From: Opitutia bacterium
GTDB taxonomy: Bacteria; Verrucomicrobiota; Verrucomicrobiia; Opitutales; Opitutaceae
Direction: 5' to 3'
Assembly: GCA_016199925.1 (NCBI GenBank)
Contig: JACQFT010000082.1
Location: 1 to 64,000 of the forward strand
Length of the DNA stretch: 64,000 nt
The translations under genes were made by a program, and so were the position numbers. Below, in pieces: positions 1-64,000 of the stretch. The notes under the pieces were generated by a model. The model did not search any database. It had not been told where the DNA came from and worked only from the letters and a program-made list of their open reading frames with translations. Positions within the stretch are counted from its first letter, which is position 1. Every line of letters starts with the position of its first letter.

Positions 1-1
1 A

Positions 2-1705
2 GGCTCGCTCGCGTGGTCGCCCGACGGGAAGCAACTGGCCTTCCTCTCCGACCGCGGGCAGAGCGGGCAAAGCCAACTTTATCTCGTGCCCGCCGCCGGC
101 GGAGCCGCGCGCCAGCTCACGTTCCTCGTCGGCCACCTCGCGCGCCCGCGCTGGTCGCCCGACGGCCAGACCATCGCATTGCTCTTCGTCGCCAACGTCA
201 CGCGTGCGCTCGGCGCCGTCGAGGCCGCGGCCAAGAGCGTCGGCGAAATCAACGAGGTCATCGACGAGCAACGCCTCACGCTCGTCGACGTGGCCACGGG
301 CCGCGTCCGCCCGATCTCGCCCGCCGACACCTATGTTTACGAATACGATTGGTCGCCCGACAGCCGCGAGATCGCCTGCACCGCGGCGAAGGGCTCGGGC
401 GACAACAACTGGTGGATCGCGCGCCTCTACGCCATCGACGTCGCGACGACGGCGGTGCGCGAACTCGCCGTGCCGCAGACCCAGATCGCGGTGCCGCGCT
501 GGTCGCCCGACGGGAAAACCATCGCGTTCATCCAGGGCCTGATGAGCGACGCCGGCTCGACCGGCGGCGACATCTACACCGTCTCCGCGAAGGGCGGGCT
601 CGCGCTCAATCTCACGCCCGGCCGCAAGAGCTCGCCCGCGTGGTTCCAGTGGCTGCCCGGCTCCGACCGGCTGCTCTTCACCGAGCGCGTGAACGGCGGC
701 ACCGCCATCGGCCAGCTTTTTCTCGCGACCGGCAAGACCGAGTCGCTCTGGCAGGGCGACGAGAGTTTCAAGGGCGACGACGACGACGACCTCAGCCTCG
801 CCGCCTCGGCCGACGGCAAGACCACGGCGCTCATCCGCAGCGCGTGGGACCGCGCGCCCGAAGTCTGGGCCGGCTCCGTCGGCCAGTGGTCGGCGAAAAC
901 ACACGCGAACGCCGGCGCGAAACCGCTCTGGGGCCAGCCCGAGAGCATCGAATGGACGAGCGACGGCCAGCGCGTGCAGGGCTGGCTGCTCTATCCGGCG
1001 AACTTCGACGCAAAGAAACGTTACCCGATGATCGTTTCGATCCACGGCGGCCCCGCGGCGCAGCGCACGCCGTCGTGGCCCGCCGCGGCGTTCGATCTCT
1101 CGGCGCTGGCGGCCGAGGGCTACTTCGTTTTCTTCCCGAATCCGCGCGGCAGCTTCGGCCAGGGCGAGGCGTTCACGACCGCGAACGTGCGCGATTTCGG
1201 CCACGGCGATCTGCGCGATGTGCTGGCGGGCGTCGACGAAGTCATCCGGCGCGTGCCGGTCGACGAGCACCGGCTCGGCCTCGGCGGCTGGAGTTACGGG
1301 GGCTACATGACGATGTGGGCCGTCACGCAGACGAACCGTTTTCGCGCCGCCGTGGCGGGCGCCGGCATCGCCAACTGGCAGAGTTACTACGGGCAGAATC
1401 TGATCGACCAGTGGATGATCCCGTATTTCGGCGCGTCGGTCTACGCCGACCCCGCGGTCTACGAAAAGAGTTCGCCGATGAAGTTCATCAACAGCGTCCG
1501 CACGCCCACGCTGATCGTCGTCGGCGACAGCGACGCCGAGTGCCCCGCGGCGCAGTCGCAGGGATTCTGGCACGCGCTCAAGACGCTCGGCGTGAAAACC
1601 AAACTCGTGATCTACGAGCACGAGGGCCACCACTTCCGCAATCCTGCGCACGTCGAAGACCGGCTCCGGCGCACGATCGACTGGTTCAACGAGAATCTGC
1701 GCTGA
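2..1705 (+). CDS. S9 family peptidase (prolyl oligopeptidase / acylaminoacyl-peptidase-like), 5' truncated by window edge
   Basis: Frame is open upstream of the listed Met at 86 (GSLAWSPDGKQLAFLSDRGQ...); WSPDGK beta-propeller repeats, GGWSYGGYM nucleophile motif, C-terminal D/H region (GDSDAECP, EHEGHHF). Confidence 0.93.
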   Translation, partial: GSLAWSPDGKQLAFLSDRGQSGQSQLYLVPAAGGAARQLTFLVGHLARPRWSPDGQTIALLFVANVTRALGAVEAAAKSVGEINEVIDEQRLTLVDVATGRVRPISPADTYVYEYDWSPDSREIACTAAKGSGDNNWWIARLYAIDVATTAVRELAVPQTQIAVPRWSPDGKTIAFIQGLMSDAGSTGGDIYTVSAKGGLALNLTPGRKSSPAWFQWLPGSDRLLFTERVNGGTAIGQLFLATGKTESLWQGDESFKGDDDDDLSLAASADGKTTALIRSAWDRAPEVWAGSVGQWSAKTHANAGAKPLWGQPESIEWTSDGQRVQGWLLYPANFDAKKRYPMIVSIHGGPAAQRTPSWPAAAFDLSALAAEGYFVFFPNPRGSFGQGEAFTTANVRDFGHGDLRDVLAGVDEVIRRVPVDEHRLGLGGWSYGGYMTMWAVTQTNRFRAAVAGAGIANWQSYYGQNLIDQWMIPYFGASVYADPAVYEKSSPMKFINSVRTPTLIVVGDSDAECPAAQSQGFWHALKTLGVKTKLVIYEHEGHHFRNPAHVEDRLRRTIDWFNENLR

Positions 1706-1715
1706 AGCGGACAAC

Positions 1716-1790
1716 GCAGGGCCGGCCCTTGTGGCCGTGCCGCACCCGAACGCAGATGGCGCGGCGTCAAGCGCCGGCCCGGCAAGCCGC
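1716..1790. repeat. REP-like element family F (GCAGGGCCGGCCCTTGTGGCCGTGCCGC...), degraded
   Basis: 28 nt shared with 45542-45570; related inverted pair at 14274-14347. Confidence 0.6.
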
Positions 1791-1997
1791 TCCGCCTCGG
1801 ATCGACCTCGCCCGCGCATCCGCCCTTGGCGGACTTCGGGCTTTTCGCCGGCTCTCCGCCGTCGGCTTCCGCCTAAAACCCAAATCGCGCGCGATCCCGT
1901 CCGCCCGCGTTGCCCTGTTCCTCGGCGCGAGGGCGAACCGCCTCGGCAGCGCGCCGACGGCGGCGGGCGCGTGCTTCCCGGCGCCGGAGATCGCGCG

Positions 1998-2681
1998 TCA
2001 GTTCACCGGCGGCGCGCCGTGGGCGGCCGCGAAATCCGCGTAGGCCTTCGTGTCAGCCAGCATGGCGTCGAGCGTCGCGGCCAGCGGCGCGAGACGCACG
2101 AGGCCCGAGAACACGGCCTTGTCGCCGATGCTGTCGGTGAGCACAAACGCCGGCCGCTGGTCGATCCGGTGGGCGAAAAACTCCGCGGTGCTCGCCTTGA
2201 TGCGGGCCGCCACCTCGGGCGACTCGGCGCGCGCCCGCAGCTTCGCGCCGTCGAGCGTCGCCGCGCCGAGCGCGCCGGCCGCCGCGGCCCGGAGCGCCAC
2301 CTCAATCGCCGGATCCATCGAGGCGACTTTGATCCTCTCGCGGTCGGCGGCGTGCGCCAGCGCCAGGCGCAGCTCGTCGCCGGTGATCCCGAAATCCTTG
2401 CCCGCCTCCGCCACGTAGCTCGCCGCAGGGAACAGCCCCTCGCGCCACGGCTCCAGCCAGCCGGAGTTCAGCCCGAAGGGCGACTGCATGATCGACCCGC
2501 TGCGCCGGTAGAACCAGTCGCACTGCTCGCGCGAAACCGGAAAATCCTCCCGGCGCATCAGCGCGATCTTCCAGTCGAACTCGACGCCGCGCGGCGCGTA
2601 GCGGGTCTTCAACTCGGCCCAGGTCGGCTCGACCCAATAACACCACGACGAAATGACCTCGAGGTAGTAGGTGACTTTCAT
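1998..2681 (-). CDS. DsbA-family / 2-hydroxychromene-2-carboxylate isomerase-like thioredoxin-fold protein
   Basis: MKVTYYLEVISSWCYWVEPTW..., thioredoxin-like CxxW start; the longer ORF to 3080 is upstream read-through. Confidence 0.7.
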   Translation of the reverse strand: MKVTYYLEVISSWCYWVEPTWAELKTRYAPRGVEFDWKIALMRREDFPVSREQCDWFYRRSGSIMQSPFGLNSGWLEPWREGLFPAASYVAEAGKDFGITGDELRLALAHAADRERIKVASMDPAIEVALRAAAAGALGAATLDGAKLRARAESPEVAARIKASTAEFFAHRIDQRPAFVLTDSIGDKAVFSGLVRLAPLAATLDAMLADTKAYADFAAAHGAPPVN

Positions 2682-2834
2682 GGCGGAGGATTTGGCGGCG
2701 CGCTCCCGTCGAGTCAACGGGCGAGGCGGCCCGCGCGGCACAGCGACGTCGCAAACGCCGGAGCACAGTCGGGGCGCGCCCGCGGCCGCGTTTCCCGACT
2801 GGCCAACGGCCGCGCCGTGCTCTTCACTGCCGCC

Positions 2835-3179
2835 ATGCTCGAAGGCACCTGGCTGCCCCACTCCGCCGAATTCGCCGGCAAGAAAATCCCGCTGCACGGC
2901 ACGCGCTTCACGGTCGCCGGCGGGCGTTACGCGGTCGAGACGCCGCAGGGCGCGGACGCCGGCACGCTGGCGCTGGACTCCGCCGTCGTGCCGCACCACC
3001 TCGACCTCACCGGCACCGACGGACCGAACGCCGGCCGCACCATCGCCGCCATCTGCCGCATCCACGGGACGCGGTTGCACCTCTGCTACGATGTCGGCGG
3101 CGGGCCGCGTCCCACGGAGTTTTCTGCCGACCGGAAATCAACCCGCTTGCTGGTGATCTACCGGCGGAGCCCGAAGTGA
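2835..3179 (+). CDS. TIGR03067-like domain small protein
   Basis: MLEGTWLPHSAEFAGKKIP...; 'L-G-W-P-A-E..G' pattern typical of TIGR03067 proteins. Confidence 0.6.
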   Translation: MLEGTWLPHSAEFAGKKIPLHGTRFTVAGGRYAVETPQGADAGTLALDSAVVPHHLDLTGTDGPNAGRTIAAICRIHGTRLHLCYDVGGGPRPTEFSADRKSTRLLVIYRRSPK

Positions 3180-3337
3180 GGCGCCCCGGAGCGCGCGGCG
3201 GAGCCGGGCGCCAAATTCCCCTTTCGCCCGCGGCGGCGAGAGCGAGCCCGCGCGCGACTCGTTGGCCCCGCAGAGCAGAACGAGACGACCCGCGGTGTGT
3301 CGGCCGGCCGGAAAGACCGGCGCGAAGGGAGCGCGCC

Positions 3338-3616
3338 TTACTTGCCGCTATCGACGGCGCGCCCCGGCCGCAGGTTCTTCGCGAATTCCTCGCCCGACAC
3401 ACTGTCGGCGAGCGTGCCCTTGGCGACTTTGCCCTCGGCGAGATCAGATTTCTTGATCCGCACCGGGATGTTGCTGCCGGTCGTCATGACGGTGACGTAT
3501 TCGTCTTTTTCAGCCTTTCTGGCTTCGGCCGTTTTCGGGTCCGAGGCACACCCGGAGAAAACGCCGGCCAAAGCCAGCGCAGAGAAAAGGGAAACGGAGC
3601 GACGGGGTAAGTTCAT
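3338..3616 (-). CDS. small putative lipoprotein
   Basis: N-terminal signal with lipobox-like SGCASDPKTAEA; 92 aa. Confidence 0.6.
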   Translation of the reverse strand: MNLPRRSVSLFSALALAGVFSGCASDPKTAEARKAEKDEYVTVMTTGSNIPVRIKKSDLAEGKVAKGTLADSVSGEEFAKNLRPGRAVDSGK

Positions 3617-4067
3617 GGCGGGGTGGGTTGCGGGGATGATGGCGGACGTTCAGCCGTCCGGCCCGAGGTGGCAATGCTTTTGCGGCTCCCGGCGGGTTCC
3701 CGGCCAGGGTTTTCTGTTTTGGACTGCTTCTGCTGGGGATGCGGCGCCCTCGCCGCGTTCCGACGAATCAGCCGCGCCGAGAGCGACGCGGCTCAAAGTT
3801 TTCCAAAACAAAAGACCCCGGGATCCCGGCAGGGTTTTCTGGTCGGCCCGCGCAAACGGTTCCGCTGTGGGCCAGCGCGTTTGCGCGCGCGGTTTGGCAC
3901 GCGCACAGGCGCCGGCGCGGAGAACGGAGTTCATGGCAACCACCTCTGAAGCGGACCCGGGCGAGTTTCAACCGGCGAGCGGCAAGGCGGGCCAAACTCG
4001 CGGCGGACGCCCACCGTGGCACGCCCCGGCCCGGCCGCCGAAAGACACCGTTGGCCGCGGAGCAAAC

Positions 4068-4700
4068 TCAGATCCGCTCCAGCAGCATCAGCCGCAACGC
4101 CAGCACGCCGAGCACGCCGCCCAGCACGAGGCGCTGGGCGCGCACGGCGCCCGGCCGCTGCGCGAACCACGCCGCCATGCCGCCCGCCGCGAAAATATAG
4201 ACCAGGTTCACGGCGAAACTGATCGCCATCTGCACCCCGCTGAGCAGCACGCTCTGCCCCAGCACGGCGCCGCGCTCCGGCCGCACGAACTGCGAAAAGA
4301 TCGACAGATAGAGCAGCACCGCCTGCGGATTCAGGACGTTGACCGTGAAGCCCGCCACGAAAAGCCGCCGCGACGTCTCGGCGGGCAGCGCCCGCGGCTG
4401 AAACGCCGTCGCCGCGCCGGGCCGCGCGATGCGCCACGCGAGCCACAGTAAATACCCGGCGCCCGCGCAGCGCAGCACCCCGAACGCCAGCGGCACCGTG
4501 CGCAGCAGCGCACTCACGCCGCTCACCGCGAGGGTGGCATGCACGACGAACCCGGCCATCACGCCCCACAGCGAGACGACCGCCGCCGGCCTTCCCTGAC
4601 ACAACGCGCGCGAGGTCAGATAAAGCATGTTGGGCCCCGGCGTCAGCGACATCGTGCCGCACATCAGGACAAACAGCGTCCACTCGTTCGCGTTCAACAT
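4068..4700 (-). CDS. LysE/RhtB family translocator
   Basis: MLNANEWTLFVLMCGTMSLTPGPNMLYLTSRAL..., SLTPGPN motif, multiple TM. Confidence 0.9.
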   Translation of the reverse strand: MLNANEWTLFVLMCGTMSLTPGPNMLYLTSRALCQGRPAAVVSLWGVMAGFVVHATLAVSGVSALLRTVPLAFGVLRCAGAGYLLWLAWRIARPGAATAFQPRALPAETSRRLFVAGFTVNVLNPQAVLLYLSIFSQFVRPERGAVLGQSVLLSGVQMAISFAVNLVYIFAAGGMAAWFAQRPGAVRAQRLVLGGVLGVLALRLMLLERI

Positions 4701-4957
4701 CGGGTCAGCGAAAGGCCTCGCGCGGCATAGTCGAACCTCCAGCGCGCCGCGGGCAGCCTAGTGCCGCACACGGCCGACCGGCACAGCGACGAGCGCCGGC
4801 CCGGCCAAAAACCGCAGTCTGGCCCGCCTCTTTCACCCCCGCAATGAAAGCGGCGAACCGTCTGTCCCCTGGAGCCGGGGCGCCCCCGCCCCGGTCTGCG
4901 AGCGAAACGCGGCGACTCTGCTGGCCAGCAGAGCGCATCCCCCCTGAAAGATCCGGC

Positions 4958-5713
4958 CTACGGCTTCGGTTTCTCGCCGAAGAGTTTCTTCAGGCCCTCG
5001 CCGGCTTTCTTCGCGGCATCAGTCGCGCCCTCCCGCGCGGCGGCGCCCATCGTGCCGCCGGCCTGCAGCGCGGCCTGGGCCGTGCCGCTGACGATGCTGC
5101 CGAGCACTTTTTTCATCACCGCGCCGACCAACTGGTCCGGCGTGATGCCGCCCTCCGCCACGCCGAGGCCGTCCATCGCGAGCGGCGGCAACGGAATCGG
5201 GATCGCCGCCGGCCCGACCCCGAGCGTCGCGCTCGCCCGGGTCATCCGGAATTTTTTCACGACAAACTTGATCGGCTGGCCCGACTTCGTCCGGGCCGCC
5301 GGGCTGCCGCCGCCGGTGAACTCCTCGATGTTTTTCAGCAGCTCCCGGATGTTGCTCGAAAAAATCTTCGTCTCATAGACGAACTCCGGCCGGTCGATGA
5401 TGATTTCGTCGATGACGATGTGGTCGCCAAAAATCGAGCGCGGCTCGACCTCGACGTGAATGTGGCCGAGATAAAACGCCTTGTCCGACGACCACCCCGC
5501 CGGATTGCCGACGAACAGCCCCTTCAGCGTGCCCGAGCCGGTGAACGGCGAGATCGTCGCGCTCGCCAGCTCGACCTTGGTCCTGGTCAGCTTGGGCCCG
5601 AAGCTGTTCACGCCGGCGCGCACGATCGAGCCGAGGAAAAAAGTCATGCCGACGTAGCCCACGACCAGCACAACCGCCAAACCGCCGCCGACCGTGAGGA
5701 GCTTTTTGTTCAT
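4958..5713 (-). CDS. conserved hypothetical protein, AsmA-like, N-terminal TM
   Basis: One N-terminal TM, AsmA-like repeat texture ([28 protein letters not shown]). Confidence 0.6.
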
Positions 5714-5915
5714 CGTTCGATTGGATTGTCCGTCCAGTGTGGTCCGGATCGGTCTTGCCGCAAGCCCGCGGAAAGGCTCCGGCAGGAAATGCGCTTGTCA
5801 GCGCGCACCGGCGGCCCTCTCTAGTCGGCAGCCGGGAGCGTCTCCTCGCGTCCGGTGCCACCGCCACCCACTTTCCGCTCTCACCTCTCAACTCGACGCC
5901 CCGCGCGTCGCCCCC

Positions 5916-7757
5916 ATGGCGTCCAACTACACCGAAGCCAGCATCAAGACCCTCAGCTCTCTCGAGCACATCCGCCTGCGCCCCGGCATGTATATCGGCC
6001 GGCTCGGCAACGGCGCCCACGCCGAGGACGGCATCTACGTCCTCCTCAAGGAGACCATCGACAATTCCATCGACGAATTCATGATGGGCGGCGGCCGCAA
6101 AATCGAGATCGAGCTCACCGACCGCTCCGTCAAGGTCCGCGACTACGGCCGCGGCATCCCCCTCGGCAAACTCGTCGAGTGCGTCTCGATCATCAACACC
6201 GGCGCCAAATACGACAGCGAAACTTTCCAAAAGGCCGTCGGCCTCAACGGCGTCGGCCAGAAGGCCGTCAACGCGCTCGCCCTGCACTACCGCGCGCAGG
6301 CCGTCCGCGACGGCGAGACCAAGGTCGTCGAATTCGAGCAGGGCAAACTCAAGCACCAGTCGAAAGTCACCAAGACCGCCGAGCGCACCGGCACGATCAT
6401 CGAATTCACGCCCGACGAAAAACTTTTCGGCCCCGACTTCCGCTTCCGCCCCGAGTTCGTCGAGGACATGCTCTGGAACTACGCGTTCCTCAACCGCGGC
6501 CTCACCCTCACGCTCAACGGCCGGCCCTTCAAATCCGAGCACGGCCTGAAGGATTTGCTCACCAAGGAAATCTCCGGCGAGCCGCTCTACCCCATCATCC
6601 ACCTCGAGGGCGACGACATCGAGATCGCGCTCACCCACGGCCGGCATTACGGCGAGGAATACTGGTCCTTCGTCAACGGCCAGCACACCACGATGGGTGG
6701 CACGCACCTCGCCGCTTTCCGCGAAGCCCTCGTCGAGACGGTCCGCAACCATTTCAAAAAAGATTTCGACGCCGCCGACATCCGCCAGTCGATCGACGCC
6801 GCCATCGTCGTCCGCGTGCAGGAGCCCGTTTTCGAGTCGCAGACCAAGACGAAGCTCGGCTCCGCCGCGGTCGGCCCGCAGGGCCCCTCGATCAAGGAAT
6901 TCGTCGGCAAATTCATCCAGCAGGCGCTCGACACCTGGCTGCACAAAAACCGCGAGACCGCCGAGATCATCCGCCGGAAAATCGAGGAGAACGAGCACGA
7001 GCGCAAGGAGCTCGCCGGCATCCGCAACATCGCCCGCGAGCGCGCCAAGAAAGCCTCGCTCCATAACAAGAAGCTCCGCGACTGCCGCCTCCATCTCGGC
7101 GACCGCAACGAGCGCGCCGAGGAAAGCACGCTGTTCATCGTCGAAGGCGATTCCGCCGCCGGCTCCCTCACCGCCACGCGGGACGTGCAGACCCAGGCGG
7201 TCTTCGCGCTGAAGGGAAAACCGCTCAACACTTACGGTCTCACGAAAAAAGTCATCTACGAGAACGAGGAATTCCACCTCCTCCAGTCCGCGCTCAACAT
7301 CGAGGACGGCCTCGACGGCCTCCGCTACAACCGGATCGTCATCGCCACCGACGCCGACGTCGACGGCATGCACATCCGGCTGCTGCTGCTCTCGTTTTTC
7401 CTCCAGTTCTTCCCCGACGTCATCCGCAACAACCACCTCTTCATCCTCCAGACGCCGCTGTTCCGCGTCCGCAACAAGAAGCTCACGCGCTATTGCTACT
7501 CCGAGCCGGAGAAGCAGGCCGCCGTCGCCGAGTGCGGCGCCACGCACGAGATCACGCGCTTCAAGGGCCTCGGCGAAATCTCCGCCGGCGAATTCAAGGA
7601 TTTCATCGGCGAGAACATCCGCCTCGACCCGGTGAACCTCCACCACCTCGCCAGCAGCGACGAACTCCTGAGTTTCTTCATGGGCAAGAACACGCCCGAG
7701 CGGCAGGACTTCATCATCGCCAACCTACGGGTCGAGAAGGATCTCGTCGAAGCCTAG
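5916..7757 (+). CDS. parE: DNA topoisomerase IV subunit B / GyrB-like type IIA topoisomerase
   Basis: [53 protein letters not shown] motifs. Confidence 0.93.
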
Positions 7758-7768
7758 CTTCGACGAGA
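7742..7768. terminator. perfect 11-bp hairpin spanning the parE stop codon (no U-tract)
   Basis: TCTCGTCGAAG-CCTAG-CTTCGACGAGA. Confidence 0.5.
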
Positions 7769-7784
7769 AGTTGAGCGCAGAACG

Positions 7785-9116
7785 TTGAGTGACCAAACAC
7801 CCCGGAACGGATCGCCCGCTTTTTCCGCCGGCCAAACATCATCTCCCTTGCGCCCTTGCTTTAGAATTCCGCCCGTCTTGGCCATCGCGAACTTCGCGGG
7901 CAGGTCTTCTCTCGCCGCGCTTCTGCTGGCGCTCGCCGGCTGCGCCACCGCACCGACGGAATACCGCGAACCCCCGCCGCTGACCGCCACCGCGCGCCCG
8001 GCTCACAACCTCGCCGTGTTCGACCGCGCCTGGGCGCTCGTGCAGGAGAAATATTTCGACGCTAAATTCCGCGGCCTCGACTGGGCGGCCCTTCGCGACC
8101 AACACCGCCCCGCCGCCGCCGCCGCGCCGAACGAGGAGGAACTCTACCGCGTCCTCAACCGCATGAACGCCGGCCTCAAGGAGTCGCACCTCTCGGCCAT
8201 CCCGCCGCGGCGCGTCCACGAGCGAGTGACCGCGCATCGGGCCGGCGTCGGCCTTCGTTGGATGCTGCTGGAAGGCCGGCGCGTGGTCGATGACCTCGTG
8301 CCCGGCGGTCCCGCCGCCTTGGCGGGCGTCCAACTGGGCTGGCTGGTCACCACCCGCGACGGCGCGCCGATCAAAGACGGCGACCCCTACCGCCCGCAGC
8401 TCGGCCAGCCAGTCACCTACGGCTTTCTCGACGCGCAGGACCGGCCGCACAGCCTGACCTTCGCCCCGCAGCTCCTCGAACTCGCGCGCCACGAGGCGCG
8501 GACGCTGCCCGACGGCGTCCGCTACCTCCGCTTCGACCGGTTCGACTACGCGTCGCTGCGCTGGCTCAGCGAGCAACTGAGAACCGCACCCGTGCCACCC
8601 GCCGTCGTGATCGACCTGCGCTCCAATCCCGGCGGCAAGGCGCTCGCGCTCAACGTCGCCGTCGCGGAGTTTTTCCCGCACCGCGTCGCCGAGGGCCGGC
8701 TCATCTCGCGCCGCGGCCGAGAGCGCGAATCGCACAGCGTCTCGTGGCGCTCCGCCCGCTACCCGGGCCGGGTTGTCCTGCTCACCGGCCCGGCGACGGG
8801 CAGCGCGGCCGAAGTCTTTTCGCATGTGCTCCAGTTCCACGGCCGCGCGCAGGTCGTCGGCCGTCCCACGGCGGGCGCGGTCATCTATTCGCGCACCTGG
8901 CCGCTGCCCGGCGGCGGCCGCCTCCAGATCCCCGTCACTGACTACGTCGGCCTCGACGGCAAACGGCTGGAGGGCCGCGGCGTCACGCCGGATGTGGCGA
9001 CCGCGCCCCGCACTCTCGCCGACGGGCGGGCGGCGCGCGACGCCGATTTGGAGGAAGCCGTGCGCCTGTTGCTGGCGCCGCCGCCTCACTTGACGCGCCC
9101 GCTTCCGTCTCCCTAG
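7785..9116 (+). CDS. S41 family peptidase (carboxyl-terminal-processing-like), lipoprotein; true start may be ~7879
   Basis: LLLALAGCA lipobox, FDRAWALVQEKYFD, PDZ-like segment, VVIDLRSNPGGKALAL, GRPTAGA motifs. Confidence 0.85.
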   Translation: MSDQTPRNGSPAFSAGQTSSPLRPCFRIPPVLAIANFAGRSSLAALLLALAGCATAPTEYREPPPLTATARPAHNLAVFDRAWALVQEKYFDAKFRGLDWAALRDQHRPAAAAAPNEEELYRVLNRMNAGLKESHLSAIPPRRVHERVTAHRAGVGLRWMLLEGRRVVDDLVPGGPAALAGVQLGWLVTTRDGAPIKDGDPYRPQLGQPVTYGFLDAQDRPHSLTFAPQLLELARHEARTLPDGVRYLRFDRFDYASLRWLSEQLRTAPVPPAVVIDLRSNPGGKALALNVAVAEFFPHRVAEGRLISRRGRERESHSVSWRSARYPGRVVLLTGPATGSAAEVFSHVLQFHGRAQVVGRPTAGAVIYSRTWPLPGGGRLQIPVTDYVGLDGKRLEGRGVTPDVATAPRTLADGRAARDADLEEAVRLLLAPPPHLTRPLPSP

Positions 9117-9217
9117 CCTGCCGTCGCCGATCCGTTTTCACGGCTGGCGCGATGGCTCCGCCACCGCCGACCCACCGCTGTCCGCTTTAAGCGCCCTGCC
9201 ATTTCCCAATTTCTTAG

Positions 9218-11314
9218 ATGCCCAAACGCAATTCCTCCAAAAACAACGACCAGCCAGAGCTGCCCTTGGGCGGCGACGAATCGCCGGCCCAAGAGGCTAA
9301 AGGCAAGAGGCCAGAGGCTAGTGCCCCAACCGCTAGTTCTGACTCCTCTCGCCCGGATTCGCCTGAAGTCTCCAGCCCCTCGCCCCTCGCCTCTAGTCCG
9401 GTGCCAGAAGCGCCGCCCAAGCGCATGAAGGGCCAGAAAATTCAAGACGACCCCGCGCCCCTCGCGGCCGCCTACCGCAACTGGTTCCTCGACTACGCCT
9501 CCTACGTCATCCTCGACCGCGCCGTGCCGCACATCGACGACGGCTTGAAGCCTGTGCAGCGCCGCGTCCTCCACACCCTCTGGGACATGGACGACGGCCG
9601 CTTCCACAAAGTCGCCAACGTCGTCGGCGCCACGATGAAACTCCACCCGCACGGCGACGCCTCCATCGGCGCCGCGCTCGTCGCCATCGGCCAGCGCGCG
9701 TGGCTCATCGAGCCGCAGGGCAACTACGGCAACACCCTCACCGGCGACGACGCCGCGGCGCCGCGTTACATCGAGGCGCGCCTCACGAATTTCGCGAAGG
9801 ACGTTCTCTTCAACCCGAAGACGACGACGTGGCAGCTCAGCTACGACGGCCGCAACAAAGAGCCGATCACCCTCCCCGCCAAGTTCCCCGTCGTCCTCCT
9901 CGAGGGCGCCGATGGCATCGCGGTCGGCCTCTCGACGAAAATTCTCCCGCACAACTTCAACGACCTCTGCCGCGCGGCGATCAATCACCTCCAAGGAAAA
10001 ACTTTCCGCATCCTCCCCGACTTCCCCACTGGCGGCACCGCCGACTTCGCGGAATACAACGACGGCGAGCGCGGCGGCAAGGTGAAGGTCCGCGCCAAGA
10101 TCGAGGAGCGCTCCAAATATCTCCTCGCCATCACCGAGCTCCCCTACGGCGTCACCACCGAGTCGCTCATCGAATCCATCCTCGCCGCCAACGCCAAGGG
10201 CAAGATCAAGGTCAAGCACGTCGACGACAACACCGCCGACAAGGTCGAGATCCTCGTCCATCTCCCGCAGGGCTCCGAGCCCGACAAGGTCATCCAGCAG
10301 CTCTACGTCTTTACCAGCTGCCAGGTGCAGCTCAACCCCGCCGCCTGCGTTATCGTCCGCGACCCCACGACCGGCGACGACAAGCCCCACTTCCTCGGCG
10401 TCCGCGACCTCGAGCGCATTTTCATCGAGGAACGCATCTACCGCCTCATCGAGAAATCCAAGACCTGGGAGAGCGTCCTTGCCGAGATCCGCGGCGGCCT
10501 GAAACCATTCCTCAAGCAGCTTAAACGCGACGTGACCGACGACGACATCGTCCGCCTCACCGAGATCCGCATCAAGCGCATCTCCGCCTACAACCGCTTC
10601 CAGGCCGACGAAGCCATGAAGAAGATCGAGGAAGGCATCAAGGAGACGAAGGCCAACCTCCGGAAACTCACCGAGTATGCCGTCGCGTGGTTCGAGATGC
10701 TCCAGGAAAAATACGGCAAGGGCATCAAGCGGAAGACCAGCTACGACGAGATCGAGCAGATCGACGCCTCGGAGGTCGTCTCGGCCAACCAGCGCCTCTA
10801 CGTCAACCGCGAGGACGGCTTCATCGGCCTCAACTGGCGCCAGCACGAGTTCGTCACCGAGTGCACGATCCTCGACAGCGTCCTCACGATCATGCGCGAC
10901 GGTTCGCTCAAGGTCTCAAAGGTGGCCGACAAGATTTTCATGGGCCGCGAAATCCTGCACGTCGCCATCTGGCCGAAGGAAGGCGACACGAATTTCTACA
11001 CGATGATCTATCAGGACGGCGCGACCGGGAAGGCCTTCGCCAAGAAATTCCAGATCGGCGGCCTCAGCCGCGACAAACTCTATCCGCTGGTGAAGTCCGA
11101 GAATTCCCGCGTGGTCTACCTCGAAGTAAGCGCCAAAGAAAAAGACATGCCGAAGAGCGTGCACGTCTCGTTAGACGGCCGCAGCGGCGCAAGAATCCGC
11201 GAACTCGACTTCGATCTGACACCCATCCCGGTCAGCACCCGCACGTCCAAAGGCCTCACCGTCACGAAGTGGAACATCAAAGAAGTGAAGCGAAACGATC
11301 TGGCGCTGAAGTAG
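9218..11314 (+). CDS. parC: DNA topoisomerase IV subunit A / GyrA-like, with low-complexity N-terminal extension
   Basis: DYASYVILDRAVPHIDDGLKPVQRRVLHTLWDM, YGNTLTGDDAAAPRYIEARLT. Confidence 0.93.
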   Translation: MPKRNSSKNNDQPELPLGGDESPAQEAKGKRPEASAPTASSDSSRPDSPEVSSPSPLASSPVPEAPPKRMKGQKIQDDPAPLAAAYRNWFLDYASYVILDRAVPHIDDGLKPVQRRVLHTLWDMDDGRFHKVANVVGATMKLHPHGDASIGAALVAIGQRAWLIEPQGNYGNTLTGDDAAAPRYIEARLTNFAKDVLFNPKTTTWQLSYDGRNKEPITLPAKFPVVLLEGADGIAVGLSTKILPHNFNDLCRAAINHLQGKTFRILPDFPTGGTADFAEYNDGERGGKVKVRAKIEERSKYLLAITELPYGVTTESLIESILAANAKGKIKVKHVDDNTADKVEILVHLPQGSEPDKVIQQLYVFTSCQVQLNPAACVIVRDPTTGDDKPHFLGVRDLERIFIEERIYRLIEKSKTWESVLAEIRGGLKPFLKQLKRDVTDDDIVRLTEIRIKRISAYNRFQADEAMKKIEEGIKETKANLRKLTEYAVAWFEMLQEKYGKGIKRKTSYDEIEQIDASEVVSANQRLYVNREDGFIGLNWRQHEFVTECTILDSVLTIMRDGSLKVSKVADKIFMGREILHVAIWPKEGDTNFYTMIYQDGATGKAFAKKFQIGGLSRDKLYPLVKSENSRVVYLEVSAKEKDMPKSVHVSLDGRSGARIRELDFDLTPIPVSTRTSKGLTVTKWNIKEVKRNDLALK
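9292..9395. repeat. inverted heptamer arrays in the parC 5' coding region: (AGAGGCN)4 at 9292-9319 and (GCCYCTN)-like x5 at 9361-9395
   Basis: AGAGGCT AAAGGCA AGAGGCC AGAGGCT ... GCCTGAA GTCTCCA GCCCCTC GCCCCTC GCCTCTA. Confidence 0.7.
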
Positions 11315-11324
11315 TGCGCATCAG

Positions 11325-11405
11325 GTCCGTTTCGTCCATCCGATCTATCCCCGCGCTCCCGTCCATCGAGTCCCTCTTGGCCATTTCCGCCGCTCTGGCC
11401 TATCA
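11325..11405. repeat. 9-bp-period degenerate repeat array (GTCCATNNN type), nine units
   Basis: GTCCGTTTC GTCCATCCG ATCTATCCC CGCGCTCCC GTCCATCGA GTCCCTCTT GGCCATTTC CGCCGCTCT GGCCTATCA. Confidence 0.75.
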
Positions 11406-11453
11406 TCGCCGCCCCGACCGCACCCGATACAGCCGCTCCGTGAAGCCGCCCTC

Positions 11454-11559
11454 CCGTTGTGACTGAATCCGCCCAACGGGCACCCGGATTCAGCCACCCT
11501 CCGCCTCGCTCCGGGCCAGCGCCTTTGGCGCCGACCATCTCCGCGCGGTGCGCTCCGTC
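11454..11559. repeat. REP-like insertion with two hairpins inside the four-helix-bundle-suffix gene
   Basis: CTGAATCCG...CGGATTCAG stem at 11463-11493 and GGCCAGCGCC TTT GGCGCCGACC stem-loop; separates AAAF from EGGFTERL and shifts frame. Confidence 0.55.
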
Positions 11560-11655
11560 GAAGGCCGCGGCTTGCGCCGCGATCTGGCGGTCCAGCAGCG
11601 CACACGCCACGCCGATCAGGACATGCGCCGCGTTCGCGGCGATCTCGGCATAACG

Positions 11656-11762
11656 CATGGACTTCATGGACGGCATGGACTCCGAGTCGATCTCTACGCT
11701 GCCACGCTGGTCATTTGGTTTCCTTGGTCCATTCGGTCTATTTCGTCCATACGGTCCATTTC
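11656..11762. repeat. inverted 9-bp repeat arrays in the coding linker: (CATGGACNN)3 at 11656-11682 and (GTCYATNNN)4 at 11727-11762
   Basis: CATGGACTT CATGGACGG CATGGACTC ... GTCCATTCG GTCTATTTC GTCCATACG GTCCATTTC. Confidence 0.8.
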
Positions 11763-12275
11763 TGGTTTGCCCCACCCACGCGGCCACTTCTTCAGCGGTG
11801 CGGCAGCGCCGGGCCACGAGCGCCTTCCGGCGCTGATCGTCCTCCGGCCACAGCACGAGCCCGCGTTGCCGCAGGTAGTCTTCGTAGTCCAACTTCAGTT
11901 CCTCCAAACTCGCCCGCGCCACGTTGGTCAGTTTCAGTTCCATTTTCTTCGAGGTGCCGCTGGCCTTGCTGCCCTCGGCGATATTCTGCACGCCGCTGCG
12001 CGCCGCTTGCACCATCTGGTCGTGCGTCCGGCTGCGCGGACTGATGTAGCGGTCACAGAAACGCGCCGTCACATCGAACGCCAGTTGGGCGACCTGAAAA
12101 CTCTTCAGATGCCGGTAGCCGCCATGCACCGGAATCAGCGGCTCGTGCGCCGGCGGCGCGCGCTTTCCAAGATTTGTTTTCTGCGATTCGGGCATGGCCA
12201 AGCAATCAAATGGCGGCCCGTGCAGAAAACTTAGCCGCGCACAGCGCACCAGGCCAAGCGCGAACTTCGTGCATA

Positions 12276-12301
12276 GTCCATTCCGTCTACTGGTCCATTC
12301 C
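12276..12301. repeat. short GTCCAT repeat array upstream of the four-helix-bundle gene
   Basis: GTCCATTCC GTCTACTG GTCCATTCC. Confidence 0.6.
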
Positions 12302-12606
12302 TCCCGCGCGTTGGCCAGGCCAAGCAACCCGTGCTCCGAGCGGCAGGGCGCTCTGCGAAAATCAGCCGGGAGGCCACGGCCCCCACCGCGGGGCAGCGAT
12401 TCCGGTTCGTTCTATTTGACGGATGAGTTCAAGGGCCGAATCAAAAGTTCCGAACGCCAGATGGCCGCAGGCCAGCGTCCGCGAACCCGTTGATCCGCCC
12501 CGCCCGCCTCCGGTTTGCCGGGTTCTATCCGCGTCCCTCCGGGAAATCCGCGGCAAATCGGGCTGCGGCCGGTTGCAACCCCGGCCAACTTGGCTACCGG
12601 GATCGG

Positions 12607-13647
12607 ATGCAGATCGGCATCGACAGTTTTGTGGCGACCGACGCCGACCCCGTGACCGGCGTCGCGCCCAGCCCCGCGCAGCGGATCGCCGACCTCCTCG
12701 AGGAGATCGCGCTGGCCGACGAGGTGGGCCTCGATTTTTTCGGCATCGGCGAACACCACCGCGAAGAGTATCTCGACTCCGCGCCCACCGTCCTCCTCGC
12801 CGCCGCGGCGGCGCGCACCAAGCGCATCCGCCTCACGAGCGCCGTCACCGTGCTGAGCGCGGCGGATCCTGTGCGCGTTTTCCAGGAATTCGCCACCCTC
12901 GACCTGGTCTCGCAGGGCCGCGCCGAAATGATCGTGGGCCGCGGCTCCTTCGTCGAGGCCTTCCCGCTCTTCGGCCTGGAGCTGGACGACTACGACGAGC
13001 TGTTTGCCGAAAAGCTCGGCCTGTTGCTCAAATTGCGCGAGCACACGCACGTGCAGTGGTCGGGCTCGCACCGCCCCGCGCTCACCGGCCAGGGCGTTTT
13101 CCCGCGCCCCTTGCAAAACCCGTTGCCGGTCTGGCTCGGGGTCGGCGGCACGCCGGAATCTTTCGCCCGCGCCGGCACGCTGGGTCTGCCGCTGATGGTC
13201 GCCATCATCGGCGGCGAACCTCACCGCTTCAAACCGCTCATCGACCTCTACCGCCAGGCCGGCGCCCAAGCCGGCCACGCCCCGGCCCGACTCCGCGTCG
13301 GCCTGCATTGTCTCGGCTATGTAGCCGACACAAACCGCCAGGCGGCCGATGAATTTTTTCCCGGCCACGCCCGGGCCTTCACCAAGATCGGCCGGGAGCG
13401 CGGCTGGCCGCCGGTAACTCGCGCCCACTTCGACGCTCTGCTCGGTCCGACCGGTGCGCTGCACGTCGGCGACGCCGAGACGGTCGCGGAAAAAATTCTC
13501 CGCCTGCACCGCGTGCTCGGCGGCGTCGAGCGTTTCGGTTTCCAAATGTCGGTCGCCGCCCTGCCGCACGCCAAGCTCATGCGCGCCATCGAACTCCTCG
13601 GCACCAAGGTCATCCCGCTGCTCCGGCAGAAACTCGCGGCCGTCTGA
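12607..13647 (+). CDS. LLM class flavin-dependent oxidoreductase
   Basis: [14 protein letters not shown]...[53 protein letters not shown]. Confidence 0.9.
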
Positions 13648-13718
13648 ACCCGACCGCCCGAGCAAGATTTCTCGGGCAAGCCCCGAGACATTTTGGCGAG
13701 CCATTTTTTGTCCGGTTC

Positions 13719-13769
13719 TTGTGGAAGCGACCTTGGTCGCGACAGTCGTGCGCCAGCGCGTTCCCACAG
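13719..13769. repeat. REP-like element family D (GTGGRAGCGACCTTGGTCGCGACAGTCG...), copy 1
   Basis: near-identical to 13908-13957 and related to 48655-48716. Confidence 0.75.
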
Positions 13770-13907
13770 ACTCCGACCGGGTCGAAGCATTCTGCCCGAT
13801 CAACGGAACAGGGAATCGAACCCCTGTCGCGACCGAGGCCCGACCCGGAGCAAACATCCCCGGAGCAAGCTCCGGGGCATTTGCTCAAGCCAGCTACTTT
13901 TCGACGT

Positions 13908-13957
13908 TGTGGGAGCGACCTTGGTCGCGACAGTCGCGTGCAAACACGCTCCCACAG
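13908..13957. repeat. REP-like element family D, copy 2
   Basis: TGTGGGAGCGACCTTGGTCGCGACAGTCGCGTGCAAACACGCTCCCACA; GTGGGAGCG / CGCTCCCAC ends. Confidence 0.75.
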
Positions 13958-14273
13958 CCCAACCAAGCCGGAGCTCGCCCGCCGCGGCGGGCGAGCACCG
14001 GGGTATCGGACCCGTCACAAATGACCCGACCCGAATCCTGCCGAGGCGGCCGGCCGCGCCGGATCACCGCGACCACCATGAGGCACGCGTCAGCCGTCGC
14101 GCCAGGCTTCGCCCCGCTCGGCCGGAGGCGCGCGGACGCGACCGGCCTTTTTCGCCCTCGGGTCGCGGCACCCGAGCGACTGAACCGCGAGGGCATCGCC
14201 GATCGGGCCGATCCTTCGCGCGCTTCGCCTCCTGGGCGCAGCCCGTTTTCTTGCCATCGACCGCTTGGAGCAG

Positions 14274-14347
14274 GTAGGGCCGCCGCTTGTCGGCGTGCCG
14301 CTGGGAGCAGCGAGGCCAACCGGCGTGCCGACAAGCGGCAGCCCTAC
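14274..14347. repeat. REP-like element family F, inverted pair
   Basis: GTAGGGCCGCCGCTTGTCGGCGTGCCG ... CGGCGTGCCGACAAGCGGCAGCCCTAC. Confidence 0.8.
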
Positions 14348-14431
14348 CCCAAGAAACTGCGATGCGCCCTTGCCTTGGACAGTCTGAGGAAGAGGCTTGA
14401 CGCCTGCCTTAGATTATCTAGGTGAAGAGGC

Positions 14432-14761
14432 ATGGCCGACAAATCCGAACTCTTCCCGGGCACGCTCGACATGCTGATTCTCCGCGTGCTCAGCCGCGGC
14501 GAGCTCCATGGCTGGGGCATCACCAACAAGCTCGAGCAGCTCTCGAAGAGCGCGCTCCAAGTCGACGAGGGCTCCCTCTACCCCTCGCTCTACCGCATGG
14601 AAGACAAAGGCTGGATCGAGGCCGAGTGGCGGATGACGGAGAACAACCGCCGCGCGAAATATTACAGCCTCACGCGCGCCGGCCGCAAACAGCTCGAACA
14701 CGAGCAGGCCCTGTGGGACCGCATGAGCGCCATCATCGCCCTCGTGACGCAGTCCGTCTGA
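14432..14761 (+). CDS. PadR family transcriptional regulator
   Basis: ELFPGTLDMLILRVLSRGELHGWGI...VDEGSLYPSLYRMEDKGWI. Confidence 0.93.
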   Translation: MADKSELFPGTLDMLILRVLSRGELHGWGITNKLEQLSKSALQVDEGSLYPSLYRMEDKGWIEAEWRMTENNRRAKYYSLTRAGRKQLEHEQALWDRMSAIIALVTQSV

Positions 14762-14791
14762 CCGGCGCAACTTCCACCCACCGCCCCCGCC

Positions 14792-17446
14792 ATGTCCTTT
14801 CTCCGCCCGCTCGGCCGCCGCCTCCGCCACCTCTTTCGCCGCCGCCAGACCGAAGCCGAGATGGCCGATGAAATGCGCTTTCACCTCGAGCAACGCGCCG
14901 CGGATTTCGCCGCCGACGGCCTCCGCGATGCCGACGCCCGCGCCGCCGCGCTCCGCCGCTTCGGCAACCTCGCGAGCATCCAGGAGCAGTCGCGCGAAGC
15001 CCACGGGTGGGGCTGGCTCGAACGCTTCGGCAAAGACCTTCGTTTCGCCGCGCGCCAGCTCGCGCGCACTCCGGGCTTCGCTCTCCTCGCCATCGTCACC
15101 CTCGGCCTCGGCATCGGCGCCAACACCTCGATGTTCAGCGTGATCAACGGCGTCATGCTCAAACCGCTGCCCTACGCCCACCTCGCCCGGCTCGACCGCC
15201 TCTACCGCGTCACCGCGCAGAACCCCGAGGGCAACATCGCGCCCGCCGACTTCCGCGAGTTCCAGCCGCTGCAGGCGGCCTACGGCGAAGTCGCCGCCTA
15301 CACGCCGGCCAACGTCAGCCTCGCCGAGCCCGGCCGCCCCGCCGAGATGGCCCTCTCCGCCCGCGCCACCAGCAACCTCTTCTCCCTCGTCGGAGTGCAG
15401 CCGCAACTCGGCCGCGATTTCCGCCCGGGCGAAGACACCCCCGGCCGCGACCGCGTCGTCATCCTCAGTCAGCGCACATGGCAAAACCGTTTCGGCGGCG
15501 CGCTCGAAGTCATCGGCCGCACCGTGCGGATCGACGGCGCTCCGCACGAAATCATCGGCGTCATGCCGCCGTCCTTCAACGACTGGCGCTTCCTCGGCGG
15601 CATCGATTTTTTCCGCCCCCTCGCCTTCACCGCCGCGGAGGCCGCCGACCGCACCGGCCCGGTGCTCCGCGTCCTCGGCCGCCGCGCCCCGACGCTCGCC
15701 CCGGAGGCCGCCGACCGCCTCATCGCCAGTTTCGGCGCGCACCTCGCCACCGCCTTTCCCGCCGCCAACGCCGAGACCCACTGGCGCCGCGTCACGCTCC
15801 AGTCCGCCGCCGCCGGCTCCGGCGCCGTCGCCGTCCTGCCGCTCCTCCTCGGCCTCTCCGGCTTCGTGCTCCTCATCGCGTGCTCCAACCTCGCCAACCT
15901 CCTCCTCGCGCGCACCATGACCCGCGCGCGCGAATTCGCCGTCCGCGCCGCCCTCGGCGCCTCGCGCCTGCAATTGCTCCGGCCCCTCCTCGCCGAGTCG
16001 CTCCTCCTCGCGCTCGCCGGCGGCGCGCTCGCCGTCGTCGTCGCCTATTGGTTCCGCGACTGGGCCGCCGTGCGCTCCACCGGCGACAACGGCGAACACG
16101 TCGATTTCATCGTGGACTGGACCGTGATGACGTGGGCCTTCGCCGCCTCGCTCGCCACCGCCCTCGCCTTCGGGCTGGCCCCGGCGCTCTTCGCCCTGCG
16201 GCTCGATTTGAACCACACCCTGAAAAGCGGCGGCCGCGGCCCGATCGGCGGCCGCAGCCACCAACGCTTCCGCCGGTTCCTCATCGTCGGGCAATTCGCC
16301 CTCGCCATGATCCTGCTCGCCGGCGCCGCCCTCTTCATCCGCGGCCTCGACGACCTGAACCGCCGCCGCTCCGGCTGGGAATCCCGCCAACTCGTCACCG
16401 GCACGATCGCGCTGCCCGCCGGCACCTACGGCGACGACGAGAAAACCACCGCCTTCCACCGCCTCGCGCTCGAACGCCTCGCCGCGTTGCCCGGCGTCGC
16501 CTCCGTCAGCCTCTCGTCGTCCACCCCTTCCATCATCTGGCCCGAGATCCGGAAATTTGTCGTCGAGGGGCAGGACCGGCCCGCCACCGGCCGCGAACCC
16601 GCCGCCGTCGTCAACCGCGTCAGCCCGCAGTATTTCGCCACCTTCGGCACGCGCGTGCTCGCAGGCCGCGTGTTCACCGAGCGCGACACCGCCAACTCCC
16701 CGCGCGTTTTCATCCTCAACCAAGCAGCCGCCCGCGGGCTCTTCGGCGCGCAGAATCCGCTCGGGCGCCGGATCGCCCGCCTCGACGGCGCGGAACTCCG
16801 CACCGGCGAAGTCGTCGGCGTGGTGAACGACGTGCAGCCCGTCCTCCCCGACGACAATCCGGTGGTTTTTCAAATCTACCAGCCGATGGCCCAGGAACCG
16901 CGCCGCGAGAGCGAGCTCGCCGTGCGCGCCGCCGACACCGCCCCCGCCACGCTCGTGGACCGCATCCGCGCCGCCATGACTGAACTCGATCCCGACCTGC
17001 CGGTGAGCCGCCTCCAACCCGCCGACGCGACCATCTACCGCCTCAACTATCAGAACCGCGTGCTGCGCGACATGCTCGGCGCCTTCGGCGGCCTCGGTCT
17101 CGCGCTCGCCTCGCTCGGCATCTACGGCGTCATCGCCCGCACCGTGGCGCAACGCACCGGCGAGTTCGCCATCCGCCTCGCCCTCGGTGCCACCGGCCGC
17201 GACATCATCCGCCTCGTCCTCGGCTCCGGCGTGCGGATGGCGCTCCTCGGCTCCGCCGTCGGGCTGCTCGGCGCGCTCGGCGTCACCCGCCTGCTCGCCG
17301 CCGCCTACCCCAACCTCCCCACCAACAGCCCGCTGATCCTCTCCGCCACAACGCTCCTGCTCGTCGCCGTCGCGCTCGTCGCCTGCTGGCTCCCGGCCCG
17401 CCGCGCCGGAAAAGTCGATGCGATCCAAGCCCTCCGCGCCGAGTGA
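14792..17446 (+). CDS. ADOP-type ABC transporter permease (MacB-PCD/FtsX domains)
   Basis: N-terminal RRRQTEAEMADEMRFHLEQRAAD, LARTPGFALLAIVTLGLGIGANTSMFSVINGVML, C-terminal FtsX ending CWLPARRAGKVDAIQALRAE. Confidence 0.92.
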   Translation: MSFLRPLGRRLRHLFRRRQTEAEMADEMRFHLEQRAADFAADGLRDADARAAALRRFGNLASIQEQSREAHGWGWLERFGKDLRFAARQLARTPGFALLAIVTLGLGIGANTSMFSVINGVMLKPLPYAHLARLDRLYRVTAQNPEGNIAPADFREFQPLQAAYGEVAAYTPANVSLAEPGRPAEMALSARATSNLFSLVGVQPQLGRDFRPGEDTPGRDRVVILSQRTWQNRFGGALEVIGRTVRIDGAPHEIIGVMPPSFNDWRFLGGIDFFRPLAFTAAEAADRTGPVLRVLGRRAPTLAPEAADRLIASFGAHLATAFPAANAETHWRRVTLQSAAAGSGAVAVLPLLLGLSGFVLLIACSNLANLLLARTMTRAREFAVRAALGASRLQLLRPLLAESLLLALAGGALAVVVAYWFRDWAAVRSTGDNGEHVDFIVDWTVMTWAFAASLATALAFGLAPALFALRLDLNHTLKSGGRGPIGGRSHQRFRRFLIVGQFALAMILLAGAALFIRGLDDLNRRRSGWESRQLVTGTIALPAGTYGDDEKTTAFHRLALERLAALPGVASVSLSSSTPSIIWPEIRKFVVEGQDRPATGREPAAVVNRVSPQYFATFGTRVLAGRVFTERDTANSPRVFILNQAAARGLFGAQNPLGRRIARLDGAELRTGEVVGVVNDVQPVLPDDNPVVFQIYQPMAQEPRRESELAVRAADTAPATLVDRIRAAMTELDPDLPVSRLQPADATIYRLNYQNRVLRDMLGAFGGLGLALASLGIYGVIARTVAQRTGEFAIRLALGATGRDIIRLVLGSGVRMALLGSAVGLLGALGVTRLLAAAYPNLPTNSPLILSATTLLLVAVALVACWLPARRAGKVDAIQALRAE

Positions 17447-17516
17447 CGCGTCCCGCCCGAGAAAAGACCCCGGCATTCGACCAAACCCCATGAAACTCAC
17501 GACCGTCACATCACCG

Positions 17517-17617
17517 GGGAGGGATTCTGCTGGCCAGCAGAATGTCGTCCGTTTTTTGAACCTTGCGGACCGGACGGAGACGGTCCCTCCACCCAAGCCA
17601 AGCCGAAGCACGCTTCG
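17517..17617 (+). repeat. element A (MITE/REP-like, structured), full copy
   Basis: GGAGGGATTCTGCTGGCCAGCAGAATGTCGTCCGTTTTTT...CGGACCGGACGGAGACGGTCCCTCCACCC...GCCGAAGC. Confidence 0.8.
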
Positions 17618-17641
17618 AGCTAGCGCGTCCCCCTGCCGCCC

Positions 17642-20290
17642 ATGAATCTCCTCCGCCGCCTGCGGCATCTGTTTCGCCGCCGCCAGACCGAAGCCGACAT
17701 GGCCGAGGAGATGCGCTTCCACCTCGAGCAACGCGCCGCAGATTTTACCGCCGAAGGCTTGCCATCCGCCGACGCGCGGTTCGCCGCCCAGCGCAAATTC
17801 GGCAACGTGGCCAGCATCCAGGAGCAGGCGCGCGCAGCGCGCGGCTGGCGCGGACTGGAGAATTTCGTCCTGGACCTCCGCCTCGGCGTGCGCGCGCTGG
17901 TCAAGTCGCCCGGCTTCTCCCTGCTCGCCCTCATCACCCTCGGCCTCGGCATCGGGGCCAACACGGCCATGTTCAGCCTGTTCAACGGCACCTTGTTGAA
18001 GCCGCTGCCCTACCCCGACAGCGCGCAGTTGGTCCGCGTTTACCGCGCCACCGCGCAAAATCGCGACGGTCATTTCTCGCCGGCCGACCTGCTTGCTTTC
18101 CAGCGCGCCATGCCCGGGCACGGCGAAGTCTCCGCCTATGCCATTGCGAGCGCGAGCCTCGCGGAGCCGGGCCATCCCGCCGAATTCACTGTCGCCGCCC
18201 GCTGTTCCGCGAACCTCTTTTCCCTGCTCGGCCTCCGCCCGCAACTCGGGCGCGAATTCCGCCCGGAGGAGGACACGCCCGGCCGCGGCCGCGTCGTCCT
18301 CCTCAGCCAGCGCGCCTGGATCAATCGCTTCGGCGGCAAGCCCGACATCATCGGTCGCTCCGTCCGGATCGACGGCGAACCGCACGAAGTCATCGGCGTG
18401 CTGCCGGAGACGTTCAACGACTGGCGCCACCTGGGCACCGTCGATATTTTTCGGCCGCTGGCGTTCACGCCGGAACAAGCCGCCGACCGCACCGGCACGT
18501 ATCTCCGGATCCTCGTCCGGCGCGCCACGGGGCAGTCGCCGGCCGAGCTCGCCAGCTTCGTCGCCAACTTCGGGGCGCGACTCGCCGCCGGGTATCCCGC
18601 GGTGAACGCCGAAAGCTCCTGGCGCGCCGACTCGCTGCGCGACCGCATCCTCCCCACCGCCGCCCCGGCGATGATCGGCATGATGGTCGCCCTCTCGGGC
18701 CTGGTGTTGCTCATCGCCTGCTCCAACCTCGCGAACCTGCTCCTCGCCCGCACCATGGCCCGTGCCCGGGAGTTCGCCGTGCGCGCCGCCCTCGGAGCCT
18801 CGCGCACCCAGTTGCTGCGGCCGCTGCTGGCTGAGGCGCTGCTGCTGGCGCTCGCCGGCGGCGCTTGCGCGGTCGTCCTCGCCTCGTGGTTCCACGACTT
18901 CCTGGCGATGCGATTCAGGGACAACGGAGACCAGGTCGTCATCGCGTTCGGCTGGCCGGTCTTGGCCTGGGCGTTCGCCGCCTCGCTCGTGACTGCCGTG
19001 GCCTTTGGTCTGGCGCCAGGACTGTTCGCCCTGCGCCTCGACCTGAATCAAACCCTGAAAAGCGGCGGCCACGGCGCGACCGGAGGCCCGGGACACCGGC
19101 GCTTCCGCCAGTTCCTCATCGTCGGCCAGTTCACCGTCGCCATGATACTGCTCGCCGCCGCCGGCGTCTATATCCGCGGACTCCACGAGCTGAACAACCG
19201 CCGTTCCGGCTGGGAATCGGACAATCTCATCACCGGCACGGTTCTCCTGCCCGCCGGGCAATACGCCGACGCGGAGAAAATCTCGGCCTTCCACCGCCTC
19301 ACGCTGGAGCGCCTGGCGGCCCTGCCCGGCGTCGCCTCGGTCAGCATCTCGTCGTTCACCCCGTTCTTCAACTGGACCGACGTGCGGAAATTTTTCGTCG
19401 AAGGCCGCGATCGACCGCAACCCGGGCACGAACCCGCTGCGGCGGTCAATTGCGTGAGCCCGCAGTATTTCGACGCCGTCGGCACGCGGGTGCTGGCCGG
19501 CCGCGCCTTCCGCGAGCGCGACAACGCCGCCTCGACCAAGGTTTATATCCTCAGCGAAACCACCGCCCGCACGCTGTTCGGCGGGGAGAATCCCATCGGC
19601 CGGCGCCTCGCGCAGACGAACGGGGCGGGCAGTGACGATCTCCGCTGGGGCGAGGTGGTCGGAGTCGTGCGCGACGTGGAATCGTCCACGTCTGACGCCA
19701 ATCCCGTGCGCTTCCATCTTTACCAGCCGATGGCGCAGGAACCGCGGCGCCAGTTTGAAATCTCGGTGCGCACCGCGGGCGTGGCACCGGCCTCCCTCGC
19801 GGACAGCATTCGCGCGGCGGTCGCCAGCCTCGATCCCGACCTGCCCGTGCGCCAGCTCCAGCCCGCCGACCTCACCATCGAGCGCGCCAACTCCGGGACC
19901 GCGGTCGGTCGCGACATCATCTCGGGCATGGCGGTGCTCGGACTCGCGCTCGCCTCGCTCGGCATCTACGGCATCATCGCCCGCACGATGGCCCAGCGCA
20001 CCGGCGAGTTCGCCATCCGCCTCGCGCTCGGCGCGACTCTCGGCAACATCACGCGGATCGTCCTCACCAGCGGGGTGAAACTGGCCTGCCTGGGCTCGGT
20101 CCTCGGCCTGCTCGGCGCGGTTGGTGCTGTCCGGGTCGTCGCCGCCGGCAATCCCAACATGCGCATGAACAGCACCGCCGTCCTGATCGGCTCCACTCTT
20201 TTGCTCGTCGCCGTCGCTCTGCTCGCCTGTTGGCTCCCCGCCCGCCGTGCCGGCCGGATCGACGCCGTGAACGCCCTCCGCGCCGAGTAG
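17642..20290 (+). CDS. ADOP-type ABC transporter permease (tandem paralogue)
   Basis: Close similarity to 14792-17446 throughout, ends CWLPARRAGRIDAVNALRAE. Confidence 0.92.
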   Translation: MNLLRRLRHLFRRRQTEADMAEEMRFHLEQRAADFTAEGLPSADARFAAQRKFGNVASIQEQARAARGWRGLENFVLDLRLGVRALVKSPGFSLLALITLGLGIGANTAMFSLFNGTLLKPLPYPDSAQLVRVYRATAQNRDGHFSPADLLAFQRAMPGHGEVSAYAIASASLAEPGHPAEFTVAARCSANLFSLLGLRPQLGREFRPEEDTPGRGRVVLLSQRAWINRFGGKPDIIGRSVRIDGEPHEVIGVLPETFNDWRHLGTVDIFRPLAFTPEQAADRTGTYLRILVRRATGQSPAELASFVANFGARLAAGYPAVNAESSWRADSLRDRILPTAAPAMIGMMVALSGLVLLIACSNLANLLLARTMARAREFAVRAALGASRTQLLRPLLAEALLLALAGGACAVVLASWFHDFLAMRFRDNGDQVVIAFGWPVLAWAFAASLVTAVAFGLAPGLFALRLDLNQTLKSGGHGATGGPGHRRFRQFLIVGQFTVAMILLAAAGVYIRGLHELNNRRSGWESDNLITGTVLLPAGQYADAEKISAFHRLTLERLAALPGVASVSISSFTPFFNWTDVRKFFVEGRDRPQPGHEPAAAVNCVSPQYFDAVGTRVLAGRAFRERDNAASTKVYILSETTARTLFGGENPIGRRLAQTNGAGSDDLRWGEVVGVVRDVESSTSDANPVRFHLYQPMAQEPRRQFEISVRTAGVAPASLADSIRAAVASLDPDLPVRQLQPADLTIERANSGTAVGRDIISGMAVLGLALASLGIYGIIARTMAQRTGEFAIRLALGATLGNITRIVLTSGVKLACLGSVLGLLGAVGAVRVVAAGNPNMRMNSTAVLIGSTLLLVAVALLACWLPARRAGRIDAVNALRAE

Positions 20291-20383
20291 CAAAAATCCC
20301 TCCTCCCTCTTCGGGCGAATTCTTCGCCCGGTCCGCCCGGCGCGCCCAGCGCCGTCCCTCCACCAACCAACCATCCGAATCCC

Positions 20384-21154
20384 ATGCCACTGTTCCTTCT
20401 CTTCCTCGCCCTCGTCACCTGCGCCTCGGCTGCCGCCAATCCCGCCGCCGCCCCGGCCGCGCAGGGAGCCGCCCAGCTCGCCAAAGGCGATGCCCAGGCC
20501 GCCGTCACCGCCTTTGAAAAGGCGGTCGAACTCGATCCCGCCAACAGCGATCTCCACCGCCAACTCGGCGACGCTTACGGCCTCGCCGCCCAACAAGGCG
20601 GCATGCTGTCGATGATGGGCCGGGCCAAGAAAAGCCGCCTCGCCTACGAAAAAGCCGTCGAGCTCGACCCGCAGAATCTCGAAGCCCGCAGCAGCCTGAT
20701 GTCGTTCTATCAAATGGCGCCGAGCCTGATGGGCGGCGGCCCCGACAAAGCCCGCGCGCAAGCCGCCGCGATCAAGAAACTCGACGACACGCGCGGCCGC
20801 GTGGCCTACGCCACGCTCTACGCGGGCGACAAGAAATACGCGGAAGCGTTCGCCGAGATCGAGGCCGCGCTCCAGTCCGCCCCCGCCGACTACGCCGCCC
20901 TCTACCAATTCGGTCGCATCGCCGCCCTCGCCGGCGAGCGCACCGACCGCGGCATCGCCGCGCTCCAGAAATGCCTCGCCCTCCCGCCCGCCCCCGGCGC
21001 CCCGGGCCACGACGCCGCCCACTGGCGCCTCGGCAACCTCTGGGAAAAGAAAGGCGATCCGGCCGCCGCCCGCGCCGCCTATCAAGCCTCGCTGAAAATC
21101 AACCCGCAGTTCCAGCAAGCGGCCGACGCACTGAAAAAACTCGGCCCGTCCTGA
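20384..21154 (+). CDS. tetratricopeptide-repeat protein, secreted/periplasmic
   Basis: Signal-like N-terminus, TPR motifs (AVTAFEKAVELDPANSDLHRQLGDAYGLA; AYEKAVELDPQNLEARSS). Confidence 0.85.
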   Translation: MPLFLLFLALVTCASAAANPAAAPAAQGAAQLAKGDAQAAVTAFEKAVELDPANSDLHRQLGDAYGLAAQQGGMLSMMGRAKKSRLAYEKAVELDPQNLEARSSLMSFYQMAPSLMGGGPDKARAQAAAIKKLDDTRGRVAYATLYAGDKKYAEAFAEIEAALQSAPADYAALYQFGRIAALAGERTDRGIAALQKCLALPPAPGAPGHDAAHWRLGNLWEKKGDPAAARAAYQASLKINPQFQQAADALKKLGPS

Positions 21155-21222
21155 AAACACTGCGGCCCGCGGCCGCCCAACCCGCGCATTGAATTTCCGC
21201 CGCCGCCTGCCACGCTGCGCGC

Positions 21223-21888
21223 ATGTCGTTTCGTCTCCGCTGGCTCGCGCCGTTTCTCGCCTTTGCCTTTCTCGCCGCCGGCCGTGCCGCGGAATCACGC
21301 GAGCCGAAAAACATTTACCTGCTCAAGCAGGAGCTGAAGAGCTACGTCGATTCGGGCCATTACATGCAGGACATCGCCGCCGTCGCCGCCGACGCGACGA
21401 AATGGATCGAGCAGCGAGTCGCTGCCGCCAAACCCGGCGAGCGTCTCGCGCTCATCCTCGACATCGACGAGACGATGCTCTCGAACCTCCCCGAAATCCG
21501 TCGCAACGATTTCGGCTACGTTCCTCCGTCGTGGTCGGCGTGGGTGCGGTCCGGCCAGGCGCCCGTCATCGCGCCGGTGCGCGAGGTTTTCCGCGCCGCG
21601 CGCCGGCTCGGCGTCGCCGTGCTCATCCTCACCGGCCGCGTCGAAAGCGACCGCGCGGGCACCGAGGCCAATCTCCGCGCCGCCGGCTACGACGGCTGGA
21701 CGCAACTGCACTTCAAGCCCGACGACGCGAAGGAAACGACCGGCGCGTTCAAGGCCGCGTGGCGCCGGCGGTTCGCCGCCGAAGGCTGGACGCTCATCGC
21801 GAACCTCGGCGATCAGGAGACCGATCTCGCCGGCGGATTCTCCGAGCGCACATTCAAACTCCCGAATCCCTTCTACCTCACAAAATGA
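21223..21888 (+). CDS. HAD-superfamily class B-like acid phosphatase
   Basis: LALILDIDETMLSNLPE (DxDET), VAVLILTGRVESDR, LIANLGDQETDLAGG. Confidence 0.88.
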   Translation: MSFRLRWLAPFLAFAFLAAGRAAESREPKNIYLLKQELKSYVDSGHYMQDIAAVAADATKWIEQRVAAAKPGERLALILDIDETMLSNLPEIRRNDFGYVPPSWSAWVRSGQAPVIAPVREVFRAARRLGVAVLILTGRVESDRAGTEANLRAAGYDGWTQLHFKPDDAKETTGAFKAAWRRRFAAEGWTLIANLGDQETDLAGGFSERTFKLPNPFYLTK

Positions 21889-22703
21889 ATCCTGGCGGTC
21901 TTCGCCTCTCCGGCCTGCTCCTTTCCGGTCTGCTCTCTCTGGCGGTATCGGCCGCGGCCGCCCTCCAGCCCGGCGCCATCTCCGAGTTCGTCGTCGAACT
22001 GCCGACCGAACTGCGCGCCCTCGCCGGCGGCCGGCGGCTCTCGAAAGTGCAGCACGCCCTCGTGGCCGTGGCGCTGCCCAAGGATTTCGATCCCGCGCGC
22101 ACGTGGCCCATCCTTGTGATCAGCGCGACGTCCGACCCGACCTTCAACTCGAGCCGCCGCCTGCTGCGCTCCTACGCCGAGACCGCCACCGCCGCGGGCT
22201 GGGTCGCCCTCGCGGCCGACCCGCAGGAAAAAATCTCGCCGGACGAGGACGGTCTCCCGCTGCGCTTCGCCCTCGTGGCGACCGCGCTCGGCGGCTTGGA
22301 AATCCAGTGGCCGGCCGGCGCCAAAGCCCCGCTGGCCTTCGGCGGATTCTCCGGCGGGGCCAAGCACTCGGGCTGGCTCGCGGCCGAGTTCGCCACGCAG
22401 GGGCAAGTCCCGCTCGGAGTTTTCCAAGCCGGCATCAACGAGGACACGCTGACGCCGGCCGCCCGGCAGTTCAAAGTGGCCAACGCGGCCTTCCGGCGCC
22501 TGCCCGTGTTTTTGCTCGGCGGCCGGACCGACGAGATCGCCCCGCCGGCCGCACACCACGCCGTCGAGCGCAGCCTCAAGCGCGCCGGCTTCCGCAACGT
22601 GCGCCTCGAATTCTTCGACGGCCCGCATGTCGTCGATCCGCGTCCGCTGCGCCTAGCCCTCGAGTGGTTCGCCGCCGAAGCCGCCAAACCCGCCGGTAAG
22701 TAG
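21885..22703 (+). CDS. alpha/beta-hydrolase-fold-like secreted protein
   Basis: ATGA overlap with upstream gene; signal peptide; FGGFSGGAKHSGWLA nucleophile-elbow-like motif, VFLLGGRTDEIAPP, FDGPHVV. Confidence 0.7.
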   Translation: MNPGGLRLSGLLLSGLLSLAVSAAAALQPGAISEFVVELPTELRALAGGRRLSKVQHALVAVALPKDFDPARTWPILVISATSDPTFNSSRRLLRSYAETATAAGWVALAADPQEKISPDEDGLPLRFALVATALGGLEIQWPAGAKAPLAFGGFSGGAKHSGWLAAEFATQGQVPLGVFQAGINEDTLTPAARQFKVANAAFRRLPVFLLGGRTDEIAPPAAHHAVERSLKRAGFRNVRLEFFDGPHVVDPRPLRLALEWFAAEAAKPAGK

Positions 22704-22837
22704 CGCCGCGCGACTCCTGATATTTTGTGGGGACGCGGCGCCCTCGCCGCGTTTCGCCCGCCGACCGGAGCGGCGCCGCCCCGGCTCCACCCGGCAGTCG
22801 GCAGGGCGGCTTCGTCGCGAGCGGAAAAACTCCCGCG

Positions 22838-23596
22838 CTACCGCGCCGCGCCGCGAACCAACTCGGCGAACGCCGCCAAGTCCTCCGGCGCCACGTCGGA
22901 GACCGCGGCGAAGTTCAACCCGCCCGCCGACCAACCCCGGATCGAGTAGCCGTCGGCGGAGAACGCGCCGCTCAACGGCGCCGGCGGCCCGGCCCACACT
23001 TGGAGGTCAATCGTGTGCCGGCGCCGGCCATAGACCAGCGTCGCGACCGTGCGGCCGGCGAGCCGTTCCAGGCGCCCGCCGACGAGCGGAAAACCTTGCG
23101 CGGCGAGATCGGGCACCTGCGGCGCGAAATCCACTTTGCCGGCGAACCACGGCTTGACCGTGTGCTGGTCCGAAGACGCCACGTCGATCAAATGGCCGGT
23201 GAGCCGCGCGCGCACGTGCGCGGCCGTCAGCTCGCCGAGCAACGCCGTGCGTTGCGCGTGTTGCCCGCCGAAATAATAACCGGCCGACGCCGCCACCGCG
23301 ACACTCGCGGCGAGCGCGAGCCACCGGTTCGCCCCGCGCGGCCAGCCGCGTGACTTCGGTGGCATCGCGTCTTCGGCTTCGCGCCACGCCGCGCGGATGC
23401 TCGCGGTCAGCTCGGGCGGGGCGCGGTGCCGCGTCAGCAGCGCCTGCCGTTGCCGGCGCTGCTCGGTCAATTCGAGCGCCAGGGCGGCGCAGCCGGCGCA
23501 GGTTTCGAGATGCGCCGCGACAGCGGCGTCATGCACGACGTCGAGTTCCTCGTCGAGGTGCGCATCGAGCAGCGGGCGGGCTTCATTGCAGTCCAT
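22838..23596 (-). CDS. anti-sigma factor (zf-HC2-like), one TM
   Basis: MDCNEARPLLDAHLDEELDVVHDAAVAAHLETCAGCAAL; adjacent to sigma factor. Confidence 0.85.
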   Translation of the reverse strand: MDCNEARPLLDAHLDEELDVVHDAAVAAHLETCAGCAALALELTEQRRQRQALLTRHRAPPELTASIRAAWREAEDAMPPKSRGWPRGANRWLALAASVAVAASAGYYFGGQHAQRTALLGELTAAHVRARLTGHLIDVASSDQHTVKPWFAGKVDFAPQVPDLAAQGFPLVGGRLERLAGRTVATLVYGRRRHTIDLQVWAGPPAPLSGAFSADGYSIRGWSAGGLNFAAVSDVAPEDLAAFAELVRGAAR

Positions 23597-24110
23597 GGGA
23601 ATCCTCCGGGGCCGGCGGTTGTTTCAATTCGCGTTGCAGGCGCAACCGGGCGCGGGCGAGGCGCGACATGACCGTGCCGAGCGGGATGCCGACGACGGTG
23701 GCGATTTCCTTGTAGGAAAGATCCTCGAGTTCGTGGAGCACGATGACCTCCCGCATCTCCTCGGGCAGCGCCGCGAGGGCGGCGTCGAGCCGCGCGTGGT
23801 CCGCTTCGCGGCGGGCCTGCGCGGCAGTTTCGGCCGCGGCGTCGACCGCCCCGTGCTGGAGCTCGTCGAACGCTTCCGGCGACTTCTCGCGGCGGACCTG
23901 GCGCAGGCGGGTGTAGCAGACGTTGCGCACGATGGTGAGCAGCCAGGCGCGGCCGTCGCCGCCGCGGAAACGGTCGCGCGCCTGGAACGCGCGGAGGCAG
24001 GCGTCCTGCACGGAGTCGCGCGCGTCGTGCTCGTCGCGCAGCAGCCAGCGCGCGAGATTGTAGGCCGCGTCGAGATGCGGGAGCAGGCTTTGTTCAAAGG
24101 GCGTGTTCAC
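23583..24110 (-). CDS. ECF RNA polymerase sigma factor
   Basis: ARDSVQDACLRAFQARDRFRGGDGRAWLLTIVRNVCYTRLR; LEDLSYKEIATVVGIPLGTVMSRLARARLRLQREL. Confidence 0.93.
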   Translation of the reverse strand: MNTPFEQSLLPHLDAAYNLARWLLRDEHDARDSVQDACLRAFQARDRFRGGDGRAWLLTIVRNVCYTRLRQVRREKSPEAFDELQHGAVDAAAETAAQARREADHARLDAALAALPEEMREVIVLHELEDLSYKEIATVVGIPLGTVMSRLARARLRLQRELKQPPAPEDSHGLQ

Positions 24111-24276
24111 GGCGGAGCGGGCGGCGCGGGAGCGGACAAGAGGCCATCAAGAGAGGATACGCCGGCGGATCGATATTATTCCCTCGCGCCGGCTTTATTC
24201 GCCGCCGGCCGGTTTTTTCCTGCGCCGACGGAATTTTCGCCCGGCCCCGGCGTATCCTTCCACAACCCCGATTCCC

Positions 24277-25245
24277 ATGAACGACTTCATTCTCCACGAC
24301 GACCACCACGACGGCATCGACCGCCGCGGCTTTCTGAGATGCATGGCGTGGGCCGGCACCGGCGTGGTCTGGACGCTGAGCAGCGGCGTCCTCTCCTCGC
24401 GCGTGCTGGGCCAGGTGGCCGCCACGCCCGCCGCCGCGTTGCCCGCCGGCCAGTTGCACTTCGTGCAGATCAGCGACAGCCACATCGGTTTCAAGAAGCC
24501 CGCCAACCTCGACGTCGCCGGCACGTTTCGCGAGACGGTCGCGCGCATCAACGCCCTGCCGCAGACGCCGGAGTTCATTTTGCACACGGGCGATCTCACG
24601 CATCTGGCCGAGGCGGCCGAGTTCGACACCCTCGAGCAACTGCTGCGCGAATGCCGCACCAAACAGATTTTCTACGTGCCCGGCGAGCACGACATCCTCA
24701 GCGACAACGGCGCGCAATACCGCGAGCGCTTCGGCCGCGGCTCGCTCGGAGCCGGCTGGCACAGCCACGACCAGCACGGCGTGCATTTCATCGGCCTCGT
24801 CAACGTCGCCACCATTTCCGAAGGCGGGCTCGGCGTGCTCGGCGAGGAGCAGCTCGCGTGGCTGGCCAAGGACGTCGCCGCGCTCTCCAGCGAGACGCCC
24901 GTCGTCGTCTATGCCCACATCCCCCTCTGGTCCGTCTATCCGCAATGGGGCTGGGGCACGCAGGACGCCGCGCGCGCCCTCGCGCTGCTGAAACGCTTCG
25001 GCTCCGTCACCGTGCTGAACGGCCACATCCATCAGGCGCTGCAAAAGATCGAGGGCAACGTGACGTTCCACACCGCGTGCTCCACGGCGTTCCCGCAGCC
25101 CGCACCCGGCACCGCCGCGAAGGCCGGCCCGATGCTGGTCGAAGCCTCACGCCTGCGCTCGACGCTCGGTCTCACCCAGGTGAGCTATCTCGAGATCGCC
25201 TCGCCGCTCGCCATCGTGGACTCGACTCTCGCCGACCCGGGCTGA
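24277..25245 (+). CDS. metallophosphoesterase with Tat-like N-terminus
   Basis: DRRGFLRCMAWAGTG; FVQISDSHIGF, ILHTGDLTH, YVPGEHD, LNGHIHQ motifs. Confidence 0.88.
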   Translation: MNDFILHDDHHDGIDRRGFLRCMAWAGTGVVWTLSSGVLSSRVLGQVAATPAAALPAGQLHFVQISDSHIGFKKPANLDVAGTFRETVARINALPQTPEFILHTGDLTHLAEAAEFDTLEQLLRECRTKQIFYVPGEHDILSDNGAQYRERFGRGSLGAGWHSHDQHGVHFIGLVNVATISEGGLGVLGEEQLAWLAKDVAALSSETPVVVYAHIPLWSVYPQWGWGTQDAARALALLKRFGSVTVLNGHIHQALQKIEGNVTFHTACSTAFPQPAPGTAAKAGPMLVEASRLRSTLGLTQVSYLEIASPLAIVDSTLADPG

Positions 25246-25251
25246 GCACGC

Positions 25252-25677
25252 ATGGAACCGGGCCTCTGGGCGGAGGTGCATGGTGCGACCACGCATTTCC
25301 CCATCGCACTGATCTTTGCCGCCGCGCTCGCCGACACCGCGGCGGTCGTCTGGTGGGCGCGTCCGGCGGCCGGCCGGCTCCGCGCGGCCGGCGCCTACGC
25401 GATCTTCGCCGCGGCACTCGGCAGCGTGCCGGCGGTGGTGTCGGGCCTCGTCCTGACGCGCGGCGAGATGCTCGGTGCCGGCGCGCTGCGCTGGCACCAC
25501 CTGTTCGCCTGGCCCGCGTTTACGCTGCTCATCGCCGTGGCCGTCTGGCGTGCGTTGCGCGGCGCCGCGCTGACCCGCGGCGGCTGCGCCGGCTGCCTCG
25601 TCGCCCTCTATGCGCTCGCCGCGCTGATCGCCGCCACCGGCCGCTGGGGCGGCGAACTCCTGCACGCCTTCCCATGA
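25252..25677 (+). CDS. DUF2231-like membrane protein
   Basis: HGATTHFPIALIFAAALADTAA..., 4 TM. Confidence 0.75.
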   Translation: MEPGLWAEVHGATTHFPIALIFAAALADTAAVVWWARPAAGRLRAAGAYAIFAAALGSVPAVVSGLVLTRGEMLGAGALRWHHLFAWPAFTLLIAVAVWRALRGAALTRGGCAGCLVALYALAALIAATGRWGGELLHAFP

Positions 25678-26063
25678 CGCCCCGGCGCGCCCTCGTCTTC
25701 AGCGTGGCCAGTGCCGCCGCCGCGCTCGGCGGTGCGACCGCGCTGGCACACGCGTTGCAGGTCCGCGCGGCGGCGCGCTCGCACGAGTTGCCGCCGTGGA
25801 CGCCGTTGCCCGCGCCCGCGGGCCTCACGCCGGCCGAACTCCGCGACACCGGCCGCAAACTTTTCCTCAACAGTTGCGCCCACTGCCACGGGAAAGATGC
25901 GCGCGGCGACGAGGGGCCCGACCTGCACGCACTCGACGTCAGCGACCGCCGCATCGCCACGGTTGTGCGCCGGGGCATCAAGGGCGAGATGCCCTCCTTC
26001 GCGAAGAAACTTTCCCCCGCCGACACCGCCGCCTTGATCGCCTACCTGCGCACGCTGGAGTAG
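25674..26063 (+). CDS. c-type cytochrome, single haem
   Basis: GRKLFLNSCAHCHGKDARGDEGPDL (CxxCH), MPSFAKKLSPADTAALIAYLRTLE; ATGA overlap with upstream gene. Confidence 0.92.
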   Translation: MTPRRALVFSVASAAAALGGATALAHALQVRAAARSHELPPWTPLPAPAGLTPAELRDTGRKLFLNSCAHCHGKDARGDEGPDLHALDVSDRRIATVVRRGIKGEMPSFAKKLSPADTAALIAYLRTLE

Positions 26064-26189
26064 CGCGGCGGCGGACGGCACGAACAGTTCCTTTGGATCC
26101 GATTTCCCGTGCTTGCTCCGGCTTGGCTTGAATCTGTGGGAGCGAGCGGCAGCGGCGGAGAGCACCCTGGAGTTCTCTCCGGGGGCCCG

Positions 26190-26558
26190 CTACTTCGCGG
26201 TCGACAGCACGAAGCCGTTGCCCTCGCTGTCCCTGAACGTCGCGAACGTGCCCCACGGCTGCTTTTGCGGCGGACCGTCGAACGGCACGCCGCGGGCCAG
26301 CAACTCGGCGTAGGATTTCTCCACGTCGTCGGTCCAAAACGAGATGCCGGAAAACGTGCCGACGCGGTTCTCGTGCCCGTCCGGCGTAAACAGCGTCACG
26401 CGTGTCTCGGCCTTCGGGATGCGCAGCTCGATCCAGCGTTGCTTCCCGTCGAAGGGTTGGTCGGTGATGATCGTGAAACCGAGTTTCTCAGTGTAGAAAT
26501 CAAGCGCGCGCCCCTGGTCGCGCACCGGGATGGAGACGAATTTGATGCCGTGGATCAT
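26190..26558 (-). CDS. VOC (glyoxalase/bleomycin-resistance) family protein
   Basis: IKFVSIPVRDQGRALDFYTEKLGFTIITDQPF...FRDSEGNGFVL. Confidence 0.9.
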   Translation of the reverse strand: MIHGIKFVSIPVRDQGRALDFYTEKLGFTIITDQPFDGKQRWIELRIPKAETRVTLFTPDGHENRVGTFSGISFWTDDVEKSYAELLARGVPFDGPPQKQPWGTFATFRDSEGNGFVLSTAK

Positions 26559-26678
26559 GGTGCGGCCAGCCTACCCTCCGCGCCGCCGGCGTCGAGCGGC
26601 GAGGTGCGCTCCCGCCGGGAAAGTGCTGTCCTTTTATCGGCATAGCCGCTATGCCCTGCTCCTTCCCGCTCCTCCCCC

Positions 26679-26987
26679 ATGCCCCGCTTTCGCCGCCCCG
26701 TGCCGATCGACGCCTATGTGCTCGACGTGCTGCTCCGCGACCTCGTCGGCCACGACCAGCAGCCGTCGGCGTTCCTGGTCTATCTTTTCCTCTCCGGCGT
26801 GGCCGCGCGGCAGCGCTGGCGACCCGTCGCCCGCAGTCTGCGCGAACTGGCCGACGACACCGGCCTCTCGAAAAGCGCCGTGCAGACCGCGCTCGCCACG
26901 CTGCAACGCCGCGAGTTGGTCGCGACCAAGCGCGACCACGCCACGGCGGTGCCGCGCCATCGCGTGCTGCGGCCCTGGCGCCGTTGA
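26679..26987 (+). CDS. winged-helix HTH domain protein
   Basis: RSLRELADDTGLSKSAVQTALATLQRRELVATKR. Confidence 0.75.
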   Translation: MPRFRRPVPIDAYVLDVLLRDLVGHDQQPSAFLVYLFLSGVAARQRWRPVARSLRELADDTGLSKSAVQTALATLQRRELVATKRDHATAVPRHRVLRPWRR

Positions 26988-26994
26988 CCCGCGC

Positions 26995-29253
26995 TCAGGG
27001 TTTCGCGGGCCCCGGCGCGGCCGCGGGCGCCTCGGCGGGCGCGGGACGCACCTGCCAGAAGTAGCGCGGCTTGCCGTCGGCGCCGGGATGCTTCGTGGCG
27101 TCCCAGCGAATCCACGCGGCGCCGGCGAGGAGCGCGAGCAGCACGGCGACCAGGACGGTCTGCCGTTTCCGTTTCGCCGCTTCCTTGTCCTCGTAGGGAT
27201 CTTCGAGGGAAAGCTTGGCGCCGGGCGGTTTCACGGCGAGATCGGTGAGCGCGCTGCCGAAGGGAAGGTTGATCATGACGCGGCCGTTGATGGCCCAGCC
27301 GTTGGCGTCGAGGATCGGCCCGAGCGTGCGCTGGCGCAGCTTGAGGAACGCGATGACGACCGCGGGGAGCGAGATCGCCAGCACGACGGCGACGAGCATC
27401 AGCGGGATCTGCCACAGGTGCAGCTCGGCCAGTTTCGCGGTCACGGTGGCCAACGCTCCGCCGATGGCCCCGACGGCGACGCCCAATGCCGCGACGACGC
27501 CGACATCAAGTTTCTTGGGCGGCGGCGCCGGCGGCAGGGCGGCCTGCACGGCGCTGTGGGCGACGGCCGTCGCGGCGGCGTCGACCGCCTTGTCCGCGGC
27601 TTTCCCGAGCCGGTCGTTCGACGCCGCGTCGGCGGCGGCGGCCCGCTTGGCGACCAGCTCGTCAATCAGGCGGATGAACTTCTTGTAGGGCGACCAAAAC
27701 GCCTGGCCGAGGCTGATCGGGTTGTCCACCAGGCTGGCGACGACGGCGTCCCAGTCGCGGCCCTGGCGGTCGTAGAAAATCCCGTGCCGGCCGACAAACA
27801 GGTAGTCGCTCGCTCCCTGGGTGAAGCCGGCGGCGATCGTCATCGTCGTTCCGCCGGGCCGGGTGCAGGTGCAATACGCGAGGTAAATCTTGCTCATCGC
27901 CGCGAGCGGATTCGGGCCGTCGACGCGGACACATAGCTCCGTGCTGCGATTGTCGAGGTAGAGCGTGCCGGCCTGAAAAATCGCCCAGCGGTCGCGCGAA
28001 TAGAAGTCGGCGAAGTTGACGAAATTGTGCAACAGCGTGCGGAGGTCGCGGTAGTAGTGGGCCAGGCGGTCGACGTCGCCGATCGCCTTGAACTCGGGCT
28101 CGAGCGCCCGGTCCCGCGCGACGAGCACCGCGAGCGCCGCGCGGCCGGTGCCGGCGAGGATTTCCTTGATGCGCGGGAGGCCGAGTGGCTCGACGACGCT
28201 GCCGGTCTTGCCGCCGAGCCACGTCTCGTAGGCGGCGAACTTGGCGTTGAGCGCAAGCCAGTCGGCCTCGGTGAGCGAAGTCCGCGCGGCACCGAGCACG
28301 GGCGTGACGGTGGCGCGGTGCAACGCGGCGAGCGCGGCGGCCCACGCGGGATTCACGGCGTCGAGCAGCGGGAGCGGTTTGCCCGCCTCGACGCGCGCGA
28401 GGGGAAAGCCGGCGATCTCGTCGGCGGTAATCTTCAGGTCGCCGGCGGCGATCGCGAGGTATTCGCTCTCGCTGCGATTGAGCGCGGCGGTCGCGCGGGC
28501 GTCGAACGCGGCGAGCCGGCAGCGGCCGAAATAGTCGTCCACCTTCGCGCGCACGGCCTGCAGCGCCGCGACGGCGCCGGACGTCGCCGCGCCGAGCACG
28601 GCGAGGTCCGTTCGTCCGCTCTGCGCCACCCAGGCGTCGTAGGCGGCGAGCTCGGCAAAGAACGCGTCGATCTTTTCCGCCGTGACGCCGGTCGATCCGG
28701 TGCGGTCGGCCGCACCGCCGAGGCACGCGACGATCTCTTGGATAAGCGCCTGGACGGCGGGGTCGTCGGTCGCTTCGGGCGGGATGACGCCGTCGCCATT
28801 GAGCGGGCTGGCCGCGAAAATCTGCGCGGTGTTGCTGGTGTCGGGTGCCGAGATGGTCGCGGCGTCGGGCCGGCCGAGGTTGGCGAGAATCTGTTGCGCG
28901 GAGGCGAGGATGATCCGGCCGTCCGGGGTGGAGGCGTCGATCGCGGCGAGCGGGAGGGCGGCATCGCCCCGGAGGAGGTCGCCCGGCTCTTTCAAGCGGG
29001 CGGCGGCCCACTTGATGGCGGCCAGCAACTCCGGCACGCGGATGCGGCCGTCGCCATCGGTGTCGATGAGTCCAAGCGTCTTCTCGTCGAGCTCGAGTCC
29101 CTTGACCGGGCAGCTCAGGGCAACCCAGAGTTTCTGGTCGAGGTGTTCCAGGTGCCGCAAGTCGGCGCCGCGCTCGAGGGCGACTTGGTCGAGTCCGCCG
29201 GTGCGGAAAAATTTCCAAACGTGGGAGTTGGCCGGCCGGATGTCGTGCGTCAT
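26995..29253 (-). CDS. large EF-hand-containing hypothetical protein with C-terminal TM segments
   Basis: IDTDGDGRIRVPELLAAIKW (EF-hand loop), LNGDGVIPPEA, two C-terminal hydrophobic segments. Confidence 0.75.
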   Translation of the reverse strand: MTHDIRPANSHVWKFFRTGGLDQVALERGADLRHLEHLDQKLWVALSCPVKGLELDEKTLGLIDTDGDGRIRVPELLAAIKWAAARLKEPGDLLRGDAALPLAAIDASTPDGRIILASAQQILANLGRPDAATISAPDTSNTAQIFAASPLNGDGVIPPEATDDPAVQALIQEIVACLGGAADRTGSTGVTAEKIDAFFAELAAYDAWVAQSGRTDLAVLGAATSGAVAALQAVRAKVDDYFGRCRLAAFDARATAALNRSESEYLAIAAGDLKITADEIAGFPLARVEAGKPLPLLDAVNPAWAAALAALHRATVTPVLGAARTSLTEADWLALNAKFAAYETWLGGKTGSVVEPLGLPRIKEILAGTGRAALAVLVARDRALEPEFKAIGDVDRLAHYYRDLRTLLHNFVNFADFYSRDRWAIFQAGTLYLDNRSTELCVRVDGPNPLAAMSKIYLAYCTCTRPGGTTMTIAAGFTQGASDYLFVGRHGIFYDRQGRDWDAVVASLVDNPISLGQAFWSPYKKFIRLIDELVAKRAAAADAASNDRLGKAADKAVDAAATAVAHSAVQAALPPAPPPKKLDVGVVAALGVAVGAIGGALATVTAKLAELHLWQIPLMLVAVVLAISLPAVVIAFLKLRQRTLGPILDANGWAINGRVMINLPFGSALTDLAVKPPGAKLSLEDPYEDKEAAKRKRQTVLVAVLLALLAGAAWIRWDATKHPGADGKPRYFWQVRPAPAEAPAAAPGPAKP

Positions 29254-29453
29254 GGGAATGCAGCAGCTTCGCTGGGGTGGGTGGGCGGTGCGATTGCCGC
29301 GCAAAACGCGGCCCCACGCAAATCCCAATCTCCCCGCCGGCCGGGGATTCCGTCTGCCGCAGGAGAACGCCCACCCGGCGTTCGGCAATTTCCACGAGGC
29401 TTTCGGCAAACCATGCACTGGACGGACCCGCCCTTCGGTGCGATACTGCAGGC

Positions 29454-29903
29454 ATGAAAACCTTCCTCGTGCCGGTCGATTTCTCGTCGGTGACGGAAGC
29501 CGTCATCGACTCCGCCGTCGGTTTCGCGCGGGCTTTTGCGGGCAGGGTCGTGTTGCTCCACGTCGTGCAGCCGCCGGTGATCGTCACCGGCGAATACGCG
29601 CTGCCGGTCGAGGTGATGCAGGACGCCATGACCGCCGGCGAGAACTCCGCCAAGGTGGAACTCGCCGAATACCACGGGCGGCTCCGCGACGCCGGCCTCG
29701 ATTGCTCGGTCGCTGTCCGTCACGGTCCTCCGGTGGAAGTCATCCACGAAGAAGCCACCGAGACGAAAGCCGACTACGTCATCATGGGCTCCCACGGCCA
29801 CGGCAAACTCTACGACTTCCTCGTCGGCAGCACGGCGAGCGGAGTTTTGAAGAAAGCCAAGTGCGGCGTGATCATCATCCCGCCAACGAACAAGGCGCCC
29901 TAA
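29454..29903 (+). CDS. universal stress protein (UspA family)
   Basis: KTFLVPVDFSSVTEAVIDSAVGFAR...ADYVIMGSHGHGKLYDFLVGSTASGVLKKAKCGVIIIP. Confidence 0.92.
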   Translation: MKTFLVPVDFSSVTEAVIDSAVGFARAFAGRVVLLHVVQPPVIVTGEYALPVEVMQDAMTAGENSAKVELAEYHGRLRDAGLDCSVAVRHGPPVEVIHEEATETKADYVIMGSHGHGKLYDFLVGSTASGVLKKAKCGVIIIPPTNKAP

Positions 29904-30487
29904 ATCCGGAAGATCCGCTGCACGGTCCACCCCAGCGCCACCGCGGCGATGAGGACCGACCCCGGCACCAGCACGCGCCGCCGGTAGTCCTCGCGTCCGC
30001 GCGCCCAGCCGAGCACCGCAAACGCCAGCGCCAGCACCGCGAGTTGGCCGGCCTCGACGCCGCCGTTGAAACACAGCAGCGCCGGCCCGAGCGTCGCCCC
30101 GGCAACGCCCAGCTCCGTCAGCGCGCTCGCGAAGCCGAGTCCGTGCAGCAGCCCGAAACCGAACACCACGGCGACGCGCGCCCGCCCGAGCGCGCGCTGC
30201 CGGAGATTTTCCACGCCCACCCACACGATCGACAGCGCGATCAGCGGCTCGACGATCCGCGGCGACACGCTGACGACGCCAAACGCCGCGAGCGCGAGGG
30301 TCAGCGTGTGCGCTGCGGTGAACGCCGTCACCTGCACGAGCAGCGGGCGCCAGTGCGGCGCGAACAAAAACAGCCCGAGCACAAACAGCATGTGGTCGTA
30401 GCCCTGTGGCAGGATGTGCTTGAACCCGAGCCAAAGATAGCTCCAGGCCTCGGCGAACGAGAATGCTAGCGGCAGGGGCGCAAACAC
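29900..30487 (-). CDS. HupE/UreJ-family membrane protein; start uncertain (GTG at 30487 proposed)
   Basis: GFKHILPQGYDHMLFVLGLFLFAPHWRPLLVQVTAFTAAHTLTLALAAFG. Confidence 0.8.
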   Translation of the reverse strand: MFAPLPLAFSFAEAWSYLWLGFKHILPQGYDHMLFVLGLFLFAPHWRPLLVQVTAFTAAHTLTLALAAFGVVSVSPRIVEPLIALSIVWVGVENLRQRALGRARVAVVFGFGLLHGLGFASALTELGVAGATLGPALLCFNGGVEAGQLAVLALAFAVLGWARGREDYRRRVLVPGSVLIAAVALGWTVQRIFRI

Positions 30488-30638
30488 GCCGGCCAGTGCG
30501 GCATGATTTTCCGTCGGTGTCGATTTCGTGTTGCCCGCCGCCCGCGCGCTCCGCTCCCCTCCAAGCTTGCCGCCGCGCGCCGCTTTCGTTTCGCTGCCCC
30601 GTTTTCCGCTCCCGGCCCACCGTCCACTTCCTTTTCCT

Positions 30639-31370
30639 ATGAACCGAGAAATCCACCAGTGGCACAGTCCGCGCCTCGACAAAAACATGGAGGTCGCCGT
30701 TTACGGCCATCACGGCTTCGCGCTCCTGATGTTTCCCACCGCGGCCGCCGACTACCTCGAATACGAGCGCTTCCACGTCATCGCCGCCCTCGCGCCGTTC
30801 ATCGACTCCGGCCAGGTGAAAGTTTTCTCGATCAACTCCATCAACTCCGAGAGCTGGCTCAACCGCGAGATGCACCCGCGCCACAAGGCCGTCCGCCATG
30901 GCCAGTTCAACGACTACGTGACGGCCGAGGTCGTGCCCTTCATCCACACGCACTGCCACGGCCCGTTGCCCATCATCACCGCCGGCGCCTCGTTCGGCGC
31001 GCTCCACGCCGCCAACCATCTCTTCCGCCGCCCCGATCTCTTCGACGGCTGCATCGCGATGTCGGGCAGCTACGACCTCAAGGATTACACCGACGGTTAT
31101 TGGGACCAGGACGTGTATTTCAACTCGCCCCTCGACTACCTGCCCGGCCTCGACGACGACACGCAGCCCACGCTCCTCCGCGCGAAGCCGCACCTTCATT
31201 TCATCTCCGGCCAGGGCGCCTACGAAAAACCGTCGTCGTCCGTCGACATCGGCCGCGTGCTCGGCCGCAAAGGCATCCCGCACGAGATCGACCTCTGGGG
31301 CTACGACGTGGACCATGACTGGCCCTGGTGGCGCAAAATGCTCCCGCACTGCCTCGGGACAAAATTCTGA
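30639..31370 (+). CDS. esterase family protein (alpha/beta hydrolase)
   Basis: MNREIHQWHSPRLDKNMEVAVYGHHGFALLMFPTA...ITAGASFGALHAANHLFRRPDLFDG. Confidence 0.85.
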   Translation: MNREIHQWHSPRLDKNMEVAVYGHHGFALLMFPTAAADYLEYERFHVIAALAPFIDSGQVKVFSINSINSESWLNREMHPRHKAVRHGQFNDYVTAEVVPFIHTHCHGPLPIITAGASFGALHAANHLFRRPDLFDGCIAMSGSYDLKDYTDGYWDQDVYFNSPLDYLPGLDDDTQPTLLRAKPHLHFISGQGAYEKPSSSVDIGRVLGRKGIPHEIDLWGYDVDHDWPWWRKMLPHCLGTKF

Positions 31371-31374
31371 GAAT

Positions 31375-31881
31375 ATGAAACTTGTCACCTTACTCTTACT
31401 CCTGACCTCTACGACGATTGCCGCGCCTTACTCCAAGAGCATTGTTTACGTGCTAGAGCAACTGCGGCAGGATAAAGACCCAGACAAAAATCTCTCGTTC
31501 ATTGGCGGCTGTGCCGTCGGCTATGGCGGAACCCCCGGAACTTTTTTTCTGCTGCACGCATTTATCCTGAACCGGGCGTCGCGAGATGACTTGCTGAAAA
31601 TGCTGAGCGACCACAGCCCGGCCGTGCGTTTGATGGCAGCGAAGGTCTTAATCCACTCTGAACGCTATGAGTCAGATGCCAAAGAAGCAGACCGATTGCT
31701 TGGCGATTCCGCCAAAGTCGAGGTGGCCGAGTTTGGCTGCATCGTCGAAACAATGCCAGTTGGAGAGGCTGTGCGGCGATTGAAGACCAATAAGAATTTT
31801 CTTGGCGATAGCTCAAGCTATCAGCTCACCGACGAACCAACGCCCGTCGAGCCACCGCCGCCATCGAAACTGGGCAAGTAG
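31375..31881 (+). CDS. secreted hypothetical protein, HEAT-like
   Basis: Signal peptide MKLVTLLLLLTSTTIAAP; 168 aa; local GC visibly lower. Confidence 0.6.
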   Translation: MKLVTLLLLLTSTTIAAPYSKSIVYVLEQLRQDKDPDKNLSFIGGCAVGYGGTPGTFFLLHAFILNRASRDDLLKMLSDHSPAVRLMAAKVLIHSERYESDAKEADRLLGDSAKVEVAEFGCIVETMPVGEAVRRLKTNKNFLGDSSSYQLTDEPTPVEPPPPSKLGK

Positions 31882-31932
31882 TCCGAGTTGATTGCCTGCG
31901 CGATGGTGAGATATCTCTCAGAGGACATTGCA

Positions 31933-32433
31933 ATGTCCGACCTCCTCATCCGCCTCACCAAGCGCGCGCCGAGCGACTACGTGCTGACATGCGTCCGCGC
32001 CGACGGCTCGACGACGACGCAGCGCACGCACGGTGAATCGGCAAAATCTTTTCCGTTTCACGATCTCACGCATTTCGCCGTCGAGACCGTGCTCGGCCAC
32101 CGGCAAGGTTTCTACGGCCTCGTCTGCGACGGCTGGCAGCTCGCGGATTTCACGCAGCCCGGCACGAGCGCACGCCTGCCCGACGCCGCGGTTGCCAACG
32201 AAGCTCTCGTCGGACTTTTCGACGGCGAACGCGCGAGCGGCACCCAGTGGACCGCCGCCGGGTTCAACGACTCGCTCGCGCAATACCTGAAAACCGCCGG
32301 CCGTGCGCCCGCCGCACCGCTGAGCGAGAACGATCTCGCGCGCGTCCGCGCCGAGCACGCACGGCTCGCCGCGCTCTGGCACGCCCTGCCCGTTGGCGGA
32401 ACGCTCGAACTCGCTTACGCCCGCAACCCATGA
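31933..32433 (+). CDS. hypothetical protein
   Basis: MSDLLIRLTKRAPSDYVLTCVRADGSTTTQRTHGESAKSFPFHDLTHFAVETVLG. Confidence 0.7.
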   Translation: MSDLLIRLTKRAPSDYVLTCVRADGSTTTQRTHGESAKSFPFHDLTHFAVETVLGHRQGFYGLVCDGWQLADFTQPGTSARLPDAAVANEALVGLFDGERASGTQWTAAGFNDSLAQYLKTAGRAPAAPLSENDLARVRAEHARLAALWHALPVGGTLELAYARNP

Positions 32434-32496
32434 GCCTCCCGGCGCGTTCCGCGCAATCCGCCACACTTCATGCATCTCACGCCTATTGCACCGCCA

Positions 32497-32600
32497 GGGA
32501 GGGATTCTGCCGGCCAGCAGAATGTCGTCCGTCTTTTTACCCTTCGCGGACCGGACGGAGCCGGTCCCTCCACCCCGGCCAAGCCGAAGCAAGCTTCGGC
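32497..32600 (+). repeat. element A, full copy
   Basis: GGGAGGGATTCTGCCGGCCAGCAGAATGTCGTCCGTCTTTTT...CGGACCGGACGGAGCCGGTCCCTCCACCCC...GCCGAAGC. Confidence 0.8.
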
Positions 32601-32618
32601 AGATCGAACCCCTCGCCC

Positions 32619-33080
32619 ATGAACCCATCCCGCCGCCCGCTCTATTTCGACGACCTCCACGTCGGCGACAAATTCCCCACCGCCAGCGTGACCGTGACCG
32701 AGGCGGAGATCATTGCCTTCGCCCAGCTCTACGACCCGCAGCCGTTCCACACCGATCCCGCCGCAGCGCCCGCGAGCCTGTTCGGCCGGCTCGTCGCGAG
32801 CGGCTGGCACACCGCGGCGCTGACGATGCGGCTGCTCGTGCAGGGCGAGTTCCAACTCGCCGGCGGCTCCGTCGGGCTCGGCGTCGAGAAACTCGAGTGG
32901 CCCCGACCGGTGCTCCCCGGCGACACGTTGACGGTGGTCACCGAGGTGGTGGAGAAACGCCCGTCGAGTTCCAAGCCCGACCGCGGACTCGTGCGGGCGC
33001 GCAGCACGACGTTCAACCAGCGGCAGGAACCGGTGCAGCGCCTGAGCGCCCTCCTGATCGTGCTGTGCCGCCCGGCGTAA
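32619..33080 (+). CDS. MaoC family dehydratase
   Basis: YFDDLHVGDKFPTASVTVTEAEIIAFAQLYDPQPFHTDPAAA...FGRLVASGWHTAALTMRL. Confidence 0.92.
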   Translation: MNPSRRPLYFDDLHVGDKFPTASVTVTEAEIIAFAQLYDPQPFHTDPAAAPASLFGRLVASGWHTAALTMRLLVQGEFQLAGGSVGLGVEKLEWPRPVLPGDTLTVVTEVVEKRPSSSKPDRGLVRARSTTFNQRQEPVQRLSALLIVLCRPA

Positions 33081-33089
33081 CCGTCGCGC

Positions 33090-34658
33090 TTAGTCGCCGA
33101 ACCTGATGCCTTGCGCGAGCGGGAGCGAGTCGGAGTAGTTCACCGTCACGGTCTGCCGGCGCATGTAGGCGCGCCACGCGTCGCTGCCGCTCTCGCGGCC
33201 GCCGCCGGTTTCCTTCTCGCCGCCGAACGCGCCGCCGATCTCGGCCCCGCTGGTGCCGATGTTCACGTTGGCGATGCCGCAGTCGCTGCCGCGCGCCGAG
33301 AGGAATTTCTCCGCCTCGCGCAAATCGGTCGTGAAGACCGCGGAGCTCAGGCCCTGCGGCACACCGTTCTGCATCGCGATCGCGTCGTCAAAATCCCGGT
33401 AGGTCATCACGTAGAGAATGGGTGCAAACGTCTCGTGCTGCACGACGGGCCACTCGTTCTTCGCCTCGATGATGCACGGCGTGACGTAGAGGCCGCCGGG
33501 ATAATTTTTCCCGGAGAGGCGCTCGCCGCCGTAGAGCACGCGGCCGCCGCTCTTTTTCGCCTCGGCGACGGCGTTCATCATGTGCTGCATCGCCATCACG
33601 TCGATGAGCGGCCCCATCAACGTGCCGGGCTGGAGCGGGCTGCCGATCGGCACCTGCTTGTAGGCGGCGAGGAGCGAGTCGATCAGCTCCTGCTTGACCG
33701 CCTCGTGGACGATGATGCGGCGGGTCGTGGTGCAACGCTGGCCGGCTGTGCCGACGGCGCCGAAGAGGATCGCGCGCTTGGCCATCTTCAGGTCGGCGGA
33801 CGGCGCGACGATGATGGCGTTGTTGCCGCCGAGTTCGAGAATGGTGCGGCCGAAACGCTTCGCCACGACTTCGCCGACGCGTTTGCCCATGCGCGTCGAG
33901 CCGGTGGCGGACACGAGCGGGATGCGGCGGTCGTTGGTCATGAGTTCGCCGATCGACGGGCCGTCGCCGATGGCGAGGCAGAAGACCGCCGGATCGACGC
34001 CGCACTCGCGGCAGACCTTCTCCGCGATCTTGAGGCACGCGATGGCGGTGAGCGGGGTTTTCTCCGAGGGCTTCCACAGCGTCGAGTCGCCGCAGACGGC
34101 GGCGAGCGCGCTGTTCCACGCCCAGACGGCGACGGGAAAGTTGAACGCGGAGATGATGCCGACGACGCCGAACGGATGCCACGACTCCATCATGCGGTGG
34201 CCGGCGCGCTCGGAGGCGATGGTGAGGCCGAAGAGCTGGCGCGAGAGGCCGACGGCGTAGTCGCAGATGTCGATCATCTCCTGCACCTCGCCCTCGCCCT
34301 CGGCGAGAATCTTGCCGGCCTCGAGCGAGACGAGCTGGCCGAGCGGCGTCTTGAGTTCGCGCAGGGCGTTGCCGTAACGGCGGATCACTTCGCCTCGCTT
34401 CGGCGCCGGCAAATCACGCCACGTGAGAAAGGCCTCGTGCGCTGCTGCGGCCGCGCGCTCATAGTCGGCGGGCGTCGCTTGCGCGACGCGGCCGATGACG
34501 CTGCCGTCGACGGGCGAACGTTTTTCCAGCACGGCGCCACCGCCGCCCCACTCGCCCCAGAAGACGCCGGGGTTGACGGCCTTGGCGGAGAGGCCGAGTT
34601 GCGGATAGATCGCCTTCACGACGGAGGCGACGGAGTGGGGGGAAGATTTGGTGGCCAT
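33090..34658 (-). CDS. aldehyde dehydrogenase, ALDH7/antiquitin-like (alpha-aminoadipate semialdehyde dehydrogenase candidate)
   Basis: NPGVFWGEWGGGG, FGVVGIISAFNFPVAVWAWNSALA, FGRTILELGGNNAIIV, GTAGQRCTTTRRIIVHEAV. Confidence 0.9.
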   Translation of the reverse strand: MATKSSPHSVASVVKAIYPQLGLSAKAVNPGVFWGEWGGGGAVLEKRSPVDGSVIGRVAQATPADYERAAAAAHEAFLTWRDLPAPKRGEVIRRYGNALRELKTPLGQLVSLEAGKILAEGEGEVQEMIDICDYAVGLSRQLFGLTIASERAGHRMMESWHPFGVVGIISAFNFPVAVWAWNSALAAVCGDSTLWKPSEKTPLTAIACLKIAEKVCRECGVDPAVFCLAIGDGPSIGELMTNDRRIPLVSATGSTRMGKRVGEVVAKRFGRTILELGGNNAIIVAPSADLKMAKRAILFGAVGTAGQRCTTTRRIIVHEAVKQELIDSLLAAYKQVPIGSPLQPGTLMGPLIDVMAMQHMMNAVAEAKKSGGRVLYGGERLSGKNYPGGLYVTPCIIEAKNEWPVVQHETFAPILYVMTYRDFDDAIAMQNGVPQGLSSAVFTTDLREAEKFLSARGSDCGIANVNIGTSGAEIGGAFGGEKETGGGRESGSDAWRAYMRRQTVTVNYSDSLPLAQGIRFGD

Positions 34659-34734
34659 GGGGAAAATCGAATTGTTGTAGGACTGGGTCGCAGACCCCGC
34701 TGATGCCCGCGGGGACGAGGGCCCTCCAAAAAAC

Positions 34735-35817
34735 TCAGGTGCAGTTGCCGCCGTAAACCCGGCCGCCCCATTGGGTGCCGAGAAATTTTTCGAGCGAGAT
34801 GGATTCTTGCTTCACGAAACCGGCGGCGAGCCTGCCCTTCGCGAACAGCTCGAGCACGCCGACGATGCCGGCCGCGGTGGTGAGCTGGATGGCGTTGAGC
34901 TTGCGCCCCGCGACGACCTCGCCGCGCATTTTCTTGATGAAGCTGCGCTGCTTGAGTCCGCCGCCCTTCTCGCTGCCGACGACGCTGACGTAGAACACCA
35001 CGACGTCCGACTCCGTGAGCGGCACTTCCTGGTCGAAGATCTGCGTGACGAGATCCTGGCGCGGCGCGAGGTTGAGGTCCTGGAGGAGGAATTTCATCAG
35101 GTCGCGGTGGCCGGGATAGCGCATCGTCTTGTAATTCAGTTCCTGCACTTTGCCCGCAAACGTCTCGCACATCGTCGCGACGCCGCCGGAGGTGTTGAAC
35201 GCCTCATACTCCGTGCCGTCGATCGTGATGCGCTCCACGCCGTCGAGCGGCAGGGAGGAAATCGGCCGCCCGGCGTGCAGGGCCTCGCCGACTTTGCAAT
35301 ACTCGTTGATCAACCCCGCCGTGCTCCAGCTGAGGTAATACTTCATCTGGTTGCTCGCGTTGAGCGGCAGCGCGCCGACCCGCATCTCGCACTGGCGGAC
35401 ATTCTCGAGCGACGACGCGAGCGAGCCGCCCACGATGTTGATCGCGCCCGGGGCGAGCCCGCACTGCGGCATGAACGTCGCCTTCGATTTCGCCGAGAGG
35501 TCGCGCACAAATTTCGTCGTGTTCACGTCCTCGGACAAATCGAAGTAGCTCACGCCGGCCTGGGCGCACGCGCTCGCGATGGTCTGGTTGAGGAAGAACG
35601 GCAGCGCGTTCACGATGGCGTCCACCCCCGCGACGAACTTCGCGAGCTGCGCGGCGTCCTTGACGTCAACCTGCACGAACTTGGATTTCTTCAGCCCCTT
35701 GAGGTCGATGTTTGCGCGGACGTCAGCGAGGGCGACGCTTTTGCAGAATTTGCTCGATTCGAGGAGAGTGGCGATGGTGCCGCCGATCTTGCCGGCGCCG
35801 ATGATTCCGATCTTCAT
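34735..35817 (-). CDS. saccharopine dehydrogenase family protein
   Basis: MKIGIIGAGKIGGTIATLLESS...VDAIVNALPFFLNQTIASACAQAGVSYFDLSED, MPQCGLAPGAINI. Confidence 0.88.
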   Translation of the reverse strand: MKIGIIGAGKIGGTIATLLESSKFCKSVALADVRANIDLKGLKKSKFVQVDVKDAAQLAKFVAGVDAIVNALPFFLNQTIASACAQAGVSYFDLSEDVNTTKFVRDLSAKSKATFMPQCGLAPGAINIVGGSLASSLENVRQCEMRVGALPLNASNQMKYYLSWSTAGLINEYCKVGEALHAGRPISSLPLDGVERITIDGTEYEAFNTSGGVATMCETFAGKVQELNYKTMRYPGHRDLMKFLLQDLNLAPRQDLVTQIFDQEVPLTESDVVVFYVSVVGSEKGGGLKQRSFIKKMRGEVVAGRKLNAIQLTTAAGIVGVLELFAKGRLAAGFVKQESISLEKFLGTQWGGRVYGGNCT

Positions 35818-36011
35818 GCAATGAGGGTGTTGGGAGTGATACTTCCCGCCGAGTAAACCGCCGCCCGCGCCGTATCCAAGCCTGTTCTCGTGCCGGCCGG
35901 CCGTTCCCGGTGAAAGTAGCGCCCGGCCGCGGCACAGAAGCCGCGCTTACTCCACACACACGCTGTGCTCGCCAAGCCGCGCGCCCCGCCCTAGCAGTTT
36001 CCCCGTCACCC

Positions 36012-39000
36012 ATGAGCGCCGCTCCCTCCCCAGCCGACCTCCGCCGCCTCGCCACCCGTCTCGCGGGCGAACTCCACTTCGACCGCGCCATGCGGACGCT
36101 GTATGCGACCGATGCTTCCGTCTATCGCGAGCTGCCTCTCGCGGTCGCACTGCCCGCGACCGAGGCCGATCTCCGCGAACTCATCGCCTTCGCGCGCGCG
36201 CACCGCACCTCGCTCATCCCGCGCACCGCCGGCACCTCGCTCGCCGGGCAGGTCGTCGGCGCCGGCATCGTCGTCGATGTGTCGCGGCATTTCGGGCGCA
36301 TCCTGGAGATCAACTCTGCCGAGCGCTGGGTGCGCGTGCAGCCGGGCGTCGTCCGCAACGAGCTCAATCTCGCGCTGAAACCCCACGGGCTCTTCTTCGC
36401 GCCCGAAACCTCCACGCAAAACCGCGCGATGCTCGGCGGCATGGCGGGCAACAACTCCTGCGGCGCCAACTCCATCGTTTACGGCTCGACCCGCGACCAC
36501 CTGCTCGAAGCCCGCGCCTTCCTCAGCGACGGCAGCGAAGCCGTCTTCGGCGTGCTCACCGCCGACGCTTTCGCCGCGAAATGCGAAGCCCGCACCCTCG
36601 AGGCCTCCATCTACCGCTGCGCGCGCCGCCTCCTCGGCGACGCCACCGTGCGCGCCGAGATCGACCGCGAGTTTCCGCGCCGGAGCATCCACCGCCGCAA
36701 CACCGGCTACGCGCTCGATCTGCTGAGCTGGAGCGCGCCCTTCACCCCCGGCGGACCGGCCTTCAATTTCTGCCGGCTCCTCGCCGGCTCCGAGGGCACC
36801 CTCGCCTTCGTCACCGAGCTGAAGCTCAACGTCGTGCCGCTCCCGCCGCGCGAGAGCGCGCTCGTCTGCGTGCATTGCCGCGACATCGACGAGTCGCTTC
36901 GCGTGAACCTCGTCGCGCTCCAGCACGCGCCGCACTCCAGCGAGCTGATCGACCACTACATCCTTGAATGCACCAAGGCCAACCTCGAGCAGAGCCACAA
37001 CCGCTTCTTCGTGCAGGGCGACCCGGGCGCCATCCTCATCGCCGAGTTCTGCCGCGACACGCCCGCCGACCTCGACGCCGTCGTCGCCGCCTTCGAGCGC
37101 GACTGCCGCGCCGCCGGACTCGGCCAGCATTTCCCCGTCGTGCGCGGCGCCGATCAGAGCCGCGTCTGGGACCTCCGCAAAGCCGCCCTCGGCCTGCTCT
37201 CCAACCTCCCCGGCGACGCCAAACCGGTGAACTGCATCGAGGACACCGCCGTCGATCCGCAGGACTTGCCGGCGTTCATCCGCGAGTTCAACGCGCTGCT
37301 CCAGACCCACGGCATGACGTGCGTCCACTACGCGCACGCCGGCTCGGGCGAACTGCATCTCAAGCCGATTCTCGACCTGAAATCCTCCGAGGGCCGCCGC
37401 CTCTTCCGCGTCATCACCGAAGAAGTCGCCGCGCTCGTGAAGCGATACGGCGGCTCCCTGAGCGGCGAACACGGCGACGGCCGCCTGCGCGGCGAGTTCA
37501 TCGCGCGGATGATCGGCGAGAAGAATTTCCAGCTCTGCCGCGAGATCAAGAAGGCGTGGGACCCGGCCGGTATTTTCAATCTCGGCAAAATCACCGACAC
37601 CCCGCCGATGGACACCTCGCTGCGCTACGAGCCCGGCCAGCACACGCGCGCCATCGACACGGTCCTCGATTTCTCCGCGACCAACGGCTTCCTCCACGCC
37701 GCCGAGATGTGCTCCGGCTCGGGCGACTGCCGCAAATCGCACCTCATGGGCGGCACGATGTGCCCGAGCTACATGGCGACGAAACTGGAGAAAGACACCA
37801 CGCGCGCCCGCGCCAACATCCTCCGCGAAGTCCTCACCCGCTCCGACCAGACCGACCCGTTCGCCAGCGACGAGATCGCCGCCGTCATGGACCTCTGCCT
37901 CTCGTGCAAAGGCTGCAAATCCGAGTGCCCGTCCAACGTTGACGTCGCGCGCCTCAAGACCGAGTGGCAGCAGAAATTCCACGACGCCCGCGGCGTGCCC
38001 CTCCGCACGCGGCTCATCGCCAACTTCGCCACCGCCATGAAATGGGCCGCCCGCGCCCCGCGCCTCCACAACGCGGTTGTAACACATTATATTACAAGTC
38101 GCCTGCTCAAACGCCTCGTCGGCTTCGCCGGACAACGCAGCCTGCCCACGCTGCACCCGACGACCCTCGCCGCGTGGCACGCCAAACACGCAAACCGCTC
38201 GGGCCTCGGCGGCGTCCCCTGTAACGCCGGCCCCTGCTTGCCCGCCAGAGCCTTGGCGACGGCGGGTGGCCGCGCCGCCGCGCCACCATCGCCGGACGGC
38301 TCCGTCACTGTAGGAGCGGCTTTACGCCGCGATACGAACGCAGAATCGACCACGAATCGCGGCGTAAAGCCGCTCCTACAGTCAACCCAAGACACCCACC
38401 CTTTTCCCCACGGCCGCGTCCACCTCTTTTGCGACGAGTTCACCAACTACCACGACACCGCCGTCGGCATCCAGGCCGTCGAGCTGCTCAACCGGCTCGG
38501 CTACGAGGTCGTCATCCCCGCGCACGTCGCCAGCGGGCGCGCGCAGTTTTCCAAAGGCCTCCTCCGCGACGCCCGCGCGCTCGCGATCCGCAATGTCGAG
38601 CTGCTCAAGGACGTCATCACCGCCGGCGCACCGCTCGTCGGCCTCGAACCGTCCGCGCTGCTCGGTTTCCGCGACGAGTTTCCCGACCTGATGCCGGCGC
38701 ACTTGAAGGACGCCGCCCGGGCGCTCGCGAGAAACGCGCTGCTGCTCGACGAGTTCATCGCGCGCGAAGCCGACGCCGGGCGCATCACCCCCTCGCAGTT
38801 CACGACGCGCCCTGCGGCCATCAAGCTCCACGGCCACTGCCACCAGAAGGCTCTCGCGTCGATTCAGCCGACGTTGCGCGCGTTGCAATTGCCGGCGAAC
38901 TACCGCGTCGCGGTTATCGCCTCCGGCTGCTGCGGCATGGCGGGCTCGTTCGGCTACGAGGCGGAGCACTACGCGGTCTCGCAGCAGATCGGCGAGCTCG

Positions 39001-39140
39001 TGCTCTTTCCCGCCGTGCGCTCCGCTCCGGCCGAGACGCTCATCGCCGCGCCGGGCACCAGTTGCCGCCACCAGATCAAAGACGGCACCGGCCGCCGCGC
39101 GCTGCACCCGGTGGAGATTCTCCACGCCGCGCTCGCCTGA
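36012..39140 (+). CDS. FAD-binding / 4Fe-4S fusion oxidoreductase (GlcD/GlcF-like, D-lactate/glycolate dehydrogenase type) with REP-derived internal insertion
   Basis: PRTAGTSLAGQVVG, GNNSCGANSIVYGSTRDH, GSGDCRKSHLMGGTMCPSY, CLSCKGCKSECPSNVD, GCCGMAGSFGYEAEHY. Confidence 0.9.
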   Translation: MSAAPSPADLRRLATRLAGELHFDRAMRTLYATDASVYRELPLAVALPATEADLRELIAFARAHRTSLIPRTAGTSLAGQVVGAGIVVDVSRHFGRILEINSAERWVRVQPGVVRNELNLALKPHGLFFAPETSTQNRAMLGGMAGNNSCGANSIVYGSTRDHLLEARAFLSDGSEAVFGVLTADAFAAKCEARTLEASIYRCARRLLGDATVRAEIDREFPRRSIHRRNTGYALDLLSWSAPFTPGGPAFNFCRLLAGSEGTLAFVTELKLNVVPLPPRESALVCVHCRDIDESLRVNLVALQHAPHSSELIDHYILECTKANLEQSHNRFFVQGDPGAILIAEFCRDTPADLDAVVAAFERDCRAAGLGQHFPVVRGADQSRVWDLRKAALGLLSNLPGDAKPVNCIEDTAVDPQDLPAFIREFNALLQTHGMTCVHYAHAGSGELHLKPILDLKSSEGRRLFRVITEEVAALVKRYGGSLSGEHGDGRLRGEFIARMIGEKNFQLCREIKKAWDPAGIFNLGKITDTPPMDTSLRYEPGQHTRAIDTVLDFSATNGFLHAAEMCSGSGDCRKSHLMGGTMCPSYMATKLEKDTTRARANILREVLTRSDQTDPFASDEIAAVMDLCLSCKGCKSECPSNVDVARLKTEWQQKFHDARGVPLRTRLIANFATAMKWAARAPRLHNAVVTHYITSRLLKRLVGFAGQRSLPTLHPTTLAAWHAKHANRSGLGGVPCNAGPCLPARALATAGGRAAAPPSPDGSVTVGAALRRDTNAESTTNRGVKPLLQSTQDTHPFPHGRVHLFCDEFTNYHDTAVGIQAVELLNRLGYEVVIPAHVASGRAQFSKGLLRDARALAIRNVELLKDVITAGAPLVGLEPSALLGFRDEFPDLMPAHLKDAARALARNALLLDEFIAREADAGRITPSQFTTRPAAIKLHGHCHQKALASIQPTLRALQLPANYRVAVIASGCCGMAGSFGYEAEHYAVSQQIGELVLFPAVRSAPAETLIAAPGTSCRHQIKDGTGRRALHPVEILHAALA
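38077..38097. repeat. palindrome P (TTGTAACACATTATATTACAA) inside coding sequence
   Basis: 21 nt dyad related to 42205-42229/42253-42277. Confidence 0.55.
38247..38273. repeat. motif C (CCGCCAGAGCCTTGGCGACGGCGGG) inside coding sequence
   Basis: Shared with 55153-55176 and, reversed, ~57001-57022. Confidence 0.6.
38307..38382. repeat. REP-like family B inverted pair inside coding sequence
   Basis: ACTGTAGGAGCGGCTTTACGCCGCGAT...ATCGCGGCGTAAAGCCGCTCCTACAGT. Confidence 0.85.
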
Positions 39141-39147
39141 CTACCCC

Positions 39148-39654
39148 ATGAAAGCGAACCTCCTGAATCGCAAAGTCCACTACTGGCTCTCCGCCGTCGC
39201 CGCCGTGCCCGTGCTGGTGATCATCGGCGCCGGCCTTCTCCTGCAATGGAAAAAACAGCTCCCGTGGGTCCAGCCGCCCGAACATCGGGGCAGTCCCGCC
39301 GCTCCGGCGCTGACCCTCCCGCAGATTCTCGAAATCTCCCGCCGCGTGCCCGAGGCGCAGATCGGCGACTGGCCCGATGTCAGTCGCGTCGACTTTCGCC
39401 CCGCGAAAAACCTCGTGAAGGTGACCGCCCGCAACCGCTGGGAGATCCAGCTCGACGCCAGCACCGGCGGTGTGCTTCAGGTCGCCTATCGGCGCTCCGA
39501 TCTCATCGAAGAGATTCACGAAGGCTCCTTCTTTCACGAGCACGCCAAGCTCTGGCTCTTTTTTCCCGTCGCCGTCATTCTGCTCCTCCTGACGCTGACG
39601 GGCCTGTGGATGTTCGCGCAGCCCTTTTTGCGTCGGCGCCCGCCCGCGCGTTAG
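39148..39654 (+). CDS. PepSY-domain membrane protein
   Basis: KVHYWLSAVAAVPVLVIIGAGLLLQWKKQ...RNRWEIQLDASTGGVLQVAYRRSDLIEEIHEGSFF...TM. Confidence 0.75.
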   Translation: MKANLLNRKVHYWLSAVAAVPVLVIIGAGLLLQWKKQLPWVQPPEHRGSPAAPALTLPQILEISRRVPEAQIGDWPDVSRVDFRPAKNLVKVTARNRWEIQLDASTGGVLQVAYRRSDLIEEIHEGSFFHEHAKLWLFFPVAVILLLLTLTGLWMFAQPFLRRRPPAR

Positions 39655-39735
39655 GCTCTGTTCCCGTGGGCCATCGAGCTTGCTCGCGCTCTTCTCTCCC
39701 GTGGGCAGGGCTGATTTTTTCTGTTTTCGGTTTTT

Positions 39736-39805
39736 GGAGGGTCCACCTCTGTGTGGACCGCTTGTAGCGGCGGACGGCATTCTGCTGGCCAGCAGAATCC
39801 CTCCA
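39736..39805. repeat. element A, partial/degenerate
   Basis: GGAGGGTCCACC...GGACGGCATTCTGCTGGCCAGCAGAATCCCTCC. Confidence 0.65.
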
Positions 39806-39893
39806 AACGACATCAGAAAAGATCGGCCCTCGCCCGTGGGTCAGCGGGCTTGTTCGCGCTCGCCCAATCCCCCGCCAGTGCCAACGTCGCCGG

Positions 39894-40262
39894 ATGCAAC
39901 ACCACCTCTTGCTCGTCGCAGCCTTTGCGCTCGCGGTCGTCGGCATCATGCACAGCTACCTCGGCGAACGCCGCGTTCTCCGCCCACTCCTCGCGCTGCC
40001 CGACCTGCCCAAGCTCGGCGGGAGCCGCGCTTACATGGCGGCCGTTTTGCGCTGGGCGTGGCACCTGACGAGCGTCGCGTGGTGGGGCACCGCCGCCACC
40101 CTCGTGGTCATCTGGGCCGGTGGCGGCACGGCCGCGGTCGGCGTCGTGCTTGCGGCCACCTTCGCGCTCCACGCCGGCATCATCCTCCTCGCCGGCCCGC
40201 GCCATCCCGCCCTGCCCCTGTTCTTGCTCACCACCGCCGCGCTCTGGCTCGGCTCGCGCTAG
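39894..40262 (+). CDS. small membrane protein
   Basis: MQHHLLLVAAFALAVVGIMHSYLGERRVLRPLLAL, multiple TM. Confidence 0.7.
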   Translation: MQHHLLLVAAFALAVVGIMHSYLGERRVLRPLLALPDLPKLGGSRAYMAAVLRWAWHLTSVAWWGTAATLVVIWAGGGTAAVGVVLAATFALHAGIILLAGPRHPALPLFLLTTAALWLGSR

Positions 40263-40335
40263 CTTCGCCCGCGGCCCCGGCCATGACTTCCTTCCTATAT
40301 CGCCGCCGCCCCGGTCCGTGCTAGTCTGCCACCCG

Positions 40336-41526
40336 ATGTCGCCGCCAGCACTGGAATGCCACCGCAACCGCACCGGGAGTCTCTACGGTGCATTTGCATT
40401 CGCGAGCATCGTGCTGACTTGCTTCGTTGGCTATCTCTATTCTGGCCGCTTTTATCAACCCGCGGCGATGGTGCCGCTCTCCTTCGCACTCGGCGCTCTC
40501 TACGTCGCCCTCGGCATTCTCTCCAGCGACTGGCTGAAGTCCGGTCGGCCCCGAGCTTTTGCCGCCTATTTTCTTGGCCAGTGCGCGGTGCTCACCGCGT
40601 TGGTCTTCCTCAGTCCGCTGCGCGGTTTCTTCGGGATCATCGTGCTGCCGGTGGTCAGCCAGGCGATTTTTGATCTGGGCAAACGCGGCGCATTCGCTGT
40701 CAGCCTCTACCTCTTCCTCGTCAGTGTGAGCGTCTGGGTCACCGACTTCGGGTGGACGCAGGTCGTAGAAGTCAGCTTGAACTATACCCCGGCCTTTGCC
40801 TTCACCATCGCTTTCACTCTGATCACCAAACAGGCGCTCAACGCCCGTGAACAGGCCGAGAAACTCCACCAGGAACTCGAGGCCGCCAACCAGCGACTGC
40901 GCGAACACGCCGCGCAGGCCGAGGACCTCGCCACCACGCGCGAGCGCAACCGCGTCGCCCGCGAGATCCACGACGGCGTCGGCCACTACCTCACCGTCGT
41001 GAAAACCCAGCTCGACGCCGCCACCGCGCTCCTGCCGACCCAGCCGGAGCAAGCGCGCGCCGCCGTCGCCAACGCCGCGTCACTGACCGGCGAGGCCCTC
41101 CACGACGTGCGCCGCCCCGTCGGCGCCCTTCGCGCCGACACCGCCCGTCTGCCGCTGCCGGCCGCCCTGCAAGCCCTCGCGCACACGAGCGGCCTCCCCG
41201 TCGCGGTGCGCGTCGAGGGCGAAGCCCGCCCGCTCCCGCCCGCCGTCGAACACGCCCTGTTTCGCGCCGCGCAAGAGGGCCTCACCAACATCCGCAAGCA
41301 CGCGCACGCCACCGCCGCCAACGTGCGCCTCGATTTCCGCGCGCCGCAACTGCTGACGCTCGTCGTGACCGACAACGGCTGCGGCGCCCCCGCCGCCCCC
41401 GCCTCGCCCGCCGCCGGCTTCGGGCTGCGCGGCCTGCGCGAACGCATCGCCTTGCTCGGCGGCGCCGTCGAGACCGGCAACCGGCCCGAGGGCGGCTTCC
41501 TCCTCCGCGTCGAGGTGCCCGCATGA
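40336..41526 (+). CDS. sensor histidine kinase (HisKA_3/NarQ-type)
   Basis: TM N-terminus; TRERNRVAREIHDGVGHYLTVVKTQLDAA; HALFRAAQEGLTNIRKHAHAT; GFGLRGLRERIALLGG. Confidence 0.92.
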   Translation: MSPPALECHRNRTGSLYGAFAFASIVLTCFVGYLYSGRFYQPAAMVPLSFALGALYVALGILSSDWLKSGRPRAFAAYFLGQCAVLTALVFLSPLRGFFGIIVLPVVSQAIFDLGKRGAFAVSLYLFLVSVSVWVTDFGWTQVVEVSLNYTPAFAFTIAFTLITKQALNAREQAEKLHQELEAANQRLREHAAQAEDLATTRERNRVAREIHDGVGHYLTVVKTQLDAATALLPTQPEQARAAVANAASLTGEALHDVRRPVGALRADTARLPLPAALQALAHTSGLPVAVRVEGEARPLPPAVEHALFRAAQEGLTNIRKHAHATAANVRLDFRAPQLLTLVVTDNGCGAPAAPASPAAGFGLRGLRERIALLGGAVETGNRPEGGFLLRVEVPA

Positions 41527-42188
41527 ACCCGCCGAAAAAACTCCGCCTCCTGCTCGTGGACGACCAGTCGCTCTTCCGCGAGGCGCTGCGCACCCTCCTC
41601 TCGCTCCAGCCCGATTTCGAGATCGTCGCCGAAGCCGAGAACGGCGAGCGCGCCCTCGCCCTCGCCAAAGTCCACCGGCCCGACGTCATTCTCATGGATC
41701 TTCGCATGCCCGTCATGGGCGGCGTCGAGGCGACCCGCCGGCTCACACCGCTCGCGCTGGGCGTGCGCGTCGTCGTCCTCACGACCTTCGACGAGGACGA
41801 GGAGGTCTTCGAAGCGCTCCGCGCCGGCGCGGTCGGCTACTTGTTGAAAGCTTGCTCCGCCGAAAAACTCTGCGAGTCCGTCCGCGCCGCCGCGAAGGGC
41901 ACCGCCGTGTTCGAGCCGTCGGTCGCCGCGCGCCTGCTGAGCGAGCTGAACCGGCTCGGCTCGCACGACCCGCGCCGCGCGGCGCCGGCGCTCGCCGACC
42001 CGCTCTCCGAGCGCGAACTCGCCGTGCTCAAACTGCTCGCCGCCGGCTGCAGCAACAAGGAGATCGGCGCAGGCCTGCACATCACCGAAGGCACCGTCAA
42101 GAACCACATGACAAACGTGCTCGGCAAACTCGGCGCGCTCGACCGCACCCAGGCCGCCCTCCGCGCCCGCGAGCTGGGGCTGGTCTGA
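41523..42188 (+). CDS. NarL/LuxR-family response regulator
   Basis: LRLLLVDDQSLFREALRTLLSLQPDFEIVAEAENG; LSERELAVLKLLAAGCSNKEIGAGLHITEGTVKNHMTNVLGKL. Confidence 0.95.
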   Translation: MNPPKKLRLLLVDDQSLFREALRTLLSLQPDFEIVAEAENGERALALAKVHRPDVILMDLRMPVMGGVEATRRLTPLALGVRVVVLTTFDEDEEVFEALRAGAVGYLLKACSAEKLCESVRAAAKGTAVFEPSVAARLLSELNRLGSHDPRRAAPALADPLSERELAVLKLLAAGCSNKEIGAGLHITEGTVKNHMTNVLGKLGALDRTQAALRARELGLV

Positions 42189-42204
42189 GTCAACGCGCCC
42201 ACGG

Positions 42205-42229
42205 ACTTGTCACGTATTACGTGACAAGT
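42205..42229. repeat. perfect 25-nt palindrome P1 ACTTGTCACGTATTACGTGACAAGT
   Basis: direct reading. Confidence 0.9.
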
Positions 42230-42252
42230 TGCACCCGGGGAGTTTCAGAGGG

Positions 42253-42277
42253 GTTTGTCACGTAATACGTGACAAAC
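42253..42277. repeat. perfect 25-nt palindrome P2 GTTTGTCACGTAATACGTGACAAAC
   Basis: direct reading; centre 48 bp from P1. Confidence 0.9.
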
Positions 42278-42398
42278 TCCACCCTGGTTCTGGACGACCA
42301 TGTCGGCTGCACCCATGACCTCGGGGCGCACCGCGGCATGACCTCGACGTGACCTCCGGGCGATGCGGAGGACGGCGCGGCTCTGCTATCTTCGCGGC

Positions 42399-44807
42399 AT
42401 GCAAAGACTGACCGACGCACTCTCCGCCGCCTGCCGCTCGCTCCGCCGCGCTCCGGGGTTTGCCTTGCTCGCGGTCGCGATGCTCGCACTCGGCATCGGC
42501 GTCAACGTCGCCATGTTCTCGATCTTCCAGACCATCGTCCTCCGTCCCCTGCCTTACGGCGACCCCGACCGACTCGTGGGCTTCACCGCGATCAACGGCG
42601 CCAAAGCCCTGCGCCAACCCGCGCTCTCCGTGGCGGACTTTCGCGATTACCGGGAGCGCAGCACGGCCTTTGCAACCCTCGCCGCCTATCGGCCGGACTT
42701 CGCCTCGTATGCTCCACCGGGCGCCGACCCGGTCCAACTCGTGTGCGGCCTCGTCACCGAAGATTTTTTCCCGCTCTTCCGCGTCGCCCCGCTGCACGGC
42801 CGCGCGTTCCGCATCGAAGAGTTTGCCAGCGGCGCCGCGCCCGCTGCGCTCATCAGCTTCAACGCCTGGCGCCGGCACTTCGCGCAGGACCCGGCCGTGG
42901 TCGGCCGCACCGTGCTGCTCAACGACCAGCCGGCGACCATCGTCGGCGTGATGCCGGAAACCTTCCGTGAACCCGACTTCGTCGAGGTGTGGCTGCCGTT
43001 TTCGCCGGACGCGCCGGAGAATCTCGCGCGCGACTCGCGCTACTGGACGACCGTCGGCCGCCTCAAGACCGGCGCCACTCTCGCCTCGGCGCAGACCGAA
43101 GCTGCCGCGACCGCCACCGTCCTCGAAAAAGAATATGCCTCCACCAACCGCGGCTGGACCGTCGCGCTGCAACCGCTGCGTGAACTCCGCACGGGCGGCG
43201 TGCGCAGCTCGCTCATCCTGCTCGTCGGCGCCGTCGGCCTCGTGCTGCTCGTCGCCTGCGTGAATCTCGCGAACCTCATGCTGGCGCGCGGCGTGTCGCG
43301 GATGCCCGAGCTGGCGGTGCGCCTCGCCCTCGGCGCCACCTCCGGCACTCTCGCGCGCGCCGTGCTGCTCGAAAGCCTCGTGCTCGCGCTCGGCGGCGGC
43401 CTGCTCGGCGCGGGGCTCGCCGCCGTCGGCCTGCCCGTGATCGCCCACCAGTTTCCGCCGGGCCTCGTGCCGCGTGCGCAAGAGATCGGTGTTGACGGCG
43501 CCGCGTTGGCGTTCGCTTTCGGCATCTCGGTTTTCACCGGCGTGCTCTTCGGCTCGCTGCCCGCGTGGCAGGTGCTGCGCGCGAACGTCAACGAACTTCT
43601 CAAGGCCGGCGGCGCGCGCGGACAGGCGGGCGGCTTCGCGTCGCGCGCGCAGTCGGGTCTCGTCATCGGCCAGGTCGCGCTGACGCTGATCGTGCTCGCC
43701 GGGGCGGGGCTGCTGATGAAAAGCCTGCTGCTGCTCCATCGCGCCGACGTTGGCTTCGATCCGCGCAACGTCCTCACCCTGCGCATCGCGCCCGGCCAGA
43801 GCAAGTGGAGCGACTTCAACGCGCTCTCCACCTACTACGAGCGCATGCTCGACGAGCTGCGCCGCGAACCGGGCGTCGAGGCGGTGTCGCTCAACAGCAG
43901 CGCACCGCTCACCGGCATCACGCTGCGCTATCCATTCTGGATTCAGGGCCGGCCGCGCGCCGAAGGCAATTCCGACGAGGCCGTCTTCAACTCCATCGAC
44001 CCCGACTATTTTCGCGCTCTCCGCGTGCCGGTGTTGAACGGCCGCGCCTTCGACGCTCGCGACAACGAGAAAGGTCCGGCCGTCTGCGTGATCAACGCCG
44101 CGCTCGCGCAGCGGCTGTTTCCGAATGAGAACCCGCTCGGCAAGCGCCTGCAGACGGTCACGTTTCTCAACCGCAACTACCGCGAGATCGTCGGCGTGGT
44201 CGGCGACGTGAAACAGGACACGCAAGCCGACGTGCCGACGCCGCAAATCTACGTGCCGTTGCGCCAGTCGCCGTGGTTTTTCGCCACGCTGCTTGTGCGC
44301 ACCAACGGCAACGTCACGGCTGGCGCGCTGCAAGCGGCGGTGCGCCGCGCCGACCCGATGCTCACGATGACCATCCGCACGATGGACGAAGCGATTGCCC
44401 GCACGGCGGCGCAACCGCGGTTGCGCGCAGCGTTGTTCGGCGTGTTCGGAGTCATTGCGCTCGGACTCTCGGCCTTCGGCATCTACGCGAGCATGGCGTT
44501 CTCGGTCGGCCAGCGCCGCCGCGAGATCGGCGTGCGCATGGCGCTCGGCGCCAGTCCCGGCAATGTGCTGGCGTGGGTGCTCGGCCGCGCCAGCCGGATG
44601 ATCGCGTGGGGCGTCGCTCTCGGCCTCGTCGGGGCCGCGGCGTTCTCGCTGCTGTTGCGCGGCCTGCTCTACGGCGTCGCGCCGGCCGACCCGCTCGTGC
44701 TCGCGACGCTCGCCGTGTTTCTCCCGCTCGTCGCGTTCGCCGCGACGCTCGCGCCGGCGTGGCGCGCGTCGCGGCTCAGTCCCACCCAGGCGCTCCAACA
44801 GGAATGA
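42399..44807 (+). CDS. ABC transporter permease, ADOP/MacB-like, lacking the N-terminal ADOP leader
   Basis: LRRAPGFALLAVAMLALGIGVNVAMFSIFQTIVLRPLPYGD...; C-terminal FtsX. Confidence 0.92.
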   Translation: MQRLTDALSAACRSLRRAPGFALLAVAMLALGIGVNVAMFSIFQTIVLRPLPYGDPDRLVGFTAINGAKALRQPALSVADFRDYRERSTAFATLAAYRPDFASYAPPGADPVQLVCGLVTEDFFPLFRVAPLHGRAFRIEEFASGAAPAALISFNAWRRHFAQDPAVVGRTVLLNDQPATIVGVMPETFREPDFVEVWLPFSPDAPENLARDSRYWTTVGRLKTGATLASAQTEAAATATVLEKEYASTNRGWTVALQPLRELRTGGVRSSLILLVGAVGLVLLVACVNLANLMLARGVSRMPELAVRLALGATSGTLARAVLLESLVLALGGGLLGAGLAAVGLPVIAHQFPPGLVPRAQEIGVDGAALAFAFGISVFTGVLFGSLPAWQVLRANVNELLKAGGARGQAGGFASRAQSGLVIGQVALTLIVLAGAGLLMKSLLLLHRADVGFDPRNVLTLRIAPGQSKWSDFNALSTYYERMLDELRREPGVEAVSLNSSAPLTGITLRYPFWIQGRPRAEGNSDEAVFNSIDPDYFRALRVPVLNGRAFDARDNEKGPAVCVINAALAQRLFPNENPLGKRLQTVTFLNRNYREIVGVVGDVKQDTQADVPTPQIYVPLRQSPWFFATLLVRTNGNVTAGALQAAVRRADPMLTMTIRTMDEAIARTAAQPRLRAALFGVFGVIALGLSAFGIYASMAFSVGQRRREIGVRMALGASPGNVLAWVLGRASRMIAWGVALGLVGAAAFSLLLRGLLYGVAPADPLVLATLAVFLPLVAFAATLAPAWRASRLSPTQALQQE

Positions 44808-44832
44808 TTCTCCCTCAACCCACACTCATCCC

Positions 44833-45522
44833 ATGAAAACCAAATCCCTCCTCGCGGCCTGCGCCGTTCTTGTCCTCACCACCTACTCCGCCGCGCAAGC
44901 GCCCGCCGCCGTCGGCGACGGGGCGCCCGCCCTGCACCAACTCAGTCTCGAATCCAGCCAGCAGAAAAGGCTGAAGGAGGCGGTGGACTTCGCCGAGCAG
45001 GCGACCAAGGCCGATCCCACCAAGCCGGACTATTTCTCCCAGCTCGGCGTCGCCCTCAGCCTGCGCATGAGCGAACTGAACTTCATGCAACAGGCCATGA
45101 CGGCGGGCAAAATGAAGAAAGCCTTCGAGAAATCCGTCGCCCTCGACCCGAACCATGTCGCCGGTCTGATCGGACTCGCCCGCTACTACACCAACGCGCC
45201 TGAAATCGCCGGCGGAAGCCTGGCGAAAGCGAAGGAATTCGCGGAACGCGTGCAGAAGCTGCAGCCGTTCCTCGGCGAAAGCGAACTCGGCCGCATCGCC
45301 GAACGCGGCGAAGACTACGCCGGGGCGCTCGCCCATTACGAGGCCGCCGACAAAATCAAATCCGGCCAGGCCGGCACGGTGCTCGCGTGCGGCCGCATGC
45401 TCGCGAAACTCGGCCAGAAAGACGAAACGCGCGCCAAGTTTGAAGCCGCACTGAAGATCAACCCCGACCTCGAGCCGGCGAAGACCGCGCTCGCAGAGTT
45501 GCTCGCTGCGACGAAGAACTGA
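44833..45522 (+). CDS. secreted TPR protein, homologous to 20384-21154
   Basis: Signal peptide; AFEKSVALDPNHVAGLIGLARYYTNAPEIAGGSLAKAKEFAE; KFEAALKINPDLEPA. Confidence 0.85.
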   Translation: MKTKSLLAACAVLVLTTYSAAQAPAAVGDGAPALHQLSLESSQQKRLKEAVDFAEQATKADPTKPDYFSQLGVALSLRMSELNFMQQAMTAGKMKKAFEKSVALDPNHVAGLIGLARYYTNAPEIAGGSLAKAKEFAERVQKLQPFLGESELGRIAERGEDYAGALAHYEAADKIKSGQAGTVLACGRMLAKLGQKDETRAKFEAALKINPDLEPAKTALAELLAATKN

Positions 45523-45541
45523 ACTGACGTCGTGCAGACCA

Positions 45542-45614
45542 TGCAGGGCCGGCCCTTGTGGCCGTGCCGCCGGCAGGCGAATCTCGGCACGGCGACAAGC
45601 GCCGGGCCCTACAT
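45542..45614. repeat. REP-like family F, inverted pair
   Basis: TGCAGGGCCGGCCCTTGTGGCCGTGCCG...CGGCACGGCGACAAGCGCCGGGCCCTAC. Confidence 0.75.
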
Positions 45615-45719
45615 CCGGACTGTCACTCTGGAAACGCGCTGCTCCGGCCGCCGCGCAGAGCCGGGCGCGCCTTTAGTGTTGGCGGGATCGACGCGCCCGT
45701 CCTACCTATTCGCATCGCC

Positions 45720-47003
45720 ATGACCACCGACTTCGCCGCCCGCCGCGCCCGGATCGCCCCGCAACTCGGCCTGACCGACGAGATCCTGCTCGTCGGCGCC
45801 GGCCACCCGATTCCGAAACCGGAGATCAGCGACGCGCTGCTGCCCTTCATCGCGCACCAGGAATACTATTACCTGACGGGCCTGGCCGACGGGGTGGGCG
45901 GACTCGTCGCCTTCGACCCGCAGGACGGACCGCAGAACGGCTGGACCTGTTTCATGCCGGAGGTCACCGAGGCGGAGCGCGTCTGGGAGGGGCGCACGCA
46001 GTTGCCCGGCGAGCCGATGGGAAAATTTTCCGCCTGGCTGGCCGCGCGCGGCGGCCGGCCGGTGGTGATGTTCGGCGCGCCGGTGGCGGGCGTGGCGTTC
46101 GACGCCGCACGCACCGCCGTCGTGCGCGAAGCCTACAAGCACGCGCGCCGCGTGAAGGAGCTGGGCGAGATCGACCTCATGCGCCGATGCGCCGTGGCCA
46201 CGGCCGACGGCTACGCCGCGGTGCAGCCGTTTCTGAAACCCGGCGTGAGCGAGCGCCGGATGCAGGTCGAACTCGAAGCCGGGTATTTTCGCGCGGGCGC
46301 GCAGAAGACCGGCTACGACACGATCATTGGCGTCGGCGCGCAGAGCGCGGTGCTGCACGGCACGCCGTCGCGCGACCGCCTCGCGCAGGAAGGCGACTTC
46401 ATCCTCATCGACTCGGGGGCCGAGTGGGACCGCTACGTCATCGACGTGACCCGCACCTACGTGGCGGGCCAACCGAGCGCGTTCCAACGCGACCTCCACC
46501 AGGCGGTGTTGCACGCGGAGCGGCGCGCGATCGCGCGGTGCCGCCCCGGCACCGAGTGGGTGGACGTGCATTTCGGCGCGGCGCTCGACATGGTCGGCGC
46601 ACTCGTGGACATGGGCGTGATGAAGGGCGGCGCGCAGTCGCTCGTCGAGCAGGACGCGCACCTGTTGTTCTTCCCGCACGGGGTCGGCCACATGCTCGGG
46701 CTCGGTGTGCGCGACGCCGGCGGGATGGAGCCCGGCCGCACGAAGTCGGCGCGGCCCGCGCTCGCGACGCTGCGGCAGGATCTGATCCTGCGCCCCGGCT
46801 ACATCGTCACGGTCGAGCCCGGCCTGTATTTCATCCCGGCGCTCCTGAACGACCCCGCGCGCCGCGAGAAATTCCGCGACTGCGTGGACTGGGCGCTGGT
46901 GGACCGGCACCAACAGATCGGCGGCGTGCGGCTCGAGGACAACATCCTCGTGACCGACGGTGCGCCGGAGAACCTGACGGCGGCGATTCCCCACGGAATT
47001 TAA
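45720..47003 (+). CDS. Xaa-Pro aminopeptidase / M24 family metallopeptidase
   Basis: PFIAHQEYYYLTGL, ILIDSGAEWDRYVIDVTRTY, FFPHGVGHMLGLGVRDAG, GYIVTVEPGLYFI. Confidence 0.92.
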   Translation: MTTDFAARRARIAPQLGLTDEILLVGAGHPIPKPEISDALLPFIAHQEYYYLTGLADGVGGLVAFDPQDGPQNGWTCFMPEVTEAERVWEGRTQLPGEPMGKFSAWLAARGGRPVVMFGAPVAGVAFDAARTAVVREAYKHARRVKELGEIDLMRRCAVATADGYAAVQPFLKPGVSERRMQVELEAGYFRAGAQKTGYDTIIGVGAQSAVLHGTPSRDRLAQEGDFILIDSGAEWDRYVIDVTRTYVAGQPSAFQRDLHQAVLHAERRAIARCRPGTEWVDVHFGAALDMVGALVDMGVMKGGAQSLVEQDAHLLFFPHGVGHMLGLGVRDAGGMEPGRTKSARPALATLRQDLILRPGYIVTVEPGLYFIPALLNDPARREKFRDCVDWALVDRHQQIGGVRLEDNILVTDGAPENLTAAIPHGI

Positions 47004-47095
47004 CGAGGTTCGCGGGTCAGGCCGACAGCGGACGGTTCTGCTTCCGGGTAGCGCGAACAAGCTCGCCGGCCCACCGCACGGAGCGCACGACCCGC

Positions 47096-47806
47096 TCAGT
47101 ATTGCTCGGTGCCGATCTGCCGGTAAACGAGCACGAGCACGCCGATGATCAGTGCGACCACGACGACCACGACGAGTCCGACCATGAGCGGCCAGCTCGC
47201 GAGTCCGAGGAGGATGGTGCTGTGCGTCCGGACGCGGCCGGAATAGGTGTCGTTGATTCGCTGGCTGCGGTCTTCCAGCGCGAAGGCCGCCTGGTCGATC
47301 GTGTCCAGGTAGTGGTTCAGCGCCGGGCGGAGCACGTCGTAGCGCAGGGCGTTGGCGTCGTCGATCTTGCCGGCAGCGACCAGCTCGCGGAAACTGGCGA
47401 GGCCTTTCTCGTAGTCGGCGGCGGCTTTCGCCAGCGCCGGGCGGATCTCGGCCAGCGCGGCGACCCGGTCGGCGCGGAGAGCGTCGGCGAGCAACTGGCG
47501 CTGCTTGGCGGTCGCAGTCTCCAGTTTGCCGAGCGATTCCGCGCGCCGCGCAGGGTCGTGGTTCGCGATCACGCCCAACACATGCCGCTGCATCGCGCCG
47601 GTTTCCTTGGTGAGCAGCCGCAGCCCGTCCATCAGCGGAAAATTCCGGTCGATGAGGTCCGAATAATTCCGGTCGATCGACCGCAGCAGGTAGGCGCTGA
47701 AGCAGCCGAGCAGCAGGTTGGAGACAACCAGAATCAGGGCAAAAATTTTCAGCCGCCGAAGGGCCGAGGAGGAGGAGTCGGGGGTGGAGGCGATGGCGGG
47801 AGGCAT
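47096..47806 (-). CDS. membrane protein with 4HB_MCP-like periplasmic sensor, no output domain
   Basis: TM - helical domain - TM; LVVSNLLLGCFSAYLLRSIDRNYSDLIDRNFPLMDGLRLLTKETGAMQRHVLGV. Confidence 0.65.
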   Translation of the reverse strand: MPPAIASTPDSSSSALRRLKIFALILVVSNLLLGCFSAYLLRSIDRNYSDLIDRNFPLMDGLRLLTKETGAMQRHVLGVIANHDPARRAESLGKLETATAKQRQLLADALRADRVAALAEIRPALAKAAADYEKGLASFRELVAAGKIDDANALRYDVLRPALNHYLDTIDQAAFALEDRSQRINDTYSGRVRTHSTILLGLASWPLMVGLVVVVVVALIIGVLVLVYRQIGTEQY

Positions 47807-47816
47807 GGGGGAGAGA

Positions 47817-48503
47817 TCAGCTTTCGGCGGGGCGGCGCCACGACATGCCCGGCACGAGCACGGCCGCCATCAGGACGACGAGCAGCACGGCCATGACCAG
47901 GACGATAATGCCTGCGGCCAGCAGCGGCCAGCCGGCGAAGGCCAGCAGGAAGCCGCTGAAGAGCTTCGAGTCCGCCGCGTAACTGGCGCTCAGGTGGGCG
48001 CCCTCGCGCTGGACGTGCGCCGCCGCCCCGTCCAGCGCGAGCATATAGCGGTCATAGGACGGCCGGAGCGTCTCGGCGTTAAAGACGTTGGCCTCGGCGA
48101 ATTTCTGGGCGCGGACCAGCGAGAGAAAGGCGTCGGCCTTTTCGTCGTAGTCCGTGCTGCTCCGGGCGATGTTGTCGCCGAAACGGGTGTCGCGGAAAAA
48201 CTCCATCGCGCTGATCTCGCGGGCGTGCGCCTTCGCGCTGTTGCTGCCGTCATCCAACTGCTGCACCAAGTCCTTCCAGCTCGTTTCGTTGGTCGGGTCC
48301 ACGACGCGTCGGGCGAGACGCTGCACCGCGCCCAGTTCGCGGGTGAGGGTGCGCAGGCTGTTGATGACGGGCACGCTGCTGTCGAGCAGCGTGGCGTAGC
48401 GCTCGTTGATCGAGTTGAGGAAATACAGGCTGAACACCCCGACGAGCAAGTTGGACGCCAGCAAGGCGACGATCAGGATGAACTTGAGGCGGTTGAAAAT
48501 CAT
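47817..48503 (-). CDS. membrane protein with 4HB_MCP-like periplasmic sensor, paralogue of 47096-47806
   Basis: LLASNLLVGVFSLYFLNSINERYATLLDSSVPVINSLRTLTRELGAVQRLARRV; same architecture. Confidence 0.65.
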   Translation of the reverse strand: MIFNRLKFILIVALLASNLLVGVFSLYFLNSINERYATLLDSSVPVINSLRTLTRELGAVQRLARRVVDPTNETSWKDLVQQLDDGSNSAKAHAREISAMEFFRDTRFGDNIARSSTDYDEKADAFLSLVRAQKFAEANVFNAETLRPSYDRYMLALDGAAAHVQREGAHLSASYAADSKLFSGFLLAFAGWPLLAAGIIVLVMAVLLVVLMAAVLVPGMSWRRPAES

Positions 48504-48654
48504 GCGCGACCAGTCGTTCGTGTAGCCGGCATAGCGGCGATTGCAGCACTATTCTTGCGAAAAAGCCCGCGAACGACACGGGAAACCGGAAAGGCAACCG
48601 CCTTCGCGGCCAGCCCGCGGCCGATCGGCCGGGAGCCCGTTGCTTACCGAGACG

Positions 48655-48716
48655 GTGGGAGCAACCTCGGTCGCGACCGCCGCGGGCAAGCACTCGCCCG
48701 CGGCGGTCCAGCCGAG
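48655..48716. repeat. REP-like family D, divergent copy
   Basis: GTGGGAGCAACCTCGGTCGCGACCGCCGCGGGCAAGCACTCGCCCGCGGCGG. Confidence 0.6.
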
Positions 48717-48820
48717 CCGAACCAAGCTTTGCGATCTCCGATTCCGCCGCGAAGAGACTCGGCAGAAAACTTTTGCGACGCGCGCGGGTCGGAAGTAGCC
48801 TGCTGCTCCGTCCTCCGTCC

Positions 48821-49645
48821 ATGCGAACTCCGTCGCCCGCCGCCGTTCTCCCCCCGCGCACGCTCCTGCTGCGCGACGGGCGGAGCTATCGGTTGCGGCC
48901 GCTGACGGGTGCCGACGCGGGTCTGGTCGTGGAGTTTTTCGGCTCGCTGTCGCCGGAGACGATCCGCTCCCGCTACGGCTACCTGATCCGCAACATGACG
49001 CCCGAGCGCGCGCACGAACTCGTGGCTGTCGCGCCCGAGCGCGAGCTGGCGCTGGGCATCCTCGAAACCGGCCCCGCCGGCCGCGAAGCGCTCTGCGCGA
49101 TGGGCCGGCTCGTGGTGGCGCCCGACGGCCAGGCCGCCGAATGCGCGTTTCTCGTGCATGACCGGAAGCGCCGGCTCGGCATGGCGTCGCGGCTGCTCCA
49201 CTATCTGCGGCTGGCCGGGCGCCGGCGCGGGTTGCAACGGCTCTTCGCCCAGGTGCGCCACGAGAACCGGGCCATGCTCCAGGTGTTCCGCGGCGCCGGC
49301 TCGCAGTTGCACTTCTCGCCCAACCTCGACTTTGTCGAAATCGACATCCCGGTCCGGAAGACGAAGTTTCTGTTCGACAAACCCCCGGCGCCTACTTCTT
49401 TTCCTCGCATGGCCTCGCCCGAGAAAAAGCCCTTTTCCTTCGTGAAACTCGCCGTCGACCTGGTGTTCACGGCGATCGCGTTTGTGATTTTCTACCAGCT
49501 CGTGAACTCGCACGTGCCGTCCAGCGACCCGAAGATGATCCTGTTCTTCGGCGCCTCCGCCGCCGCGTGCATGACGGGCGTGTTCTGGCTGGCGATGCAG
49601 ATGCTGAAGACCGTCTATCGCTTCCAGCGCGATTCCGGCAAGTAA
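48821..49645 (+). CDS. GNAT-family N-acetyltransferase domain fused to C-terminal two-TM segment
   Basis: GRSYRLRPLTGADAGLVVEFFGSLSPETIRSRYGYL...RRLGMASRLLHYLRLAGRRRGLQRLFAQVRHENRAMLQVFRGAG; FVKLAVDLVFTAIAFVIFYQLV; no stop between. Confidence 0.8.
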   Translation: MRTPSPAAVLPPRTLLLRDGRSYRLRPLTGADAGLVVEFFGSLSPETIRSRYGYLIRNMTPERAHELVAVAPERELALGILETGPAGREALCAMGRLVVAPDGQAAECAFLVHDRKRRLGMASRLLHYLRLAGRRRGLQRLFAQVRHENRAMLQVFRGAGSQLHFSPNLDFVEIDIPVRKTKFLFDKPPAPTSFPRMASPEKKPFSFVKLAVDLVFTAIAFVIFYQLVNSHVPSSDPKMILFFGASAAACMTGVFWLAMQMLKTVYRFQRDSGK

Positions 49646-49676
49646 TCCGCCCCCCGGCGGCCAACCTCCGCGACCC

Positions 49677-50123
49677 GTGGCCGCCCCCGCAGCAACCTCC
49701 CGCCCCCGCACGACCGTCGCGGCCGAGGATTACCTCGAAAAGATCGAGCAACTCATCTCGCGCAAAGGCTACGCCCGCGTCGTCGACATCGCGACCGAGC
49801 TGAAGATCTCGCAGGCCAGCGTCACCGCGATGGTGCAGCGCCTCGACGGCGAGGGCTTCGTCAAATACGAGAAATACCGCGGCATGGTGCTGACGAGCTC
49901 GGGCCTCGAGGTCGCCCGGCGCATCGCGCACCGGCACGCGCTGCTCACGGATTTTCTCCGCGCCATCGGCGTCACCGACGAGAAGGTGATCTACGACGAC
50001 GTCGAAGGCATGGAACACCACATCAGCCCCGAGAGCTTCAAGGCCATCGAGGCGCTCACGCGCTACCTCGAGAAGACCCCGTCGGTGATCGCAAAAGCCG
50101 CCGCGGCGAAAGCGGCGAAGTGA
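49677..50123 (+). CDS. mntR: DtxR/MntR-family metal-dependent regulator
   Basis: TVAAEDYLEKIEQLISRKGYARVVDIATELKISQASVTAMVQRLDGEGFVKYEKYRGMVLTSSG...DVEGMEHHIS. Confidence 0.88.
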   Translation: MAAPAATSRPRTTVAAEDYLEKIEQLISRKGYARVVDIATELKISQASVTAMVQRLDGEGFVKYEKYRGMVLTSSGLEVARRIAHRHALLTDFLRAIGVTDEKVIYDDVEGMEHHISPESFKAIEALTRYLEKTPSVIAKAAAAKAAK

Positions 50124-50137
50124 ACCGCTTGCCTGAA

Positions 50138-50201
50138 CTGTAGGAGGGGCTTTATGCCCCGATGGTTTGTGCTGGATCGCGGCATAAAGCCGCTCCTACA
50201 C
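50138..50201. repeat. REP-like family B inverted pair
   Basis: CTGTAGGAGGGGCTTTATGCCCCGAT...ATCGCGGCATAAAGCCGCTCCTACA. Confidence 0.8.
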
Positions 50202-50219
50202 CCGAGCCGGAAATCCTAC

Positions 50220-51053
50220 TCACACGTCCACCACATCGCCACCCTTGCGGCGCTTCGTCAGGCGCGCGGCCACGAAGATCGCGATCTCGTAGAGCACGAT
50301 CAGCGGCAGCGCGAAGAGCGACTGGTTGATCGGGTCCGGCGTGGGCGTGACGACCGCGGCGATGATAAAGATCACCACGATGGCGTGCCGGCGGTATTTG
50401 CGCAGCGTCGCCACCTGCACGAGGCCCATGTAAACGAGCAGCAGGATCAGCAGGGGAAACTCGAACGCCGCGCCCATGCCGAGCACGAGCCACATCAGCA
50501 GGCTGTAGTAGCGGTCCGCGGTCCACAGCACGGTGTAGCCCATCAGTTGGTTCAGCTCGAACGCCACGCGAATCGTGCTCGGGGTGAGCACGAAATACCC
50601 AAAGGCCGCTCCGCCGAGGAACAGCATGAACGCCGCGGTCGCCGTCGGCAGCAGCACCTTGCTTTCTTTTTTCGAGAGCGCGGGCGAGATGAACTGCCCG
50701 ACGAAATACAGCATGAACGGCAGCGCCATGACGAAGCCGCCGATCAGACAGATGTCGATGACGACATTGAACACGCCCATCGGGCTGTTCGTCACGAGAT
50801 CGGTCTTGAGCTTCGGGTAGGCCGCCTGCGCCTGCTCGAGCGGCCAGTTCAACAGGTGCGCGGCGGCGTCCACCTGGTAGGCGATGATCGTCACAAAAAA
50901 GCCGAACACCACGGCGCACTTGATCAGCGTCCAGCGCAGTTCCTCGAGGTGCCCGAAAAAGCCCATGGTCTTGCCCGGACCCGCCGTCGCGGGGGCGGGC
51001 TCGTCGGGCTCGGGAGAGGTCGGGCGTTCGCTCAAGGGCGCAGTTAGAAGCAA
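50220..51053 (-). CDS. tatC: twin-arginine translocase subunit TatC
   Basis: MGFFGHLEELRWTLIKCAVVFGFFV...GFVMALPFMLYFVGQFISPALSKKE...GMGAAFEFPLLILLLVYMGLV. Confidence 0.93.
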   Translation of the reverse strand: MLLTAPLSERPTSPEPDEPAPATAGPGKTMGFFGHLEELRWTLIKCAVVFGFFVTIIAYQVDAAAHLLNWPLEQAQAAYPKLKTDLVTNSPMGVFNVVIDICLIGGFVMALPFMLYFVGQFISPALSKKESKVLLPTATAAFMLFLGGAAFGYFVLTPSTIRVAFELNQLMGYTVLWTADRYYSLLMWLVLGMGAAFEFPLLILLLVYMGLVQVATLRKYRRHAIVVIFIIAAVVTPTPDPINQSLFALPLIVLYEIAIFVAARLTKRRKGGDVVDV

Positions 51054-51247
51054 GATTCAACGCCGCACGCAATTCCTGTGTTTGGCCTGCGGCCCCCGGG
51101 GGGCGGGCGGGCCGGCACCGATCCTAGCCGGCGGCCGGGCCGCGGCGCCACTGTGTCAACGCGCCTGCGCCGTTGACACCCCCCGCCCGCCGCGCTGCGA
51201 TACCGCCTTCGTATCGCCAGCTTTTTCAACCGAAACCACCCTCGATC

Positions 51248-53824
51248 ATGGCCAAAAAATCCTCCGCCAAAAAGCCCGCCCGCCGGGCCGCGCCCGCCAA
51301 GAAACCCGCCGCCAAAGCCGCTCCCGCACGCAAGGCCCTCAAGTGCGTTTACTCCTGGGGCGCCGGCAAAGCCGACGGTCACGGCGGCATGAAAAATCTC
51401 CTCGGCGGCAAGGGCGCCAACCTCGCCGAGATGACGCGCATCGGTCTCCCCGTGCCCCCGGGCTTCACGATCACGACCGAAGTCTGCACTTATTTCTACG
51501 CTCACAAGAAAACCTACCCGAAGGAACTGCAGGGCCAGATGGAGGCCGGCGTCGCCCGCATGGAAAAAATCATGGGCACGAAGTTCGGCGCCACCGACGG
51601 CATGCCGCTCCTCGTCGCCGTCCGCTCCGGCGCACGCGACTCGATGCCGGGCATGATGGACACCATCCTCAACCTCGGCCTGAACGACCAGACCGTCCTC
51701 GCTCTCGCCAACGCGACGAAGAACGAGCGCTTCGCGTGGGACTGCTACCGCCGCTTCATCCAGATGTATGGCGACGTCGTCCTCGGCGTGCAGAAGCGCG
51801 AAGGCGAGGACCACGAGCCGTTCGAGACGGTCATCGAAAATTTCAAGCACGAGACTTATCACAAGGACATCGTCGATTCCGATCTCACCGCCGCCGACCA
51901 GCGCGAACTCGTCGCGCGCTTCAAGGCCCTCGTGCTCGAGCGCACCGGCCACGTGTTCCCGAATGATCCGTGGGAGCAGCTCCGCGGCGCGGCGGGCGCC
52001 GTCTTCGGCTCGTGGATGAACGACCGCGCCATCGTTTACCGCCGCAAATACAACATCCCTTCCGAGTGGGGCACCGCCGTCAACGTGCAGGCGATGGTTT
52101 TCGGCAACACCGGCAGCACCTCCGGCTCCGGCGTCGCGTTCACGCGCAATCCCGCCAACGGCACGAACGAATTCTACGGCGAGTTCCTCATCAACGCACA
52201 GGGCGAGGACGTCGTCGCCGGCGTCCGCACCCCCGAGCCCGTCGCCGACCTGAAGGCGCAGATGCCGCAGTCGTTCGCCGAGCTCATGCGCGTCCGCGCG
52301 ACGCTCGAGAAACATTTCAAGGACGTTCAGGACATCGAGTTCACGATCCAGGACGGCAAGCTGTTCATGCTCCAGACGCGCAACGGCAAACGCACCGCCG
52401 CCGAGAAGGGCGAGAAAGTCCTCCTCGTCCGCGTCGAGACTTCGCCCGAAGATCTCCGCGGCATGATCGCCGCCGAGGGCATCCTCACCGCGCGTGGCGG
52501 TGTGTCTTCGCACGCCGCACTCGTCGCGCGCCAGATGGGCAAGGTCTGCGTCTGCGGCGCCGCTGCGCTTCAGGTCGATTACGACAAAAAGACCGTCACC
52601 GTCTCCGGCGCGACCTATGGCGAGGGCGACTTCCTCTCCATCGACGGCACCATCGGAGCCGTCTACGCCGGCCAGATCAAAACCGCGCCGTCGGAAATCA
52701 TCGCCGGCCTCCTCCACGGCGACAAGGCCGCGCAGGCCACCACGAAGTTCAAGAGCTACGTGCAGTTGATGAAGTGGTGCGCGCAGGCGACCAAGATGTC
52801 CGTGCGCACCAACGCCGACACGCCCGAGCAAGCCGCGCAGGCCATCGCGTTCGGCGCGGTCGGCATCGGCCTCACGCGCACCGAGCATATGTTCTTCGAG
52901 GGCGACCGCATCGACGCCATGCGCGAGATGATCCTCGCCGACAACCTCGCCGACCGCGAAGCCGCGCTTGCGAAACTCCTCCCCTACCAGCGCGACGATT
53001 TCTACGGAATCTTCAAGGCGCTGAAAGGCTTCCCCGCCACCATCCGTTTCCTCGACCCGCCGCTGCACGAGTTCCTCCCGAACTCGGCGGAGCAGCAGGC
53101 CGCCCTCGCCGCCAAGCTCGGCATCGACGTGAAGAAAATCGAGCACCGCGTGCACGAGCTCCACGAGTTCAACCCGATGCTCGGTTTCCGCGGCTGCCGC
53201 CTCGGCATCAAGTATCCCGAGATCACCGCCATGCAGGCGCGCGCCGTGCTCGAGGCCGCCGCCGACGCGACGAAAGACGGGTTCAAGGCCAACGCCGAAA
53301 TCATGATCCCGCTCGTCGGCTTCAAGAAGGAACTCGATCTCCAGACCGCGCTCGTCCACGAGGTCGCCGCGAAAGTGCAGGCCGAGAAGAAGGTGAAGAT
53401 CAAATACTCCGTCGGCACCATGATCGAGATCCCGCGCGGCGCGCTCACCGCCGACGAGGTCGCGAAGACCGCCGAGTTCTTCAGCTTCGGCACCAACGAT
53501 CTCACGCAGACCTGCCTCGGCATGTCGCGCGACGACTCGGGTTCCTTCCTCGGCGCCTATCAGGAGGCCGAGATCTTCAAGAAGAACCCGTTCGCGTCGA
53601 TCGACCAGACCGGCGTCGGCCAGCTCATGCAGATCGCCATCGAGAAAGGCCGCTCGACCCGCCCCGACATCAAGCTCGGCATCTGCGGCGAACACGGCGG
53701 CGACCCCGACAGCGTCAAATTCTGTCACAAGCTCGGCCTCACCTACGTCTCGTGCTCGCCGTATCGCGTGCCCGTCGCGCGCCTCGCCGCCGCCCAAGCC
53801 GCCCTCGCCGACGCCAAGAAATAA
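51248..53824 (+). CDS. ppdK: pyruvate, phosphate dikinase, with Lys/Ala/Pro-rich N-terminal tail
   Basis: [86 protein letters not shown]. Confidence 0.95.
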
Positions 53825-53834
53825 TCACTCCGAA

Positions 53835-53929
53835 TGTGGGAGGGGCTTTACGCCCCGACACCCTCGAACCCGCCTTGAACGGCGGGTTCTTTCTTGCTGT
53901 CCGCTGGGGGAGGGGCTTCCTGCCCCGAC
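53835..53929. repeat. two REP-like family B copies flanking the ppdK terminator
   Basis: TGTGGGAGGGGCTTTACGCCCCGACA (53835-53860) and TGGGGGAGGGGCTTCCTGCCCCGAC (53905-53929). Confidence 0.7.
53866..53895 (+). terminator. intrinsic terminator downstream of ppdK
   Basis: GAACCCGCC-TTGAAC-GGCGGGTTC followed by TTTCTT. Confidence 0.7.
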
Positions 53930-53992
53930 CCGCTCCCCTCACGGCTCAAAAGCGAGCTTGCTCTGCATTAATCGCTACGTAACGTTTTATCC

Positions 53993-54559
53993 GTGCCCTA
54001 CGAAAACCTCTCCCGCGCCCGCCTGACCAAGGCCCTGCGCCGCCTCTCCGAGTTGGCGACAGCCGAAGGCCTGGTGCTGGAGCTGGCGCTCTACGGCGGT
54101 GCCGTGTTCACCCTCGTCTATGGCTCGCGCGAAACCACGAAGGATGTGGATGCAATCCTCAAACCGGCCGAGACCGGAGAACGGCTCGTCAAAGTCGTGG
54201 CGACAGAACAGAATCTTCCAAACGACTGGCTGAACGGGGAGGTCCGGCAATTTCTTTCTCCCCACGATCAGCGCCGCCCCTTCCCGCGCAAGGAATTCGA
54301 GCCGGGTCTGGCCATTACGATCCCCACCGCGAACTACCTGCTCGCCTTGAAGCTCAAAGCCGCCCGCCCGCCGTTGCCCGGCTATCCCGGAGACGAGCCG
54401 GATATCCGATTCCTGCTTCAACGGATCAGGCCGGCAGACCTAGAGGCCGTGGATGAGATATTTGAACGCTTCTTTCCGGGCGAGATTCCGCACGGATTCG
54501 CCCGCACCATGGTTGCGCGCTTGTTGTCTGAGATTCCGAAGCCGCCTTCCCCGCGATGA
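53993..54559 (+). CDS. nucleotidyltransferase-fold protein (DUF6036/AbiEii-like)
   Basis: LELALYGGAVFTLVYGSRETTKDVDAIL...ANYLLALKLKAARP...DEPDIRFLL. Confidence 0.75.
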   Translation: MPYENLSRARLTKALRRLSELATAEGLVLELALYGGAVFTLVYGSRETTKDVDAILKPAETGERLVKVVATEQNLPNDWLNGEVRQFLSPHDQRRPFPRKEFEPGLAITIPTANYLLALKLKAARPPLPGYPGDEPDIRFLLQRIRPADLEAVDEIFERFFPGEIPHGFARTMVARLLSEIPKPPSPR

Positions 54560-55086
54560 GCCCGCGGCCACAAACTCTGGCAGAAGTCGCCCGACGGGCC
54601 GAGGATCTCGGTCATTTCGGACACGAATTTGCCGACTGGTTGCACACTGTCCGCGCCATCCGATCACGCGGCGCATTGCAGCATTCGCTGGCCTCGGAAC
54701 CCGCCTGGCTGGAAAAACGATTCCCCGAGGGGCGGGTGGCCGATGCTTGGTTGGCGGCCTACGCGGAGTATGCGTCCACGCTCGCCAGTCTAAAAATACC
54801 CGCATGGGCTCTCCGCCCAAAACGATTCTTACCCGAACCGTGGTTCAGCGTCGAGGCGCCGGCCGAGCGCCTCCTCGCACTGCGCGACAGCCCCCCCGCC
54901 TTCAAGAACCGGAATCTCTTCACGCCCAAAGTGGATCTCCCTCTCCGGCTGCGGGCGGGCCGGCCGGCCAAGACCGCCGAGGAGAAGCGCCGCGTCAACG
55001 CCGCGCGCCAGCGCCGCTTCCGCAACCGCCGTGCCCTCGAGCTGGAACTCCACCGCCACGCCGCCAGCATCCTCATGGCCCGATAA
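54556..55086 (+). CDS. hypothetical protein, putative partner of nucleotidyltransferase-like protein
   Basis: ATGA overlap with 53993-54559; N-terminal LAEVARRAEDLGHFGHEFADWLHTVRAIRSR. Confidence 0.7.
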   Translation: MSPRPQTLAEVARRAEDLGHFGHEFADWLHTVRAIRSRGALQHSLASEPAWLEKRFPEGRVADAWLAAYAEYASTLASLKIPAWALRPKRFLPEPWFSVEAPAERLLALRDSPPAFKNRNLFTPKVDLPLRLRAGRPAKTAEEKRRVNAARQRRFRNRRALELELHRHAASILMAR

Positions 55087-55130
55087 GAGCGCCCGCCCAC
55101 GCCGCCATCGCCGACACGAAGAATTAAGCA

Positions 55131-55184
55131 CTGTAGGAGCGGCTTTCTTGTCCGCCATAGCCTTGGCGACGGCGGAATGCCCCG
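55131..55184. repeat. composite of REP family B half-site and motif C
   Basis: CTGTAGGAGCGGCTTTCTTGTCCGCCATAGCCTTGGCGACGGCGGAATGCCCCGA. Confidence 0.65.
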
Positions 55185-55192
55185 ATTCTTTC

Positions 55193-55220
55193 AAGCCCCG
55201 GAGCAATCCGGGGCTTTTTT
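55193..55220 (+). terminator. intrinsic terminator
   Basis: AAGCCCCGGA-GCAA-TCCGGGGCTT followed by TTTT. Confidence 0.85.
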
Positions 55221-55346
55221 ATGCCCGCTCCCAGCAATGGGCGACAACTGGACGTAACCTGAAAATTCTCCCCTCCATGATAATGTCCTACAAAATAAGG
55301 CTTGTCTTACTTTTCCAACTATTCTCCTCTTTTACGCATGGTCACC

Positions 55347-55625
55347 ATGAATACTGAAACCGCCTACATGACATCCAAAGGGCAGGTTGTCATCCCGGCC
55401 CGCCTCCGACGGAAATACGGACTGAAAGAAGGCACCCGCCTTACTTTCGCCGAGGAGGACGGCCGCTTTGTCATCCAGCCAGTCACCAAAGAATACATCA
55501 GCTCCTTCCGGGGCATCTTCAAACTGAAGCCCGGCGAGAAATCCGCCGTGCAGGAACACTTGGATGATCGCACCAAAGAGCGCACCCGGGAAGGCCGCGA
55601 AATCGAATCTGACCGCAAAAAATGA
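55347..55625 (+). CDS. vapB: AbrB/MazE/SpoVT-family antitoxin (VapB-like)
   Basis: TAYMTSKGQVVIPARLRRKYGLKEGTRLTFAEEDGRFVIQP. Confidence 0.92.
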   Translation: MNTETAYMTSKGQVVIPARLRRKYGLKEGTRLTFAEEDGRFVIQPVTKEYISSFRGIFKLKPGEKSAVQEHLDDRTKERTREGREIESDRKK

Positions 55626-56023
55626 AACCCTTGGTTTTCGATACCTCCGCATTGCTGGCCCTGCTCTTCGACGAACCCGGCGCAGAAGCCGTCGAGGCGC
55701 TCATGCACCGGGCCTCGGAAAAGGACCAGCCAATGCTGATGAGCGCCGTGAACTGGGCCGAGACCTGCTACCGTGTGTCAAAGAAGCGTGGTGAAGAAGC
55801 GCTGGCCCAAGCCAAGGAATTCGCCTCCAACACTCCTATCATGATCGTCGACGCCGACCGGGAGCTGGCGGAAATCGCCGCAAGCTACCGCGCCTCCGAC
55901 ACCCTCGCCTTGGCCGACGCCTTTGCCGCCGCACTGGCACTGACCCGCAAAGCCGAACTCGTCACCGCCGACCGCGAATTCAAATCCGTCGAAAGCGAAA
56001 TCAAAATCGCATGGCTAAAGTGA
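55622..56023 (+). CDS. vapC: PIN-domain toxin (VapC-like)
   Basis: KPLVFDTSALLALLFDEPGAEAVEAL...LADAFAAALALTRKAELVTADREFKSVE; ATGA overlap with antitoxin. Confidence 0.93.
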   Translation: MKPLVFDTSALLALLFDEPGAEAVEALMHRASEKDQPMLMSAVNWAETCYRVSKKRGEEALAQAKEFASNTPIMIVDADRELAEIAASYRASDTLALADAFAAALALTRKAELVTADREFKSVESEIKIAWLK

Positions 56024-56048
56024 CGAAGCGCCGCCGACAAGGCGCCTA

Positions 56049-56906
56049 TTAGTCGTCGATAGTTCCGGGCATTGCTCGAAACTGAATTGCTTCAAGGCTA
56101 CAGGTGCTGCGCATGGAGCCGTTCAACAAAAATAGTCTTGGGTTCCTGCTGAAGTCGAACAGTCGATAGACGTGATACTCAGCACTCCGTTCGTCTGAAA
56201 CTTCCACTTCGTTCTTGGAAGCGAAGAATGGTGTCAAAGCGCCAAAACGAGTGGTCTTCACCTCCACCAATCGTTCCCGTCCATCTGTCTCAAAAGAAAG
56301 GATATCGAATCCGTGACCATCGCCTTTGTTTGAAACGTGGTCGATGCGCTCAGCAAGATTCCTGTGCCCCGCCCGCCAGAGCCGCTCGTGCTCGAACTTG
56401 AGCACAAGGTCCTCTCCTGCCAGTCCGAGCGACTGGTTGCGCGCTTCCTGCTCAAGAAAATTACGTTTGAGCGTCACCCTCGACCCCAAACGCTTTTCAT
56501 AGAGCGCCTCCTTCTTTTTCGTCGGCGTCGGTGGCTCGACCTGTATGGTCAGAATATCAGCAAACCTCGCCGGATTCACCACTGGCTGCTGAATCAGCTC
56601 GGCCACAGCCGTGGTCAACTCAGGCTGCGCATACACTCGGCGCTCAACTGCCTCCTGTAAAAGACCCTGATAATTACTTCGCGGCTTATAGCCGTCCACA
56701 TACGGATACCCCAATTCGATCATCGCCGCACTGATGTTCTGGTGTTTGAACTCAATGGAGCCACGGCTACGCGCAGGCAGGAGTTTCTGCAGCTCTCTGT
56801 TTCTTTCCGCCTTGTTATAGTCGTAATTTTGAAGCTCCAAGGCCAACATCGCGAGGTAGTCCTCAACTATGATTTCAACCTCCTGTTGTGACCAGTCTTC
56901 AGACAT
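56049..56906 (-). CDS. DUF3883-domain protein (NO VEIN C-terminal-like, nuclease-like fold)
   Basis: LGLAGEDLVLKFEHERL...VSNKGDGHGFDILSFETDGRERLVEVKTTRFGALTPFFASKNEVEVS. Confidence 0.85.
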   Translation of the reverse strand: MSEDWSQQEVEIIVEDYLAMLALELQNYDYNKAERNRELQKLLPARSRGSIEFKHQNISAAMIELGYPYVDGYKPRSNYQGLLQEAVERRVYAQPELTTAVAELIQQPVVNPARFADILTIQVEPPTPTKKKEALYEKRLGSRVTLKRNFLEQEARNQSLGLAGEDLVLKFEHERLWRAGHRNLAERIDHVSNKGDGHGFDILSFETDGRERLVEVKTTRFGALTPFFASKNEVEVSDERSAEYHVYRLFDFSRNPRLFLLNGSMRSTCSLEAIQFRAMPGTIDD

Positions 56907-57136
56907 AGCGTGCGCAGAACTAGATGTCCGCCGAGTCAACCCAGCGCAATGCCAACTTCCGTCACGGTTTCAAGAGCGCGGAATTTCCGACTTCGTCCCG
57001 GCCTTTGCCAAGGCTACGGCGGGCACGGTGAGGCTTTAGCCTTCGCTCTTTTCGCTATGGCCGACAAGGCCGCTGGCGTGGGGCCCGTTTTTCTTGGCGC
57101 TTGGAGTCTGGGGGTCGGCAGTGCTACGTTTCCGCC

Positions 57137-57322
57137 ATGCCAGACCGCATCACCATCGTCACCGGCATCTGCTACAGCCGCCCCATCATCCGCGGCACCC
57201 GCGTTGCCGTGCAGACGTTGCTCGAACTTCTCGCCACCGGCGACTCGATGGTCGATGTGCTGGCCGAACATCCCGCCCTGACCCGTGACGATGTGAAGGC
57301 CTGCCTCGAAATCCAAGATTGA
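57137..57322 (+). CDS. DUF433 domain protein (antitoxin-like), no adjacent toxin
   Basis: DRITIVTGICYSRPIIRGTRVAVQTLLELLATGDSMVDVLAEHPALTRDDVKACLEI. Confidence 0.85.
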   Translation: MPDRITIVTGICYSRPIIRGTRVAVQTLLELLATGDSMVDVLAEHPALTRDDVKACLEIQD

Positions 57323-57353
57323 AACCCCGACCTGCCCGGCTAGCTTCCACCGC

Positions 57354-57575
57354 ATGAACGAGCGCATCATCACCGACCCCAATCTCTGTTCGGGCAAGCC
57401 CGTCATCCGGGGCACGCGCATCATGGTCCGCAATATTCTCGGATTGGTCGCCGGCGGCTACACCGTCGAACGCATCCTGCAGACCTACCCGGAGCTGACC
57501 AAGGAAGACGTGAGCGCCGCCCTCGAATACGCCGCACACCTCGTAGGCGAGGAGCAAATCTACACCCATGCCTGA
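57354..57575 (+). CDS. DUF433 antitoxin-like protein
   Basis: ERIITDPNLCSGKPVIRGTRIMVRNILGLVAGGYTVERILQTYPELTKEDVSAALEYAAHL. Confidence 0.92.
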   Translation: MNERIITDPNLCSGKPVIRGTRIMVRNILGLVAGGYTVERILQTYPELTKEDVSAALEYAAHLVGEEQIYTHA

Positions 57576-57951
57576 AACCGGGCTGCGCGTTCTGCTGGAT
57601 CAGAATGTTCCCCAGGAATGTCTGGCTTGGTTGCAGCAGGCCCGCCCCGCTCGGACTGTCTGGCATGTGAATCTGACCGGCTTGGCCGGACGGCCGGACC
57701 CGGAAATATTTCGCTGGGCTCAAGCAAAACAGGCCATCGTGGTCAGCTTCGATGAGGGTTTCGCCGATGCCCGCACTTTTCCGCTCGGCGCGCATCATGG
57801 CATCAACCGTCTGCGCGTCTGGCCCACGACGGTCGAGCTGACCGTTGCGGCATTGCAACGGGTCCTCGACCAAGTGTCGGAGTCTGACCTCCCGAGAAAT
57901 CTGATCATCGTGGACAACCACCGCATCCGTTTGCGCCGGGCGCCAGTCTGA
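57568..57951 (+). CDS. DUF5615 PIN-like toxin
   Basis: LRVLLDQNVPQECLAWLQQA...QAIVVSFDEGFADARTFPLGAHHGINRLRVWPTT; overlaps DUF433 gene. Confidence 0.88.
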   Translation: MPETGLRVLLDQNVPQECLAWLQQARPARTVWHVNLTGLAGRPDPEIFRWAQAKQAIVVSFDEGFADARTFPLGAHHGINRLRVWPTTVELTVAALQRVLDQVSESDLPRNLIIVDNHRIRLRRAPV

Positions 57952-57955
57952 GGCC

Positions 57956-58450
57956 GTGCCCGACATCTTCACCAAGTCCAAGCGCTCGGCGGTGATGGCG
58001 GCGATCCGCTCGCAAGGGAACAAGGGCACGGAGCTGCGGCTGCTGCGGATTTTCCGGGCGCACGGCGTCACGGGCTGGCGGCGGGGCCGGTCACTGGCGC
58101 TCAATCCCCGAGGTGTAAGGTTTAAGGTTCAAGGTGTAGGTTCAAAGATTCAAAGCCTGAGTGCCCGCAGCACTGGCCGGGTGAAACCAGACTTCGTTTT
58201 TCGCGCGGCGCGCATGGCCGTGTTTGTCGACGGCTGCTTCTGGCACGGTTGTCCGAAGCACGCGACGTGGCCCAAGACGCGCGCGGCATTCTGGCGTGCG
58301 AAAATCCTGCGCAACCGGGAACGCGACCGACAGGTGGACCGCCGCCTCCGCCAACTCGGTTGGCGCGTGGTTCGCGTCTGGGAGCACAGTTTGCGGCGCT
58401 GCGATGAAGCAAAGCTCGTCCGCCGGCTGCATCGCTCCGTCGGCGTATGA
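57956..58450 (+). CDS. vsr: very-short-patch-repair endonuclease (Vsr), GTG start, with ~30 aa insertion encoded by heptamer repeat
   Basis: KSKRSAVMAAIRSQGNKGTELRLLRIFRAHGVTGWRR...KPDFVFRAARMAVFVDGCFWHGCPKHATWPKTRAAFWRAKILRNRERDRQVDRRLRQLGWRVVRVWEH. Confidence 0.92.
   Translation: MPDIFTKSKRSAVMAAIRSQGNKGTELRLLRIFRAHGVTGWRRGRSLALNPRGVRFKVQGVGSKIQSLSARSTGRVKPDFVFRAARMAVFVDGCFWHGCPKHATWPKTRAAFWRAKILRNRERDRQVDRRLRQLGWRVVRVWEHSLRRCDEAKLVRRLHRSVGV
58113..58155. repeat. degenerate heptamer array (GTTCAAG-like x6) inside vsr
   Basis: GTGTAAG GTTTAAG GTTCAAG GTGTAG GTTCAAA GATTCAAA G. Confidence 0.8.
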
Positions 58451-58579
58451 CCGGTTTCGAAGCGGGAATCGGGCCGCGTTCTTCCCGTCGTCACAGAGCG
58501 TTTGACCACGACCCTCCGCGGGGTCGGTCCCGCTCGCGGGTCAAAGCCGCCTTCGCCCGCGGCACCCCGCGTCGGTGCA

Positions 58580-58620
58580 CGGACCGGACGGAGCCGGTCC
58601 CTCCACCCGAGCCAAGCCGG
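58580..58620 (+). repeat. element A, 3' half copy
   Basis: CGGACCGGACGGAGCCGGTCCCTCCACCCGAGCCAAGCCGG. Confidence 0.7.
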
Positions 58621-58670
58621 AACTTTGCCCTGACCAGCAGAGCGCGTTCCCCAGAATCTTCCGGGCTAGT

Positions 58671-59039
58671 TCACCCGGCCCCGCCCGCCCGCCCGTCCTG
58701 CCAACGCCAGTAGTGGAAATACCCGAGCGCGATCGCGAGGACGCCGGCTAGAAATTCAAGTGCGGACATTTCAGGCCGGCTCGCGCTGACGCCGCGAACA
58801 ACCATGAAAGCCGTATTGTATGCGAAAAGTGTCAGCCCCATTCCGATGCTCATGGCGGTGAACATCGCCTTCATCTTGAGCTGTTGCACGCGCTCGTCCT
58901 CGATGCGCTCCTTGGCGAAGAAAATCATCATCAGCCCGGTGCTGGCCGTCACGGAAAGGAGCAGGCGGTCCGGGGCGATAGCCCCCAAGGGAACGCCCAA
59001 GAGGATGATCAATAGTCCGATAGTTTTTTGCGCGGTCAT
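58671..59039 (-). CDS. small membrane protein
   Basis: MTAQKTIGLLIILLGVPLGAIAPDRLLLSV..., 4 hydrophobic segments. Confidence 0.65.
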   Translation of the reverse strand: MTAQKTIGLLIILLGVPLGAIAPDRLLLSVTASTGLMMIFFAKERIEDERVQQLKMKAMFTAMSIGMGLTLFAYNTAFMVVRGVSASRPEMSALEFLAGVLAIALGYFHYWRWQDGRAGGAG

Positions 59040-59080
59040 GGTGGGGTCGGGTCGGTTTTTTTAGCGGTCGAAAGCAGGGT

Positions 59081-59269
59081 TCAGTTCCAAAAGATTTCCT
59101 CCACCGGGAGCTTGAAGAGTTTCCCGATCTTCAGCGCGAGCGGGAGGCTCGGGTCGTATTTCTCCGTCTCGATGGCGTTGATAGTCTGGCGCGACACCGC
59201 CAGTTTGTCGGCGAGATCGCCCTGCGACCACGCCTTGGCCGCGCGCAGTTCCCGCAGTTGGTTTTTCAT
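59081..59269 (-). CDS. XRE-family HTH regulator
   Basis: MKNQLRELRAAKAWSQGDLADKLAVSRQTINAIETEKYDPSLPLALKIGKLFKLPVEEIF. Confidence 0.93.
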   Translation of the reverse strand: MKNQLRELRAAKAWSQGDLADKLAVSRQTINAIETEKYDPSLPLALKIGKLFKLPVEEIFWN

Positions 59270-59709
59270 TGATAGCGGCGGTTGGCGACGGCGCCGCCGA
59301 GCAGCCAGAAGAAAAACATCACGCTGGCCGTCGCGACCATGCCGAGTCCGCCGGCGAGCCCGGGCAGAGGCACGCCGTGGGCCGCGAGCGTGTTCACCGC
59401 CAGACCCGTGAGCACGGTGCCGAGCGCCGCCACGAGGACGGCTTCGAGCTGCAGGCGTTGCTGCAGTTCGTCCAAGCCGCGGATGAAGCGCCAGCAGCTC
59501 CGCACATAGAGCAGGCCCGGGAGGAACGGCGCGAGCGCCAGCAGGCCGCGGGCGAGCGGCGGCCAGTCGGGATGGCGGCGGAGCAGAAAAAACTCCGCCA
59601 GATAAGTGGCGGTCGCCACGCCCAGCCAGAGGTTGAGCACCAAGTCGGTTTTGAGGGAATACTGCCCCGAGTGCGGCTCGACCGTTTCCATCCGGTTGGG
59701 ATTTTCCAT
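59266..59709 (-). CDS. membrane protein co-encoded with XRE regulator
   Basis: MENPNRMETVEPHSGQYSLKTDLVLNLWLGVATATYLAEFFLL..., 4 TM; ATGA overlap with 59269. Confidence 0.7.
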   Translation of the reverse strand: MENPNRMETVEPHSGQYSLKTDLVLNLWLGVATATYLAEFFLLRRHPDWPPLARGLLALAPFLPGLLYVRSCWRFIRGLDELQQRLQLEAVLVAALGTVLTGLAVNTLAAHGVPLPGLAGGLGMVATASVMFFFWLLGGAVANRRYQ

Positions 59710-59881
59710 GCCGACACCATGTAAAGCATACTTGTCCTCTGTCAAGCATCCTTGTCATGGCTCCGGAAGAAATTTTCCCCGCCGCGACCAATCCCGTGCC
59801 AGCGGCGCTTTCGCACCGGGCCGGCGCGTCCACCGCCACTCCGTTGAGTCGCCTGCCCGCAGGTCGCCGTTTCCAGAGGGA

Positions 59882-59902
59882 ATGTCACTTAATAGGTGAC
59901 AT
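59882..59902. repeat. palindrome P4 ATGTCACTTAATAGGTGACAT
   Basis: 17/21 identical to core of 42253-42277, compensatory end pair. Confidence 0.6.
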
Positions 59903-60035
59903 TGCGCGCGACGGTGCGGCGGTGCGTCGCCGTCCGGCTCTGCGTCCTTCGCGGGGCTGGGCGGGGCTGGCCGGCGGCGGCGCGTTTCGTTCGCGATGGG
60001 CCCGCTACCCCGAAGCTCGTCCGCCGCGGCGGGTG

Positions 60036-60130
60036 AGCTTCGGCATAGATTGAGTGGAGGGACCGGCTCCGTCCGGTCCACGGATCGCGAAAAGTCGGAC
60101 GACATCCTGCTGGCCAGCAGAATCCCTCCG
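60036..60130 (-). repeat. element A, full copy, reverse orientation
   Basis: Reverse complement reads GGAGGGATTCTGCTGGCCAGCAGGATGTCGTCCGACTTTTCG...GGACCGGACGGAGCCGGTCCCTCCACTC...GCCGAAGC. Confidence 0.8.
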
Positions 60131-60301
60131 CGGCGCAGCTACGGTTGCGCGTTGCATACGGTTTGGTCGGATCCGTCGCGACTTGCTCCGAGGAGGTTTT
60201 CTCGCGGACCGGGGCAAGGGTGCCCCGGTTCCGACGGCGTGCCCCGGTTCCAAAGAACCCGCGGTCCCCGCCGGGTTCGTCGCGGAGCCAATGCATCCGC
60301 C

Positions 60302-60673
60302 CTACCCCTGGCCGTCGCGTTCCAGCTCGGCCTGGACATCAGCCACGGCCGTCAAAATTTTCCGGAAGCGTCGCCCCAACGGCGTGAACTCATACTCCAC
60401 GCGTGGCGGGATCTCCGGAAAGCTCTCCTTCGCCAGAATCCCGAGCGTCACGTTGCGCCGCAGGCAGTCGTTGAGCACCTTCGCGCTCAGCCCTTCGACG
60501 CTGCGCTCCATCGCGCCGGGCCGTTTCGTGCCGGCGTCGATCAGTTGATAGACCGTGAGCGACCACTTGCACGCGAGCACCGTTTCCAGCAGCACCGCGG
60601 CGCGTTTCGGCGGTTGCGCCCGCAGCATTTTCTTCGTCGTGACAGCGGGCAATTTAGACTTGGCGGTGGGCAC
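60302..60673 (-). CDS. HxlR-family transcriptional regulator
   Basis: LACKWSLTVYQLIDAGTKRPGAMERSVEGLSAKVLNDCLRRNVTLGILAKESFPEIPPRVEYEFTPLGRRF. Confidence 0.9.
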   Translation of the reverse strand: MPTAKSKLPAVTTKKMLRAQPPKRAAVLLETVLACKWSLTVYQLIDAGTKRPGAMERSVEGLSAKVLNDCLRRNVTLGILAKESFPEIPPRVEYEFTPLGRRFRKILTAVADVQAELERDGQG

Positions 60674-60759
60674 CCGACCAAATTGTGCCCGCTGTTTTCT
60701 TTGTCAATTGCCTGCTAGAGTGGCGGCTCACCTCCGCAACTCCTCCACAACCCTTCATC

Positions 60760-61545
60760 ATGTCCCACCCCCCCTCCTCCTCCGACCGTCCCCTCGCCCT
60801 CATCCTCGGCGGCTCCACCGGCATCGGCCGCGCGATCGCCGCGCGCCTGCACGACCGCGGCCTCGACCTGCTGCTCGTCGCGCGCGACGCCACGCGCCTC
60901 GCCACCGCCGCCCGCGAACTCGCCACCTCGGGCAACGCCCTGATCGACACCTTCGTGGCCGACTTGACCGACGAAGCGCAGGCCGACCGCCTCGTCGCCC
61001 GCCTCGACGCCGAGCCACGCCACTTCGCCCGCTTCGTGAATTCGGCCGGCACCTTTTTCCCCAAGCCCTTCCTCGACCACACCAAGGCCGACTACGACCG
61101 TTACCACTCGGTCAACCGCGCCTCCTTCGCCGTGACGCAGGCCGTGGCCCGCAACATGCGCACGCACGGCGGCGGCGCCATCGTGAACATCGGCTCCATG
61201 TGGGCGCGCCAGGCCATCAAGGCCACACCCTCCAGCGCCTACTCGATGGCCAAGGCCGGCCTGCACTCGCTGACCCAGCACCTCGCGATGGAACTCGCCG
61301 AGCACAAAATCCGCGTCAACGCCGTGGCGCCCGCGGTCGTCGTCACGCCGATCTACGGCGCCTTCATCGAGCCCGCGAAAATCGAAGAGACCCTCGCCGG
61401 CTTCAACGGCTTCCATCCCATCGGCCGCGTCGGTCGCCCCGACGATGTCGCGGCGGTCGCCGATTTTCTGTTGTCAGCCGCCAGCTCATGGGTGACCGGC
61501 GCCATCTGGGACGCCGATGGCGGCGTGATGGCCGGGCGCAACTGA
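60760..61545 (+). CDS. SDR family oxidoreductase
   Basis: ALILGGSTGIGRAIAARLHDRGLDLLLVAR; INIGSMW..YSMAKAGLHSLTQHLAMEL; divergent from HxlR gene. Confidence 0.93.
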   Translation: MSHPPSSSDRPLALILGGSTGIGRAIAARLHDRGLDLLLVARDATRLATAARELATSGNALIDTFVADLTDEAQADRLVARLDAEPRHFARFVNSAGTFFPKPFLDHTKADYDRYHSVNRASFAVTQAVARNMRTHGGGAIVNIGSMWARQAIKATPSSAYSMAKAGLHSLTQHLAMELAEHKIRVNAVAPAVVVTPIYGAFIEPAKIEETLAGFNGFHPIGRVGRPDDVAAVADFLLSAASSWVTGAIWDADGGVMAGRN

Positions 61546-61567
61546 CCGCGGGCCGCGCCCGCACGGC

Positions 61568-61620
61568 CGCAGCACGCAACCGCAGCACGCAACCGCATCA
61601 CGCGGCGGCATCACGCGGCG
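61568..61620. repeat. four tandem 13-bp repeats
   Basis: CGCAGCACGCAAC CGCAGCACGCAAC CGCATCACGCGGC GGCATCACGCGGC. Confidence 0.85.
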
Positions 61621-61817
61621 GCTTCGCCGTGGGCCAGCGCGTCGTCCCGCAACTGCTGGCCGACGCGCAGGATCACGCGGCAGACATTCTCCCGCACGCG
61701 CGGATCGCTCGGCGAGACCGCGCAGCCGCGGCGCTCGCCCTCCAGCCAGACCTCGTCGCGGACGATCTGCTCGATGGCGGGCAGCTCGCGCCGGATGATC
61801 GGGTCTGGTTGCTTCAT
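61611..61817 (-). CDS. small hypothetical protein
   Basis: MKQPDPIIRRELPAIEQIVRDEVWLEGERRGCAVSPSDPRVRENVCRVILRVGQQLRDDALAHGEAAA. Confidence 0.6.
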   Translation of the reverse strand: MKQPDPIIRRELPAIEQIVRDEVWLEGERRGCAVSPSDPRVRENVCRVILRVGQQLRDDALAHGEAAA

Positions 61818-61923
61818 TTTCTGCCGGCCCTCCGCCGGCTGATTCCGACAGGCGGACCTGCTCTCTTTATCGGCGCAATTCCCGGCCGGTTGAGCGCCCG
61901 CCCGGCGCAGCGCCAGGCTGCGG

Positions 61924-62757
61924 CTACAGCGTCCGCTCCAGCCACGCCACCGTGATGTCGAGCACCCGCTGCGCCTGCCCGAGCTCCGGCTGGAAGACGT
62001 GGAAAATATGGTCCGCCCCGCCGATGATCACCGCCTCCGCCGGCCGCCCCGGCGCGATCCGCATGAACTCCGCCTCGTGCGCCGGCAGGAAATCCTCCGA
62101 CCCGCGCACCGCCAGCAAGGCCCCGGGATATTTCGCCAGCGACACATCGAGATTCACCCGGCGGAAGCTTTCGTAGAACTCCCGTTTCGTCGTGATGCTT
62201 TTCCAGCCCGGCACGACCTCCGTCGCCGCGCCGTCGCGCAACGCCTTCTGCGCCGTCTCGCCCGCGGTCAGTTGGGCAAACTGGTCGCCGCTCGGACTCG
62301 ACCACAGCACCATCGTGCGAAACCACGCCGGATGCTCGCCCGCGACCACGACGGCCGTCGTCGCCCCGAGGCTCCAGCCCACCACGCCGGTGCGCCCGCG
62401 CTTCGCGCCCGGCTGCTGCGCCGCAAACGCGAAGGCCGCCTCCGTGTCGGCGACGCGCGTCGCGAAGGTGGACTCGATCTGTGTGCGCCGCTTGTCGCCC
62501 TCGCCGCGGAAATTTATCCGCAGGCTCGCGATGCCCCGCGCTTCGAGCGCCTCCGCCAGCCGCTTCGTCAGATCGCCCGCCCCGTCCATGTCGTCGGCAA
62601 AACCGTGGAGCAGCAAAACCACCCGCCCGTCCCACGCCGCGTCCGGCTGCCGCCAGGCGCCGCCGACCCCCGCCGCCACTTCGACCCGGCGCTCCGCCGC
62701 GCCGCCCACGGCGAATCCCGCCACCAGCAACAGAAAAAATCCCCAGGCTGTTCTCAT
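61924..62757 (-). CDS. alpha/beta hydrolase, secreted
   Basis: [74 protein letters not shown]. Confidence 0.9.
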
Positions 62758-62874
62758 GCCGGGGTGGAGTATCCTGGTGCCGGCGAGTTTTCAACTCCGG
62801 CGACCGTGGGTCAGCGAGCGTGCTCTCGCCCGCCCCGCCCGCCCTGCGCCTGCCAGCGGGCTGCCCACCGCGAC

Positions 62875-63549
62875 TCAACCCTCGCCCAGCGCGCCGCGCA
62901 GACGCGCGAGCTCCGCGCGCAAGCGCGCCACCTCGGCCTCCAGCGCCGCCAGCCGCCGTTCCGCGTCGGGCGGCAGAGCGAAGGTCGCCGCGAGCGGCGC
63001 GGCCGCCCCGCCGGCGCTCGCCGCGGCGGGCTCGCCAGTGAGCAATTGCGCCCAGCGCGTCTCTTTTTGTCCCGGCTGTCGCGGCAGCGGGCGGACGAGC
63101 GCCCCGGCCGGGCGTTCCGCCAGCTCCGCCAGCAACGCCTCGAAATCCAGCGGCATCGGGTGGAGCCGCTCCGAGTTGGCCCGCAGTCCGGCGAGCGTCT
63201 GCGGCCCGCGCAGCAGCAGTTCGCCGAGCACCGCGCGCGCCGCCGTCGTCACCGGATACACCGCGTCGAGCTTCTGCTTGAACTTCGGTCCGCGTGCCTC
63301 CGCTCCGGCAAACACGGCCGCCAGTTGCCGTCCGCGCAGCCGCTCGAGCGCCGCCGCCACTTCATCGGCCCCCACGTCCAGCACCGGGTCGCGGTTGCTC
63401 CGCTGGTTGCAGGCGTTGACCAGCGCGTTGAGCGTCAGCGGATAGGCGTCCGGCGTCGCGAGTTCCTTTTCGATCAGGCAACCGAGCACGCGGGCCTCCA
63501 GCGCCGACAGCGGCGCCGGCCTCTCCGGCGGCGGCAGATTGGTGTCCAT
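62875..63549 (-). CDS. YceH/DUF480 family protein
   Basis: LSALEARVLGCLIEKELATPDAYPLTLNALVNACNQRSNRDPV; LLLRGPQTLAGLRANSERLHPM. Confidence 0.92.
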   Translation of the reverse strand: MDTNLPPPERPAPLSALEARVLGCLIEKELATPDAYPLTLNALVNACNQRSNRDPVLDVGADEVAAALERLRGRQLAAVFAGAEARGPKFKQKLDAVYPVTTAARAVLGELLLRGPQTLAGLRANSERLHPMPLDFEALLAELAERPAGALVRPLPRQPGQKETRWAQLLTGEPAAASAGGAAAPLAATFALPPDAERRLAALEAEVARLRAELARLRGALGEG

Positions 63550-63728
63550 GCCCCAGCCAAGCTCCCGGCCCGCCCGCGCGCAAGCTCCGGCGCCTCGGTC
63601 GCTCCGCCGCTGCGCGCGCTGCACCGCCACCGCCGCCCGCCGGCCAGTCCTTGCCGCGGGTCTTCGCTCAAGTCCGCCGCTTTCCGGCCGATAACGTCCT
63701 TGGTCAACCTCAACTCCCCTCGCTTCGC

Positions 63729-64000
63729 ATGGCTGCCACGCAGACCATCACTGATACCTTTGTCCAAGAATCCATCGTGCGCGCCGTCCAAAACGTCTGC
63801 ACCACGATGCTCCAGCGCGACGCCGTGCTCGTCGAGTCGACCTCCGACGCCCGGCGCTCCGACTTCAGCACGCAGCTCCATGTCTTCGGCAGCGTCGGTT
63901 TTGTCGGCGCCATCAGCGGCCTGGTCTATTTCTGCATCCCCGACGAATTCGCCGCCGACGCCGCCTCGCGCATCCTCGGCATGAGCCGTGGCGAAGTCGA
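63729..64000 (+). CDS. CheX-like chemotaxis phosphatase family protein, 3' truncated by window edge
   Basis: MAATQTITDTFVQESIVRAVQNVCTTMLQRDAVLVESTS...GSVGFVGAISGLVYFCIPDEFAADAASRILGMSRGEV. Confidence 0.75.
   Translation, partial: MAATQTITDTFVQESIVRAVQNVCTTMLQRDAVLVESTSDARRSDFSTQLHVFGSVGFVGAISGLVYFCIPDEFAADAASRILGMSRGEV

Follow-up and report, generated by a model that had tools for sequence, protein, structure and literature searches.

Short tandem repeats in and around the gene of an all-helical protein, with relatives in more than 20 phyla, look like an undescribed system of repeats plus protein, and the DNA analysed here holds one damaged copy of it. This DNA (the window) is a stretch of 64,000 nucleotides from an Opitutia bacterium. 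The way in which genes and repeats vary together suggests that a protein of the S23/IVP type probably recognizes a short repeated word. Its cognate sites would be the arrays that lie inside and beside its own gene, and the fourth helix of its bundle would determine the word. The protein family is already known by name, as the NCBIfam family TIGR04258 (four helix bundle suffix), and that name is silent on arrays. The association of arrays with the protein is apparently new; it is absent from the open-access literature searched, a body that leaves most subscription journals and preprints outside its coverage.

The gene in the window is a damaged, frameshifted copy (Table 1). It exceeds the curated cut-off of the TIGR02436 profile (28 against 24 bits), which bears out the four-helix-bundle identity given to it in an earlier note made from the sequence alone. 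Against TIGR04258 it reaches 27-30 bits, over positions 1-30 of 49 only, and stays below the curated cut-off of 40 because of a 106-bp insert that the earlier note overlooked. Comparison with relatives shows that the suffix ends at ...QAAAF and picks up again 106 bp on, in a different frame, as EGGFTERLYRVRSGRR followed by two stops. An intact orthologue (L058), from an Opitutia groundwater MAG, contains the whole suffix. At positions 10, 13 and 14 of the suffix, the key residues of helix 4, the window copy has V-G-V, the class that is paired with RTGGAC arrays. The gene adjoins parC and is not inside a 23S rRNA gene, and there is no Rfam match in 11000-12700. The window genome has a palindrome-containing element of about 100 bp in two coding sequences: one is the suffix gene, the other an RHS-like frame (L057; G000 C195:43815-43893). 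It looks like a small repeat element capable of inserting into genes.

Table 1. Features of the four-helix-bundle-suffix locus in the window
Feature	Position	Strand	Remarks
Four-helix-bundle-suffix gene, 5' part, helices 1-3 (TIGR02436-like, S23/IVP family)	11763..12195	(-)	start codon 12193-12195; TIGR02436 28 bits; PF05635 26 bits, below cut-off
Linker array, 5' arm: (GTCYATNNN)4 on +, ATGGAC x4 in gene sense	11727..11762	.	chance expectation 0.00; L058 has this arm too
Linker-hairpin loop	11683..11726	.	L058, the orthologue, has a far shorter loop
Linker array, 3' arm: (CATGGACNN)3 on +, GTCCAT x3 in gene sense	11656..11682	.	opposes the other arm GGAC-first
Suffix domain, first part, predicted helix 4 of the bundle	11560..11655	(-)	TIGR04258 positions 1-30; helix assignment via the L058 model
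106-bp insert with palindromic stretches, frame-shifting inside the suffix	11454..11559	.	one other genomic site, C195:43815, is about 73% similar
Displaced suffix end (EGGFTERLYRVRSGRR and two stops), other frame; ancestral stops TGA/TAG at 11405-11400	11400..11453	(-)	matches intact suffix ends of L058 and L025
Downstream array, degenerate GTCCAT units, ancestral stop to parC	11325..11384	.	four imperfect two-unit matches; relatives also have downstream arrays
Upstream array, three degenerate units (GTCCAT, GTCTAC, GTCCAT on +)	12276..12298	.	relatives also have upstream arrays

The arrays of the window are concentrated at this gene. The inner ones lie where the earlier note had placed them, with three ATGGAC units at 11657-11680 and four GTCYAT units at 11727-11759. 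A three-unit pattern with at most one mismatch has three matches in the window, all at the suffix-gene locus, against 0.00 expected (largest shuffle 0). With two units and up to two mismatches there are 14 matches, ten of them in the suffix-gene locus, against 2.1 expected. The outer arrays are weaker than the inner ones, yet they have the same motif. Three units are found upstream at 12276-12298, the last one base out of phase. Downstream, where nine units had been described, the array is real but recognizable only at 11325-11384, as four degenerate pairs. Shuffles and reversed-pattern controls rule out chance composition as the source of the arrays. A search of the 3.79-Mb draft genome for further arrays points to the same gene, as exact GTCCATNNNGTCCAT occurs four times and three of these are at the suffix gene. 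The fourth encodes MDCMDC inside a cytochrome c gene and is a chance match. Dispersed copies of the repeat were not found in the window genome. This genome (3.8 Mb) also has fifteen TIGR02436 four-helix-bundle matches, and the 30 such loci tested from that search are without arrays.

Comparison with the orthologue separates the words from the sequence between them. The orthologue is 79% identical and convergent with parC as in the window, and the two parC genes are 82% identical. In the alignment both linker arms retain the ATGGAC and GTCCAT words, and the differences lie in the 3-nt spacers and the loop. The linker of the orthologue is shorter, and no downstream array is recognizable there when it is aligned to the window. 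Only this relative shares the parC position, and the suffix gene is present in it. No empty site was found at parC: in none of the 11 closest parC-bearing relatives was the window's downstream neighbour found within 1.5 kb of that gene. The earlier note had proposed targeted variation of length and sequence at this locus. Linker length does differ between the orthologues, but the words are kept and the changes fall in the spacers and loop. Across loci, adjacent units agree at 86% at two specificity bases and at 46% in the spacers, and arms mostly have 3-4 units. As judged from these alignments, the contrast between word and spacer is that of conserved sites amid a drifting background.

A structure model predicts the suffix to be the fourth helix of the S23/IVP bundle and places the array-bearing linker as an insertion between helices 3 and 4. 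The AlphaFold model of the orthologue (59 sequences, monomer; pLDDT 90.5, pTM 0.85) has a four-helix-bundle fold. Its predicted helices are at 20-39, 45-67 and 72-99, followed by short linker helices, a long suffix helix at 159-192, and a helix at the C terminus. Of the structures in the PDB it matches 2GSC (Xcc0516) best, with a TM-score of 0.77 normalised to the target. This alignment has 176 columns, the linker gap included, and because it extends across the gap the suffix is read as helix 4. The suffix had been taken for a separate module past the four-helix bundle, a reading that the model does not support. The model has the same fold as S23 or 23S rRNA intervening-sequence proteins (PF05635, TIGR02436; Xcc0516), but the suffix gene is outside rRNA and has an insertion of about 30-100 residues before helix 4, and arrays are absent from 30 ordinary members.

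Arrays accompany the suffix gene across its relatives. TIGR04258 genes are found in 41 of 141 relatives, and intact relatives mostly pass the curated cut-off. A protein search of genome contigs gave at least 564 relatives, the best 80 of which are from more than 20 phyla. Lag analysis at the loci of these best 80 of at least 564 gives two periods. Arrays of period 9 reach 0.76 per kb at the gene and up to 250 bp from it, against 0.034 far away, and those of period 10 at 0.35 against 0.016, about 22-fold denser at the gene than farther off. Periods 7, 8, 11, and 12 show no comparable enrichment at the 80 loci. One fixed scoring rule for strong arrays was applied to all sets of locus segments; it finds them in 90 of 133 suffix-gene segments, in none of 30 around ordinary TIGR02436 genes, and in 6 of 199 far segments, and at least four of those six carry the gene's own word. 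The repeats thus belong to the gene family, as had been supposed, and about one third of the suffix-gene segments are without a strong array at the threshold used here. The suffix gene is present in ten of the 12 relatives with RTGGAC arrays and in 31 of the 129 without them (Fisher p 7e-5, a value that is too small because related genomes are not independent).

The arrays are found upstream of the start, within the linker, and downstream of the stop, and they are built on a few rules. Their words include RTGGAC (period 9), CACGGAC (period 10), GTCNGAC, ATGGGA, AAGGAC/AGGGAC, palindromic units containing GATC or TATAGG, and rarer ones, and a GGAC anchor is common to most of them. CACGGAC is one base longer than RTGGAC, and its period is also one base longer, so the spacer is constant at 3 nt. 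All 62 facing pairs of arms are GGAC-first, most commonly with 4+4 or 3+3 units, and the median loop is 23.5 bp. The inverted arms had been thought able to pair, and the predicted hairpins are indeed stable. Spacers in facing arms are complementary at 34% of positions against 25% when shuffled, and pairing would therefore be mainly through the words. Successive units of period-10 arrays within coding sequence encode different residues, which argues for selection on the nucleic acid. Selection on the linker peptide is ruled out, since these arrays shift frame from unit to unit.

The surroundings of the gene vary. The plasmid collection gave one match (Prevotella nigrescens NZ_CP082843) and there was no phage match. 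No conserved partner gene was found. A ResIII (HsdR-like) gene precedes the suffix gene in three genomes (L061, L068, L078), and in L068 an N6_Mtase/Methylase_S gene also follows it. L065 adjoins RhuM, and L129 adjoins a Schlafen-type helicase. Six suffix proteins (L015, L026, L028, L029, L031, L033), several of them in the GATC array class, are extended at the C terminus by a segment that carries a zinc-ribbon-like CPxC tail.

At the level of sequence, the repeated word tracks the suffix domain rather than helices 1-3. Linker columns encode the arrays, and for this reason the whole-protein tree was set aside and helices 1-3 and the suffix were analysed separately. On the suffix-only tree the CACGGAC class requires two changes, against 14.1 when shuffled. 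On the tree of helices 1-3 it requires 13 against 14.9, which is almost random. At suffix positions 10/13/14, CACGGAC genes have S-N-L or near variants of it (15 of 15; the variants include S-N-V and one D), and 38 of 39 RTGGAC genes are x-[A/G/T]-V-like, with no N at position 13. The one RTGGAC gene that departs from this, L080, has S-N-L residues, and its own linker contains a CACGGAC array of period 10. Other classes pair C-N/S-Q with GTCNGAC, C-H-Q with GATC, TATAGG, and ATGGGA words, and G-R/K-x with AAGGAC/AGGGAC. Paralogues inside a single genome (G159, and likewise G141) have different words, with one word recurring around each gene. The tree of helices 1-3 has few columns; three independent word switches fall on its well-supported branches, and 11 on all branches. 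Because the certain switches and the columns are few, part of the correlation may be due to neighbouring sequence being inherited together.

In some genomes arrays are also found away from the suffix gene. Pattern scans detect arrays in all 31 carrier genomes, mostly a few per genome. Four genomes have many more matches (G142 128, G145 292, G159 328, G165 164; the number of elements is lower, as matches overlap), with 2, 3, 15, and 3 suffix genes, respectively. The dispersed examples fetched are hairpins, most commonly with four units per arm, and their loops are not shared. Among genomes with suffix genes fully listed, CACGGAC arrays are present in all eight that have an S-N-L/V gene (7-328 matches), and the four without such a gene have 0, 0, 3, and 3. 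Every genome with an x-[A/G/T]-V gene has GTGGAC arrays; the five without one have 0, 1, 1, 8, and 131. In both comparisons gene-adjacent matches are counted, and draft genomes may miss genes. The clear exception is G165, with 131 GTGGAC matches and no x-[A/G/T]-V gene found. The suffix genes of G165 and G159 include further classes, with V-E-R, I-S-R, V-T-R, and N-H-R as helix-4 residues, and one of these may explain the 131 matches. RTGGAC arrays are present on four contigs of G042 (98% complete), in which no suffix gene was found.

These patterns are best explained if the protein reads the word. It would be a helical protein of the S23/IVP type, a family characterised by homopentamers, and would probably form a ring of bundles as its relatives do. 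The word would be a GGAC anchor preceded on its 5' side by two to four specificity bases; its units would lie 9 or 10 bp apart, in inverted arms GGAC-first, and helix 4 would carry the determinant of the word that is read. Gene and arrays would form a single cassette that moves between phyla. The word would also have spread, in some genomes, as free-standing intergenic hairpin arrays, where the protein could be a regulator or organiser, or the factor that spreads and keeps them. The sequences themselves show the association of gene and arrays, the two periods, the orientation rule, the correlation of word with helix 4, and the dispersal; physical recognition, DNA rather than RNA as the bound form, and the effect in the cell are inferred. 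A role linked to nucleic acid, suggested before by analogy with Avd, is now far better grounded. It is also possible, as a more tentative extension, that three helix-4 positions of the bundle specify the DNA word and that new paralogues evolve new words. Several non-overlapping pairs of protein and array would then coexist in a genome, spreading as hairpin elements and being widely transferred.

The strongest alternative overlaps with recognition of the word by the protein. The inverted arrays could be a non-autonomous mobile or self-spreading repeat that the protein mobilises or maintains, as RAYT does for REPINs, and this is a somewhat doubtful but substantial possibility. Five genomes (G142, G145, G159, G165, G141) have tens to hundreds of dispersed matches against 2-15 suffix genes, the reversed-pattern control is near zero, GGAC comes first in every two-armed dispersed hairpin that was examined, those of G159 most often have 4+4 units, and related proteins occur across scattered phyla. 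On the other hand the protein is without a catalytic domain, a scan of 30 proteins encoded beside the gene in relatives found no HUH/Y1 or reverse transcriptase, dispersed copies have nothing in common but the core words, with different loops and spacers, and no empty site was found.

An RNA role and simple linkage are weaker. The hairpins could work in mRNA, with the protein regulating its own transcript and others post-transcriptionally. The predicted RNA hairpins are stable (z -2.2 to -8.3) and lie in the reading-frame linker and near gene ends, and S23 relatives are encoded in rRNA intervening sequences, to which the fold is tied (PMC4990558). An RNA helix should better tolerate A to G and C to T changes, but wobble-compatible changes in the word are not in excess (79 vs 84, p 0.75), making this reading unlikely. 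Still less likely is that arrays and suffix are merely inherited together as neighbours while recombination between arrays shuffles helices 1-3, with no recognition needed. The suffix is directly flanked by two arrays and few switches are certain, which would fit; helices 1-3 are also flanked by two arrays, yet they do not track the word, and unlinked dispersed arrays largely match the helix-4 classes of their genome. Targeted diversification akin to a diversity-generating retroelement is very improbable: linker length is variable (32-102 residues in the RTGGAC and CACGGAC classes) and the fold is related to Avd (PMC10053308), but the cores are conserved, ordinary drift accounts for the differences between orthologues, and the scanned neighbours include no reverse transcriptase. 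A neutral simple-repeat background has almost no probability, as some arrays are recent exact duplications (L086, L263) but there are only two periods with a fixed orientation, ordinary four-helix-bundle genes have no arrays, and reversed-pattern controls are near zero.

The locus resembles several known systems in part. Iterons are short tandem sites about one helical turn apart, beside the gene of the presumed binding protein. The suffix gene likewise has tandem short sites beside the gene of a protein presumed to bind them, but there is no replication protein or plasmid context, and the arms are inverted and also inside coding sequence. As in REPIN-RAYT systems, hairpin repeats flank a protein gene and disperse between genes (in some carrier genomes, not in the window genome), and the class of repeat matches that of the protein. 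The differences are an all-helical S23-type bundle, with no HUH/Y1 transposase in it or its scanned neighbours, and iterated words of 6-7 nt with 2-3 nt spacers, present inside the gene as well, instead of one conserved palindrome. The intervening sequence of Coxiella has tandem heptamers upstream of the S23p gene, in numbers that vary among strains, and thus shares repeats upstream of an S23-type gene (PMC4990558). The locus of the window is neither such an intervening sequence nor shown to be a diversity-generating retroelement.

Recognition of the word, if true, would be the first concrete and testable function for the S23/IVP family. To our knowledge these proteins, known since the 1990s, have no assigned function. 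Arrays of this kind go unexplained in the genomes of many phyla. Recognition would also account for a class of dispersed hairpin repeats, and it would provide a natural protein-sequence code, in which the word changes with three helix residues, for study or reuse.
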